From Actinomycetota bacterium (GTDB lineage Bacteria > Actinomycetota > CADDZG01 > WHSQ01), in contig WHSV01000022.1 of assembly GCA_009379915.1 (NCBI GenBank), forward strand, positions 1 to 45,549: a stretch of DNA of 45,549 bases. Reading direction: 5' to 3'. Both the position numbers and the translations under genes were made by a program. Positions 1-45,549 of this stretch are shown in pieces. The notes under the pieces were generated by a model. It was given only the letters and a program-made list of their open reading frames with translations, was not told where the DNA came from and did not search any database. Within the stretch, counting starts at the first letter, position 1. Each line of letters begins with the position of its first letter.

Positions 1-46
1 CGCGGCGCGCGCCGGGCGGGGTCGATTACGGTTCGTCCCGGCTCTA

Positions 47-297
47 GGCTTCGGCGGAGCTCTGGGCTTCGGCGGAGCTTCGCTGCGCCTCGCCGAGCAC
101 AAAGCTCGGAATCCGCCCTTCGGGCAGGGCAAGTTCTCCGCTGCGCCTCGCCGAGCGAAAGGCAGGGAAGCGATCGTCTCGACGATCGCGGGGCATTGCC
201 CGACGGCGGCGCCGAGCGCCGGCGTGAGCGGAGGCGCGCCCCTTGGGGCGCCGCAGCGGGAGGGGAACAAAGTCGGAATCCGCCCTCCGGGCGGGCA
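47..297. repeat. cluster of short direct repeats in spacer
   Basis: Three repeat families lie in this spacer. A 15-nt unit (GGCTTCGGCGGAGCT) occurs at 47-61 and 65-79 with an 18-nt period. An exact 18-nt repeat (CGCTGCGCCTCGCCGAGC) occurs at 81-98 and 139-156. A roughly 25-nt hairpin-forming repeat occurs at 106-131 and 273-297, differing by one substitution and one indel; its second copy folds as CCGCCC-TCC-GGGCGG. No gene is supported between 48 and 323. A plus-strand reading frame entering from the left edge stops at 45-47 and could be the end of an upstream gene, but too little is visible to name it. Confidence 0.7.
166..202 (+). repeat. 37-nt double-hairpin dispersed element, copy 1
   Basis: The element starts GGAAGC and holds a 9-bp stem (GCGATCGTC / GACGATCGC around a 2-nt loop) followed at once by a second small stem, GGGCA/TGCCC. 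A copy with one inserted and one missing base lies on the minus strand at 10291-10327. Here it sits in a non-coding spacer; the other copy is partly coding. It may be a REP-like element. Confidence 0.75.
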
Positions 298-323
298 CAG
301 TCCTCCTCGAGGAAAGGACGCGC

Positions 324-1085
324 GTGACCGTCAAATTCGAGCTCTCCGGGCGCCGGGCGAACCTGATCCTCCACCGGCCCGAGGTCCTGAACGCAATGGA
401 TTGGGACACCTTCGAGGCCCTGGCGGGAGTCTGCGACGAACTGACCCAGCGGCGCGACGTCCGGGTCGTGGTGGTTGCGGGCGAGGGCCGGTCGCTGTCG
501 AGCGGGATCGACACGTCCGTGTTGGCGTCGCCGCGTGGGTCGATGGAGGACATGATCGCCCACGCTCAGGCGGGCTTCAGGAAGCTCGCCGCGCTCCCGA
601 TGCCGACCATCGCAGCGGTCAAGGGTCACGCGCTGGGGGCCGGACTGCAGGTCGCGCTCGCCTGTGACATCCGAGTCGCCGCCGCCGACGCGTCCCTGGG
701 ACTGCTCGAGCACCGCTTCGGCATCCTCCCCGATCTTGGTGGGACACAGCAGCTTCCGCGCCTCGTCGGGCCGGGCATGGCGAAAAAGATGATCTGGACG
801 CAGGAGCGAATCGACGGGACGGAGGCCCGGCGCCGTGGATTGGTCGAGGTGGTCGCCGAGCCCGATGAACTGGACTCGGCCGTTGACGACTTGGCGGCCC
901 GGATTACCGCCGCTCCCCCGACTGCGGTCCGCGAGGTCAAACGGCTCGTCGAGCTGTCGAGTCGGGTCCCGATAGCCGAGGGCATGGACGAGGAGGCGCG
1001 CGGGCAACGGGCGTGCTTCGACTCGCCCGATTTCGGCGAGGCTATCGCCGCTTTCGTGGAGAAGAGGGCTCCCGACTACGGCTGA
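324..1085 (+). CDS. enoyl-CoA hydratase/isomerase family protein
   Basis: Crotonase-fold protein of 253 residues, the usual length for the family, expected to hydrate or isomerise an acyl-CoA double bond in the cytoplasm. The N-terminal half holds the typical LHRPEVLNAMDWDTFEAL stretch and the oxyanion segment around SSGID. The middle holds ALGAGLQVALACDIRVAA and GLLEHRFGILPDLGGTQ, the acyl-CoA binding and catalytic-loop region. The GTG at 324 is chosen because a purine-rich GAGGAAAGGA lies just upstream; an in-frame ATG at 243 would add 27 residues encoded by repeat sequence and has no ribosome site. It stands alone on the plus strand, with a cyclophilin gene about 100 nt downstream. The substrate cannot be deduced. 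Confidence 0.9.
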   Translation: MTVKFELSGRRANLILHRPEVLNAMDWDTFEALAGVCDELTQRRDVRVVVVAGEGRSLSSGIDTSVLASPRGSMEDMIAHAQAGFRKLAALPMPTIAAVKGHALGAGLQVALACDIRVAAADASLGLLEHRFGILPDLGGTQQLPRLVGPGMAKKMIWTQERIDGTEARRRGLVEVVAEPDELDSAVDDLAARITAAPPTAVREVKRLVELSSRVPIAEGMDEEARGQRACFDSPDFGEAIAAFVEKRAPDYG

Positions 1086-1181
1086 TCCGGCGTGGGTGGC
1101 GGCTTGGAGCCCATGGGAGGGACGCCCGGCGATCGCGCCTACCCTCGTATCCATGCTCGCAAATCGAAACAGGAGGAGATC

Positions 1182-1691
1182 ATGCCGAACGCGACCTTTG
1201 TGACCTCGGAGGGAACATTCAAGACCAAGCTGCTGGCGGACAGCGCCCCGATTACGGTTGCGAACTTCGTCGATCTGGCGAACGGCAAGCGCGAGTGGCG
1301 CGATCCGCGCGACAACGAGCGCAAGTCCGACAAGCTCTACGACGGGACGATCTTTCACCGGGTGATCCCCGAGTTCATGATCCAGGGCGGCGATCCGCTG
1401 GGCTCGGGCATGGGCGGTCCGGGTTACAAGTTCGAGGACGAGCTTCCTCCCGGCGGGCCAAAGTTCGACAAGCCGGGCCTGCTGGCGATGGCCAACGCCG
1501 GGCCGAACTCGAACGGATCTCAGTTCTTCGTGACCGTGATCCCCACACCCTGGCTGAACAACAAGCACACGATCTTCGGCGAGGTGACCGAGGGTATGGA
1601 CGTCATCAACAAGATCTCGACGCTCCCAACGGGGGCCCAGGACCGGCCCCAGACCGACGTCGTGCTCGAGCGGGTCGAGATCGAGGAGTAG
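1182..1691 (+). CDS. cyclophilin-type peptidyl-prolyl cis-trans isomerase
   Basis: A 169-residue single-domain cyclophilin that should catalyse proline cis-trans isomerisation in protein folding. It shows the family core in order: FHRVIPEFMIQGGDP (catalytic Arg and Phe region), MANAGPNSNGSQFFV, and the Trp-bearing segment PWLNNKHTIFGEV. There is no signal peptide, so it is probably cytoplasmic. ATG at 1182 is preceded by AGGAGGAG at 1171-1178; the open frame continues upstream but without family similarity. An insertion-like stretch around residues 32-48 (KREWRDPRDNERKSDK) precedes the conserved LYDGTIFHRV, as in many actinobacterial members. Confidence 0.95.
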   Translation: MPNATFVTSEGTFKTKLLADSAPITVANFVDLANGKREWRDPRDNERKSDKLYDGTIFHRVIPEFMIQGGDPLGSGMGGPGYKFEDELPPGGPKFDKPGLLAMANAGPNSNGSQFFVTVIPTPWLNNKHTIFGEVTEGMDVINKISTLPTGAQDRPQTDVVLERVEIEE

Positions 1692-2057
1692 TTCTCGAGA
1701 CCCAAACCAAAACCAGGCAGCTACGGAGTGAATTCTCGTAAGACTGGCCTGGCAGGGCGCTGTGGTGCGGATTCCGCGAACGTTCGACCCTCAACCCACC
1801 TAAACGGTAGCTGAAAGTCGAACCCTCTGACGTGTGGACACTTGCCCACCCCAGAAGGTGAGTGAAGGAGCGCACCTGGTCGGTCACCCAGTCGCTCGGG
1901 CAGATCCGGCCCACCTACGACCGACTCACCCCTTCGATGCCCGGTTGCTTGGGTCACGGCCAAAACCCGCCTACTCGGGAAAGCCCTTTCGATCGGAGGG
2001 AGACGCCGGGGCGAGGCCTCGCGGGTGGCCGTCGCCCCGGATAGGGGGTTGAGAGGT
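1692..2057. other. gene-free stretch with strong RNA-structure potential
   Basis: No coding frame here has a ribosome site or protein-like composition. The plus strand contains long complementary segments: GGTGA (1857-1861) and GTCGGTC (1879-1885) pair with the contiguous GACCGACTCACC (1919-1930). A strong terminal hairpin GGGGCGA/TCGCCCC (2008-2014 with 2032-2038) has an inner GGCC/GGCC pairing. I looked for RNase P RNA, SRP RNA and common riboswitch cores and found none. It could be a structured non-coding RNA or a long 3' region of the cyclophilin transcript ending in a terminator hairpin. Confidence 0.4.
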
Positions 2058-2198
2058 CTAGAGGCCGAGGGCCCTCAGGCCGAGCGCAGCGATTCCGAGC
2101 ACGCCGCCGACCAATGCACCGCTCACGGCAACGAGGCTCACGCCCTTGCCGAGCTCACCGGCGAAGCCGCGCTGCTTGCTCGCGCTCGTGAGTGACAT
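2058..2198 (-). CDS. 46-residue single-span membrane peptide
   Basis: A small frame of 46 residues with an ATG at 2198 and GAGAGGAGG about 7 nt upstream on the minus strand. The N-terminal 18 residues are polar and basic (SLTSASKQRGFAGELGKG). Residues 19-42 form a glycine- and valine-rich hydrophobic helix (VSLVAVSGALVGGVLGIAAL) with one Arg near the end, so a single membrane span with the N-terminus inside is expected. It is transcribed divergently from the ABC-F gene. I do not recognise a family. Reality rests on the ribosome site, the clean hydrophobic segment and the lack of a competing gene. Confidence 0.6.
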   Translation of the reverse strand: MSLTSASKQRGFAGELGKGVSLVAVSGALVGGVLGIAALGLRALGL

Positions 2199-2339
2199 TC
2201 CCGGCCTCCTCTCGTTCTAGTCGTCATCCCTGTCTGCCGGTGCCCACCACGCTAGCCACCGACCGTTACGAAATCGTCCCCCCACGATCCGATCTCGCCG
2301 TCATACTTTCGGAGGACGAAGATTTAGCAAGGAAGCCTC

Positions 2340-3929
2340 ATGTTGCAAGCCCGAAACCTCAGCGTCGAAGTCGGCGGCCGTCTGGTCGTCGTGGATGCGT
2401 CGTTCACTCTTCATCCGGGCGACAAGGTGGGCCTGGTCGGGCGGAACGGGGCCGGCAAGACGTCGATGCTCAAGGTGATCGGCGGGGAGTCCGTGGAGGC
2501 CGAGGGACACGTCGCCCGAAAGGGCGCGCTCGGCTATCTGCGCCAGGACCCGCGCCTCCACGCGCAGTCGGTCGAGAACACGGCGCTCGGTCACGTCATC
2601 GCGGGGCGTGGGCTCGACGAGGCGGCCCAGCGCATCGAGAAGCTGCGGTTGCGGATCGAGGAGAACGCGTCGCGGAAGAACGTCGAGAGGTTCGCTCGGG
2701 CCGAAGAGCGCTACCGCGCCGATGGTGGTTACTCGGCCGAGGCCGAGGCCTACCGCATCGCGCACGGCCTCGGACTGCCCGATGACCGGCTCGAGCTTCC
2801 CGTCGCGGCGCTCTCCGGAGGCGAGCGGCGGCGGGTCGAACTCGCTCGGATCCTGTTCGCCGGGAGTGACGTGCTCGTCTTAGACGAGCCGACGAACCAC
2901 CTCGATACGGATGCGAAGGCCTGGCTCATGAAGTTCCTCGGCGCCTACAAGGGCGCCCTTCTGGTGGTGAGCCACGATCTCGTCCTGCTCGACAGGGCGA
3001 TCACCCGCGTGCTCCATCTCGACGAGGGCACGATCGTAGAGTACCGGGGCACCTACTCCGAGTACAAGGAGGCCAGGAAAAAAGACGAAGCGCGGCTTAC
3101 CAAGATCGCGGTCCGGCAAGCCTCGGAGATCAAGCGGTTGTCCACTCTCGCCGATTCGATGCGGGGCCAGACCGAGCGACGAGCGAGGACGGCGAAGATG
3201 CTCGACAGCCGCGTCGGCAGGATGCGAGACGAGCAGATCAGCGCTCCTCGGGCCGAGCGTTCGATCACCGTCCGCTTCCCCGAGCCGCCGCACTGCGGAA
3301 AGGTCGTGCTCACCATCGAGGACCTTGTCAAGGGTTACGGCGGTCCTCCGGTGTTCGAGAACCTCGACTTCGACCTCGGGCGCGGCGAGCGACTGTTCGT
3401 CATGGGGTTGAACGGTGCGGGTAAAACCTCGCTGCTTCGCATCCTGGCCGGTGTCACCGAGGCCGACTCGGGCGAGGTTCGCACGGGAGTCGGTGTCTCG
3501 CTCGGCTACTACGCGCAGGAGCACGAGGGCATAACGCCCGGGCACGATCTGCTGTGGCATATGCGCAACATGTCCGGCGCTCCCGATCAGCAACTCCGCT
3601 CGCTCGCCGGCATGTTCGGGTTGAGCGGAGAAATCGCGTTCCAGGACGCGGGCACGCTGTCGGGCGGCGAGAAGACGAAGCTGGCGCTGGCTCAGCTGGT
3701 GGCCGGGAAGCACAACCTGCTGTTGCTCGACGAGCCGACAAACAACCTAGACCCACCATCGTTGACGGCGATCGCAGATGCGCTCAGTCGCTGGCCGGGA
3801 GCGATGATCGTCGTGAGCCACGACGTCGACTTCGTGCGGACGCTGACTCCCGACCGAGTGCTCTACATGCCCGAGGGCAACCTCGACTACTGGAACGACG
3901 ATCTGCTGGACCTGGTCTCGATGGCCTGA
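2340..3929 (+). CDS. ABC-F family ATPase
   Basis: A 529-residue soluble protein with two ABC ATPase domains and no membrane segments, the layout of ABC-F proteins that act on the ribosome (translation factors or antibiotic-resistance proteins). Domain 1 has Walker A GRNGAGKT at residues 34-41, LSGGE and LVLDEPTNHLD. Domain 2 has Walker A GLNGAGKT at about 356-363, LSGGEKTKLALAQ and LLLDEPTNNLD. Between them lies the charged linker, around residues 240-300, that normally reaches toward the peptidyl-transferase centre. The ATG at 2340 starts directly with the domain-1 strand. It stands alone, followed by tRNA-Leu. The subfamily, and whether it gives resistance, cannot be decided. Confidence 0.93.
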   Translation: MLQARNLSVEVGGRLVVVDASFTLHPGDKVGLVGRNGAGKTSMLKVIGGESVEAEGHVARKGALGYLRQDPRLHAQSVENTALGHVIAGRGLDEAAQRIEKLRLRIEENASRKNVERFARAEERYRADGGYSAEAEAYRIAHGLGLPDDRLELPVAALSGGERRRVELARILFAGSDVLVLDEPTNHLDTDAKAWLMKFLGAYKGALLVVSHDLVLLDRAITRVLHLDEGTIVEYRGTYSEYKEARKKDEARLTKIAVRQASEIKRLSTLADSMRGQTERRARTAKMLDSRVGRMRDEQISAPRAERSITVRFPEPPHCGKVVLTIEDLVKGYGGPPVFENLDFDLGRGERLFVMGLNGAGKTSLLRILAGVTEADSGEVRTGVGVSLGYYAQEHEGITPGHDLLWHMRNMSGAPDQQLRSLAGMFGLSGEIAFQDAGTLSGGEKTKLALAQLVAGKHNLLLLDEPTNNLDPPSLTAIADALSRWPGAMIVVSHDVDFVRTLTPDRVLYMPEGNLDYWNDDLLDLVSMA

Positions 3930-4011
3930 GTCCTGGTTTCTTTGTGCCATAGTGCCCGTTTGGCGGGAGCTCCCGCGCTCAGATTCCGAGAACGTACGAT
4001 GAATCCGCGTC

Positions 4012-4096
4012 GCGAGAGTGGCGGAATTTGGCAGACGCGCTGGCTTTAGGTGCCAGTGTCCGAAAGGACGTGGGGGTTCGAGTCCCCCCTCTCGCA
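4012..4096 (+). tRNA. tRNA-Leu (anticodon TAG)
   Basis: A full cloverleaf of 85 nt without encoded CCA. Acceptor GCGAGAG pairs with CTCTCGC; anticodon stem CTGGC/GCCAG encloses loop TTTAGGT with anticodon TAG. The long variable arm GTCCGAAAGGAC is typical of class II tRNAs, and the T-arm is GGGGG-TTCGAGT-CCCCC. The discriminator is A, as expected for leucine. It would read CUA and, by wobble, other CUN codons. Confidence 0.97.
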
Positions 4097-4129
4097 CTAT
4101 CTTGTGAAACCAGACACCCCCTCTCGCAC
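4085..4129 (+). repeat. 13-nt duplication of the tRNA-Leu 3' end
   Basis: The last bases of tRNA-Leu plus one flanking base (CCCCCTCTCGCAC, 4085-4097) recur exactly at 4117-4129, 32 nt downstream. A duplicated tRNA 3' end is what a lost integrative element can leave behind, but no integrase or cargo remains. Confidence 0.6.
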
Positions 4130-4165
4130 GAAGGGGATGGCTAGCTCGGCAGCTATCGTGTCGCG

Positions 4166-4957
4166 ATGCCCGACTACTCGTCCGAACTTCAGTTCGCGCT
4201 GGACGTCGCCAGGATCGGCGGCGAGGTGGCCGGCGATCATTACCGGAAGGATCCTCAGGGCAGCCGCAAAGACGACGGCACCTGGGTGACCGAGGCCGAT
4301 ATCGCCACGGAGGCCGCCATCCGCGCGCACATCGCGTCCGCGTGGCCCACCCACAACGTCCTGGGCGAAGAGGAGGGTCTGACCTCGGCATCCGGCGGCG
4401 AGCCCGTAAGTGGGGCCCCGACCTGGGTCGTCGATCCCATCGACGGCACGAACAACTTCATGAGCGAGATTCCGGTGTGGGCGACGCTCGTGGCGCTGAG
4501 GGTCGACGACCGCAGCGTCGTCGGCGTCGCGCATGCCCCCGCACTCAAGGAGACCTACGACGCGGCCATCGGAGCGGGAGCTCGATTCAACGGTCACCGC
4601 ATCCAGGTCGACGGAGTCGGCGCACTCGAGGACGCCACCGTTTTCTTCGGCGGCGAGAAGGGCTTCTACCGGCACGACCTCGAGCACCTTCGGGCCGGGC
4701 TCGCCACCGAGTCCTGGCGCTCGCGCGGTTTCGGAGACTTCTGGGGTCACGTGCTCGTCGCGCGCGGCGCGGGTCATGTGATGTTGGAGCCGAGTGTTTC
4801 GCTATGGGACGTTGCCGCGCTCGAGATCATTCTCGAAGAAGCGGGCGGCAGGCTGACTCACATCGACGGTTCACCGTTCAGCGGCAAGGGCACGTGTTTG
4901 TCTACCAACGGCGTGCTGCACGACGCCGTCGTCGCTATGGCGACAGCCGCTCGATGA
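4166..4957 (+). CDS. hisN: inositol-monophosphatase family, probable histidinol-phosphate phosphatase
   Basis: A 263-residue Mg-dependent phosphatase of the IMPase fold. Metal-site motifs appear in order: [26 protein letters not shown], and the C-terminal [18 protein letters not shown]. The stretches [16 protein letters not shown] and [23 protein letters not shown] are close to those of actinobacterial HisN, which removes phosphate from histidinol phosphate in histidine synthesis; this subfamily call is inference. The ATG at 4166 follows tRNA-Leu. The 3' end overlaps the convergent pdxH by 23 nt. No other histidine gene is in view, so a general inositol or nucleotide phosphatase is the alternative. 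Confidence 0.8.
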
Positions 4958-5636
4958 GCCATCCCATGCCCGCCTGCTCTGCGGTCCGGCCGAGCCCGCC
5001 CCGCGCGACCCGTTTGTAGATCAACCGATCGTGCAGCCGGTTGGGGCGACCCTGCCAGAACTCGATGGTCTCGGGGATGAGCCTGAACCCACCCCAGTAA
5101 GGAGGTATGGGGATGTCTTCGTCGTCGGGCCACCGTTTCTCGACCTCTCGCACGCGTTGTTCCAGCTCGGCGCGGTTCTGAATGACCTCACTTTGTCGAG
5201 AGGCCCAGGCAGCTCTCCGGCTGGCCGGGGGCCGGGTGTGCCAGTACGCCTCCGACTCCTCGAACGACACTCTCTCGACCCGACCGGTGACGTCGACTTG
5301 ACGCTCGAGCTCGGCCCAGTAGAAGACGAGCGCTGCATGAGGATTGTCCGCGAGATGCTTGCCCTTGCGGCTCTCGTAGTTCGTGAAGAACGTAAACCCT
5401 CCCTCGTCGACACCCTTGAGCAGCACGATGCGCGCGACGGGCCTCCCTTGCCGGTCGGCCGTGGCGAGGGTCATCTCGTTCGGCATGCGCAGCCTCGCAT
5501 CCAGTGCGTCTCGCATCCAGGCGCCGAACTGAACGAACGGATCTGGATCGATATCGCTCTCGTCGAGCCCCTCTGTGGAACGCGTCACGCGCAGTTGTGA
5601 GATCGCATCGGTGAGATCCTCCTGTTCGTCGTTCAC
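4935..5636 (-). CDS. pdxH: pyridoxamine/pyridoxine 5'-phosphate oxidase
   Basis: FMN enzyme of 233 residues that makes pyridoxal 5'-phosphate. Recognisable blocks are [19 protein letters not shown] with [57 protein letters not shown] and the terminal ERLSP. A GTG at 5636 is the start: it lies 1 nt after the rdgB stop, and the frame from there begins with the family-like [17 protein letters not shown] region; the longer open frame is rdgB antisense-free overlap without similarity. Near the C-terminus about 12 extra residues (around [14 protein letters not shown]) separate LIYKR from the final WLIERLSP when compared with E. coli PdxH. They are encoded by the dispersed 28-nt repeat at 4979-5006. 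The vitamin B6 enzyme is likely still functional because the insertion is in a C-terminal turn. Confidence 0.93.
4979..5006. repeat. 28-nt GC-rich dispersed element inside pdxH
   Basis: These 28 bases (starting CTGCGGTCCGGCCGAG) are identical to 18745-18772, in the last tandem unit at the 3' end of hyuB. In pdxH they are read as GGLGRTAEQ-like residues; in hyuB as GAGSAGPQ, a different frame. This argues for spread as DNA rather than a shared protein motif. Confidence 0.85.
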
Positions 5637-5637
5637 G

Positions 5638-6264
5638 TCAGGCGGTGCCGTCCCCCGGATCGAGAGTGAACGCGTCGCGCTTGAGTTTCGCCGCAAGAGC
5701 TCTGAACGCTCGCCCTCGATGGCTGAACGCAAGCTTCTCGTCGAGTGGAATCTCGCCCATGGTCCGAGTTTCGATGCGCTCAGGAAGCACCGGGATGAAG
5801 TGGGGGTCGTAACCGAAACCCAGATCGCCCCGGCCCTCGAGAGTGATCCGGCCCTCACAGGTTCCTTCGGCCACGAACTCCTTGCCGTCGGGCGCAACGA
5901 GCACGGCGACACACCGGTAGCGGGCGGTGCGTTCGCTCGCGTCGACGTCCTCGAGCGCGGCAACCAGCTTCGCGTTGTTGTCGGAATCGCCGGCGCCATC
6001 ACCCGCGTAGCGGGCCGAAATAACTCCGGGCGCGCCGCCGAGCGCGTCCACTTCGAGGCCGGAGTCGTCGGCTATCGCTACTTCGCCGGTCGCTTCGGCG
6101 ACCGTCCGCGCCTTCGCCAGCGCGTTCGCCTCGAACGTGTCGAACGGTTCGTCCATTTCGAGTTGCGGCGCGACCTCGTCGAGCGGCACCAGTTCCATTC
6201 CCACGAGCAAACGCTGCACCTGCTCCACCTTGTGCTTGTTGCGGGAGGCGAAGATCACTTTCAA
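5638..6264 (-). CDS. rdgB: RdgB/HAM1 non-canonical purine NTP pyrophosphatase
   Basis: A 208-residue enzyme that hydrolyses ITP, XTP and dITP to the monophosphates and so cleans the nucleotide pool. Diagnostic motifs: N-terminal [14 protein letters not shown], then [47 protein letters not shown] and [11 protein letters not shown]. The start is a TTG at 6264 overlapping the rph stop (ATTGA), with GGAGG 4 nt upstream; it gives the usual MKV start. It is translationally coupled to rph and is followed after 1 nt by pdxH. Confidence 0.95.
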
Positions 6265-6992
6265 TCCGCCTCCGGCGCGCCGAGCGTCTTTTCCTGTTCG
6301 CCCGTTAGCTCCCCGATCCCCTTGGTCGCGAGATCGAGCAGCTGGTCGAGCTCGAGCCGGTCGAAGGTCCCGTGCTCGGCGGTGCCCTGCACTTCGACGA
6401 GCTTGCCCGCCCCCGTCATCACGACGTTCATGTCCACGCCGGCTTTCACATCCTCGATGTAGTTGAGGTCGAGACAAGGGACTCCGTCGATGAGGCCGAC
6501 GCTTATCGCAGAAACCGAGTCCATCAGGGGTACCGATGCGACCGCGCCGCCGGCCTCGAGTTGGTCGAAGGCAAGCGAGAGCGAGACGAAGGCTCCTGTG
6601 ATGGAGGCCGTCCGAGTTCCCCCGTCCGCCTGCAGCACGTCGCAGTCGACGATGACGCTGCGCTCGCCCAGGGCTTCGAGATCGGTCACCGCTCGCAGGC
6701 TGCGGCCTATGAGGCGTTGGATCTCCTGGGTGCGTCCCGATGGCCGGCCCTTGTTGACCTCCCGGCGAACGCGCTCGCTGGTCGAACGGGGCAACATCGA
6801 GTACTCGGCCGTCACCCACCCTCGACCTTTGTTCGACATCCAGCGCGGGACCGTGTCCTCGACCGTCGCCGTACAGATGATCTTCGTGTCACCCATCTCG
6901 ATCAGACAAGAGCCCTCGGCGTTCGGCATGAAGCCCGGCGTCATCGACACCGGCCTCAACTCATCCGGTGCGCGTCCATCGACGCGAGCCAT
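6261..6992 (-). CDS. rph: ribonuclease PH
   Basis: A 243-residue phosphorolytic 3'-5' exoribonuclease that trims tRNA 3' ends, working as a hexamer. Motifs include [81 protein letters not shown] and [20 protein letters not shown]. The ATG at 6992 overlaps the stop of the upstream MBL gene by one base (TGATG) and has GGAGGTGGG ahead of it. The phosphate-binding GTRTA signature is intact. Confidence 0.97.
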
Positions 6993-7732
6993 CAACCCAC
7001 CTCCAGTTTCATTCCGTCGGTTGCAAGCTCGACGCTCAAACCGGGGGCCGCGCGACGCGCTTCCTCGAGGGACAGTTCGCGATCGCTCTCGGGGCGAAGA
7101 TGTGTTAGCACCAAGCGGTCCACGCCGCAGCGAGCTGCGATTCTCGCCGCGTCGCTCGCGCACAGGTGGCCCCACCACGGCTCGTCCGCGTCCTGCGCGG
7201 TTGCCTCACAAAGAAAGACGTTCACCCCTGTGGCGATCGCCTCGATGTCACCCTCGGGCCCGGTGTCCGCGGTGTAGGCAAGGGTGGCGTCACCGTGTTC
7301 GATACGAAGGCCGAACGTGACGGGGGGATGCTGCATGCGCGCAAAGGTCACGCGGGCATCTCCGAACTTCACCTCGCTGGTCTCGTCTACTGGCATGAGC
7401 GCGAAGCTCCCGGTAACCCCATCGTCGAAGGCAACGAGCCGGTCGATGGTCTCCTGTGGCGCCCAGAGGGGAATCTTGCTCTCGGGGACGTCACCGTAGT
7501 GCCGGGCGTGGAAGAGCTGCCAGATGTCGATCGTGTGATCGGGGTGGCGGTGGCTCAGAAGGACTCCGTCCAGATCGCGATAGTCGATTTGGGACAACAG
7601 ATTGCGCCACGTCCCGCCGCCCATGTCGACCACCCAGTGACCGCCGCCGATCTCGACCAGGAAGCCGGATGCAGCCAGGTCGCGTGTCTGATAGACGCCG
7701 GAACAGCCCAAAACGGTGACGGTGAAGCTCAC
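6992..7732 (-). CDS. MBL-fold hydrolase, Rv1339-type
   Basis: A 246-residue metallo-beta-lactamase-fold protein with the metal motif LLSHRHPDH in the first third, MQHPP and [10 protein letters not shown] in the middle and VLTHLRPES near the end, the pattern of RNase Z-like and class II phosphodiesterase enzymes. Its position between murI and rph equals that of M. tuberculosis Rv1339, which has been reported to act as a cyclic-AMP phosphodiesterase; applying that activity here is inference from synteny and fold. The GTG start at 7732 overlaps the murI stop (GTGA). Confidence 0.85.
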
Positions 7733-8547
7733 GTGCGAGCCTCATGCGGCCACGGGTGATGCTCCACCTCACCGAACTCGGGACCCAGAAAGCGGATGCC
7801 CAGCTCGGAGAACGAGCCCTCGACGCTCGACGAGATGAAGCGGTGCGTTCCGAGCAGCCGCTGGTCGCTGACGAGGTCCCGGTTGCGCAGCGCGGCGAAC
7901 ACGTCCGTCGCAGTTGCCTCGGCCGACGAGACGAGCACCACGCTTTCCCCCATGACGTACTGAATGACTCCCGACAGCAAAGGGTAGTGCGTGCAACCGA
8001 GGATGAGCGTGTCGACCTCCTGTTCCCTGAGTGGCGCGAGGTAGCCCCGAGCCAGTGCGATGACCTCATCCGAGGTGGTGTCGCCACGCTCGACGAACTC
8101 GACGAAGCGGGGACAGGCCCGCGACGCGAGCGTCACGTTCGCGCGCGTCTCGGCGACGGCTCGGTCGTAAGCGCCCGAATCGACGGTCGCCCGGGTTCCG
8201 ATCAGTCCTATCCGGCGGTTCCGGGTGGCGGCGACGGCAGCGTGAACGCCCGGCTCGATGACGGAGATGATCGGAAGGTCGTAGCGCTCTTTCGCCGCGT
8301 CGAGTGCGGTGGAAGCGGCCGAGTTGCACGCCACGACCAGGAGCTTCACGTCCTGGGCAACGAGCACGTCCATGATCTCGATGGCGAAGCGCCTGACCTC
8401 GTCCGCAGGGCGGGGGCCGTAGGGACAGCGCTCGACGTCGCCGAAATAGATCAGGTCCTCGTGAGGCAACAGGTCGATCACGGCGCGGGCGACGGTAAGG
8501 CCCCCCACACCGGAGTCGAACATCCCAATTGGCCTGCGGTCGGACAT
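7729..8547 (-). CDS. murI: glutamate racemase
   Basis: A 272-residue cofactor-independent racemase that makes D-glutamate for peptidoglycan. Both catalytic cysteines are present: Cys74 in VVACNSAAS and the second in LGCTHYPLL. MFDSGVGGLT (residues 9-18) and FGDVERCPYGPR bind substrate. The ATG at 8547 begins MSDRRPIGMFDSG, a normal start. It heads the murI-MBL-rph-rdgB-pdxH run on the minus strand, all joined by overlaps of 1-4 nt or a 1-nt gap, so one transcript is likely. A toxin gene ends 30 nt upstream. Confidence 0.97.
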   Translation of the reverse strand: MSDRRPIGMFDSGVGGLTVARAVIDLLPHEDLIYFGDVERCPYGPRPADEVRRFAIEIMDVLVAQDVKLLVVACNSAASTALDAAKERYDLPIISVIEPGVHAAVAATRNRRIGLIGTRATVDSGAYDRAVAETRANVTLASRACPRFVEFVERGDTTSDEVIALARGYLAPLREQEVDTLILGCTHYPLLSGVIQYVMGESVVLVSSAEATATDVFAALRNRDLVSDQRLLGTHRFISSSVEGSFSELGIRFLGPEFGEVEHHPWPHEART

Positions 8548-8576
8548 GGCTCTCCCCGTTGCGTACGGCGCTCACC

Positions 8577-8900
8577 CTAATAGCGGACGTCGAGCGAGAA
8601 GCGCACCGCAGTGTCCAATCGCACCGTCTGACCCATTCTCAGACGCCCCACGGGCTCGAGATCGAGGACGGCCTTGGGCACCGTCAGAAGGTTGTCGCAG
8701 TTCGCAACACATTCATCCGGCAATCCCTCTCCGGGACCCAGCGGAACCTCCGACCGAATGCCCCTCACGGTTCTCGTAAGGGGTGCGACCACGACGGCGG
8801 ACAAAACCGGGATGGCGGCATCACGGGTCAAGATGAGAACCGGGCGCCGGCCTGCCGGCGGACCGAGGTCGGCCCAGTGGATCTCTCCTCGCCTCACCAC
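8577..8900 (-). CDS. PemK/MazF-family toxin
   Basis: A 107-residue MazF-fold endoribonuclease candidate: RRGEIHWADLGPP at the N-terminus, RPVLILTRD, VVVAPLTRTVRGIRSEVPLG, and ANCDNLLTVPKAVLD. It should cleave RNA when free of antitoxin. The GTG start at 8900 overlaps the antitoxin 3' end, the usual coupled order of antitoxin then toxin. The pair lies between cysM and murI, where M. tuberculosis carries a rhomboid-like gene (Rv1337), so it may be an insertion into a conserved block. Confidence 0.9.
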   Translation of the reverse strand: MVRRGEIHWADLGPPAGRRPVLILTRDAAIPVLSAVVVAPLTRTVRGIRSEVPLGPGEGLPDECVANCDNLLTVPKAVLDLEPVGRLRMGQTVRLDTAVRFSLDVRY

Positions 8901-9139
8901 TCGGAGACGTTCTCGGCGGCAAGCCTTCGAGCGGTCTCCACAAGAAGCGGATCCTGGGGCCGGCGCCGATACGCGGCCACGAGGGCGGCCTCATCTCGGG
9001 CGATCACTCGGGACTCGAGGAGCGCACGAGCTGCGGTTCGGAGGAGCTCGCTGCGACTCAAGCCGGCCTCCTCGGCGGCGGCATCGAGCGCTTCGACGAG
9101 ATCATCATCGAGCTGGACGAGAACCTGCTTGCGAGCCAC
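8894..9139 (-). CDS. ribbon-helix-helix antitoxin
   Basis: An 81-residue protein with an N-terminal ribbon-helix-helix DNA-binding domain (KQVLVQLDDDLVEALDAAA, then GLSRSELLRTAARALLE) and an acidic C-terminal tail likely to bind the MazF-type toxin. The GTG at 9139 lacks a clear ribosome site; the preceding 30 nt hold two CATATG-centred inverted repeats that probably are its own operator. It overlaps the toxin gene by 7 nt. Confidence 0.88.
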   Translation of the reverse strand: MARKQVLVQLDDDLVEALDAAAEEAGLSRSELLRTAARALLESRVIARDEAALVAAYRRRPQDPLLVETARRLAAENVSEW

Positions 9140-9150
9140 GCTAGGAAGTT

Positions 9151-9174
9151 ACCATATGGTCCTTCATATGGGAA
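9151..9174. promoter_or_regulatory. putative autoregulatory operator of the first TA pair
   Basis: Two palindromic half-sites lie just upstream of the antitoxin start: ACCATATGGT at 9151-9160 (perfect) and TTCATATGGGAA at 9163-9174 (near-perfect), centred 13 nt apart. Spaced CATATG boxes fit a dimer-of-dimers ribbon-helix-helix repressor. No convincing -10/-35 pair was identified. Confidence 0.6.
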
Positions 9175-9180
9175 CATCTA

Positions 9181-9349
9181 TGCGGTTCGTCACTGGGCAC
9201 AGTCGGACTCGGGGATCGACGTTCGGGTCATTCGTTGATCGCAGAAGGGGCGGGCGGGGCCAACCCTGCGCCACGGGCCTGCCTGACGCGCCTGACATGC
9301 CTGCCGTGTCGGGCACCCCTCGGAGAGGTACTGCTCGTCGACAAGCTCC
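9181..9349. other. spacer between TA pair and cysM, no gene seen
   Basis: About 170 nt without a supported frame. It contains short direct repeats of CCTGAC/CCTGCC around 9279-9305. Nothing resembling the rhomboid gene found at this place in mycobacteria is visible. Confidence 0.5.
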
Positions 9350-10291
9350 CTACCACCAGAGGACGGCTTCGACCTGCTCCTCCGCGGTGTCGATGTCCTG
9401 TGTCCAGGCCTCGGTCGAGATGTACTTCCAGCCCGCGTCGGCGAGGAGGCATACGACGTCTCCACCACCCTGCGAGCTCAGGCGCTCGGCCGTCCGCTGG
9501 GCCACCCAGATGACCGCTCCCGCGGAGATGCCGGCGAAGATTCCCTCTCTGGTCAGGAGCGCCCGGGTCCACGCGATCGACTCGCGCGCCCTGACCATGA
9601 CCTTTCCGTCGAGGATGTCGGGATCGAAGATCGGCGGGACGTAGCCGTCCTCGAGCGATCGAAGCCCGTAGACCAGTTCGCCGAGTTGCGGCTCGGCCGC
9701 GATGATCTTGATCGCCGGGTCGTGTTCCTTGAGCCTGCGCCCCACGCCGGTAAGCGTTCCGCCGGTTCCGAGTCCGGCGACGAAGGCCTTGACCTCGGGT
9801 AGGTCGTCGATGATCTCCCGGCCCGTGCCGTTGTAGTGAGCCGTGACGTTGGCCTCGTTGCCGTACTGAAACGGCATGTGGTACTTGTCGTCGCGCGCCA
9901 TCTCCTGAGCGAGCGCGACGGAGCCGTTTGTGCCCTTGGCCCCCTCCGAGTAGACGATGTCGGCGCCGAAGGCCCGCAGCAGCGAGACCCTCTCGGCGGA
10001 GGCGTTGTCCGGCATCACCGCGGTGAAGCGGTAGCCACGGATCGAGCAGACCATCGCAAGCGAAACGCCGGTGTTGCCCGAGGTCGGCTCGAGGACGATG
10101 CGGTCCTTGGTCAGCTCGCCCGAGGCCTCACCCGCCTCGATCAGGGCCAGGGCGACCCGGTCCTTGACCGAGCCGGTGGGGTTCTGGCCCTCGAGCTTGA
10201 CCCAGATCCGGACGTTGTCGGCGGGGCTAAGGCTCGGCACCTGGACGAGCGGGGTCTGCCCGATGGCGTCCAGGATGGACTTGTACTTCAC
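9350..10291 (-). CDS. cysM: CysM-type cysteine synthase (O-phosphoserine sulfhydrylase)
   Basis: A 313-residue PLP enzyme. Lys43 in PTGSVKDR is the Schiff-base lysine, PTSGNTG at 69-75 binds substrate and phosphate, and GLGTGGTLTGVGR holds the cofactor phosphate. In mycobacteria CysM uses O-phosphoserine and a thiocarboxylated CysO carrier, after which Mec releases cysteine. The neighbouring genes here are exactly cysO and mec, so that sulfide-independent route is the likely role. The C-terminus DTAEEQVEAVLWW fits the lid that closes over the active site in CysM. The GTG start at 10291 lies 3 nt after the cysO stop and has no adjacent ribosome site, because a hairpin repeat separates it from AGGAGGA. 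Confidence 0.93.
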   Translation of the reverse strand: MKYKSILDAIGQTPLVQVPSLSPADNVRIWVKLEGQNPTGSVKDRVALALIEAGEASGELTKDRIVLEPTSGNTGVSLAMVCSIRGYRFTAVMPDNASAERVSLLRAFGADIVYSEGAKGTNGSVALAQEMARDDKYHMPFQYGNEANVTAHYNGTGREIIDDLPEVKAFVAGLGTGGTLTGVGRRLKEHDPAIKIIAAEPQLGELVYGLRSLEDGYVPPIFDPDILDGKVMVRARESIAWTRALLTREGIFAGISAGAVIWVAQRTAERLSSQGGGDVVCLLADAGWKYISTEAWTQDIDTAEEQVEAVLWW

Positions 10292-10327
10292 GGGCTAATG
10301 CCCGCGATCGTCGAGACGATCGCTTCC
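10291..10327 (-). repeat. 37-nt double-hairpin dispersed element, copy 2
   Basis: Read on the minus strand it is the same element as 166-202, with one base fewer in a G run and one extra A. Stem 1 is GCGATCGTC/GACGATCGC and stem 2 is GGGC-ATTA-GCCC. It covers the last codons and stop of cysO, the 3-nt gap and the first base of cysM. The stop codon TAG lies in the loop of stem 2. Confidence 0.8.
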
Positions 10328-10597
10328 TCCTGCAACGCTGGGAAGCAGGGACACGGTGTCGCCCTCGGTGGCCCTGGTGTCGAGCCTCTCGATGTAGCGA
10401 ATGTCCTCGTCGTTGACGTAGACGTTGACGAACCGGTGGAGGCTCCCGTCGTCGGTCAGCACCTGACGCTTGAAGCCGGGATAGCGATTGTCGAGCTGGC
10501 CGATCAGGTCCCCGATCGTGCCGGGATCCACCTGCACCTGCGATTCGCCGCTCGTGAACTTACGGAAAACGGTTGGGATGCGAACTGCAACAGGCAC
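10295..10597 (-). CDS. cysO: CysO-like sulfur carrier protein with 9-residue tail after GlyGly
   Basis: A 100-residue ubiquitin-fold sulfur carrier of the MoaD/ThiS/CysO group. Blocks matching mycobacterial CysO are VRIPTVFRKFTSG, LHRFVNVYVNDEDIR and DTVSLLPSVAGG. In the family the terminal GlyGly is adenylated and thiocarboxylated; here it is residues 90-91 and is followed by SDRLDDRGH, encoded by the 37-nt hairpin element. The carrier would therefore need trimming, perhaps by the JAMM protease Mec. The GTG at 10597 is chosen because GGGAGG lies 5 nt upstream; the longer frame adds 13 unlikely residues. Confidence 0.9.
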   Translation of the reverse strand: MPVAVRIPTVFRKFTSGESQVQVDPGTIGDLIGQLDNRYPGFKRQVLTDDGSLHRFVNVYVNDEDIRYIERLDTRATEGDTVSLLPSVAGGSDRLDDRGH

Positions 10598-10679
10598 ATT
10601 TTCCTCCCTTGTAAATGTTGTTAAGTCTACCTCCACTCAACGAGGAAGGAAGCGCCGCATATTCCTCGATTCGAGGGGC

Positions 10680-11102
10680 TCAGGGAAGAATGGTGACCGG
10701 GATCTCCTGGACCACGCCCTCGTCGCCCGCCCAGTCCTCCTTTTCGATGCGGAAGGCTCTGATTTCTGGTGGGTCGGTCGCCAATGAGACGATGACGTAG
10801 GGCACGTCATCTCTCTTCTCGCGGATATCAGTTGGCGACGGGTATGCCTCGGTGTGAGTGTGGCTGTGGAAGGCCGCCCAGTCCCAGCCCTCGGAGTAGA
10901 GAGTGTTGTGAACTGCAAGTTGTTCGGTTGAATCCAGCCTGTAACGAACCGGACTCCTCAGGGCATTGGTCATCCTGAAGATCTTGACTACCGTCCCATC
11001 CTTGATGCCAAGCATCCCGCAGGCCTCGTTCGGACGCCCCTCGATGCAGTGCTGAACCATCTCCTCGGCGAGCTCGCTCGAGATCCTGAACTCGTCGCTC
11101 AA
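10680..11102 (-). CDS. mec: Mec-type JAMM/MPN+ metalloprotease
   Basis: A 140-residue zinc peptidase of the JAMM family. The metal motif is complete: Glu26 in NEACG and H79-x-H81-x7-S89-x2-D92 in HSHTHTEAYPSPTD. In mycobacteria this enzyme cleaves cysteine from the CysO-cysteine adduct made by CysM, and the adjacent cysO and cysM support the same job. It may also be needed to remove the tail of this CysO. The TTG start at 11102 overlaps the selD stop (TTGA), so translation is coupled to selD. Confidence 0.92.
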   Translation of the reverse strand: MSDEFRISSELAEEMVQHCIEGRPNEACGMLGIKDGTVVKIFRMTNALRSPVRYRLDSTEQLAVHNTLYSEGWDWAAFHSHTHTEAYPSPTDIREKRDDVPYVIVSLATDPPEIRAFRIEKEDWAGDEGVVQEIPVTILP

Positions 11103-12136
11103 GCGGTCACCTCTATCCGTCCCCGGCCCTCGATCAACGAGCCGATGACGGCCGCCTCGGTGACCCCTCGTGCGCGGAGCTCGTCCATGAGCGCCGGGGT
11201 GCGGTCGGCCGGAACGGCCATCAGGAGGCCGCCCGAGGTCTGCGCGTCGAACAACACCGCCAACCTCTTATCGCTCAGTCCTTGTGCGTCGACGAAGCCT
11301 TCGTCCGCCGCGCGGTTCCTCTTGCTACCCGCGGGCAGAACCCCCGACTCCACGAGGTCGTGGGCCTCGGGCAGCACCGAGATGGAAGCGGCGGACAGCC
11401 GCGCGGAGACCCTGCCGTCGAGCATCTGGAGCAGGTGCCCCATCAGGCCGAAGCCGGTGACGTCGGTCGCCGCCGCGACCCCCACCTCGATCATGACCTC
11501 GGAGGCCGCCCGGTTCAGGGTGGCCATGATCTCTATGGCACGGGCGGCGGTCTCGGGCGACGTCTTGGCCTCCTTGATCCCGCTCGAGATGATCCCCATG
11601 CCGAGCGGCTTCGTAAGAACGAGGTCGCAGCCCACCGTCGCACCGGCTTTCGCCACGATGTGATCGGGGTGAATCACTCCCGTCACCGCCAGGCCATACT
11701 TCGGCTCGGGATCGTCGATCGAGTGGCCGCCCACGATGTTGACCTCCGCCTCGGCACAGACGGCGCTCCCCCCCTCGAGCACTCGTCCAAGCAATTCGAA
11801 GTCGAGCTCCCGCGGCCAACCCACGAGGTTGAGCGCAGTCACCGGTCGCCCGCCCATCGCGTAGACGTCGCTCAGCGCGTTCGCCGCGGCGATCCGGCCC
11901 CAGTCGAACGGGTCGTCGACGATCGGAGTGAAGAAGTCGACCGTCTGCACCATGGCGACTTCATCGGTCAGTCTGTAGACCGCGGCGTCGTCCGGCGAGT
12001 CCAGGCCGACAAGAACCGCCGGATCGGTCGTGGTGGATGTCACGTGGCGCAGCACCTGCGCCAGCTCGGAGGTGTCGAGCTTGCAGGCTCAACCACCCCC
12101 GTGCGAATAGGAGGTCAGGCGCACCTCATCGCGCAA
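11099..12136 (-). CDS. selD: selenide, water dikinase, selenocysteine-containing
   Basis: SelD makes selenophosphate from selenide and ATP for selenocysteine and selenouridine synthesis. Downstream of an in-frame TGA (12089-12091) the frame reads standard SelD: DDAAVYRLTD, QTVDFFTPIVDDPFDWGRIAA, AMGGRPV, VGGHSIDDPEPKYGLAVTG, TDVTGFGLMGHL and DAQTSGGLL. Upstream in the same frame is LTSYSHGGG-TGA-ACKL, which matches the catalytic E. coli stretch YSHGAGCGCK, with TGA at the active-site Cys and the essential Lys at 19. Reading TGA as selenocysteine gives 345 residues with Sec16. The TTG at 12136 is chosen because AAAGGAGG lies 9 nt upstream; an ATG three codons later is out of frame. It is the first gene of the selD-mec-cysO-cysM run. 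Confidence 0.93.
12055..12091 (-). promoter_or_regulatory. Sec TGA codon and putative bacterial SECIS hairpin
   Basis: Immediately after the TGA the selD mRNA can fold: lower stem CCTGC/GCAGG (12083-12087 with 12055-12059), a small asymmetric internal loop, upper stem AGCTCG/CGAGCT and a 7-nt apical loop ACACCTC. The loop begins about 13 nt after the TGA, slightly closer than typical. Opening the top G-C pair puts a G first in the loop, as bacterial SECIS elements usually have. Confidence 0.7.
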
Positions 12137-12354
12137 TTTCGGCCACCTCCTTTCGGCTCGGACACACATCTATGCAAGCGACTGTAGCCCGTCGTTATTT
12201 CTTGCTGCCGGACAAGGAGCCGATGGCCGGGTCACGTTCCCCCATGATTCCCCGGCAGCGGAGGCAGCTTTCGCTCTAAGCTTGCTCCTCGGGCTTCGGA
12301 GGGGGGCCAGCCAAGAGTTCGAATGGGAAAGGTGCCGGCATCAGATCCACCGGT

Positions 12355-13977
12355 ATGACGACCGCGGAAGAGCAGCGGCAACTGAACAGGTTGCTTACCG
12401 CTCTTGTCGGCGCGAGAGACGAGCACGAGGGACTGGTCGCCGCACTCCCGGCGATTGCTTCGATGCTGCGATCTGACGCTGCGCTGGTATGGGCCGGCGG
12501 CGAGGTTCGTCACCGGTTCGGGGATATCGAGGCGGCCGCTCTCGACCGCCGTGCGGGCGGGGTCGAGCTCGAGGGCCGGCGTGGGGCAGCGGCCCCCCTG
12601 CTCGATGACGGCTACCTTCTCGTTGCGCGTCCCGGCTCTCCTTACGACGCCGGTGACCTCGAGACGCTTATCGGCTTTGCCTCGGCACTGGATCTCTTCC
12701 TCCGAATGTGGCGGGCGCGCACGAGCGAGCGGCTTTCCACCGAGCGCGGGCACCGTCAGGCGGTCGAGAACGTGCGCCTGCTCGACTCTCTCATCGAGCG
12801 CCAGCGCCTGTTCGAGCGATTGACGCGCATTCAACGGTCGATAAGCCATCGCGCTCCACTTCAGGAGGTTCTCGACGCCGTCTGTTTAGGCGCCCGCGAA
12901 TTGATCGGCGACGAGGTCGTCGGAGTTCGGCTCATCGATCCCGACGACCCCGATGTCATCGAGGTCAAAGCCGATGTCGGACTCTCGGACGAGATGCGCG
13001 AGAAGGTTCGGCGGTCGCCATCCGGGGTGGGTGTCGGGGGCCGCGCCTTCAAAGAGAACAGGCTCGTAATCGTGTATGAGTACGACCGCAGCGACAACGT
13101 GGTGGTCCCTTTGAAGGAGGGCGGACTCCAGAGCGCCATGGCCGCGCCGGTACACGAACACGGCCAACCGGTCGGCAGCCTCGTGATATCGACCTTCAAA
13201 CGGGGGCGACGCTACAGCCAGGTTGAACAAGAGGTGCTGCTCGCCTTCGCGGAGCACGTCAGCATCGCGTTGACGGACGCGAAGACGGTGGAGGCCCTGC
13301 GGGAGGCGCAGCGGGTCAAGGAGATGTTCCTCGCGATGGTGTCGCACGAGCTCAAGACGCCACTAACCGCAATAATGGGGACTCTGAAGACGTTTCAGAA
13401 ACACGACTCGGCGCTGCGCGGAGAATTACGCGACTCGATGCTAGACTCCGCCGTCGACCGAGGCGATCAGCTGGCGCACCTGATCAACCGGCTGCTGATC
13501 GGAGCGCGCGCCGAGCTCGCCAACATCGAACAAGACATCACTCTCCAGGATCTCGTTGCAAACTCGGTCAAAGGCTTCAGAGACATGGGGATCCTCGACA
13601 TCCAAGAGGTGCCGGATCTCACCGTTAGAACCGACGCCGGCTCGATTCAGGGAGCACTCGGCATCCTCCTCGAGAACGCGATCGCCCACTCACCGACGGG
13701 ATCGAGCATCGTGGTTCGAACCAGCGTCACAGACACCGAGATATCGATTGCGGTCATCAACGAGGGCGGCTTGCCCGACGAGTTGGACGCGGGTGCCCTA
13801 TTCCAGCCGTTCCAACGGGGGGCCGAGGCACGTTCGTCGGGAGTGGGGCTCGGTCTCTACATCGCGCTGCGACTCGCCGAGGCGAGCGGAGGCACCATCG
13901 AGGTTGCGTCGGTCGACAACCAAGTGACGTTCGACGTGCGGGTCCCGCTCAAGCCGGCGCGCGACTCGGTTTCGTAG
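12355..13977 (+). CDS. GAF-domain sensor histidine kinase
   Basis: A 540-residue cytoplasmic two-component kinase. The N-terminal 130 residues are a poorly conserved sensor-like region, then a helical linker with LLDSLIERQRLFERLTRIQRS. A GAF domain follows at about 160-310 (GVRLIDPDDPDVIEVKADVG, AMAAPVHEHGQPVGSLVISTF, AFAEHVSIALTDAK). The dimerisation box is MVSHELKTPLTAI with phospho-acceptor His331. The ATPase part has LLENAIAHSP (N box) and SSGVGLGLYIALRLAEASGG (G2 box); the first glycine box is weak (INEGGLPDEL). There are no membrane spans and no response regulator beside it, so it is an orphan kinase; the partner and the signal are unknown. Confidence 0.9.
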   Translation: MTTAEEQRQLNRLLTALVGARDEHEGLVAALPAIASMLRSDAALVWAGGEVRHRFGDIEAAALDRRAGGVELEGRRGAAAPLLDDGYLLVARPGSPYDAGDLETLIGFASALDLFLRMWRARTSERLSTERGHRQAVENVRLLDSLIERQRLFERLTRIQRSISHRAPLQEVLDAVCLGARELIGDEVVGVRLIDPDDPDVIEVKADVGLSDEMREKVRRSPSGVGVGGRAFKENRLVIVYEYDRSDNVVVPLKEGGLQSAMAAPVHEHGQPVGSLVISTFKRGRRYSQVEQEVLLAFAEHVSIALTDAKTVEALREAQRVKEMFLAMVSHELKTPLTAIMGTLKTFQKHDSALRGELRDSMLDSAVDRGDQLAHLINRLLIGARAELANIEQDITLQDLVANSVKGFRDMGILDIQEVPDLTVRTDAGSIQGALGILLENAIAHSPTGSSIVVRTSVTDTEISIAVINEGGLPDELDAGALFQPFQRGAEARSSGVGLGLYIALRLAEASGGTIEVASVDNQVTFDVRVPLKPARDSVS

Positions 13978-14021
13978 CAATTCACTTCCACGATGCGGTC
14001 ACTCCCAGGGCCGCACGTGGT

Positions 14022-14804
14022 TCAACCGTCGAGAAACGCGACCGCTCGGCAGAAGGCGGCCTCTCCTCCCTGAAAGCGCCACGGGAAGCAGCCGAACTGG
14101 ATCCTCTGGTCGAGGACCTTGTCCAGGTCGCCGCCCAGGTTCTCGATGTGAACGATGTCGTGGGGGAACAACAGGGTGTGCATGATCTGGTAGTCGGGCT
14201 TTGGGAAGATTTCGTCGAGAGAGCGTCCCAGCTTGGCCTCGGCGTCCTCGGCTTCGTCCGGGCGCATCTTCCTGATCACCGTGTTCATCGGGTGGTCGGC
14301 GGTGCCGGCATCGATCGCTATCCAGCGCACTCCCCGGTCGAGCACCCACTCGGCGAACGCGCGGGTCGGGCCCGGATGCCGGATGAAGTAGCGGGTCTCA
14401 TCCGTCTCTGATCGATCGGTCCAGTTCTCCGGGTAGTAGCGGTGGTAGCCGGTGTGGATGACGAGGATGTCATCGCGCTCGATCGAGATGCCCGTATCCG
14501 CCTCCCACCGCTCGAAGTGCTCGGGCCCGTAAAGTTCGTAGTCGCCCACACCCATCTTTTCGAGGTCGACGACGCAGGCCGATCCGACGAGCCAGTCGAT
14601 CGGCAGATCGCCGATGAACTTGCCCCCCGAGAGGAAATGCGCGGGCGCGTCGAGGTGCGTGCCGACGTGAAGAGTCGAGGTGATCTCCTGGCCCCCGGCC
14701 TTGTCGAAGGCAAGTCGCTTGATCCATTTGATGGACGGTCCGTCGTAGCTTGCGAACGCGGGCGTGTGCATGCTGAAGTCCTGCGAGAGATCGAGCACGT
14801 TCAA
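14022..14804 (-). CDS. cyclase-family metal-dependent hydrolase
   Basis: A 260-residue member of the cyclase/kynurenine-formamidase-like family (PF04199), which includes isatin hydrolase and other enzymes that open cyclic or formyl amides. The metal motif HVGTHLDAPAHF near residue 50 is the family signature; later HTGYHRYYP and AIDAGTADHP contribute to the active site. The TTG at 14804 is the start: GGAGAGGAG lies 7 nt upstream, and the product starts NVLDLSQDFSMHTP. It is the last gene of the long minus-strand operon, 26 nt after the DUF2877 gene. The role is probably hydrolysis of a cyclic amide intermediate; the substrate is not known. Confidence 0.85.
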   Translation of the reverse strand: MNVLDLSQDFSMHTPAFASYDGPSIKWIKRLAFDKAGGQEITSTLHVGTHLDAPAHFLSGGKFIGDLPIDWLVGSACVVDLEKMGVGDYELYGPEHFERWEADTGISIERDDILVIHTGYHRYYPENWTDRSETDETRYFIRHPGPTRAFAEWVLDRGVRWIAIDAGTADHPMNTVIRKMRPDEAEDAEAKLGRSLDEIFPKPDYQIMHTLLFPHDIVHIENLGGDLDKVLDQRIQFGCFPWRFQGGEAAFCRAVAFLDG

Positions 14805-14830
14805 GGTTTTTCTCCTCTCCTTGGTGGCGG

Positions 14831-15715
14831 TCAGTTTCTTCTGTAGCTGCCGGCGAGAGCCAGCGCGCCAAGGGCACAACCTAGGGCGTAGGTTCCGCCG
14901 GTTCCGTGTCCGATGCGCTCGAGACGGCCGAGCGCGCCCATCCAGGTCGCGCGTTCGACGGACAGATCGAGCAGAGCACGCACGGGATCGATCACTTGTC
15001 CTCGGGCAGCCGACCTCAGAAGCGTCACCGAAAGAGCGCCGGTTCGTTCCCCGAGATCGTGCACCAGCAGAGCCGAACGCAACTCGCGCGCGACCTTGCG
15101 ATTCAGGCCGGCGGGCCTCTCGAACGCGATCATCGCTGCGGCCGCGGCCGCGAGCAGGTCGTCTCCATCCGGAGTCAGTCCCGGCCCCCGGCCCGTAAGC
15201 ACCCGGGCCGCGTCCGCAGCCGCCTCCGGTTGCTCGTCTCTGAGCGCGGCAAGCAGCAACCGAACCCCATCGAATCCCTCGCCCGCGACGAGTTCGGGGC
15301 GAGCGTCGGCGATCGCGGTGATGGGATCGGAGTCGTGTCCCATCGCGCCGAGCAGCTCGCGACCCTTTCGAGCCACGTCTCGAGCGTCGTAGCCTTGGTT
15401 GTCGGGCACGGAGAGATCGACGAGCCCGGCCCGGTCCCAGACGACCTCCACCCGGCCGCCGCGCACTCCAGCGGCGGAGAGCCGGACACCCGCGCCCGAC
15501 TCGAACGCGTCCAACCCCTCGTTCTCGACGACCGTCGCGCCGTTCGGCATCAACGGGACCGACCGGGCGGTCAGAGCGACGACGGCATCGCCGAGGGCCA
15601 GATAGACAGCCGCCGAAGACGACCCGAGGACGGTGCCCGCACTCGAGTGAGCTCCATCGAGGAAGCCGCGCAGCGGCAGGGCGATCGAGTGACAGGTCAA
15701 GCGGTGGTCACTCAC
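14831..15715 (-). CDS. DUF2877 protein (YlbF/AllH-like)
   Basis: A 294-residue soluble protein with the DUF2877 signature GRGPGLTPDGDDLLAAAAAAM around residue 190. In E. coli the homologous YlbF is encoded with FdrA and YlbE, and the trio has been linked to oxamate (oxalurate) carbamoyltransferase activity in anaerobic allantoin breakdown; the same trio is adjacent here. The GTG at 15715 overlaps the stop of the DUF1116 gene (GTGA). The C-terminal half, with DLGERTGALSVTLLRSAARGQ, is also typical. Its individual function within the complex is not established from sequence. Confidence 0.85.
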   Translation of the reverse strand: MSDHRLTCHSIALPLRGFLDGAHSSAGTVLGSSSAAVYLALGDAVVALTARSVPLMPNGATVVENEGLDAFESGAGVRLSAAGVRGGRVEVVWDRAGLVDLSVPDNQGYDARDVARKGRELLGAMGHDSDPITAIADARPELVAGEGFDGVRLLLAALRDEQPEAAADAARVLTGRGPGLTPDGDDLLAAAAAAMIAFERPAGLNRKVARELRSALLVHDLGERTGALSVTLLRSAARGQVIDPVRALLDLSVERATWMGALGRLERIGHGTGGTYALGCALGALALAGSYRRN

Positions 15716-17115
15716 AACGCGTCCGCAAGCGCGCGAGTTGCGGCGACGAACGCCTCCATCGGAGGGTCGACGAGCCCGGCCCCCACCTGACCGATACCCG
15801 GCTCTCTGTGTGCGATGCCGGTGTTCACGACGGGAAGCACTCCGGTGTGAACGACGGCTCGGGCATCGATTCCGAGCGGCGTTCCTCGAAAGCCGAGCGA
15901 CGGGACCTGGTAGTGCTCGCTCTCGCCCCATGTGATCTCGTACATCGAACGCGTCGCGTCGATGGCGTCCTGGGGGCTGCCGCCGACGAAACGCACGATC
16001 GCGGGAGCCGCCGCCATCGCCATGCCCCCGATGCCCATGGTCTCGGTGATCGTGCTGTCACCGATGTCCAAGTTGGCATCCTCGGGGCCGAAGCCCGCGA
16101 GATACAGCCCGTCGATCTCACCGGCCGGGCCCGTGAACCACTCGTCGCCGGTTCCGGACAACCTGATACCGAACTCGGTTCCGTTGCGAGCCATGGCGAC
16201 GACCACGGACGAGCCCCCGATGCCCGAGGCGGAGTCGGCGGTCGCCTTGCCCGCCGCCATCACGAGATTGAGAAAGAAGTGGTCGTTGCCCGAGATGAAG
16301 CGGACGGCTTCGACCTTGTCGCTCGTCGGCTCCTCGCTCGTGAGCAGCGCGGGGTGAAGCTCGCGCAGCAACAGCGAGGTTCCCGCGCGGTTGCGGTTGT
16401 GGCCCTCGTCACCCATCTGCAACGCGTGCGCGAGCATTGCGCGGAGGTCGATCGGCTCGCCAAGCACCTCGAGGGCCGAGCCCAAGACGTGTGCGAGAAC
16501 GTCGCGCATCCATCTCAGCCGGTCGAGAACCTCACCGTCGTACGCACCGTAACGGAGCACCTTTCCGAGACCTTCGTTCAAGGTGCAGAGCGCTCGGTTG
16601 CCCGCGGCTTCGTTGGCGACGATCCACATCGGCATCGAATGGCTGACGACGCCGGCCATGGGTCCGACCGCGCCTCGTTCGTGGCAGGGAACGAAGTTGA
16701 AATCGCCCGCGGCGGCTCTGCTCGCCGCCTCGTCGGGCGTATCCGCTAGCTCCTCGTACAGGGCGGCGCCGATGATGGCTCCGCGCAGAGGTCCCGACAT
16801 GTCGGGCCACTCGATCGGGGGCCCGGCGTGGAGGAGCGTGCGCCCGTCCATGTCCTCGATGAGATCCCCGGCGCGACCGATGCCGGCGACCAGGGGCCGG
16901 GCCGCCTGCAGACGCGCGAGAGCCCTGTCGTTTGCCTCCGTAATGCGCTCGGTCGCCAGGGCCAGACGAGCGAGCGCGTGCTCGGATCCGGGCGCCGGGG
17001 GACGCCAGTCGATGCGCTGGACCGGGACTCCCTGTTGCGCGAGCTCGTCGGCGAACAGCGCGAGGCCCTCGTTGGCGACGTTCGGCCGGTGACCCAGAAG
17101 CGGACGGTCAGCCAT
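15712..17115 (-). CDS. DUF1116 protein (YlbE/YahG/AllG-like)
   Basis: A 467-residue protein of the DUF1116 family, the second member of the FdrA-YlbE-YlbF set. Recognisable blocks include GDFNFVPCHERGAVGPMAG, GDEGHNRNRAGTSLLLREL, FISGNDHFFLNLVMAAGKA, MARNGTEFGIRLSGTGDEWF and MGIGGMAMAAAPAIVRFVGG, which are strongly conserved-looking and probably form the catalytic part of the carbamoyl transfer. The ATG at 17115 is used; it overlaps the fdrA 3' end by 8 nt. No gene for carbamate kinase, the usual partner that makes ATP from carbamoyl phosphate, is in the window. Confidence 0.87.
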   Translation of the reverse strand: MADRPLLGHRPNVANEGLALFADELAQQGVPVQRIDWRPPAPGSEHALARLALATERITEANDRALARLQAARPLVAGIGRAGDLIEDMDGRTLLHAGPPIEWPDMSGPLRGAIIGAALYEELADTPDEAASRAAAGDFNFVPCHERGAVGPMAGVVSHSMPMWIVANEAAGNRALCTLNEGLGKVLRYGAYDGEVLDRLRWMRDVLAHVLGSALEVLGEPIDLRAMLAHALQMGDEGHNRNRAGTSLLLRELHPALLTSEEPTSDKVEAVRFISGNDHFFLNLVMAAGKATADSASGIGGSSVVVAMARNGTEFGIRLSGTGDEWFTGPAGEIDGLYLAGFGPEDANLDIGDSTITETMGIGGMAMAAAPAIVRFVGGSPQDAIDATRSMYEITWGESEHYQVPSLGFRGTPLGIDARAVVHTGVLPVVNTGIAHREPGIGQVGAGLVDPPMEAFVAATRALADAL

Positions 17116-18628
17116 CGGCGCGCTCCGTCGTCGTTGCAACGGTCGCCACCGCCACGCGCGCCGCCTGCGCGGAGTTCCTCGTGACGTACGCGCCTGCGTC
17201 CTCCAGTCGCTTCGCCTGGTCGTCGATCGACTGTGGGTCTCGCTTCGCGCCGCAGAGCGCGACCGCGATCGTCAGATCGTCCGGACGACGGCCGAGCGCC
17301 TCCGAGACGACGCGCGCGAGATCGTCGGCGGGATCGGGATGGGCGCCGTAGCCGAGCACCACGTCGAGGACGATCGCTCCGACCTCAGGGTCCCTGCCCT
17401 CGCGCTCCAGTCGTTCGTTTCGGAGCGAGGGATCGATCATGGGGTGGGCGCGTCCCTCGGTGAGCTCGTCCTCGCCGAAATCGATGAAGGTATCGCCCTC
17501 GCTGGACTCGACATCGGCCAGGCGCAACTCGGGTTCCAGCGGGACGTTGGACGAGATGCGGCGACCCGTCGCCGCGACCACATTCATCGCCTCGTAGCAC
17601 AGCGACCCTCCGCAGAAGAGACCGCGCACGAAACCGGGCGTGCGAGCTTCGGACTGCAGAGAGCTGATCTCGATCTTGCCGCCCTCGAGTCGCGCCGCCT
17701 CTTGCGCCGCCGCTTCGAGCGAGTCGACGACCGTGACGTTCGCCGGTGTGTCTCCCTCCAGGGCGATCGGTCCGAGGAAACCCACCACCACGGGTTTGCC
17801 GGTGCGCGCCGCAGCCTCGATCACGCGCGCCGCGACCGAGGCGTCCGGAGGCTTCGAGATGACCACGATCGCACTGGTCGACTCGTCGGCGTCGAGGAGC
17901 TCCATTCCGCGCAGAGTCATCGCCCCGCCGACGACGCTGCTGAGATCGCGGCCCCCGACACCGATCGCGTGACTGTTGCCGAGCCCCGCCGAGTCGAGCA
18001 GGCAGGTGACCTCCTGTATCCCGGTCCCCGACGCGCCGACCACGCCGATGGGACCGCGCTCGACGGCGTTGGCGAACCCCAGTCCGACGCCGTCGACGAT
18101 CGCGGTCCCGCAGTCCGCTCCCATGAGCAGGAGATCCCGGCCGACGGCGATCTTCTTGAGCGCGGCCTCGTCGGACAGCGACAAACCATCCGAGAAGCAG
18201 AAGACGTTCAGTCCGGCGTCGAGCGCCTGCGCGACCTCGACGGTGGCGTAGCGTCCCGGCACGGACACGAACGCGAGGTTGAGGTCCGTGTTACGGCGAG
18301 TCGCCGAGCGAAAGGAGCGCGGCGGGATTTCGCCCGGAGCGCCCGTCGCGACGTCGGCCGGTCCGGTGAGCCGCGCGGTGATCGCTCGCTCGGCCGCGTC
18401 CGCCGCGTCGTCGCTCGACGCCCGCAGGGCGACGATGAGGTCGTTGGGTCCCGGGTTCTCGCCGGTCAAATCGAAGCCCTGCGCTTCGATGAGCGACAGG
18501 TTCACCGGAGTCGCCGTGACCGCCGCCGCGAAGGCCACGCCCTCGACGTCCTCGGCGTCGCTCGACGCCAGCATGAGCGTCACGGAGTCGTAGTAGGTGT
18601 CGCGCCGGACGATCAGCCGGTCCGTCAC
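17108..18628 (-). CDS. fdrA: FdrA-like acyl-CoA synthetase-fold protein
   Basis: A 506-residue protein related to the alpha/beta subunits of succinyl-CoA synthetase. It has GPIGVVGASGTGIQEVTCLL, a nucleotide or CoA-binding segment, near residue 200 and the FdrA-typical DFGEDELTEGRAHPMIDPSLR near 390, followed by DVVLGYGAHPDPA. Cys346 and neighbours in FCGGSLCYEAM are also conserved in the family. With DUF1116 and DUF2877 proteins it makes up the oxamate carbamoyltransferase type complex. The GTG at 18628 overlaps the hyuB stop. The product of this set in the present pathway is inferred to be carbamoyl phosphate. Confidence 0.87.
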   Translation of the reverse strand: MTDRLIVRRDTYYDSVTLMLASSDAEDVEGVAFAAAVTATPVNLSLIEAQGFDLTGENPGPNDLIVALRASSDDAADAAERAITARLTGPADVATGAPGEIPPRSFRSATRRNTDLNLAFVSVPGRYATVEVAQALDAGLNVFCFSDGLSLSDEAALKKIAVGRDLLLMGADCGTAIVDGVGLGFANAVERGPIGVVGASGTGIQEVTCLLDSAGLGNSHAIGVGGRDLSSVVGGAMTLRGMELLDADESTSAIVVISKPPDASVAARVIEAAARTGKPVVVGFLGPIALEGDTPANVTVVDSLEAAAQEAARLEGGKIEISSLQSEARTPGFVRGLFCGGSLCYEAMNVVAATGRRISSNVPLEPELRLADVESSEGDTFIDFGEDELTEGRAHPMIDPSLRNERLEREGRDPEVGAIVLDVVLGYGAHPDPADDLARVVSEALGRRPDDLTIAVALCGAKRDPQSIDDQAKRLEDAGAYVTRNSAQAARVAVATVATTTERADG

Positions 18629-20598
18629 GGGGTGACTCTTTGTCCCTGCGGTCCGGCCGAGCCCGCCCCGTTTTGTCCCTGCGGTCCGGCCGAGCCCGCC
18701 CCGTTTTGTCCCTGCGGTCCGGCCGAGCCCGCCCCGTTTTGTCCCTGCGGTCCGGCCGAGCCCGCCCCGCGCACCCCGTCGACCTCGGCGCTCGTCCGGC
18801 CCCCGGACAGCCGCGCGTAGCCCGGCCCCCGGTCGAAGAACGGCAACTCACCCCGCTCGGCGCGCATCTTCTCGCGCAACTGCTTGGTCGCCGCCGAGTC
18901 CACCTTGGGCTCGTCGCCGTCCATGAGCAGCACTCCGTAGTCGGATCTCGCCCTGGCGGCCGACACCTTGTCCTGCAGGACATCGAGAGCCACGCTCGCG
19001 TGGTCGCGTTCGAGCGGATCTCCCCACCCACCACCGCCGGTGGTCTCGATGCGCACGACCTCTCCGGCCTTGACGGCAACGTCGTCGGCAAGCCCCGGTA
19101 AGGCGCGTTCGTTGGGACCGCCGGGATCGATCGTCACCCTGAAGGGAGCGCCGGCGCGGCCTCCGCGCAAACCCCAGCAGGCGAGGATCGAACGATCGGC
19201 GATGGAGAGGAAGGTAGCGTCCTCGAGCACGCGGATCTCCTTGAGGTAACCGAGTCCGCCTCGGTACTGCCCCGCTCCACCGGAGTCGGTAGCGAGCGCG
19301 AGACGCTCGACGCGCGCGGGGAAGCTCGTCTCGATGAACTCGGTCGGCATGTTCTTCGAATCGGGGACGACGTGGATGGTGTCCGAACCGTCGGCGTAGT
19401 AACGCCCGCCCGATCCTCCGCCGAGAATCTCGCGATAGAGATACCACTCACCGTTCGAGTCGTGGCCGGTGATCCCGGTGTAGCGGATGGTCTCCTGGTC
19501 CGCCGGCATGTAGCCGTCGACGGCCTTGGCGAGAGCGCCCGCGAACACTCCGAGAAGCCTCAGGATGACGAAGGTGCGGGCGTTCGTGGGGGCCGGAAAA
19601 ACCGGAGTCAGCAGCGTTCCGGGAGGAGGAAACCGCATGTCGATGAGCTCCACGACGCCCTCGTTGACGTCGAGCTCAGACATGCGCTCGGGGCTGTCGG
19701 CCAAGTTGCGCAGGATCGGCGCGATCCACTTCTTGAGGAAGTTGCCGTCGGCGTAGTCACCCGCGTGGTTGATCGGCCCCTTCGCCTGCGGACTCGTGCC
19801 GCTGAAGTCCACCACGACCTTGTCGGGCGACTTGGTGAGGGTGATGCGTTGTGCGTGAAGGCGAGGTTCGTCGATTCCATCGTGCTCGGCGTAGTCCTCC
19901 CAGACGTAGGTGCCGTCGGGAATCTTGCTGAGGATCTCCCGCCGGAAGGTCTCCGTGGTCCGGGCGATGATCGTGTCGAAGCAACCCTCGATCATCTCTC
20001 GTCCGTAACGGTCGAACAACTCGGTCATGCGGCGCGCCCCCATCGAGCACGCGGCGCACTCCGCGTCGAGGTCGCCGGCGATGTGATCGGGAAGGCGCGA
20101 GTTGCGCGTGATTATCTTGATGGCCGATTCGTTCGGAACCCCTCGTTCGTAGAGCTTGATGGGGGGAACCATGAGTCCCTCCTGGAACGCGGAGGTCGCG
20201 TTCGAGGGCATCGAGCCGGGCACCATCCCACCGATGTCATCGTGATGACCGAAGGCCTGAACGAAGGCAACAACCTCCCCGTCGCAGAACACCGGGACGG
20301 TGACGGTCAGGTCGGGGAGATGGCCGACACCTCCCTCGGAGAGGTACACGTCGTTGTGGAAGAAGACGTCCCCCTCGTTCATCTCGTCAGAGGGATGGTC
20401 GCGCACGACGGGATGAACGAGGGCCGAGTACGAACGACCCGTGAGTTTCCTCAGCATGCGATCGTGGATGCCGGCCCGGTAGTCGTGCTGGTCGCGGATC
20501 ATGGGCGAGCGCGCGGTCCGTCCGATTGCATCCTCGACCTCTGCCTCGATCGACGCGAGCGTTCCCTGAACGATCTCGAGCACGATGGGATCGGTCAC
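18625..20598 (-). CDS. hyuB: hydantoinase B / oxoprolinase-type subunit
   Basis: A 657-residue subunit of the ATP-dependent hydantoinase/5-oxoprolinase/acetone carboxylase superfamily. Signature stretches: RDQHDYRAGIHD, DVFFHNDVYLSEGGVGHLPDLTV, FGHHDDIGGMVPGSMPSNATS, VDFSGTSPQAKGPINH, FPAPTNARTF, ILGGGSGGRYYADGSDT and TTGGGGWGDPLERD. The conserved part ends near residue 585; the remaining ~70 residues are a tail holding four copies of [11 protein letters not shown] made by the tandem repeat. The GTG start at 20598 overlaps the hyuA stop. Together with HyuA it should open a cyclic amide at the expense of ATP. Confidence 0.93.
   Translation of the reverse strand: MTDPIVLEIVQGTLASIEAEVEDAIGRTARSPMIRDQHDYRAGIHDRMLRKLTGRSYSALVHPVVRDHPSDEMNEGDVFFHNDVYLSEGGVGHLPDLTVTVPVFCDGEVVAFVQAFGHHDDIGGMVPGSMPSNATSAFQEGLMVPPIKLYERGVPNESAIKIITRNSRLPDHIAGDLDAECAACSMGARRMTELFDRYGREMIEGCFDTIIARTTETFRREILSKIPDGTYVWEDYAEHDGIDEPRLHAQRITLTKSPDKVVVDFSGTSPQAKGPINHAGDYADGNFLKKWIAPILRNLADSPERMSELDVNEGVVELIDMRFPPPGTLLTPVFPAPTNARTFVILRLLGVFAGALAKAVDGYMPADQETIRYTGITGHDSNGEWYLYREILGGGSGGRYYADGSDTIHVVPDSKNMPTEFIETSFPARVERLALATDSGGAGQYRGGLGYLKEIRVLEDATFLSIADRSILACWGLRGGRAGAPFRVTIDPGGPNERALPGLADDVAVKAGEVVRIETTGGGGWGDPLERDHASVALDVLQDKVSAARARSDYGVLLMDGDEPKVDSAATKQLREKMRAERGELPFFDRGPGYARLSGGRTSAEVDGVRGAGSAGPQGQNGAGSAGPQGQNGAGSAGPQGQNGAGSAGPQGQRVTP
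18638..18769. repeat. four tandem 33-nt repeats at the hyuB 3' end
   Basis: Units at 18638-18670, 18671-18703, 18704-18736 and 18737-18769 are identical except for the first base of unit 1. Each encodes [11 protein letters not shown] on the minus strand. Because 33 is a multiple of three, copy-number change would keep the hyuB frame. A 28-nt part of the unit, extending to 18772, is duplicated in pdxH. Confidence 0.97.
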
Positions 20599-22679
20599 GA
20601 GCGCGCCTTTCGAACGACGAGGTTGGAGCGACCGTCCACGCGCCCGACGAAGCCGGGGGCCAGAGGGAGAGTCGAGCCGTACTCCTCGACCACCGCCGGA
20701 CCGCGCACCTCGTCACCGGCTCGCAGACGCGCCCGGTCGTACAGCGTGGCCGAGTGCCACTCTCCACCGAAGAAGACGTCGCGTTCGCCCGACACGGCGC
20801 GCTCGGGGTCCCCGTCACCGGGCGGCGACTCGCGAATGTCGGGCCGGGTTATAGGACCGACGCCCGTTGCACGAAGGTTCACCCATTCCACGGTTTGCGT
20901 GGGGTCGTCGCGGTAGCAGTATCCGTAGAGACGCTCGTGCTCGTCGTGGAAGCGCGCGCGTACATCCGTGATGAAGTTGTCGTCGACGGCACCCGACGGC
21001 GCATTCACGCGCACCTCGAAGGCCTGTCCGAGGTAGCGAAGATCGGCCGAGCGCGCGAGGACGTGGTCGGCCGGATCGAAGCCCTCGTTGCTCAGTGCGG
21101 AAGTCGCGCGCGTCTCCAACGAGCCGAAGACCGCGGCGAGCTCGTCGGGACTTGCATCGTCGTGGCGCCGCACGAAGGTCTGCACGTAGTCGTTGCGAAC
21201 GTCCACCGTCAGCAGCCCGAGGGCGCTGAGGTTTCCCGGATTCGGTGGCACGACGGCCGCATCGAGGTCGAGCACGTCGACGAGCCTGCAGGCCTGCAGC
21301 GGCCCCGAGCCCCCGAACGCGATCATCGCAAAGTCCCTGACGTCCAGACCTCGGCGCACCGTTACCTGCCGGATCGCGTTGGCCTGGTTCCAGGCCGCGA
21401 TCTCGAGGACGCCGGCGGCGCAGGCCTCGAGGCCGAGGCCGAGATCCGAGGCGAGAGCCTCGAGCCCGGACCGAGCCGCCTCATGGTCGAGCGCCAGCTC
21501 GCCGCCGAGCAGAGCCGGCGGGATGCGCCCGAGAGCCAGGTGCGCGTCGGTCGTGGTGGGTTCCGTGCCCCCTCTGCCGTAGCAGAGGGGGCCGGGGTCG
21601 GCGCCCGCGGAGCGGGGGCCGACCTTCAATCCCCCGTCAGGAGCGACCCATGCGATCGATCCGCCGCCCGTTCCCACCGTCACGACGTCGACCATCGGCA
21701 CCTTGACGGGGAAACGCCCGACCGCACCCTCGGTCGTCATCGTCGGCTCGCTCGAACGGACGACGCTCACGTCCGTGGACGTCCCTCCGGCATCGAGCGT
21801 CAGGACACTGTCGAACTCGGCCATCCTCGCGACCAGCGCAGCCCCCAGAACGCCGGCGGCCGGTCCCGAGAGGATCGTGCTGATCGGCTGCGCGCCGATC
21901 TCGTCCGCCGACATGACCCCGCCGTTGCTCTTCATCACGTAGAACGGCACTCCCTCGTCGCCGTCGGATGACGTGAAGTCGCCGAGCCGTTGTTTGATTC
22001 CGGAGATGTAGTGCGACACCTTGGGCTTGACGAAAGCATCCACGAGAGTCGTAACCGAGCGTTCGTACTCGCGGTACTCGCGCAGAACGTCGGAGCTTAT
22101 CGACACCGCGCATTCGGGATGCTCCAATCGAAGGACCTCTCGCATCCGGCTCTCGTGCTCGGGATTGACGTAGGCGTTGACGAAACAAACGCCGATCGAG
22201 TTGATGCCTCGTGCGCGAAACCAGCGCGCGACATCAACTGCTGCGGCCTCGTCGAAAGCACGTACCGCGGCACCGTCGGCAGCGATTCGCTCCGGTACCT
22301 CCCTCACGAGGTGCAGGGGAACGATGCGCTCGGGCTTTACCCAGAAGTACGAGTTGCCGTAGCCCTCGGGGACGCTCTGCCGCGCGATCTCGAGCACGTG
22401 CCGGAACCCCTGCGTGGTCACGAAGCCGAGACCCGCGAACTCTTCCTGCAACAGTGCGTTCGTCGCAACCGTCGTGCCGTGCGAGACCGTCGTGAGGTCA
22501 CGGCCGGCGGCCGTCATCTGCTCGAGAACCTTGGTGACGCCGTTCATGAAGCCCTCGGAGGGATCGGCCGGCGTCGAGGGCGTCTTGGTCGAGACGATGG
22601 CGCCCGACAACTCGTCGATCGCAACGACGTCGGTGAAGGTTCCCCCGGTATCGATCCCGACACGAATCCCTCGACCCAT
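20595..22679 (-). CDS. hyuA: hydantoinase A / oxoprolinase-type ATPase subunit
   Basis: A 694-residue subunit with an ASKHA-type ATPase fold. N-terminal VGIDTGGTFTDVVAID binds phosphate, SHGTTVATNALL follows, and the middle has FYVMKSNGGVMSADEI, TISTILSGPAAGVLGA-like and LTLDAGGTSTDVSVV. Then come GTGGGSIAWV and GPRSAGADPGPLCYGRGGTEPTTTDA, typical of HyuA. HyuA activates the lactam or imide carbonyl with ATP while HyuB completes ring opening; family members act on hydantoins, N-methylhydantoin, 5-oxoproline and caprolactam. The ATG at 22679 lies 3 nt after the coxL-like stop, with AAAGGG just ahead. Confidence 0.93.
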   Translation of the reverse strand: MGRGIRVGIDTGGTFTDVVAIDELSGAIVSTKTPSTPADPSEGFMNGVTKVLEQMTAAGRDLTTVSHGTTVATNALLQEEFAGLGFVTTQGFRHVLEIARQSVPEGYGNSYFWVKPERIVPLHLVREVPERIAADGAAVRAFDEAAAVDVARWFRARGINSIGVCFVNAYVNPEHESRMREVLRLEHPECAVSISSDVLREYREYERSVTTLVDAFVKPKVSHYISGIKQRLGDFTSSDGDEGVPFYVMKSNGGVMSADEIGAQPISTILSGPAAGVLGAALVARMAEFDSVLTLDAGGTSTDVSVVRSSEPTMTTEGAVGRFPVKVPMVDVVTVGTGGGSIAWVAPDGGLKVGPRSAGADPGPLCYGRGGTEPTTTDAHLALGRIPPALLGGELALDHEAARSGLEALASDLGLGLEACAAGVLEIAAWNQANAIRQVTVRRGLDVRDFAMIAFGGSGPLQACRLVDVLDLDAAVVPPNPGNLSALGLLTVDVRNDYVQTFVRRHDDASPDELAAVFGSLETRATSALSNEGFDPADHVLARSADLRYLGQAFEVRVNAPSGAVDDNFITDVRARFHDEHERLYGYCYRDDPTQTVEWVNLRATGVGPITRPDIRESPPGDGDPERAVSGERDVFFGGEWHSATLYDRARLRAGDEVRGPAVVEEYGSTLPLAPGFVGRVDGRSNLVVRKARS

Positions 22680-22682
22680 CCT

Positions 22683-25058
22683 TTACCCTTTATAGAGGAT
22701 GGCGTAGATGTCGAGCGGCGAGATAGGCATCGAGTCGATGGGACGGCCGAGCGCGTCCGAAACCGCATTGGCGATGACGGCCGGTCCGGGAATCGTCCCC
22801 GCCTCGCCGACTCCCTTTATGCCCAGCGGATTCAGCGGCGATTTCGTCTCGGTGTGGTGCAGCTCGACGGTTGGAATCTCGGTCGCATAGGGGATGAGAA
22901 AGTCCATGAAGCTCGCGTTCTGAAGCTGACCTTGATCGTCGTAAGCAAGGCGTTCGTAAAACGCGCCACCGATCCCTTGCGCGACGCCGCCGAGGATCTG
23001 CCCCTCGACGATCATCGGGTTGATCACCGCGCCGCAGTCATGCATGACGACGTAGCGCAGGATCTTGAGGTTGCAGGTGTCGGGATCGATCTCGATCACC
23101 ACGGCATGCGCGCCGAATGCGAAGACCCCGGAAGTCGGACTGTAGAACTCGGCCGTCTCGAGTCCGGGACGCATGCCGTCGGGAAGTGGCCGATCGCTCT
23201 GCGCGTAGGCCCTCTGTGCGAGCAGCACCGCCTCCTGCGATTCCTCACCGAACGCGTAGCGCAACGGATTTGAGATCAGCGCGACCTGACCGAGACCGAC
23301 GCTGAGATCGGGAGCCCCCGCCACCCGTATCTGTCCGTTCTCGAAGACGAGATCCTCGGCAGCGACCTCGAGCGAACGCGCCGCGACCTCGGCCGCCTGC
23401 TTGCGAATCTGCACCGCAGCCTTGAACACCGCGTTGCCACCGACCACGGCCGAGCGACTGGCAAACGTGCCGACGCCGTAGCCGATGCGGCGCGTGTCGC
23501 CGGAGGTCACCTTCACCTTGTCCACGGCGACGCCCAGCTCATCCGACACGATCTGGGCGAACACGGTCTCGTGCCCCTGGCCCTGCGACGAGAAGCCGAG
23601 GGCGACCGTTACCGAGCCGTCCGCCAGGACCTTGATGGCGGCGCCCTCGTAGGGGCCGATCCCCGTGCCCTCGACGTAGTAGCCGATGCCGATGCCCATC
23701 AGACGGCCCTGCTCGGCGGCCTTGCGCTGCTCGGCTCGGGCGTTGCCGTAGTCGAGCGCGTCGAGAAGGACGTCGAGGCCTCGTTCGTACTCGCCCGAGT
23801 CGTAGATGGTCGGCCCTCCGTCCTGGAAGGTCACACCGACGTCGTAGGGGAACTCGTTGGGCCCGATGAAATTGCGCCTCCGCACCTCGGCGACATCGAG
23901 CTCCAGCTCGAGCGCGATCTTGTCGATGACGCGCTCCATCACGTACACGGCGTGCGGGCGCCCGGCCCCCCTGTAAGGCGAGGTCGGTACCTTGTTCGTG
24001 AACAGGTTGCGAAATTCGTAGCGGAAGTTCTCGATCCGGTAAGGACCTTGCATCTGCGCGGCCGTGATGATCGGGATGATCAAGCCGTAGGAGCAATAGG
24101 CGCCGGCGTCGTTCAGGAAGTTCGTCTCCATCCCGAGGATTCGTCCCTCGTCGTCCGTGCCGACGCGCACCTCGTGTGCCTGGCCGCGTTCGTGATTCGA
24201 GCCGATGAAGTCCTCGCGCCGGTCCTCGGTCCACTTGACGGGGATCCCGAGGAGCCTGGAGGCCCACGGAACGAGCACCTCCTCGGGGTAGAACTGGATC
24301 ACCTTCATTCCGAAGCCGCCGCCGATATCCGGCGCGACGACGTGCACGCGGTCGGGATCGAGGCCGAAGAGAAGCGCAAGCCCACCGCGCACACCGGTGG
24401 GGGCCTGAGTCGAGTCATATAGCAGCAGCGACTGGTCGCTCTCGTCGTAATGGGCGACGATGCCGCGCCCCTCCATCGGCATCGCGGCGGCCCGCTCCAT
24501 GCTGAAGCGCCACTGGTAGACGTGCGAGGCGGCGGCCATCGCGGCGTCGACGTCGCCCTTGGCCTCGGACACGCGGCCGCTGACGTTGTCTTCCATGTCC
24601 AGGTGAGCGACCGGTGCCCCGGGACGCGCGGCCTCCTCGAGATCGGCGACCACGGGCAGCGTCTCGTACTCGACCCGGATTGCGCTCGCGGCATCCTCTG
24701 CGATGTAGCGGTCCTTCGCCACTACCATCGCAATGACCTCACCCGCGTAGCAGACCTCCTCGTGCGCGAGCGCGTACTGGGTCTTCGGCGCGAAGAGACC
24801 GTCGTTCGGAATCAACAGGGGCAGGGGCTTGGCGAAGTCGCCCTCGAGGTCCTCGTAGGTGTAGATGCCGAGCACACCGTCGATGTCGAGAGTCCCCGAG
24901 ACATCGATATCGATGATGCGCGCGTGCGCCGGTTCCGATCGGACGAATGCAACTTGCGCCGCCGAGTGCTCGATGTCGTCGACGTAACGGCCCTTCCCCG
25001 TCAGCAATCGAGGGTCCTCGTTGCGCTTGACACTCTGGCCGAACATGCGTGTCGTCAC
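22683..25058 (-). CDS. molybdenum hydroxylase large subunit (form II CoxL)
   Basis: A 791-residue molybdopterin-cytosine-dinucleotide subunit of the xanthine-oxidase family. MFGQSVKRNEDPRLLTGKGRYVDDI opens the protein; DIGGGFGMK and SPYRGAGRPHAVYVMER lie mid-sequence, and KGVGEAGTIPGP near the end carries the catalytic glutamate. The active-site loop reads YRGAGR and not the AYRCSFR of true CO dehydrogenase, so this is a form-II enzyme that hydroxylates a heterocycle or similar substrate with water. The GTG start at 25058 overlaps the CoxS stop (GTGA). Directly followed by hyuA, it probably prepares the ring substrate for the hydantoinase. Confidence 0.92.
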   Translation of the reverse strand: MTTRMFGQSVKRNEDPRLLTGKGRYVDDIEHSAAQVAFVRSEPAHARIIDIDVSGTLDIDGVLGIYTYEDLEGDFAKPLPLLIPNDGLFAPKTQYALAHEEVCYAGEVIAMVVAKDRYIAEDAASAIRVEYETLPVVADLEEAARPGAPVAHLDMEDNVSGRVSEAKGDVDAAMAAASHVYQWRFSMERAAAMPMEGRGIVAHYDESDQSLLLYDSTQAPTGVRGGLALLFGLDPDRVHVVAPDIGGGFGMKVIQFYPEEVLVPWASRLLGIPVKWTEDRREDFIGSNHERGQAHEVRVGTDDEGRILGMETNFLNDAGAYCSYGLIIPIITAAQMQGPYRIENFRYEFRNLFTNKVPTSPYRGAGRPHAVYVMERVIDKIALELELDVAEVRRRNFIGPNEFPYDVGVTFQDGGPTIYDSGEYERGLDVLLDALDYGNARAEQRKAAEQGRLMGIGIGYYVEGTGIGPYEGAAIKVLADGSVTVALGFSSQGQGHETVFAQIVSDELGVAVDKVKVTSGDTRRIGYGVGTFASRSAVVGGNAVFKAAVQIRKQAAEVAARSLEVAAEDLVFENGQIRVAGAPDLSVGLGQVALISNPLRYAFGEESQEAVLLAQRAYAQSDRPLPDGMRPGLETAEFYSPTSGVFAFGAHAVVIEIDPDTCNLKILRYVVMHDCGAVINPMIVEGQILGGVAQGIGGAFYERLAYDDQGQLQNASFMDFLIPYATEIPTVELHHTETKSPLNPLGIKGVGEAGTIPGPAVIANAVSDALGRPIDSMPISPLDIYAILYKG

Positions 25059-25564
25059 GACTCGGCCCCCTTGCGCGAGCGTTCGATCTCGGCCGCGCCT
25101 CGAATCGCGCTCAGGATTCCCGCGTAGCCGGTGCAGCGGCACAACTGCCCGCTGATCGCCTTACGAAGCTCTTCGTCGCTCATCTCGGGGGCCCGCTCGT
25201 AGATGGGCAGCGCCGTCATCAGGAACCCCGGAGTGCAGTACCCGCACTGAAGGCCGTGATGCATCCTGAACGACTCCTGGAGAGGATGGAGCCCGTCGTC
25301 GGAAGCGGCGAGTCCCTCGACGGTCGTGATGGCCGCGCCGTCCGTCTGTACCGCAAAGGTGAGACAGGAGCGAGCCGGTTCGCCGTCGATCAGGACGGTG
25401 CAACACCCGCAGACCCCGTGCTCGCAGCCGACGTGCGTCCCGGTGAGCCCGATCGTGTGTCGCAGCACGTCGGACAGAAGCCACCGGGCTTCGACATCGA
25501 TCTGATGCGCTATTCCGTTGACCGTAAGTTCGATGCGGGCGCTCTCCCCCGGGTTCAGCGCCAC
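25055..25564 (-). CDS. molybdenum hydroxylase 2Fe-2S subunit (CoxS-like)
   Basis: A 169-residue subunit with two [2Fe-2S] clusters. The plant-type cluster ligands are Cys47, Cys52, Cys55 and Cys67 (CEHGVCGCC ... SC). The second cluster is HHGLQCGYCTPG and GQLCRCTGY. It moves electrons from the molybdenum site to FAD. The GTG at 25564 shares a base with the stop codon of the FAD subunit (TAGTG), and the 3' end overlaps CoxL by 4 nt, so the three subunits are coupled in the order M-S-L. Confidence 0.95.
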   Translation of the reverse strand: MALNPGESARIELTVNGIAHQIDVEARWLLSDVLRHTIGLTGTHVGCEHGVCGCCTVLIDGEPARSCLTFAVQTDGAAITTVEGLAASDDGLHPLQESFRMHHGLQCGYCTPGFLMTALPIYERAPEMSDEELRKAISGQLCRCTGYAGILSAIRGAAEIERSRKGAES

Positions 25565-26442
25565 TACGAGTCCTGGCCCGCGGTGTCCGCCTTGGCGGCG
25601 GCGCGGCGAACGGCCGTCGCTCCGAGCCTGCGCGCAAGGTGAGTCCTGAAGGCCACGGTCGCGTGAATGTCGTCGACGGGGTCGAGCTGACCCTCGACGA
25701 CCCGGGCGACCGCGTCCTCGACCTCGTCTGTCTCGAACGCACTCGCGCCGAGCGGCGGCAGCTCGGTGCACACCGGCACGTCCCCCATGCCGAGGTAGCC
25801 GAGGGCAACGGTCGTCGTATCCCCGGCGCGCTCCGCCCGGGCCGCGACGCCGCAAAGAGCGTAGTCGCCGCTCCGCCGGGCGAACTCTTCGAAGGCGAAC
25901 CCCTGGTCGGCTGCGGCGACGGGCCAGCGCACCTCCTCCAACCACTCGGTGTCCTCGAGCGAGTTCTCCAGAGGTCCCCTGAAGCATTCGCCGGCGGGAA
26001 TCGTGCGGCGTCCGGTCGCCGATCGAGCGACGACCTCCCCCCGCAGGACGGCGAGCACCGCCGGAAGCTCGGCCGCGGGGTCCGCATGGGCGATGCTGCC
26101 TACGACCGTGCCTCGGTTGCGGATCGCGGGGTGAGCGACGAAATCCATGGTCTCGGCGAGCAGTGGAACTCGCTCGGTAACGAGCTCGGAGCGTTCCACG
26201 GACGACTGCCTGACCAGCGGCCCCACGGTCACGTGACCGTCGTCGAGCGCCGGCCCGGCGGTCTCGTCGTGGAGGTGATTCAAGTCGATCAGATGGGCGG
26301 GGCTGGACAGGCGCATGTTCAGAATCGGAATGAGACTCTGCCCCCCCGCCAGAATCTTCGCCTCGGATCCGAGCTCGGCCAGCAGCGCGTCGACCTCGCC
26401 GCGCGTCTCGGGCCGGTGATAGGTGAACGGAGCCGGTTTCAC
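25564..26442 (-). CDS. molybdenum hydroxylase FAD subunit (CoxM-like)
   Basis: A 292-residue FAD-binding subunit. ILAGGQSLIPILNMRLSSPAHLIDL and RNRGTVVGSIAHADPAAELPAVL are the two FAD-binding signatures of the family. It begins VKPAPFTYHRPETRGEVDALL, a typical start, from a GTG at 26442 that shares a base with the CoxG stop (TAGTG). It would pass electrons from the iron-sulfur subunit to a final acceptor, which in form-II enzymes is not known in general. Confidence 0.95.
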   Translation of the reverse strand: MKPAPFTYHRPETRGEVDALLAELGSEAKILAGGQSLIPILNMRLSSPAHLIDLNHLHDETAGPALDDGHVTVGPLVRQSSVERSELVTERVPLLAETMDFVAHPAIRNRGTVVGSIAHADPAAELPAVLAVLRGEVVARSATGRRTIPAGECFRGPLENSLEDTEWLEEVRWPVAAADQGFAFEEFARRSGDYALCGVAARAERAGDTTTVALGYLGMGDVPVCTELPPLGASAFETDEVEDAVARVVEGQLDPVDDIHATVAFRTHLARRLGATAVRRAAAKADTAGQDS

Positions 26443-27053
26443 TAACGGGCGGTCTTCCGGCCGACGATGACGCCGATGATCGCGAGGGCGAACCCCACGG
26501 CCAGGCCCATGAGGAACGTCTTGTTGTCGGATGCCGCGGCCGGGGGTCTGGCGTAGACCCGGCCGATCTCGGCGACGGGCTCGGCTGCGGTCGAAGCCGC
26601 TGCGGTCACCGGGGCCCCGGTAAGAGCTCCGTCGATCGCCCTGAAGAAGTCGTTCGACATGCGCTTGGAGGCGGCGCCGATCATTCGCTGGCCGACGCCG
26701 GCGATCGGGCCGGCGACCTGGGCCTCGGCTTCGTACACCAGCAGCGTCCCTCCGCCGTTCGAGTCGGACAGCCGGCTGAGCGCCTCGACCTCGATCGACC
26801 CCGCCCCGCCGCGCGCCGACCCGGACAGCACGCAGGACTCGAAGTCCTTCTTGTCGGTCATGCTGAAGAGGCCGTCGTAGGTCCCCTTCACGCTTCCGAC
26901 ACCGACGTCTGCCGTGATCTTGTAGCGGTCCGGCCCGACGACCTCGAGACTCCTCGCACCGGGCAGGGTGGCGGCGAGCAACTCCGGATCCTGAAGCGCC
27001 TTCCATACACTCTGGCGGTCTGCTTGAAACTCGTAGCGTCCCTGAACCTTCAA
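26442..27053 (-). CDS. CoxG-like SRPBCC protein with C-terminal membrane anchor
   Basis: A 203-residue protein: an SRPBCC domain over residues 1-145 (KVQGRYEFQADRQSVWKAL, PELLAATLPGA, GTYDGLFSM), a low-complexity linker rich in Ala and Pro, then a hydrophobic helix NKTFLMGLAVGFALAIIGVI and a basic end. CoxG recruits CO dehydrogenase to the membrane in carboxydotrophs, so a similar docking role for the hydroxylase is likely. The TTG at 27053 is taken as the start because it overlaps the ligase stop (TTGA), the rule in this operon, and gives the usual MKV-type N-terminus; ATG at 27065 is an alternative. Confidence 0.88.
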   Translation of the reverse strand: MKVQGRYEFQADRQSVWKALQDPELLAATLPGARSLEVVGPDRYKITADVGVGSVKGTYDGLFSMTDKKDFESCVLSGSARGGAGSIEVEALSRLSDSNGGGTLLVYEAEAQVAGPIAGVGQRMIGAASKRMSNDFFRAIDGALTGAPVTAAASTAAEPVAEIGRVYARPPAAASDNKTFLMGLAVGFALAIIGVIVGRKTAR

Positions 27054-28606
27054 CCTTCCCCCCATCCGGAAGCTCGCCCTTGCCTGAGCTCCTCCTTTTG
27101 AATCTTTCCGACCGAGGTGCGCGGCAGGCCGTCCACGAACTCGATGTTGCCTGGAACCTTGAATGCTGCCAAGCGGCTTGCGCACCATTCAATGAGTTCA
27201 TCTTCCGTCACGCCCGTCTTGTTGGCGAGTACCACGTAGGCCTTGATTGCCTCGTCACGCATTGCGTCGGGAACGCCGATTGCCGCCGATTCGAAAACCG
27301 AGGGATGGGCGTTGATCGCGCTCTCGATCTCGCTCGCGGCGACGTTCTCGCCCGCACGTTTGATCATGTCCTTCGCCCGGTCGACGAAGTGGAAGTATCC
27401 GGCCCCGTCGACGCACACGTTGTCCCCTGTGTGCAACCAGCCCTCCACCACGGCCGCGCGCGTCGCCTCGTCGTCACCGAGATAGCCTGCCATGAGAGTA
27501 GCGCTCGGCTCCCCTCCGACCAGCAATTCGCCCACCTCACCGTCGTTCACGTCGGCCCCGTCCTCACCCACCACGCGGAGGCGCGCCCCCAGAGTCGGGC
27601 GTCCGATGGTCATGTTGCGCCGCTCGCCGTAGAGGGGGTTGAGCGTGGGCGGAGCGATCGTCTCCGTCATTCCGTAGAGCTGGAGCAGCGGACAGCCGAA
27701 GCGAACCTCGAACTCCTCGAGCTGAACCTCGGTCACGTTCTGGGAGAAGAGCACGGCACGCAGCTCGTTGCGAGCATCGTCTTCGCTCCGAGGTTGTGCG
27801 AGCAGCATTCGAATGGGGGCCGCGAACAAGCTCGCCAGAGTCGCATGATGCTGCGCCGCTACGGTGGCCCAGCGCGAGGCGCTGAAGCGCGCCATCACGA
27901 TGACACTCGAGCCCGTGACGAGTCCCGGCATCGTCGAGTAGTACTGCGCGTTCGCATGGAACAACGGCAGCGTGATCAGCATCCGGTCGCCGGGAGACAC
28001 ACGCAGGTGCTGAGCCACCACCTCTCCGACGTGAAGGTAGTTCGCGTGAGTCACCAAGACGCCCTTGGGGCGGCTGGTCGTTCCCGAGGTGTAGAGGACC
28101 GCGGCGACGTCGGCGGGGACCGGGTGTCGGGGGCCTATAGCGGAGGCTCGAGCGAGCTCGTCGTCGAACGACCCGGCCCCGTCGGCCGGTTCCCCGGTCA
28201 CGAGAACCGGCCGGTCGCCGACGGCCGAGCTCAGGGGGCTCAGCAGGTCGGGCTGGGTGACCGAGAGCTTCGTGGCGGCGTGTCCCACCACGTATGCCAG
28301 CTCGTTCGCCGTCAGAAGCGGGTTGGTGGGCACGATCACCGCACCGAGCCAAGCGGCTCCGAACCAGAGGTCGAAGAACTCGGGACAGTTCCAGAGATGC
28401 ACGTGCACCTTGTCACCGCGGCCGATCCCGTGACTGGCCAGCACACCGGCGGTCAGCGCCGCCCGCGTTGCCATGGCTTCGTAGGACCGGCGTTGCACGC
28501 CGCCGTCGAGGTCGTCGAACAAGAGGAACGGAGCCGAGGGCTGCTCGGAAGCACGGCGCGTCAGGATCGAGACGATGGTGTCGGCCCCCGTGCTCAGCGC
28601 GTGCAT
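27050..28606 (-). CDS. AMP-forming acyl-CoA ligase
   Basis: A 518-residue member of the AMP-binding superfamily that activates a carboxylic acid with ATP and CoA. The phosphate loop is VLYTSGTTSRPKGV; LQLYGMTETIAPPTLNP, EGWLHTGDN, FVDRAKDMIKRAGENVAASEIE and the C-terminal lysine motif PRTSVGKIQKEEL are all intact. The A5 region resembles CaiC-type (carnitine) ligases, but the substrate is not predictable. The ATG at 28606 has TAGGAGA 8 nt upstream. It is the first gene of the 11-gene operon. In the pathway it could activate the final acid; this is inference. Confidence 0.92.
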   Translation of the reverse strand: MHALSTGADTIVSILTRRASEQPSAPFLLFDDLDGGVQRRSYEAMATRAALTAGVLASHGIGRGDKVHVHLWNCPEFFDLWFGAAWLGAVIVPTNPLLTANELAYVVGHAATKLSVTQPDLLSPLSSAVGDRPVLVTGEPADGAGSFDDELARASAIGPRHPVPADVAAVLYTSGTTSRPKGVLVTHANYLHVGEVVAQHLRVSPGDRMLITLPLFHANAQYYSTMPGLVTGSSVIVMARFSASRWATVAAQHHATLASLFAAPIRMLLAQPRSEDDARNELRAVLFSQNVTEVQLEEFEVRFGCPLLQLYGMTETIAPPTLNPLYGERRNMTIGRPTLGARLRVVGEDGADVNDGEVGELLVGGEPSATLMAGYLGDDEATRAAVVEGWLHTGDNVCVDGAGYFHFVDRAKDMIKRAGENVAASEIESAINAHPSVFESAAIGVPDAMRDEAIKAYVVLANKTGVTEDELIEWCASRLAAFKVPGNIEFVDGLPRTSVGKIQKEELRQGRASGWGEG

Positions 28607-29969
28607 GAAGATAGTCTCCTATCTCGTGACCGATCCCGCCGACCTCGACATCGCACAGACCACCCAGGCAATCGCGGGCGGTGAACTGTCGCCGGCCGAG
28701 CTGACCGCCGCCTGTCTCGGGCGCATCGAGCAACTCGAGCCCACGATCCAGGCCTTCGTCACCCTCGACGGAGAGGGGGCACGGGAGCAGGCCCGTCGGT
28801 TGACCGAGGAGTTGTCCCGCTCCGGCCCCCGTTCGCCGCTGCACGGAATCCCGGTCGGAATCAAGGACCTCGTGGACGTCGAGGGGCTGCCCACAACGGC
28901 GTCGTCCCGGGTGCTCGAGGGGAACGTCGCTTCGTCCGACGCTCCGGTTGTCGCAGGGCTTCGCGCCGCCGGCGCCGTAATCCTCGGCAAGACGAACACT
29001 CAGGAGTTCGCCTACGGCGTCGTCAGTGCGCCGACCCGCAACCCTTGGGATGTGAACCGCATTCCGGGAGGATCGAGCGGAGGCACGGCCGCTGCGCTGG
29101 CCGCCGGCATGATGTTGGGTGGGATCGGCACCGACACCGCGGGGTCGATACGAATCCCGGCCTCGCTGTGCGGTATCAGCGGTCTCAAGCCGCGGCCGGA
29201 CCTGATCCCGGTCGACGGCATCATTCCGTTGGCACCGAGCCTCGATGCATGCGGCCCGATGGCGCGCACTGTGGCGGACCTACGCGTCCTGTTCGAAACG
29301 TTAGATGGAGAACTGCGCCGGGGGCCCGATGTGCAGGGGCTGCGTCTCGCCGTGCCCGGGAACCCCGAGGTTGCCGGAGCAACCCCCGAGGCTCAAAACG
29401 CGGTCGACGCCGCGGTCGCGGTATTGGTTGATGAGGGTCTGAGCCGTTCCGATGTCGACCTCGAACCGTTCTCCGAGTGGGACCGTCCGAGATCGATGCC
29501 GCTCATGCTCGAGGCATTAGAGGTACACCGTTCGAGGGGTTGGTATCCGCAGCGCGCCGACCGCTACACCGAGGAGACGCTGGGCTCACTGCGCTTCGCC
29601 GAGCGCCTGACCGACGAGAAGGTTGAGACGACGAGGGCCCCGCTGGCCGCTCTCGTCGAGAACCTGATGGGCGTCTTCGAGGACGCCGACGTGCTCGTGC
29701 TTCCGACCACGCAGGTCACGGCCCCCACCGTGAGGGAGTCCTCCGCCCGCGACGACGGCCATCGCACTCCCGTGGTCCGCAACCTCACGCGCCTCTGCGG
29801 TCCCGTGAACGTCTGCAGACTTGCCGCCATGAGCATCCCGTGCGGCTTCGACAAGAGTGGCCTCCCCATCGGGCTCCACCTCATCGGGCAAAATGAGTCG
29901 AGTCTCCTCGCGCTCGGCGAGCTCTATCAGTTGTTGACCGATTGGCACACCAAGCGACCCAAGCTCTGA
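28605..29969 (+). CDS. amidase signature family protein
   Basis: A 454-residue amidase with the Ser-Ser-Lys triad visible: Lys in GIPVGIKDLVDV, Ser in PGGSSGGTAAALAAGMMLGG and the nucleophile Ser in GTDTAGSIRIPASLCG. It should hydrolyse a linear amide. The ATG at 28605 or the GTG at 28626 may be the start; neither has a clear ribosome site, and the conserved part starts near DIAQTTQAIAGGELSPAEL. Divergent from the ligase operon by a shared start region, it probably belongs to the same pathway, for example hydrolysing the amide left after ring opening and decarbamoylation. Confidence 0.88.
   Translation: MKIVSYLVTDPADLDIAQTTQAIAGGELSPAELTAACLGRIEQLEPTIQAFVTLDGEGAREQARRLTEELSRSGPRSPLHGIPVGIKDLVDVEGLPTTASSRVLEGNVASSDAPVVAGLRAAGAVILGKTNTQEFAYGVVSAPTRNPWDVNRIPGGSSGGTAAALAAGMMLGGIGTDTAGSIRIPASLCGISGLKPRPDLIPVDGIIPLAPSLDACGPMARTVADLRVLFETLDGELRRGPDVQGLRLAVPGNPEVAGATPEAQNAVDAAVAVLVDEGLSRSDVDLEPFSEWDRPRSMPLMLEALEVHRSRGWYPQRADRYTEETLGSLRFAERLTDEKVETTRAPLAALVENLMGVFEDADVLVLPTTQVTAPTVRESSARDDGHRTPVVRNLTRLCGPVNVCRLAAMSIPCGFDKSGLPIGLHLIGQNESSLLALGELYQLLTDWHTKRPKL
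28609..28624. promoter_or_regulatory. inverted repeat at the divergent ligase/amidase starts
   Basis: AGATAG-TCTC-CTATCT is a perfect 6-bp inverted repeat. On the minus strand it contains the ribosome site of the ligase, so folding in the mRNA could mask it; as DNA it could be an operator. The two divergent start codons overlap at 28604-28607, so the promoters must lie inside the opposing genes or the transcripts are nearly leaderless. Confidence 0.5.
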
Positions 29970-29990
29970 GTCTTCCGCGGAGCGCCCCCG

Positions 29991-30062
29991 CTAACAGCAG
30001 GGAGGTGGGCAGCAGTCGGGCGGGCAGTCGCAGGGGACGCCCTCGCTCGGCAAGTCGGTCAC
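29991..30062 (-). CDS. 23-residue peptide with six cysteines, coupled to merR
   Basis: A tiny frame from a GTG at 30062, which overlaps the merR stop (GTGA), to a TAG at 29991. GGGGAGG lies 9 nt upstream of the GTG, inside merR, an ideal ribosome site. The peptide begins MTDLPSEGV and residues 10-23 read PCDCPPDCCPPPCC: six Cys and seven Pro in 14 residues plus two Asp. It has no membrane segment. A metal-binding peptide expressed with a metal-type MerR regulator is the simplest reading. I know no family for it; being too short for normal gene calling, it may have been overlooked elsewhere. Confidence 0.65.
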   Translation of the reverse strand: MTDLPSEGVPCDCPPDCCPPPCC

Positions 30063-30478
30063 GGTCGTTCACCTCCCCTCGCGGTCATGTAGGGGCCGCA
30101 GACCCACTCCCACTCGGCCTCGCAATCGGGAGTCGGAGGAGAGTCCAGCATGCCGGTGAGATTGGATCGCAACTGGGTCAGCCTCTCGATCTCGGCATCG
30201 ATGTCGGCGATGCGGACTTTCAGCAGCTCGAGAGTGTGGCCGCACGGGCAGGTTCCGCGATCGGAGATGTCGAGCAGTTCGCGGATCTCGCGCAACCGCA
30301 GTCCGAGATCCTGGGCCCTGCGCACGAAGCCGACGCGTTCGATGGATCCCTCGTCGAACAGCCGATATCCGGCGGGACTGCGCGCCGGAGGGGGCAGCAG
30401 GCGCTCGCGTTCGTAGAAGCGGACGGTGTCGGGGGAGATCCCCGTGCGGGAGGCAAGCTGAGAGACGGTCATGTTCAT
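30059..30478 (-). CDS. MerR-family metal-type transcriptional regulator
   Basis: A 139-residue MerR protein. The N-terminal winged helix reads MTVSQLASRTGISPDTVRFYERERLLPPP, followed by YRLFDEGSIERVGFVRRAQDLGLRLREIRELL. The long dimerisation helix spans about 82-112. Cys77, Cys79, His81, Cys119 and Cys127 sit where ZntR/CadR-type proteins bind divalent metals, so Zn, Cd or Pb sensing is likely. The ATG at 30478 (or 30472) lies 7-8 nt from the predicted -10, so the message may be leaderless. A palindromic operator with a long promoter spacer lies directly upstream, suggesting autoregulation. Confidence 0.9.
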   Translation of the reverse strand: MNMTVSQLASRTGISPDTVRFYERERLLPPPARSPAGYRLFDEGSIERVGFVRRAQDLGLRLREIRELLDISDRGTCPCGHTLELLKVRIADIDAEIERLTQLRSNLTGMLDSPPTPDCEAEWEWVCGPYMTARGGERP

Positions 30479-30484
30479 GGGAGC

Positions 30485-30516
30485 ACCGTAAACCTTGGAG
30501 TCCACTCCAAGGTCAA
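30485..30516 (-). promoter_or_regulatory. MerR-type promoter/operator
   Basis: On the minus strand TTGACC (30511-30516) and TTACGG (30486-30491) are separated by 19 nt, or 20 nt if TACGGT is the -10; this over-long spacing is typical of MerR-activated promoters. Between them lies the perfect palindrome ACCTTGGAGT-N2-ACTCCAAGGT (30492-30513). It resembles Zn/Pb-type sites such as the zntA promoter. Confidence 0.8.
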
Positions 30517-30548
30517 GCGATCCGCGGCGGGTGAGTACGCTCCCGGTG

Positions 30549-31277
30549 ATGATCCGGATGCTCCCGACGCTCGCGCTCGCCGCCTACAACAACCTCGCCA
30601 ACCTGTGGCCCCCGTTCAACCGGCGGGCGTACGTGCCGGTCAACCTTTTCGCCACCGTGGCTCTCGCTTGGGTTGCGCTCGGGCCACTGGGGCTCGCGTT
30701 TGACGACGTGGTGGGAAGCATCGAGATCGTCGATGCCTTCGCGGGGATGGCGATGGGTGCCCTCGTCGCGGCGCCTCTTTTCGTCGGACTCAGATCGCCG
30801 AGGTGGCGCGCGCGCATCGCGGACGAGCGCACGGCTCATCTCTCGGGCGCGGCTCTCGCCTATCGGTGCCTGGTGCACGTCCCGCTGGGGACGGCGCTGC
30901 TCGAGGAGTTCGCGTTCAGGGGTGTTCTCTTCGTTGCGTGGGACGCCACCGAATCCACCTTGGCTGCGGCGATTCTCTCGAGCGCCGTCTTCGGACTGTG
31001 GCACATCGCTCCGGCGCGCAACGCGTTCTTGCTGAACCATCCCGCCTCGTCGATGGGTGCGATGTTGTGGTGGATCGCACTGACTGTGGCAGCGACGTTC
31101 GTGGCCGGTCTGATCCTGATCTGGCTAAGAGTGCTGGGTGAAGGTGTCCTCCTGCCCTTCGCGCTTCACGCGACGTTGAACTCGCTTGCGACTCTGGCGG
31201 GGGCGAGAGCTCACCCGCCCGAGCACCCTCGCCTAGCGGGTCCAGTCGACGGCGGAGACACCATCGATGCTGCTTAG
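30549..31277 (+). CDS. CPBP-family intramembrane metalloprotease
   Basis: A protein of about 242 residues with several hydrophobic helices and the CPBP (Abi/CAAX-protease-like) motifs: LLEEFAFRG (EExxxR), a second motif around FGLWHIAP and HATLNSLA near the end. It should be an integral membrane protease of unknown target. The start is uncertain: ATG 30549 or GTG 30531; neither has a strong ribosome site. It is divergent from merR and shares the spacer holding the MerR operator, so regulation by MerR is possible. The 3' end overlaps the convergent mgtC-like gene by 45 nt. Confidence 0.85.
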   Translation: MIRMLPTLALAAYNNLANLWPPFNRRAYVPVNLFATVALAWVALGPLGLAFDDVVGSIEIVDAFAGMAMGALVAAPLFVGLRSPRWRARIADERTAHLSGAALAYRCLVHVPLGTALLEEFAFRGVLFVAWDATESTLAAAILSSAVFGLWHIAPARNAFLLNHPASSMGAMLWWIALTVAATFVAGLILIWLRVLGEGVLLPFALHATLNSLATLAGARAHPPEHPRLAGPVDGGDTIDAA

Positions 31278-31916
31278 CTGCTCGGCGACGTCCTCGATAT
31301 CCACGTCCTCTGATATCTCGACGTCCAGGATGATCTGTCGCTGCTGGTTCGGCAGGCCCACGGTCCTCATGCGACGTAGGTTGACCCCGCTAGCTTCGAG
31401 AGCCTCACTTACGTGGGTAATCTTGCCGCTCGACTCGAGGTCGACGACCACCTTGAAGAGACTCTGCCGGAGAGAACGCAGTATGACTCGCTGAATCGGG
31501 CGCAGAAACAGCAGCGAGATGAGCGCCAGCGCGGTCGTAACCACGGCGGGAGTCCAGAAACCAAGCGCTACGGCGACGCCGATCGACGCGGTCACCCAGA
31601 TGCTCGCTGCTGTGGTGAGACCCCGGATGTTGATCCCTTGTCGCAGAATGGCTCCCGCGCCGAGAAAGCCGATACCGGTCACTACCTGAGCCGCAACGCG
31701 AGTCGGATCGAACCGCACGACATCCGCATCGACGAAGGCCGCCGTCCCATAGGCCCCGGCCATCGTGAAGAGGGCTGCGCCCAGAGTGACGAGAATGTGC
31801 GTGCGAAATCCGGCCGGCTGCTCGTTGTACTCGCGCTCGAACCCGATGAGCCCGCCGAGAGCGGCGGCTGCAAGCAGGCGCAGGCCCATCTCCCACCATT
31901 CGAGCGTCGGTGCCAC
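31233..31916 (-). CDS. MgtC/SapB-family membrane protein
   Basis: A 227-residue protein with four to five N-terminal membrane helices carrying the family signature LGGLIGFEREYNEQPAGFRTHILVTLGAALF, then GIGFLGAGAILRQG and ITTAAS-like LTTAASIWVTASIG. The C-terminal ~85 residues form a soluble ACT-like domain (SLFKVVVDLESSGKITHVSEALEASG ... VEISEDVDIEDVAEQL). MgtC proteins are linked to growth in low magnesium and to ATP-synthase control; the role here is inference. GTG 31916 is used because it gives the full first helix; ATG 31889 is the alternative. Confidence 0.9.
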   Translation of the reverse strand: MAPTLEWWEMGLRLLAAAALGGLIGFEREYNEQPAGFRTHILVTLGAALFTMAGAYGTAAFVDADVVRFDPTRVAAQVVTGIGFLGAGAILRQGINIRGLTTAASIWVTASIGVAVALGFWTPAVVTTALALISLLFLRPIQRVILRSLRQSLFKVVVDLESSGKITHVSEALEASGVNLRRMRTVGLPNQQRQIILDVEISEDVDIEDVAEQLSSIDGVSAVDWTR

Positions 31917-31953
31917 TTCTCTCCCATCACGACTCGCCTTCGGAGGCCAGCAT

Positions 31954-32082
31954 ATGTACGCTGGGTACATGCCGTTCCATTGTCCGGTTTGCAAACTCAT
32001 CTTCCGGCTCGAGAACGAGTTGGAGCAACACCTCAAGGACGAGCATCCCGACTTCCGCCGGGACAAGCAGTACGAGGGATAG
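31954..32082 (+). CDS. 42-residue single C2H2 zinc-finger protein
   Basis: A tiny protein whose residues 9-34 form a classic zinc finger: C-x2-C-x12-H-x4-H in HCPVCKLIFRLENELEQHLK and DEH. This eukaryote-like spacing is uncommon in bacteria. ATG 31954 has GGAGG 7 nt upstream. A second ATG at 31969 would remove five residues, and the sequence between them is the perfect inverted repeat ATGTAC-GCTGG-GTACAT, possibly an operator. It is divergent from mgtC across 37 nt. It might bind DNA or RNA, or buffer zinc; nothing in the sequence decides this. Confidence 0.75.
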   Translation: MYAGYMPFHCPVCKLIFRLENELEQHLKDEHPDFRRDKQYEG

Positions 32083-32087
32083 CGGTC

Positions 32088-34196
32088 CTAGCGGGGAATG
32101 AGCTGGGAAGCCCCCACGGAGATCGTCTCGATCCTGTGAGGGCCGATAGCCATGTCGCGGCCGCCGACCGAACCATTCCAGCGTTCGTCGAAGGGGTTCC
32201 AGACGCGCACGAGCAGCTCGCCGTCTCGCCGGTAAACGCCGGACAGGGCGGGGACGTTCAGCTCGAGCAAGCGCCCCCGCTCGGGGAGCGATCCCCCTGC
32301 GCTCACCGGCATCCGCATCAGGGGGGCCGAGAAGGTCTCCGCGAGCGCGACGGGATCTCTCGGCTCGGGTGACGTCACGCCGAGGCGGCGGGTCATTCGT
32401 CCGATCAGTTGAGCCTCCGGCGTCGGGACGTCGGGCCCGGCCGTCACTCTGCGCGCGGCCAGGGTCTTCCGGCTGATCGTGCCCGCGCACCTCATGAGCG
32501 AGACCGCGAGCCCGCTGGGAACCACCTCGTACTCGAAGACGCCGTCGCCCAGAACGCAGGCTCCTCCAGCTACGACGAAGCCGCGCGCCGGCCACTGGCG
32601 CGGGGGCGGCTCGCTGTCCCCACCCTCGCCGATGGCCGGGCGTCGGGCGATCTCAAAGGGAGAACCGGCTCGAGCTTCGAGCGGTGCGCTCGGCGTTGCG
32701 AACTCCATCTGGACCCTGTGATCAGGGGCCCGGTTGTCGATGTCGACTTGAAGGCGCAGGAAGTCCTCGGCCGAATGCCGAGTCGCCCGGATGACCGCAT
32801 CGAAACCGTCGAACGAGCACGTCGCGGTTGCGCCCTCGATCCCGATCGTCGTCGCGTGGTCCAGCGGGCCCGAGGGTTCGAAGGTGTAGAGATCGCCGTG
32901 GTCGGCCTGGTCGACGAGTCGGAGCGACGTGGCAAGTTCGCCGTGCCGGAACGTCAGCCATCCCTCGTCGAGAACCGGCGCAACCTCCACTGAAGCGAGG
33001 GCCGGCGACGTGTCGACCGCCCAACCGAGAGGCGGCACTCCCTCCCGCTCGAACGGCGACATGTTGAACACGAGTTCTCCGTCGGCGTCGACCGTGTCTC
33101 TCAACATGTCGAAGGCCGCGTGGGCGATTCGGTTCGCAATCGCCCGGACCGCGCTCGTCCGTTCGTCGACCGCGCGCGCCACCTCGTCGGTTGAGCAACC
33201 ACACACGGAGTCGTGCGCTCCGTTCAGATGCAGCAGGTACCAGGCCTCGGCCAAGTCTTCGGCAGGCCACTCGAAGCCCGGAACCAAGGCCGCGAGGGGC
33301 TCCGCGTACCGCTCGAGGACCAGCTCGGCCCCCGCGCGCTCGGCCTTCTGCTGCGGTCTGACCGAGTAGGTGTTCGGCAACAGATTGGCGCGCGCCGCCG
33401 AGCGCAATTCACCGACCACGAGCGGCGCGTCGGGGGCTGGAGCGCGCCCGACAGTGTCTCGCAGGGGCGAGAGCGCCACGTCGATGCCGGCCGCGCGCGC
33501 GTGCCCGACGAGATCTGGAATCCGCGGGTTCAATTGTTCGTGGTCGTCTCCGGTCATCAGCATCAGGACCTGGCCGTCGCGCAACCACGGCTCGCTCCGG
33601 GCGAGCTCGCGCCCGAGTCGCTCGACGAAGTCCTCGTTCGTTCGCTCCATCCGCGCGCCCTGCGCGTAGCCAAAGGGCATATAGGTCACCAGCACCTCCG
33701 AGGAGTCGGGAGACCTCCAGAGAAACTCGGCGGTCTCCACCGCCGCCGGGACACCTCTCCACGCAACCGCCGTGTCGATGCCCGCGTTCGTCAAGATCTG
33801 AGGAAGCTGACCGACGTGACCGAACTGATCGGGAAGGTAACCGACGCGCAGCGCGCCCCCGAGATCGTCTCCGCGGCGCAGTCCGTCTTCGAGCGAGCGA
33901 ACGATCGACTCACCCGAGACAAGAAACTCGTCGACAAGCGTGATCCACGGGCCGCAGGACAAACGACCCTCGGCGATAAAGGAGCGCAACTCCTCGGCGC
34001 GCTCCGGACGGCGCGTGAGGTAGTCGTCGACGAGCGCGACCTGACCGTCGAGATGGAAGTGGGTGAGTCGCGGGTCGGATCCCATGGTGTCGAGCACGAG
34101 GTCGATCGTGGGGATCAAGCGTTCAACGAAGTCCTCGAAGGGCAGATACCACTCGCGGTCCCAGTGCGTGTGGAGTATCAGTCGGATCGAACGCAT
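32088..34196 (-). CDS. glycoside hydrolase family 38 alpha-mannosidase
   Basis: A 702-residue GH38-type enzyme that removes alpha-mannosyl residues with a zinc-bound site. The N-terminus LILHTHWDREWYLPFE carries two zinc ligands, GYLPDQFGHVGQLPQIL the nucleophile Asp, and LHLNGAHDSVCGCSTDEV the third-ligand helix region. No signal peptide is visible, so it is probably cytoplasmic, like MngB, which acts on mannosyl-glycerate. ATG 34196 starts MRSIRLILHTHWD; GTG 34205 is an alternative. It is not in an operon and no sugar transporter is nearby. Confidence 0.9.
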   Translation of the reverse strand: MRSIRLILHTHWDREWYLPFEDFVERLIPTIDLVLDTMGSDPRLTHFHLDGQVALVDDYLTRRPERAEELRSFIAEGRLSCGPWITLVDEFLVSGESIVRSLEDGLRRGDDLGGALRVGYLPDQFGHVGQLPQILTNAGIDTAVAWRGVPAAVETAEFLWRSPDSSEVLVTYMPFGYAQGARMERTNEDFVERLGRELARSEPWLRDGQVLMLMTGDDHEQLNPRIPDLVGHARAAGIDVALSPLRDTVGRAPAPDAPLVVGELRSAARANLLPNTYSVRPQQKAERAGAELVLERYAEPLAALVPGFEWPAEDLAEAWYLLHLNGAHDSVCGCSTDEVARAVDERTSAVRAIANRIAHAAFDMLRDTVDADGELVFNMSPFEREGVPPLGWAVDTSPALASVEVAPVLDEGWLTFRHGELATSLRLVDQADHGDLYTFEPSGPLDHATTIGIEGATATCSFDGFDAVIRATRHSAEDFLRLQVDIDNRAPDHRVQMEFATPSAPLEARAGSPFEIARRPAIGEGGDSEPPPRQWPARGFVVAGGACVLGDGVFEYEVVPSGLAVSLMRCAGTISRKTLAARRVTAGPDVPTPEAQLIGRMTRRLGVTSPEPRDPVALAETFSAPLMRMPVSAGGSLPERGRLLELNVPALSGVYRRDGELLVRVWNPFDERWNGSVGGRDMAIGPHRIETISVGASQLIPR

Positions 34197-34236
34197 AGCG
34201 ACCACTATGCAAGAAATCCGGATGCGTGCGGCTTTC

Positions 34237-34596
34237 TCATTCCGACTTGTGCCGGCCCGCCTGCCGCTCGGCGACCGGGGTCTCTATACCGTCGAGCACC
34301 CGCTGGAGGCCGAACTCGAAGTCGTCCTCGGGTTCCTGGAAGCCCCCCGACTCCCAGACGGCGGTCATGGTCGGGAAGCTCTCGACGTCGAAGATCTCCT
34401 CCCAGAATCCGATTCGCTCCGACCACCACTGGTCCTCGCTCACGCCGGTCTCCTTCACGACCTGAATCGCCTCGACCGCGCTCCGAGCCACGCCCTGGAC
34501 GTAGCCCTGGACCAGCTTGATTACGGCGACCATCTCGCTTCCCTTCAGGCCGATCCCCGCCACCGCCTCCAGCATGCCCGATTGGCTCGGCACCAT
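34237..34596 (-). pseudogene. TetR-family regulator, C-terminal remnant
   Basis: The frame encodes about 115 residues matching the C-terminal ligand domain of TetR regulators (PF02909 type), for instance ESFPTMTAVWESGGF and PEDDFEFGLQRVLDGIE near the end. The N-terminal helix-turn-helix is absent, and upstream sequence on this strand has no such motif in any frame. The truncation point, near 34597, coincides with that of the plus-strand permease remnant. A functional short protein is unlikely. Confidence 0.65.
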
Positions 34597-34599
34597 CGC

Positions 34600-34839
34600 G
34601 GAGTGGACCCGATTTCGTCAACCGTGTCGGCCACGCGCGAGCTATTCGGCAACGCGGGAGCATCCGCCGGAGGGTCTTGGATCGCGGAGAACGCAACGAT
34701 GATGGCGATCGTGTGGCCCTTGCTGATCGTCGTGGTCACGCTGCCCCTCGCGGTTCGCCGCTATCAGAACCTCGGCCGTCGAGGAGCTAACCGGCCAGGG
34801 AGCGAGCGACCTCCAGACTCGGGCCGATTCCGATCTTGA
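34600..34839 (+). pseudogene. ABC-2 exporter permease, C-terminal remnant
   Basis: The plus-strand frame reads DPISSTVSATRELFGNAG, then a membrane helix MMAIVWPLLIVVVTLPLAV and RRYQNLG, matching the last ~60 residues of drug-type ABC-2 permeases. Nothing upstream in this frame continues the permease. The remnant begins where the opposite-strand TetR remnant ends, and its 3' end overlaps the metalloprotease gene by about 50 nt. Confidence 0.65.
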
Positions 34840-36400
34840 CCTCGCCATCCGAGCACGTGATGACCGTGTCCTGCTCGCCGCCCTCGGCAACGAGGGCGGC
34901 GCCGCCTTCGGTGCTCTCGTCGTCGTCAGAGAACGATGCCGAGTACCACTCGGTGATCGACTCGCAGAGCCCGTCCGAACCCCGTCGCTGAGCCAGGGCG
35001 ATCCCGAGCGCGCTCCTGCCCCCGTCCGTCCACAGATCGAACTCGCCGCCTCCCCAGGCGCCGGCCGAGCTCAGGGGGTCGGCAACCGCCGCCGCCGTGT
35101 CGCCACCGGGGGCCTCGAACAACCACTTGAGCTCCGCGGCGCCGAACGAGCCCGACAGCGAACTCGTCCATCCGGCACCCGGATTACCCGTGTCTCGAGG
35201 GTCGACCGGCTCGGCATTCGGGTCGTAGCGCTCGGGAAAGAGCACCTGGTCGCTCGATGCGGGAGGCTCGTCGTAGGCCTTGTCGACGGCCGGCCAACCG
35301 CCGTCGCGTTGAAGCGCACAGACGAAACCGAGGCCGTCCAGGTACGGGAACTGAAGCTGCTGCTGAATGAAATGGGGCATCGCCTCGAGATCCTCCTGCG
35401 ACTGCTGCAGCTGCGGAGAGCCGGACAGCATCGACAGCTGGTCCGTGAGACTGAGGTGCGCGAGCGACCAGCGCTGCATCGTCAAGGTCGCGTCCCCCTC
35501 GACGACCGCGAGGGTCGCGAGGTCGGAGTCGGCGGTCTCGGGATCGGATCGCTCCGGGAGCGGAAGGTCGAGCGCCTGATCGGCGAGGGCGTGCTCGAGC
35601 TCGTGCGCGAGCGTCACTTGCTCGAGCGGACCCACCTGATCTTCGGCGAGGACCACGAGCTCCTCGGTCTCCGCAACGTAGAACCCGGCCACCTGGCCCT
35701 CGAGAACCTTCTTGCGAGTGCTGAACAGATCGGTCTGACGAGGAATCGCGCCGAGCGCCTCGAGGACCCGGCCCTCGAGATCTGCATCCCGGCGAGAGTA
35801 GTCCTCCGGGAAGAGCTCGCCCACCCGCTTCTCGAGCTGCGCTTTGGTGAGGAAGTTCGCGTCGACCGGCTTGTCGTAACGAAGCTCCCGGATCTTGGAG
35901 ACCTGCTTCGAGATCGAACCGACCAGCTTGCGGGGGCTCTGCTGCTTGGTGGGCGAGCCACCGCCGAACAGGTCTTCGAGTCCCTCGCCCCCGCCTCCGA
36001 ACAGATCACCGAGACCTCCTCCCCCGCTTCCCGAAGTGAGGCACTCCAGCAGGTCGGAGTTCGAGCCTCCCAGAAGGTCGCTCCCGCCACCGAGGTCGCC
36101 GAGGAGGTCGCCGAGATCGCCTTCGTCGCCACCGAGGTCGCCGAGGAGGTCGTCGAGAGGGTTCGCGGGGTCGTCCTGCTCGTTCGATTGAGCTCGTTCC
36201 TGCTCGTCGAGGCGGTCCTGGAGGTCGTTGGTGCGCCTGTAGCCCACGAAGGCAAAGGCGCTCACCGCGATCAGTGCGACCGCAAGCAGAGCCACGGCCA
36301 CCTTGACGCCGGAGCCGGCGAATCGCTTGGGGGGCTCTGGTGGTGGAGGAGGCGGTCCCGTGGATCCGGGCTCCTTCATCCAATACGGGTTTTGTCCCAT
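34787..36400 (-). CDS. membrane-anchored zinc metalloprotease-like protein
   Basis: A 537-residue protein. Residues 1-30 are proline-rich and cytoplasmic, about 33-53 form a single membrane helix (VKVAVALLAVALIAVSAFAFV), then a Gln/Glu/Arg coiled segment and a Gly-Asp-Leu-rich low-complexity region (about 75-150, units like DLLGDLGG and DLFGGG). The extracellular domain carries TLAHELEHALADQ, an HExxH zinc motif, and downstream VVEGDATLTM, a plausible third-ligand segment. Cysteines near the C-terminus (Cys about 488 and 517) could form a disulfide. Function unknown; a surface protease is the likely call. The ATG at 36400 precedes a normal N-terminus. Confidence 0.75.
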   Translation of the reverse strand: MGQNPYWMKEPGSTGPPPPPPEPPKRFAGSGVKVAVALLAVALIAVSAFAFVGYRRTNDLQDRLDEQERAQSNEQDDPANPLDDLLGDLGGDEGDLGDLLGDLGGGSDLLGGSNSDLLECLTSGSGGGGLGDLFGGGGEGLEDLFGGGSPTKQQSPRKLVGSISKQVSKIRELRYDKPVDANFLTKAQLEKRVGELFPEDYSRRDADLEGRVLEALGAIPRQTDLFSTRKKVLEGQVAGFYVAETEELVVLAEDQVGPLEQVTLAHELEHALADQALDLPLPERSDPETADSDLATLAVVEGDATLTMQRWSLAHLSLTDQLSMLSGSPQLQQSQEDLEAMPHFIQQQLQFPYLDGLGFVCALQRDGGWPAVDKAYDEPPASSDQVLFPERYDPNAEPVDPRDTGNPGAGWTSSLSGSFGAAELKWLFEAPGGDTAAAVADPLSSAGAWGGGEFDLWTDGGRSALGIALAQRRGSDGLCESITEWYSASFSDDDESTEGGAALVAEGGEQDTVITCSDGEVKIGIGPSLEVARSLAG

Positions 36401-36458
36401 TGTGGGACAGGCTACCCGTGACCCGGGTAAAGGGCGCGTAAGGACCCAGGCCCGATAT

Positions 36459-36677
36459 TCAGCTTGCTTTGCGTTGCCCGCGGATCACGAGGGAGTCGAG
36501 CAGCTTCGTGGCCGACCCGGCGATCTCGTCGACCGCCTCGTTGAACACGACCTCGTTGTGGCGCGCGGGCTTGCTGAAACCGCTCACCTTTCGCACGAAC
36601 TGCAGCGCAGCCGCTCGAATCTCTTCGTCACTTGCGGGTGTAGCTCCATCGCGGAGCGTCTTGATGCTTCGGCACAT
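36459..36677 (-). CDS. DUF2277 protein
   Basis: A 72-residue protein of the DUF2277 family, with MCRSIKTLRDGATPASDEEIRAAALQFVRKVSG at the start and FNEAVDEIAGSATKLLDSL near the end, which matches the family along its whole length. No function is established; it is small, soluble and common in actinobacteria. ATG 36677 gives the usual MCRxI start; GTG 36683 is possible. A ribosome site is not evident. Confidence 0.88.
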   Translation of the reverse strand: MCRSIKTLRDGATPASDEEIRAAALQFVRKVSGFSKPARHNEVVFNEAVDEIAGSATKLLDSLVIRGQRKAS

Positions 36678-36683
36678 GCCCAC

Positions 36684-37149
36684 AGCGTAACGGTTGCGCG
36701 CGCCTTGGATAACTCAGGGTTTCGAGGTCGGGCTCCCCACGGCTGCTTGAAATGAAGGGTTTCTCAACCTATTTCCTCATCAGTCCCTCAGACAAGTCCT
36801 CCAACTGAGGACATGCCTTCTCAAGCAGGTCATCATTGCGCTAGTCGACGGCTCGTAGTCGGCGTCGTCGTGATGGTGCTGTTCGACGGGCCGGCCCGCG
36901 CGTCGCTGGCTCTCGAACAGCGGCCTTCACTCGGGGATAGACGAGCGGGTCGCACAACTCGCGCCAGACGTGGCGCACGAGCCTGATCGAGACGGCCCGG
37001 GCGCAGGGTTACCGCCTGGGCGTCTGAGCCGCATCCGACCGGAAGGTGACGGGGTGGTGACGGTCAGGTGATGGTCGCCGCCCATGCTGGCGGGGGGAAA
37101 CGAACGAGTTCCTGACGGCCCATCCCTTGACACCTGGAGGTCCACGCTC
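36684..37149. other. gene-free stretch with a hairpin
   Basis: No supported gene. A perfect hairpin GTCCTC-CAACT-GAGGAC lies at 36796-36812, without a T run. Between 36830 and 37030 short plus-strand frames exist but lack starts, ribosome sites and recognisable similarity; decayed coding sequence is possible. Confidence 0.4.
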
Positions 37150-38643
37150 ATGTCTCACGGCCATGCCGAGCTCGGCGAATCCATTCCACAGTCGATCTTC
37201 TACGAGCAGGGCCGCTTCGGCCGCATGTTCCCGACGTTGCCGACCTTCGCAGCCGACACGAAACTGATGCGGGATGCACTCGAGGAGCTCGGGGCGAAAA
37301 ACGGACCGATGGACGCGCACGACGATCTGTCCGACCCCATCACTCTCATCACCGACCCGAGCAAGAGCGACAACAACCCGGACAACCCCACGATGACCGC
37401 GGGCTTCACCTTTCTTGGTCAGTTTCTCGACCACGACATGACATTCGATCCGTCGTCGAGCCTGGCTCGGCAGCAGGACCCGGAGTCCATCCGGAACTTC
37501 CGCATTCCCTCACTCGATCTCGACAATGTCTACGGAGGCGGGCCCGGCGCTTCGCCTCACCTTTACGACGCCACGATCGACGGAGGACGGACCACACTCC
37601 TGGTGGAAAAGATCAAGGGATCGAAGACCGTATCGATCGACAACAGGGCTCGCTTCGATCTCCCACGCAACAATCAAAAGACCGCGCTCATCGGCGACCC
37701 TCGTAACGACGAGAACCTCATCGTTTCCCAGCTGCACCTCGCGTTGCTCCGCTTCCACAACAAGGTGGTCGAAGACGTCAGGTCAGAGCTGGGCGGGGGG
37801 CATACCCCGAGCGAAGTCTTCTCCGAAGCGCAGCGCGTAGTTCGGTGGCACTATCAGTGGCTCGTCATCCACGAGTTCCTCGTCAAGACCGTCGGTCAGG
37901 AGCTGGTGGACGACATGCTGAATAATGGGCACAAGCATTTCAAGTGGAGGAACGAGCCCTACATTCCGGTGGAGTTCTCGGTGGCGGCCTATCGGTTCGG
38001 GCACTCGCAGGTTCGACCGAGTTATCGGGCCAACTTCGGAACAAGCGCCACCAATGCCGCCGAGCAGTTCTTCGCTTTGATCTTCGACCCGGGAGCCACC
38101 GATTCCGACGATCCGGCCGACCTCAGAGGAGGCAAACGAGCTCCACGTCGGTTCATCGACTGGCAGACGTTCTTCGATTTCGGCGACGGCAGGGCGCGTC
38201 GCAACAAGAAGATCGACACGACGCTATCGACCGCTCTATTCGACTTGATGGGCCAGTCACAGCACGAGCCGAACTCTCTTGCCAGCCGGAATCTGATTCG
38301 CAGCCTCACGATGAAGGTGCCGTCGGGACAGCGCGTCGCGAAGGCCATGCAACTTCCTGTTCTAGCTGCAGCCGACCTCGACGACCTCAGCGCCTTCAAC
38401 CTCCAAGGGCGTACGCCGTTGTGGTTCTACGTCCTCAGAGAGGCAGACGTCACGGCCAACGGTGAACGGCTCGGTCCCGTTGGCGGTCGAATCGTGGCCG
38501 AGGTGATCGTGGGACTTGTCCAGGGAGATCCGCACTCCTACCTGCGCCAGGACCCCGACTGGACACCCACCTACGGGCCGGATGGATCGTTCAACGCAGT
38601 CGATCTGCTCCAAGCTGCCGGAGTCGTGGCCGAGCTTCCTTGA
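37150..38643 (+). CDS. animal-type heme peroxidase family protein
   Basis: A 497-residue member of the peroxidase-cyclooxygenase superfamily (An_peroxidase, PF03098). Distal site: GQFLDHDMTFDP with Asp94 and His95. Proximal site: AAYRFGHSQVRPSY with His285, followed by the expected Asn/Arg region. LDLDNVYGGGP and GDPRNDENLIVSQLHLALLRFHN are typical of bacterial members. It should oxidise a substrate with hydrogen peroxide using heme. There is no signal peptide. The ATG at 37150 follows GGAGG by 9 nt. It stands alone. Confidence 0.9.
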   Translation: MSHGHAELGESIPQSIFYEQGRFGRMFPTLPTFAADTKLMRDALEELGAKNGPMDAHDDLSDPITLITDPSKSDNNPDNPTMTAGFTFLGQFLDHDMTFDPSSSLARQQDPESIRNFRIPSLDLDNVYGGGPGASPHLYDATIDGGRTTLLVEKIKGSKTVSIDNRARFDLPRNNQKTALIGDPRNDENLIVSQLHLALLRFHNKVVEDVRSELGGGHTPSEVFSEAQRVVRWHYQWLVIHEFLVKTVGQELVDDMLNNGHKHFKWRNEPYIPVEFSVAAYRFGHSQVRPSYRANFGTSATNAAEQFFALIFDPGATDSDDPADLRGGKRAPRRFIDWQTFFDFGDGRARRNKKIDTTLSTALFDLMGQSQHEPNSLASRNLIRSLTMKVPSGQRVAKAMQLPVLAAADLDDLSAFNLQGRTPLWFYVLREADVTANGERLGPVGGRIVAEVIVGLVQGDPHSYLRQDPDWTPTYGPDGSFNAVDLLQAAGVVAELP

Positions 38644-38756
38644 CGTACCTCGCGCTGGCTGACGCTTGCCCTCCCAATATAAGGAAACCGATCACCATCC
38701 CTGCGCTTGAACCTCGTGGCTATCGAGGTCGGTACACGTCGGCTCGGTGATCGATC

Positions 38757-39044
38757 TCAGATCTCGAATCTGGTGGATTGGCGCTCGACCACCGACTGGG
38801 GTGCCGTGACGACTAGGACGACGAGCGCGCGAGATGAGGGCGTTTTCATCCGCTTCTCGTACGTCTCAAGGAGAACACCGAGCATAGGGACATGCGCCCC
38901 TCCGGAGCCCGAGATGACATCAACGCAGCCGTCGGGTAGCAGGCGGGTTGCGGCAGGCCGCCGGTGTGTGGGATTGCCCGCTCAGGTGCAGGCGACCAGC
39001 TCGGTCAGCTCCTCTCGGGGGCGGTATTCGTGATAGGCCTTCAA
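38757..39044 (-). pseudogene. AraC-type regulator N-terminal remnant (DUF6597-like)
   Basis: On the minus strand YHEYRPREELTELVACT is followed by a TGA and then, in the same frame, RLLPDGCVDVISGSGG, before a stop at 38757. These resemble the N-terminal domain of some AraC-family regulators, where the TGA position usually holds a tryptophan, so TGG to TGA is likely. The DNA-binding half is missing, and there is no ribosome site before the putative TTG. Confidence 0.45.
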
Positions 39045-39132
39045 TGCTAGCGCTCGTCCGAAACGTTCAAGCTACGCCCGTACGACCTCGCTACCTTCTG
39101 CGAATACGTGAACGAGGAGAAGGAGATCGGCG

Positions 39133-39561
39133 ATGGATCAACGACTGAGCCTGATCACTCTGGGGGTCGCCGACGTCGCACGCGCCCAGGCCTTCTACGA
39201 GGCGCTCGGCTGGCACCTCGATGGAGGAGTCGACGACGAGACCGACCACGTCGCCTTCTTCCAGGCGGGAGGACTGATCCTCGCACTCTGGGACCGCGCC
39301 AAGCTCGAGGCAGACAGCGGCGTCGAGGACCGCGGGGGCTGGGGAGGGGTGACGCTGGCGTACTGCGTCCGCTCGCCCGAGGAGGTCGACGCAGTGCTCG
39401 CCGGGGCCGGGGCCGCGGGAGCGACCATCGCCCGCTCCGGAGCCAAGACGTTTTGGGGCGGCTATTCGGGAGTGTTCATCGACCTCGACGGCCACCCCTG
39501 GGAGGTGGCCCACAACCCGGGCTGGACCGTGCACGACGACGGCCGGACGACGCTCGAGTAA
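39133..39561 (+). CDS. VOC (glyoxalase/dioxygenase-fold) protein
   Basis: A 142-residue vicinal-oxygen-chelate domain protein with paired beta-alpha-beta-beta-beta modules: LITLGVADVARAQAFYEALGW at the N-terminus, LALWDRAKLE, and GYSGVFIDLDGHPWEVAHNPGW near the C-terminus, with the last Glu a usual metal ligand. The ATG at 39133 follows GAGGAGAAGGAG. Members include glyoxalase I, fosfomycin-resistance proteins and many of unknown function; this one cannot be placed. It lies alone between an AraC remnant and the accessory region. Confidence 0.9.
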   Translation: MDQRLSLITLGVADVARAQAFYEALGWHLDGGVDDETDHVAFFQAGGLILALWDRAKLEADSGVEDRGGWGGVTLAYCVRSPEEVDAVLAGAGAAGATIARSGAKTFWGGYSGVFIDLDGHPWEVAHNPGWTVHDDGRTTLE

Positions 39562-39971
39562 AGCCGGGGGGCGTCCACGCTCAGGAGATTTGGTCCCGCT
39601 GAGGCAAGCGGACCCCTCTCGGTGCGCGGCCGACGGCTCGGCGTATGAGACTCCCATGCCTGCCGCCGGAAGACCTCCCCGCCCTATCGATGGCTCGGTA
39701 CCAGCGAGGAGATCGTGCCGACCTACAGAATCCCGGCGCTGGTGCGCGCACCAGGAGATCACGTGGAGGTGGCGGGACGTTGTGAACCGCATCGCCCTCT
39801 TCAAAGCGCTGGAATGAGTGCGCTCCCTCGTGATTTAGGAGCGTTCTCGCATTAGGGAGATGGGTGGTGGAGCTGATTGATCGGTGCGCGAACCGCGAGC
39901 TCGGAAAGAGGCCGTCGATCTCACCGGCATGAGGACCGGATTCGAGCGTCCAACTGATTTAGGGTTACGAC
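39562..39971. other. gene-free stretch at the left border of the accessory region
   Basis: No supported gene; frames here lack ribosome sites and have shadow-like composition. It contains copy 1 of the ssrA-like repeat at 39763-39811. Confidence 0.5.
39763..39811 (-). repeat. ssrA-3'-end-like repeat, copy 1
   Basis: About 49 nt (plus-strand start GTGGAGGTGGCGGGACG) match 41074-41123 with a few substitutions and a 2-nt indel. On the minus strand it ends CCGCCACCTCCAC, similar to acceptor-plus-T-arm ends of tmRNA genes. A possible degenerate attachment site. Confidence 0.5.
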
Positions 39972-40385
39972 GTGGCAAGGCTCTTTCGATGGCTTCGGGA
40001 GCGGCGCACGGGCCGTCACGCCCACGCCTATGCCGCTCTCAGCGAGATGCGCGAACGAACAGCTCGATTGCCTGGCGTCGAAGTCGTGTTCGTGCAACAC
40101 GTCTATCAATATGCTCGACGCGGAACGAAGGCGATTGTCCGTTTAGACCGCAGGGGAGAGCAACGCGACGCATGGTTCTGGTGGAGCCGGGTCCGTCCCG
40201 GTCAGATGGCGGCCGTGCAGGTGTCGACAGGGTGGGGGCCACATAGCGAACGCGACGGCGTCCTATATGTGGGAGGCGAGCAAACGGGTTCCGGAATTCA
40301 CCAGCTGATGTCGTCACGAGATGTGAATCGTGCCCGGCGCCACTACGAGCACACCAATCGATTCGAACGGCCGATCGCCGGATAG
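39972..40385 (+). CDS. hypothetical protein, 137 residues
   Basis: A GTG-initiated frame with protein-like composition: basic N-terminus (ARLFRWLRERRTGRHAHAYA), then VEVVFVQHVYQYARRGTKAIVRLDRRGEQRDAWFWWSRV and a Trp/Gly-containing second half, VQVSTGWGPHSERDG. I recognise no family and see no membrane segment or signal peptide. A weak TAGGG precedes the start. It lies just inside the accessory region, upstream of and convergent with the second MazF-type gene. It may be a decaying or poorly known accessory gene. Confidence 0.5.
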   Translation: MARLFRWLRERRTGRHAHAYAALSEMRERTARLPGVEVVFVQHVYQYARRGTKAIVRLDRRGEQRDAWFWWSRVRPGQMAAVQVSTGWGPHSERDGVLYVGGEQTGSGIHQLMSSRDVNRARRHYEHTNRFERPIAG

Positions 40386-40442
40386 CCTGTTAGGGGAGTG
40401 GATTCATTGGTTGCGCGTCTCATTTGTTCGCCTGTGACGAAG

Positions 40443-40787
40443 TCAACGGCCAAGGACCACATCGATTCCACCCAGGATGAGCTCAAGCTGTGTCCTCGGG
40501 ACTCGTCCAACGTGCTCCGAGAGCACAGATCGGTCAATGGCCACGATTTGCGAGACGTTCGCCACCGAATCCTTGGGCAGCCCGGTGCGCCGTGCCTTCA
40601 GAAGCACGTTGCCGGGAGCCGAGGCCCAGCGGAGATTGCTCGTCAGAGGCACCACTACTACCGTCGCCAAGCGGCTCGCGTTAAGGGCATCGCCCTGAAC
40701 GATTACGACTGGTCGTGTGAAGCCAGGACCGGAGCCCACAGGATCAGGCAGCGAGCCCCAAAAGACGTCTCCCTGGGCGACTACCAC
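40443..40787 (-). CDS. PemK/MazF-family toxin, second copy
   Basis: A 114-residue MazF-fold protein: VVAQGDVFWGSLPDPVGSGPGFTRPVVIVQGD at the N-terminus, VVVVPLTSNLRWASAPGNVLL, and GLPKDSVANVSQIVAIDRSVL. It should be a sequence-specific endoribonuclease held inactive by the adjacent antitoxin. The GTG start at 40787 overlaps the antitoxin 3' end by 7 nt. It is not closely similar to the toxin at 8577, so the two modules look separately acquired. Confidence 0.9.
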   Translation of the reverse strand: MVVAQGDVFWGSLPDPVGSGPGFTRPVVIVQGDALNASRLATVVVVPLTSNLRWASAPGNVLLKARRTGLPKDSVANVSQIVAIDRSVLSEHVGRVPRTQLELILGGIDVVLGR

Positions 40788-41017
40788 TCGCTACGTTCGA
40801 AAGTTCGGCGGCCGGCTTCAGCCAGCCACGGATCGGGGTTTGGATCGATGTCGGCGAGGGCCGCATCCATGGCCTGGGTGAGCGCGCCGGGATCACGCCG
40901 GAGCAGATACTCGGACAACGCCTCCTGGTACAGCTGGCTCCGAGACTTGCCCGTCTTGCGAGCCATTTCCTCGGCTCTGCTAAAGAGCTCATCAGGAATC
41001 GAAACGGCTGTTTTCAT
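40781..41017 (-). CDS. ribbon-helix-helix antitoxin, second copy
   Basis: A 78-residue MazE-like protein with MKTAVSIPDELFSRAEEMARKTGKSRSQLYQEALSEYL as the DNA-binding ribbon-helix-helix part and a C-terminal toxin-binding tail with ADIDPNPDPWLAEAGRR. The ATG at 41017 is 6 nt from a good -10 box, so the message is probably leaderless; the open frame upstream is non-coding in character. The order antitoxin-toxin with overlap is canonical. Confidence 0.9.
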   Translation of the reverse strand: MKTAVSIPDELFSRAEEMARKTGKSRSQLYQEALSEYLLRRDPGALTQAMDAALADIDPNPDPWLAEAGRRTFERSEW

Positions 41018-41029
41018 ACCGGGAGTATA
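41015..41029 (-). promoter_or_regulatory. -10 box and inverted repeat at the second antitoxin start
   Basis: On the minus strand TATACT (41024-41029) precedes the ATG at 41017 by 6 nt, placing the transcription start at or next to the start codon. ATAC-TCCCG-GTAT around it is an inverted repeat suitable for autorepression. A clear -35 was not found. Confidence 0.6.
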
Positions 41030-41058
41030 ACCCAGCGCCGTGGCGAGCCGGCTCGAAA

Positions 41059-41123
41059 ACACCGTTGTGATTAGTGGAGGTGGCGGGACGATGTGTGAAC
41101 CGCATCGGGCTCCTAAGGGCGCT
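41059..41123 (-). repeat. ssrA-3'-end-like repeat, copy 2 (att-like)
   Basis: The 30 nt at 41059-41088 match 45424-45453, the tmRNA 3' end plus its flank, at 26 positions and in the same orientation. The adjoining part to 41123 matches copy 1 at 39763-39811. Together with the tmRNA it forms direct repeats around 4.3 kb holding the SNF2 and VapBC genes. Confidence 0.6.
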
Positions 41124-41179
41124 GCATCAAGGCGTTTCCTCATGATCCAAAGCGGTCATGGCCAGGCCAGTCGCATCTG

Positions 41180-44100
41180 CTAGGCGAACAGCAACTCGAG
41201 GTCCTCGCGGCGCATATGCCGAATGAGACTGTTGTCCGCGGTGATGATCGCGTCCGCCAGCGCGCGTTTCGAATCCTGTAGTTGGAGGACCTTCTCCTCC
41301 ACGGTATCGCGGGCGATGACCCGATACGCGAACACGGGATTCGTTTGCCCGATCCGGTGCGTGCGGTCGATCGCCTGGGCTTCGACCGCCGGGTTCCACC
41401 ACGGGTCGAGCAGAAAAACGTACTCAGCCGCGGTGAGGTTCAGCCCCAACCCCCCCGCCTTCAGACTGATGAGGAAGACCCGGCACTCCGGATCCGACTG
41501 GAAGCGCTCGACTTTGGCCTGGCGATCCCGTGTCCGCCCGTCCAGGTATTCGTAGACGACTCCTTCGCGATCCAGCCGCTGTCGGACGATGGCGAGAAGC
41601 TTGGTGAACTGAGAGAACACGAGCGCCTTGTGGCCTTCGTCGGCGACCTCAACGAGCTGTGGGATCAGGAGGTCCAGCTTGGCGCTCGATTCCGACGCCT
41701 TCGACGTGTCGATGAGCCCTGGATGACAGGCGGCCTGGCGCAAACGCAGGAGCGCCTCGAGGACCAACATCTTGGACCTCTCGAGGCCGTCCCGGTCCAC
41801 CTTGTTCCACAGATCGCGGCGGAAACGGTTCTTGAGCTGCTCGTAATACCTGCGTTGCATTCCCCCCAGCTCGCAATACATGGTCTGTTCGGTCTTGGGC
41901 GGCAGGTCCTTGGCAACCTGTTCCTTCGTGCGTCGCAGTATGAAGGGTCGAAGCGCCTGGGCCAGCACGTCCCTCGTCCCGTCATCGGCGCTCTGGTGCC
42001 TGTTCACACCAACTTTGAATGCCGACGCAGTTCCGAGGATGCCCGGGTTCAGGAACTCGAACAGGCTCCATAGCTCGCCGAGATGGTTCTCGATCGGAGT
42101 CCCGCTTAGCGCCAGTCGGTGTTCGGCTCGAATCAACCTGGCCGCCTTTGCTGCAGCCGTACTCGGATTCTTGATCGCTTGGGCCTCATCCAAGATGCAG
42201 TAATCGAACTTCACCTCCTGGAGATGCGCCGCATCACGCCTGAGTGTTCCATACGTGGTCAGGATGACGTCGAAGTCATCGAAATGCTCACCCGGCGCAC
42301 GACGCGTCCCTATGTGATTCAGGATCTTGAGCTTCGGCGTGAAGCGCTGAGCCTCCTGGAACCAGTTGAACATGAGCGACTTGGGGACCACGACAAGTGA
42401 AGGCGGCTTCCTGCTCTTTCCTCGGTTGCGCGCCCGCCGACGCGCTTCAAGCAGGGCCAGCACCTGGACGGTCTTCCCCAGGCCCATGTCGTCGGCGAGA
42501 CACCCACCGAAGCCGAACTGCTGCAGGAACCTCATCCACCCCAGCCCCTCGCGCTGGTAACCGCGCAGCTCGCCCACGAAGGTGGCTGGTTCCTTCGCCT
42601 CTTCGACCCCTTCGAATGAACGAAGCCGGTCACGTGCGCGGGTGAAGGCAGTGTCGACGGTCACCTCCGGCTGCGATGCGAGAAGGGCGTCCAAGAGCCC
42701 GATCTGAGTGCGCTTGAAGCGCACGGCGTCACCGTCGATCTCTCCGGTGGCGGCGAGAGCCCTGTACCTGTTGAGCCACTCCTCGGGCAGCAGGCCCACG
42801 GTTCCGTCGCCGAGTGGAACGAAATCCTCGCCCCGCCGCAGCGCGGCCAGCAGCTCCGGCAGCGCGGCGGTCTCGTCTCCGAACTCGACGCCGCCGGTCA
42901 GCTCGAACCAGTCGATACCGGAACGGACGCTCATGCGTGTCGTTCCGGCGGACCGGTGCACCCTTCCTTCCGCTTCGACGTGCCACCCGAGGTCGGTCAG
43001 CGCCCGCACGGCCTGAGGAAGACGGCTGGGGGCCAGTTCATACTCACCCGGCCGCTTGGAGCGGAACCCCATCGCCTCGAGCGTTTCCGCTGCGTCGGCC
43101 TCCGCGTCGTGATCGCGCAGCAAGAACCTTTTCTGGGGCGCGCGGTAGATGCCGCCCGTCCCGTCCTCGGCGGCGATGATCTCGCCTCCGTAGACGAAGG
43201 AAAGCGATCCTGTGAGCCGCGGGTTGGCGCGCCCGTGCACCGATCGCCCCGATCTGATCCGAAGATGAGGGTGGGGAGCGATCCGGATCTCCTCGTAGCG
43301 AAGGGCGGGCGGAAGATCCAGCCTTGGCAGATTGGGGAGGCTGAGGAGCTTCGACAGGAACTCATCTGCTTGAGCGATGGGGATCACGAGCGGTCCATGA
43401 TTGCGGATCGAGGAGATCCAACCGAAAGCTCCGAGGTCATCGAGCCCTTCTACGACTCCGTCGTCGCCGAATACGAAGCCACCTGCCAGAAGCATCTGCG
43501 GCCGGTCCAATGGCACTCGTTCGTCGCCGCGGGACAGACGCCCGTGCACCACGATGACGCCGGCGGCAGAGTCATCCTTAACCTCGAGACATAGCTCCCA
43601 CGCCGGCCCCTCCTTCCAACTCAGCGCGAGCAGCTCATCGCCCGTTGGACCACTCATCGTGCAGGCCCGGCCTGTCTGGCAGATGAGCGGAACGAGGACG
43701 TCTGTAACCGATGCCGGGACGGAGATGGACCCGCCGGAGGAATAGCGGCCGGGTCGATAGCCTCCGTGATGTGGCTCGCCCACCCACGGCTGCGATCCCA
43801 GTAGCAGGGAGAAGATGTGACGGTCGCTCGATTGGTCGAGCTGTGGGATGAGTTGAGCCTTGATCTGCTGCGGTTTGGGCTTGCCCCAGGACCCGTCACG
43901 CTTCAGGTCGCGGCGGACTACCTCGAGGATGAGATGGCCGCGGGCTCTCGTCTGTGCTGGATCGAAGAGATAGAGAATCTCGCGTCCGGCGGGCCATCGC
44001 CGCGCCTCGTCGTCATCGCGCCCGCGAGATATCGCGCCCAATCGTTGGTCCCAACGGGGAGGCGAACCCCGGCGGGCAGGAACCGGGGGCCGGAACGCGG

Positions 44101-44455
44101 CCTCGTCCGAGCCGTCGTCGTCGAAGTCGTCGAGGGCCTCCCTCCACCCACCCATCGGTGATTCTGCCGTGTCCCAATGATCGGTGAGGTAGCCCCTGTC
44201 CTGTGCGCAGAGCAACGTGGCCCAGACGTGCTTGCAGACCCCGGCGTCGTCGAAGTAGGGACACGAGCAAGAGACGGCAAGGCCATCGCCCGTGAGAGCA
44301 AGGTCAACCGTGTACAGATATTGCCCGGACACCAACGCATGGACCTCGGACGAGTCGCCCTCGACCAGATCTACGGCGCCAGAGCGGTAGTAATCCCGGC
44401 CGCGGGATCTGATCGTGGCCGGAAAGGAGTCGGTCAGGAGGTCGGCAAGCTGCAT
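41180..44455 (-). CDS. SWIM zinc-finger SNF2-family helicase
   Basis: A 1091-residue protein. The N-terminal SWIM finger has Cys63, Cys65, Cys74 and His76 (CSCPYFDDAGVCKH). A long middle part (about 90-600) is typical of bacterial SNF2 proteins and holds no other clear motif. The SNF2 ATPase occupies the C-terminal ~480 residues: CLADDMGLGKTVQ (Walker A), TTYGTLRRD, ILDEAQAIKNPST (DEAQ box), LALSGTPIENHLGELW, then the helicase C domain with LVFSQFTKLL, LISLKAGGLGLNLTAA and IDRTHRIGQTNPVFAYR. It should be a dsDNA translocase that remodels protein-DNA complexes. It lies inside the ssrA-repeat-flanked segment, so a mobile-element or defence role is possible; no partner gene is next to it. Confidence 0.93.
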   Translation of the reverse strand: MQLADLLTDSFPATIRSRGRDYYRSGAVDLVEGDSSEVHALVSGQYLYTVDLALTGDGLAVSCSCPYFDDAGVCKHVWATLLCAQDRGYLTDHWDTAESPMGGWREALDDFDDDGSDEAAFRPPVPARRGSPPRWDQRLGAISRGRDDDEARRWPAGREILYLFDPAQTRARGHLILEVVRRDLKRDGSWGKPKPQQIKAQLIPQLDQSSDRHIFSLLLGSQPWVGEPHHGGYRPGRYSSGGSISVPASVTDVLVPLICQTGRACTMSGPTGDELLALSWKEGPAWELCLEVKDDSAAGVIVVHGRLSRGDERVPLDRPQMLLAGGFVFGDDGVVEGLDDLGAFGWISSIRNHGPLVIPIAQADEFLSKLLSLPNLPRLDLPPALRYEEIRIAPHPHLRIRSGRSVHGRANPRLTGSLSFVYGGEIIAAEDGTGGIYRAPQKRFLLRDHDAEADAAETLEAMGFRSKRPGEYELAPSRLPQAVRALTDLGWHVEAEGRVHRSAGTTRMSVRSGIDWFELTGGVEFGDETAALPELLAALRRGEDFVPLGDGTVGLLPEEWLNRYRALAATGEIDGDAVRFKRTQIGLLDALLASQPEVTVDTAFTRARDRLRSFEGVEEAKEPATFVGELRGYQREGLGWMRFLQQFGFGGCLADDMGLGKTVQVLALLEARRRARNRGKSRKPPSLVVVPKSLMFNWFQEAQRFTPKLKILNHIGTRRAPGEHFDDFDVILTTYGTLRRDAAHLQEVKFDYCILDEAQAIKNPSTAAAKAARLIRAEHRLALSGTPIENHLGELWSLFEFLNPGILGTASAFKVGVNRHQSADDGTRDVLAQALRPFILRRTKEQVAKDLPPKTEQTMYCELGGMQRRYYEQLKNRFRRDLWNKVDRDGLERSKMLVLEALLRLRQAACHPGLIDTSKASESSAKLDLLIPQLVEVADEGHKALVFSQFTKLLAIVRQRLDREGVVYEYLDGRTRDRQAKVERFQSDPECRVFLISLKAGGLGLNLTAAEYVFLLDPWWNPAVEAQAIDRTHRIGQTNPVFAYRVIARDTVEEKVLQLQDSKRALADAIITADNSLIRHMRREDLELLFA

Positions 44456-44717
44456 TGGGACGAGGCGAGAGAGGCCTTTCTATCTGCGGTCTGTTTCCTT
44501 GCCTACCGGGTCTGACGGGCGCGCTGGCTCCAATCTATGTCATGGCGACGAGGAAGCTGCGGATCCAAGAGAGCTGTTGGCTGGGCGGGTTCGTCTGCGC
44601 GAACGAAGTGAGCGTTGGCGGACCGCTTGCAAGTGATCACCGAGCAGGGCCTGAAGCCCGTCAGATGGGCCGCGAAGCTGTCTTCAAGGGGCCTCGAGTC
44701 TGTCGGTGATCCATTCC
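44456..44717. other. spacer between SNF2 and VapC genes, no gene seen
   Basis: About 260 nt. A short plus-strand frame from an ATG at 44540 has no ribosome site and no similarity, so it is not called. No clear terminator or operator was found. Confidence 0.45.
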
Positions 44718-45122
44718 TTACTGCCCGACCAGCGGGAGGGCTAAGGCGGCTGCAAGTCGCAGAACCTGCTGATCGTCCGTCAGCAGCTGAACCCCCCGCT
44801 CCTCGGCGAGAGCGACATAAGCGGAGTCGTAAGCGGTCAATCCGCGGGCGGTCCAGGCCGCCACCGATCGCAGCTCCGGTTCGGCAACGTCAAAGCCCAG
44901 GTCATCGAGGGCGCCGGCAAGCTCGAGTAGCTGGGGTTCGCCCCAGGACCACCGCCTCCCGGCGATGTTTAGTACTTCCAGAAGCATCAGTGAGGGGACC
45001 ACGACGAGCAACCCACCGGCTTCGTACTGTTCCCGAACGGCTCTGGCTTGTGGGAAGCCCTCCTCACCTTCGTCTGCGAACCACTTCAGGACGACCGAAG
45101 CATCGAGGACGAGCTCATTCAA
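44718..45122 (-). CDS. VapC-type PIN-domain toxin
   Basis: A 134-residue PIN-domain ribonuclease with the acidic residues in place: Asp7 in LVLDASVVLKWF, Glu49 in LMLLEVLN, Asp in TAYDSAYVALAEERG and Asp in LLTDDQQ. It should cleave tRNA or other RNA when unbound by the antitoxin. The TTG start at 45122 overlaps the VapB stop (TTGA). It lies between the SNF2 gene and the tmRNA gene within the accessory segment. Confidence 0.93.
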   Translation of the reverse strand: MNELVLDASVVLKWFADEGEEGFPQARAVREQYEAGGLLVVVPSLMLLEVLNIAGRRWSWGEPQLLELAGALDDLGFDVAEPELRSVAAWTARGLTAYDSAYVALAEERGVQLLTDDQQVLRLAAALALPLVGQ

Positions 45123-45367
45123 TGCGAGTCGCGCTCTTGCCGGACGGCTCTGGTGACGTCGGTCTCGTGTTTGTTGGTGGCGAACAGCTCATCGATCCTT
45201 CGGAGGGCGTGTCGTGTCGCCGCCGCTCTACCGGGTCCGGATGAGGCCTCAACCTCTCGAGCTGCGAGGCGGGAGAGATAGGCGCTGCGAGTCAGGCCTA
45301 GAGCCCGCGCAGCCTTGTCGATCCGGGCCAGCAGCTTGTTGTCGACCGATACGAGAATCTTCGCCAT
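45119..45367 (-). CDS. VapB-type ribbon-helix-helix antitoxin
   Basis: An 82-residue protein with N-terminal KILVSVDNKLLARIDKAARALGLTRSAYLSRLAARE-type ribbon-helix-helix fold and an Arg-rich toxin-binding tail. It starts at ATG 45367. A palindromic operator lies 11 nt upstream. Its 3' end overlaps vapC by 4 nt, the standard order. Confidence 0.9.
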   Translation of the reverse strand: MAKILVSVDNKLLARIDKAARALGLTRSAYLSRLAAREVEASSGPGRAAATRHALRRIDELFATNKHETDVTRAVRQERDSH

Positions 45368-45377
45368 TCTCGGAAGA

Positions 45378-45406
45378 TATCTGGATATCCAACAGATGTC
45401 CAGATA
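45378..45406. promoter_or_regulatory. putative VapBC operator
   Basis: TATCTGGA-N13-TCCAGATA is a perfect 8-bp inverted repeat (45378-45385 and 45399-45406) immediately upstream of the antitoxin ATG. It encloses a further palindrome, TGGATATCCA (45382-45391). This is the expected binding site for the VapBC complex. Confidence 0.7.
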
Positions 45407-45439
45407 CCAACGGCCGTTGAATTACATCGTTGTCATTAG

Positions 45440-45549
45440 TGGAGCTGCCGGGAATCGAACCCGGGTCCCTCGACCCCGTGATAGGTCTTCTACGAGCGTA
45501 GTTTGCGGTCTGGTTTCGGATGCCGGCCGGCCCGCAAACGGCGGCGACC
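45440..45549 (-). ncRNA. ssrA: tmRNA, 3' part, runs off the right edge
   Basis: On the minus strand the sequence ends GGACCCGGGTTCGATTCCCG then GCAGCTCCA, the T-arm and acceptor end of tmRNA, the same as I recall for the mycobacterial gene. Further upstream CTACGCTCGTAGAAGACC fits the 3' pseudoknot region. The discriminator A is at 45440; CCA is not encoded (CTA follows). The 5' half, with the tag reading frame, is outside the window. tmRNA rescues stalled ribosomes with SmpB. Confidence 0.9.

Follow-up and report, generated by a model that had tools for sequence, protein, structure and literature searches.

A cysteine-rich micro-peptide frame coupled to a metal-type merR gene: a proposed self-regulated metal response operon in Actinomycetota

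Anatomy of the merR-peptide locus

The stretch of DNA that we analysed (the window; 45,549 nucleotides of contig WHSV01000022.1 from an Actinomycetota bacterium) holds on its minus strand a merR gene and, overlapping its end, a frame of only 23 codons, both lying between two genes of the plus strand. The features are as follows.

28575..29969, plus strand: convergent amidase gene, the boundary on one side, 21 nt from the peptide stop (gene list, Pfam, sequence)
29991..30062, minus strand: 23-codon frame MTDLPSEGVPCDCPPDCCPPPCC, a proposed micro-metallothionein (sequence and relatives)
30059..30478, minus strand: merR, encoding a metal-type MerR regulator of 139 aa (Pfam MerR_1 and MerR-DNA-bind; PDB profile alignment to MerR and CadR)
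30069..30078, minus strand: Shine-Dalgarno sequence GGGGAGGTGA of the peptide, within the final merR codons (sequence; equivalent sites in relatives)
30485..30516, minus strand: merR-type promoter/operator with -35 TTGACC (30516-30511), a 20-bp spacer and -10 TACGGT (30490-30485) (sequence; conserved in relatives)
30549..31277, plus strand: divergent CAAX/CPBP-type protease gene, the other boundary, unrelated to metal (gene list, Pfam)

The merR-peptide unit is thus closed on both sides, and downstream of the peptide lies only the convergent amidase gene, with no gene that could be co-transcribed. Elsewhere in the window, a 537-aa protein (34787-36400, minus strand) without a Pfam match carries HELEH, a zinc-protease-like motif, in VTLAHELEHALADQ.

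Three Pfam models (PF13411, PF00376, and PF09278) exceed their cut-offs in the MerR protein, which has both the N-terminal MerR HTH and the MerR DNA-binding/dimerisation helix of the family. Its cysteines are Cys77 and Cys79, which form a CPC motif, Cys119 and Cys127. In the PDB profile alignment, Cys79 matches the partner-protomer cysteine of MerR and CadR and Cys119 their first loop cysteine, so that the protein has the cysteines at 77/79 and the two loop cysteines of metal-sensing MerR regulators, Cys79 and Cys119 being placed by profile. Metal roles are documented for the aligned cysteines of MerR and CadR, and the partner-protomer pattern is that of sensors of divalent (+2) ions (PMC9909328). 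The first cysteine of CPC is kept throughout the MerR subfamily, in two loci as CAC, and Cys127, which falls outside the structural alignment, is almost invariant in it. No NCBIfam equivalog cut-off is reached, whether for CadR-PbrR, ZntR, MerR, or any other, the best being CadR-PbrR with 89.6 vs 151.45 bits; an AlphaFold model built from the single sequence was of poor quality (pLDDT 60.7) and was left unused. Taken with the promoter described below, the domains and the aligned Cys79 and Cys119 uphold the designation as a metal-type MerR regulator given in the initial annotation.

A perfect 10+2+10 dyad (ACCTTGGAGT-GG-ACTCCAAGGT, 30513-30492) lies inside the 20-bp spacer of the merR promoter, as expected from the rule that MerR-family dyads sit within promoter spacers of 19-20 bp (PMC9909328), and merR does have a palindromic long-spacer promoter of its own, as had been proposed. 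The merR ATG (30478) is found 6 nt past the -10; likewise, the start codon follows the -10 by 5-8 nt in all 29 promoters found with a strict pattern, which have the 20-bp spacer too. Because of this short distance, the merR mRNA is probably leaderless. A search allowing up to 3 mismatches found the operator once in the genome, at merR, and the predicted regulon is therefore the merR-peptide operon itself, within that mismatch limit. Further regulon members were sought class-wide and discarded: the operator search gave essentially merR promoters only, the exceptions being a decayed merR (G013), a promoter-like site of a P-type ATPase (G019), a thioredoxin-like gene (G023), and a merR truncated where its contig ends (G018). 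The decayed operon copy (L104, G013:C36:13710) retains its operator before a merR with an in-frame stop. The idea of a self-contained metal operon without a transporter accordingly suits the context in the window and its genome, including the single operator, but some relatives adjoin arsenic or P-type ATPase genes, so that the transporter-free arrangement is not universal.

At its 3' end, merR reads CCG TGA (stop at 30061-30059, minus strand), and the GTG start of the peptide (30062-30060) shares GTGA with this stop in a 4-nt overlap (30062-30059); the peptide frame closes with TAG (29993-29991). Both the overlap and a GGGGAGG located 9 nt upstream had been read from the sequence at the outset and are found as described, the latter within GGGGAGGTGA (30078-30069), which ends 6 nt ahead of the GTG, or 9 nt when counted from GGGGAGG. 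A recurrent GG(E) at the C-terminus of MerR is what the peptide's strong Shine-Dalgarno sequence encodes. With 6 Cys in 23 residues, CxC and CC motifs, and coding selection, the peptide has the features by which metallothionein sequences are broadly recognised; its last 14 residues hold the six Cys first reported, but six Pro instead of seven, the seventh being at position 5. No Pfam or NCBIfam match was obtained for the peptides tested, even at E up to 1, and they fall outside the described metallothionein families of the SmtA type. A competing 63-aa frame in another reading frame (29881-30072) was dismissed: since its GTG belongs to the peptide's Shine-Dalgarno sequence, it lacks a separate ribosome site, and none of the loci read showed a conserved counterpart.

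Occurrence and variation among relatives

The search for MerR homologues started from the window protein and continued with a profile of 16 rows; loci without the peptide are among these rows, so the profile was not selected for it. A small Cys-rich product is encoded at the merR end in 27 of the 31 Actinomycetota genomes that have a close MerR homologue, either as a separate peptide, of which there are sometimes two, or as an in-frame extension of MerR, and all ten genomes of the organism's own family with a merR of the window type have the peptide. The start and the ribosome site at the merR end are kept in relatives as well. The expectation that the same small frame would follow homologous merR genes is thus confirmed, except that the exact cysteine spacing is kept within clades only; given these differences between clades, a single ancestry of all the peptides does not follow. 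In most genomes, the product has 18-33 residues. The nearest relative by peptide (G010) encodes ...PCDCPPECCPPDCC, with all six cysteines in common with the window peptide, and a second peptide, ...TDGGCPCCGCPCGDCGGSGSR; two peptides are also found in G015 (MTDVVPCDCPCGCCPCEGC and MTETPCPCCGCPCGDCGGPGSK), and further examples were read in G002 (MADGGCPCCGCPCGDCGGSGSRHR), G062 (MACPECGCPCDECPCPTCGARKC), and G712 (MCPCCDDPTCRCECCDCC). The actinobacterium Haloactinopolyspora alba (DSM 45211; L024) has the small frame MSHVLDVVDVSSVASCCDDPTCSPEACDDLCC, and its merR locus is matched by that of G526. On Rhodococcus plasmids, MHDCCEDPMCPPELCGCGC follows the same kind of merR at a place where no gene is listed, the gene table of this collection being incomplete; in Mycobacteroides and Streptomyces, by contrast, plasmid-borne merR genes divergent from a P-type ATPase gene lack the peptide.

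Five genomes of one other class (L064, L065, L120, L121, and L122) have a longer Cys-rich product after merR, about 60 residues in three of them, with CGCGC-type clusters and, in four of the five, a charged helix-like tail; those tested had no Pfam or NCBIfam match. The peptide is absent in four of the 31 genomes, two of which have neither peptide nor substitute, while the other two (L018/L059 in G020; L083 in G046, 7795-8151) have at its position a thioredoxin-like gene whose product carries CPVC and, near the C-terminus, CC, as if another thiol protein took the place of the peptide. Away from merR, G003 encodes a lone CPCCGCPCGDCGG-type peptide that has a ribosome site to itself (L092, C310, minus strand, near 405-442), and the gene before it appears glucose-6-phosphate dehydrogenase-like, by eye and from the C-terminus only.

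Coding selection, proposed mechanism and rival explanations

Short frames are abundant in this GC-rich DNA; the window holds 292 that start on NTGA and encode 15-60 aa, and one may ask whether the peptide frame is simply one of them. Yet dinucleotide shuffling of the frame gave at least six Cys in only 2 of 9,572 stop-free sequences. On both strands of 257 kb, we found 21 small frames with at least five Cys making up at least 20% of the residues, of which 18 belong to the peptide family and three look accidental, so that about 0.001 chance Cys-rich frames are expected per gene end, against a Cys-rich product in 27 of 31 relatives. The CPCCGCPCGDCGG type is present in six genomes of the organism's own family, and over its 13 codons the pairwise codon differences are 94 synonymous vs 0 nonsynonymous, all at third positions. 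In a scan of 396 genomes for CPCCGCPCGDCGG, every match had 0 mismatches where up to 3 were allowed, and a reversed control pattern had no matches in the same 396 genomes; for a second peptide type, the 395 genomes scanned gave matches in two only, both at known merR loci. The shuffles and the conservation lead us to reject a chance frame, which we hold to be exceedingly improbable. No more credible is a cysteine-responsive attenuator whose Cys codons gauge the supply while the product is irrelevant, even though a short Cys-dense frame in a member of the Actinomycetota recalls the mycobacterial polycysteine frames, which serve as a precedent (Canestrari et al. 2020, as cited in PMC9031893). 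According to that citation, these frames are leaderless and lie upstream of the genes that they control, whereas the window peptide has its own ribosome site and comes last in its unit, 21 nt from the convergent amidase gene, so that there is nothing downstream to attenuate. In addition, codons vary at their third positions and conservation extends beyond Cys to Gly, Pro, and Asp, and a fusion to MerR would be senseless for an attenuator; we therefore discard this explanation, chiefly on position.

The reading that we favour, and regard as probable, is a self-regulated two-gene metal response operon in which metal-loaded MerR would activate merR and the peptide, and the peptide would chelate the inducer. 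MerR is proposed to occupy the dyad of its own promoter, within the over-long 20-bp spacer; once a soft metal or metalloid is bound at its cysteine site, it would distort and untwist the DNA and activate transcription of the merR-peptide mRNA. Translation of the peptide would be coupled to that of merR by the GTGA overlap and would use the peptide's ribosome site. Its six thiolates could then chelate the inducer in the cytosol, free metal would fall, and the operon would be switched off again. The sequences themselves establish how the operon is built, that its promoter, frame, and peptide are conserved, that the peptide is under coding selection, and that it has been fused to MerR more than once; metal binding, induction, and chelation are what we infer. 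The cysteine pattern of the sensor makes a divalent ion of the Zn/Cd/Pb/Hg type a candidate inducer, and the gene neighbourhoods of two relatives add As(III) as a possible one.

The main rival to the chelator reading has the peptide act mostly as a regulatory partner of MerR, a detachable metal-binding tail that strips metal from it or passes metal on instead of sequestering it in bulk. The peptide is a C-terminal in-frame tail of MerR in G007, G017, and G080, and by the MerR tree the fusion arose independently in each, with G022, the sister of G017, keeping its peptide separate. This recurrence speaks for MerR and the peptide acting together, and the fused copies make a role on MerR itself possible; moreover, tight coupling on one mRNA brings little benefit to bulk sequestration. 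However, an ATG and a ribosome-site-like sequence are still present at each fusion junction, so that fused and free forms may both be made, and free chelators are better fitted by the two peptides that follow one merR in several genomes and by the lone G003 peptide after the glucose-6-phosphate dehydrogenase-like gene. On balance, we find it unlikely that this is the peptide's principal role. Still more doubtful is an arsenic-specific metallochaperone or detoxification partner that delivers As(III) to proteins for its efflux or reduction. As(III) is a possible inducer because arsenic genes adjoin merR in two relatives: in G002, merR and the peptide are followed by a MIP channel gene and a low-molecular-weight phosphatase-type (ArsC-like) gene, and in G006 the genes on the divergent side of merR are arsR, an ArsJ-associated GAPDH gene, arsJ, and an ArsC-like gene. 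But arsenic genes occur at only two of ten own-family loci, none lies nearby in the window and most others, and the MerR cysteine pattern is that of divalent sensors. The ArsR-family protein encoded divergently from merR in G006 (L079, 3773-4081) itself ends in a peptide-like Cys tail, CECGPGRPCC.

Significance and comparison with known systems

The merR-peptide pairing is real and conserved. It is also apparently undescribed: the open-access literature searched (subscription journals lie outside this coverage) does not mention a peptide of this kind, and Pfam and NCBIfam gave no match, in line with the initial suspicion. The locus probably encodes a very small inducible metal-binding peptide of a kind that gene finders miss, since genes shorter than gene-calling length are invisible to them. 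We would give about even chances to the broader proposal that this is a widespread, overlooked actinobacterial class in which MerR controls only itself and a thiol peptide of 18-33 residues, among the smallest dedicated genetically encoded metallothioneins, which in the course of evolution has passed back and forth between being free and being a tail of MerR. If so, metal sequestration by ribosomally made micro-peptides would be a recurrent and hidden part of actinobacterial metal homeostasis, and there would be an explanation for 'orphan' MerR regulators without a transporter. At this size, the parts can be synthesised and tested directly, and the natural module of sensor and chelator, like its fused versions, could become a source of ready-made parts for metal biosensors.

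The pairing of a regulator with a small Cys-rich protein is itself already known, from SmtB-smtA and from CadR-Zrd. SmtB is an ArsR-family repressor, and its system, like the bacterial metallothioneins at large (SmtA, PmtA, and MymT), resembles the present operon in joining a metal regulator to a small Cys-rich protein. SmtA-type proteins differ in being longer and in having a zinc-finger-like fold (PMC7387436). The closest precedent is offered by Pseudomonas aeruginosa, where CadR activates Zrd, a small, previously uncharacterised metallothionein-like protein (PMC12301328), and thus a metal sensor of the MerR family switches on the kind of protein that we propose here. Zrd has its own intergenic region and two predicted zinc-ribbon domains with mononuclear sites (PMC12301328), whereas the peptides are either coupled with the regulator or part of it by fusion, have mostly 18-33 residues, and show no recognised zinc ribbon. 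As for the regulator, it shares with CadR/PbrR, ZntR, and MerR the HTH and dimerisation domains, the promoter with a dyad in a 20-bp spacer, and the cysteines at 77/79 and 112/114; it is set apart by the extra cysteine of CPC and by its target, the only one found being its own two-gene operon.
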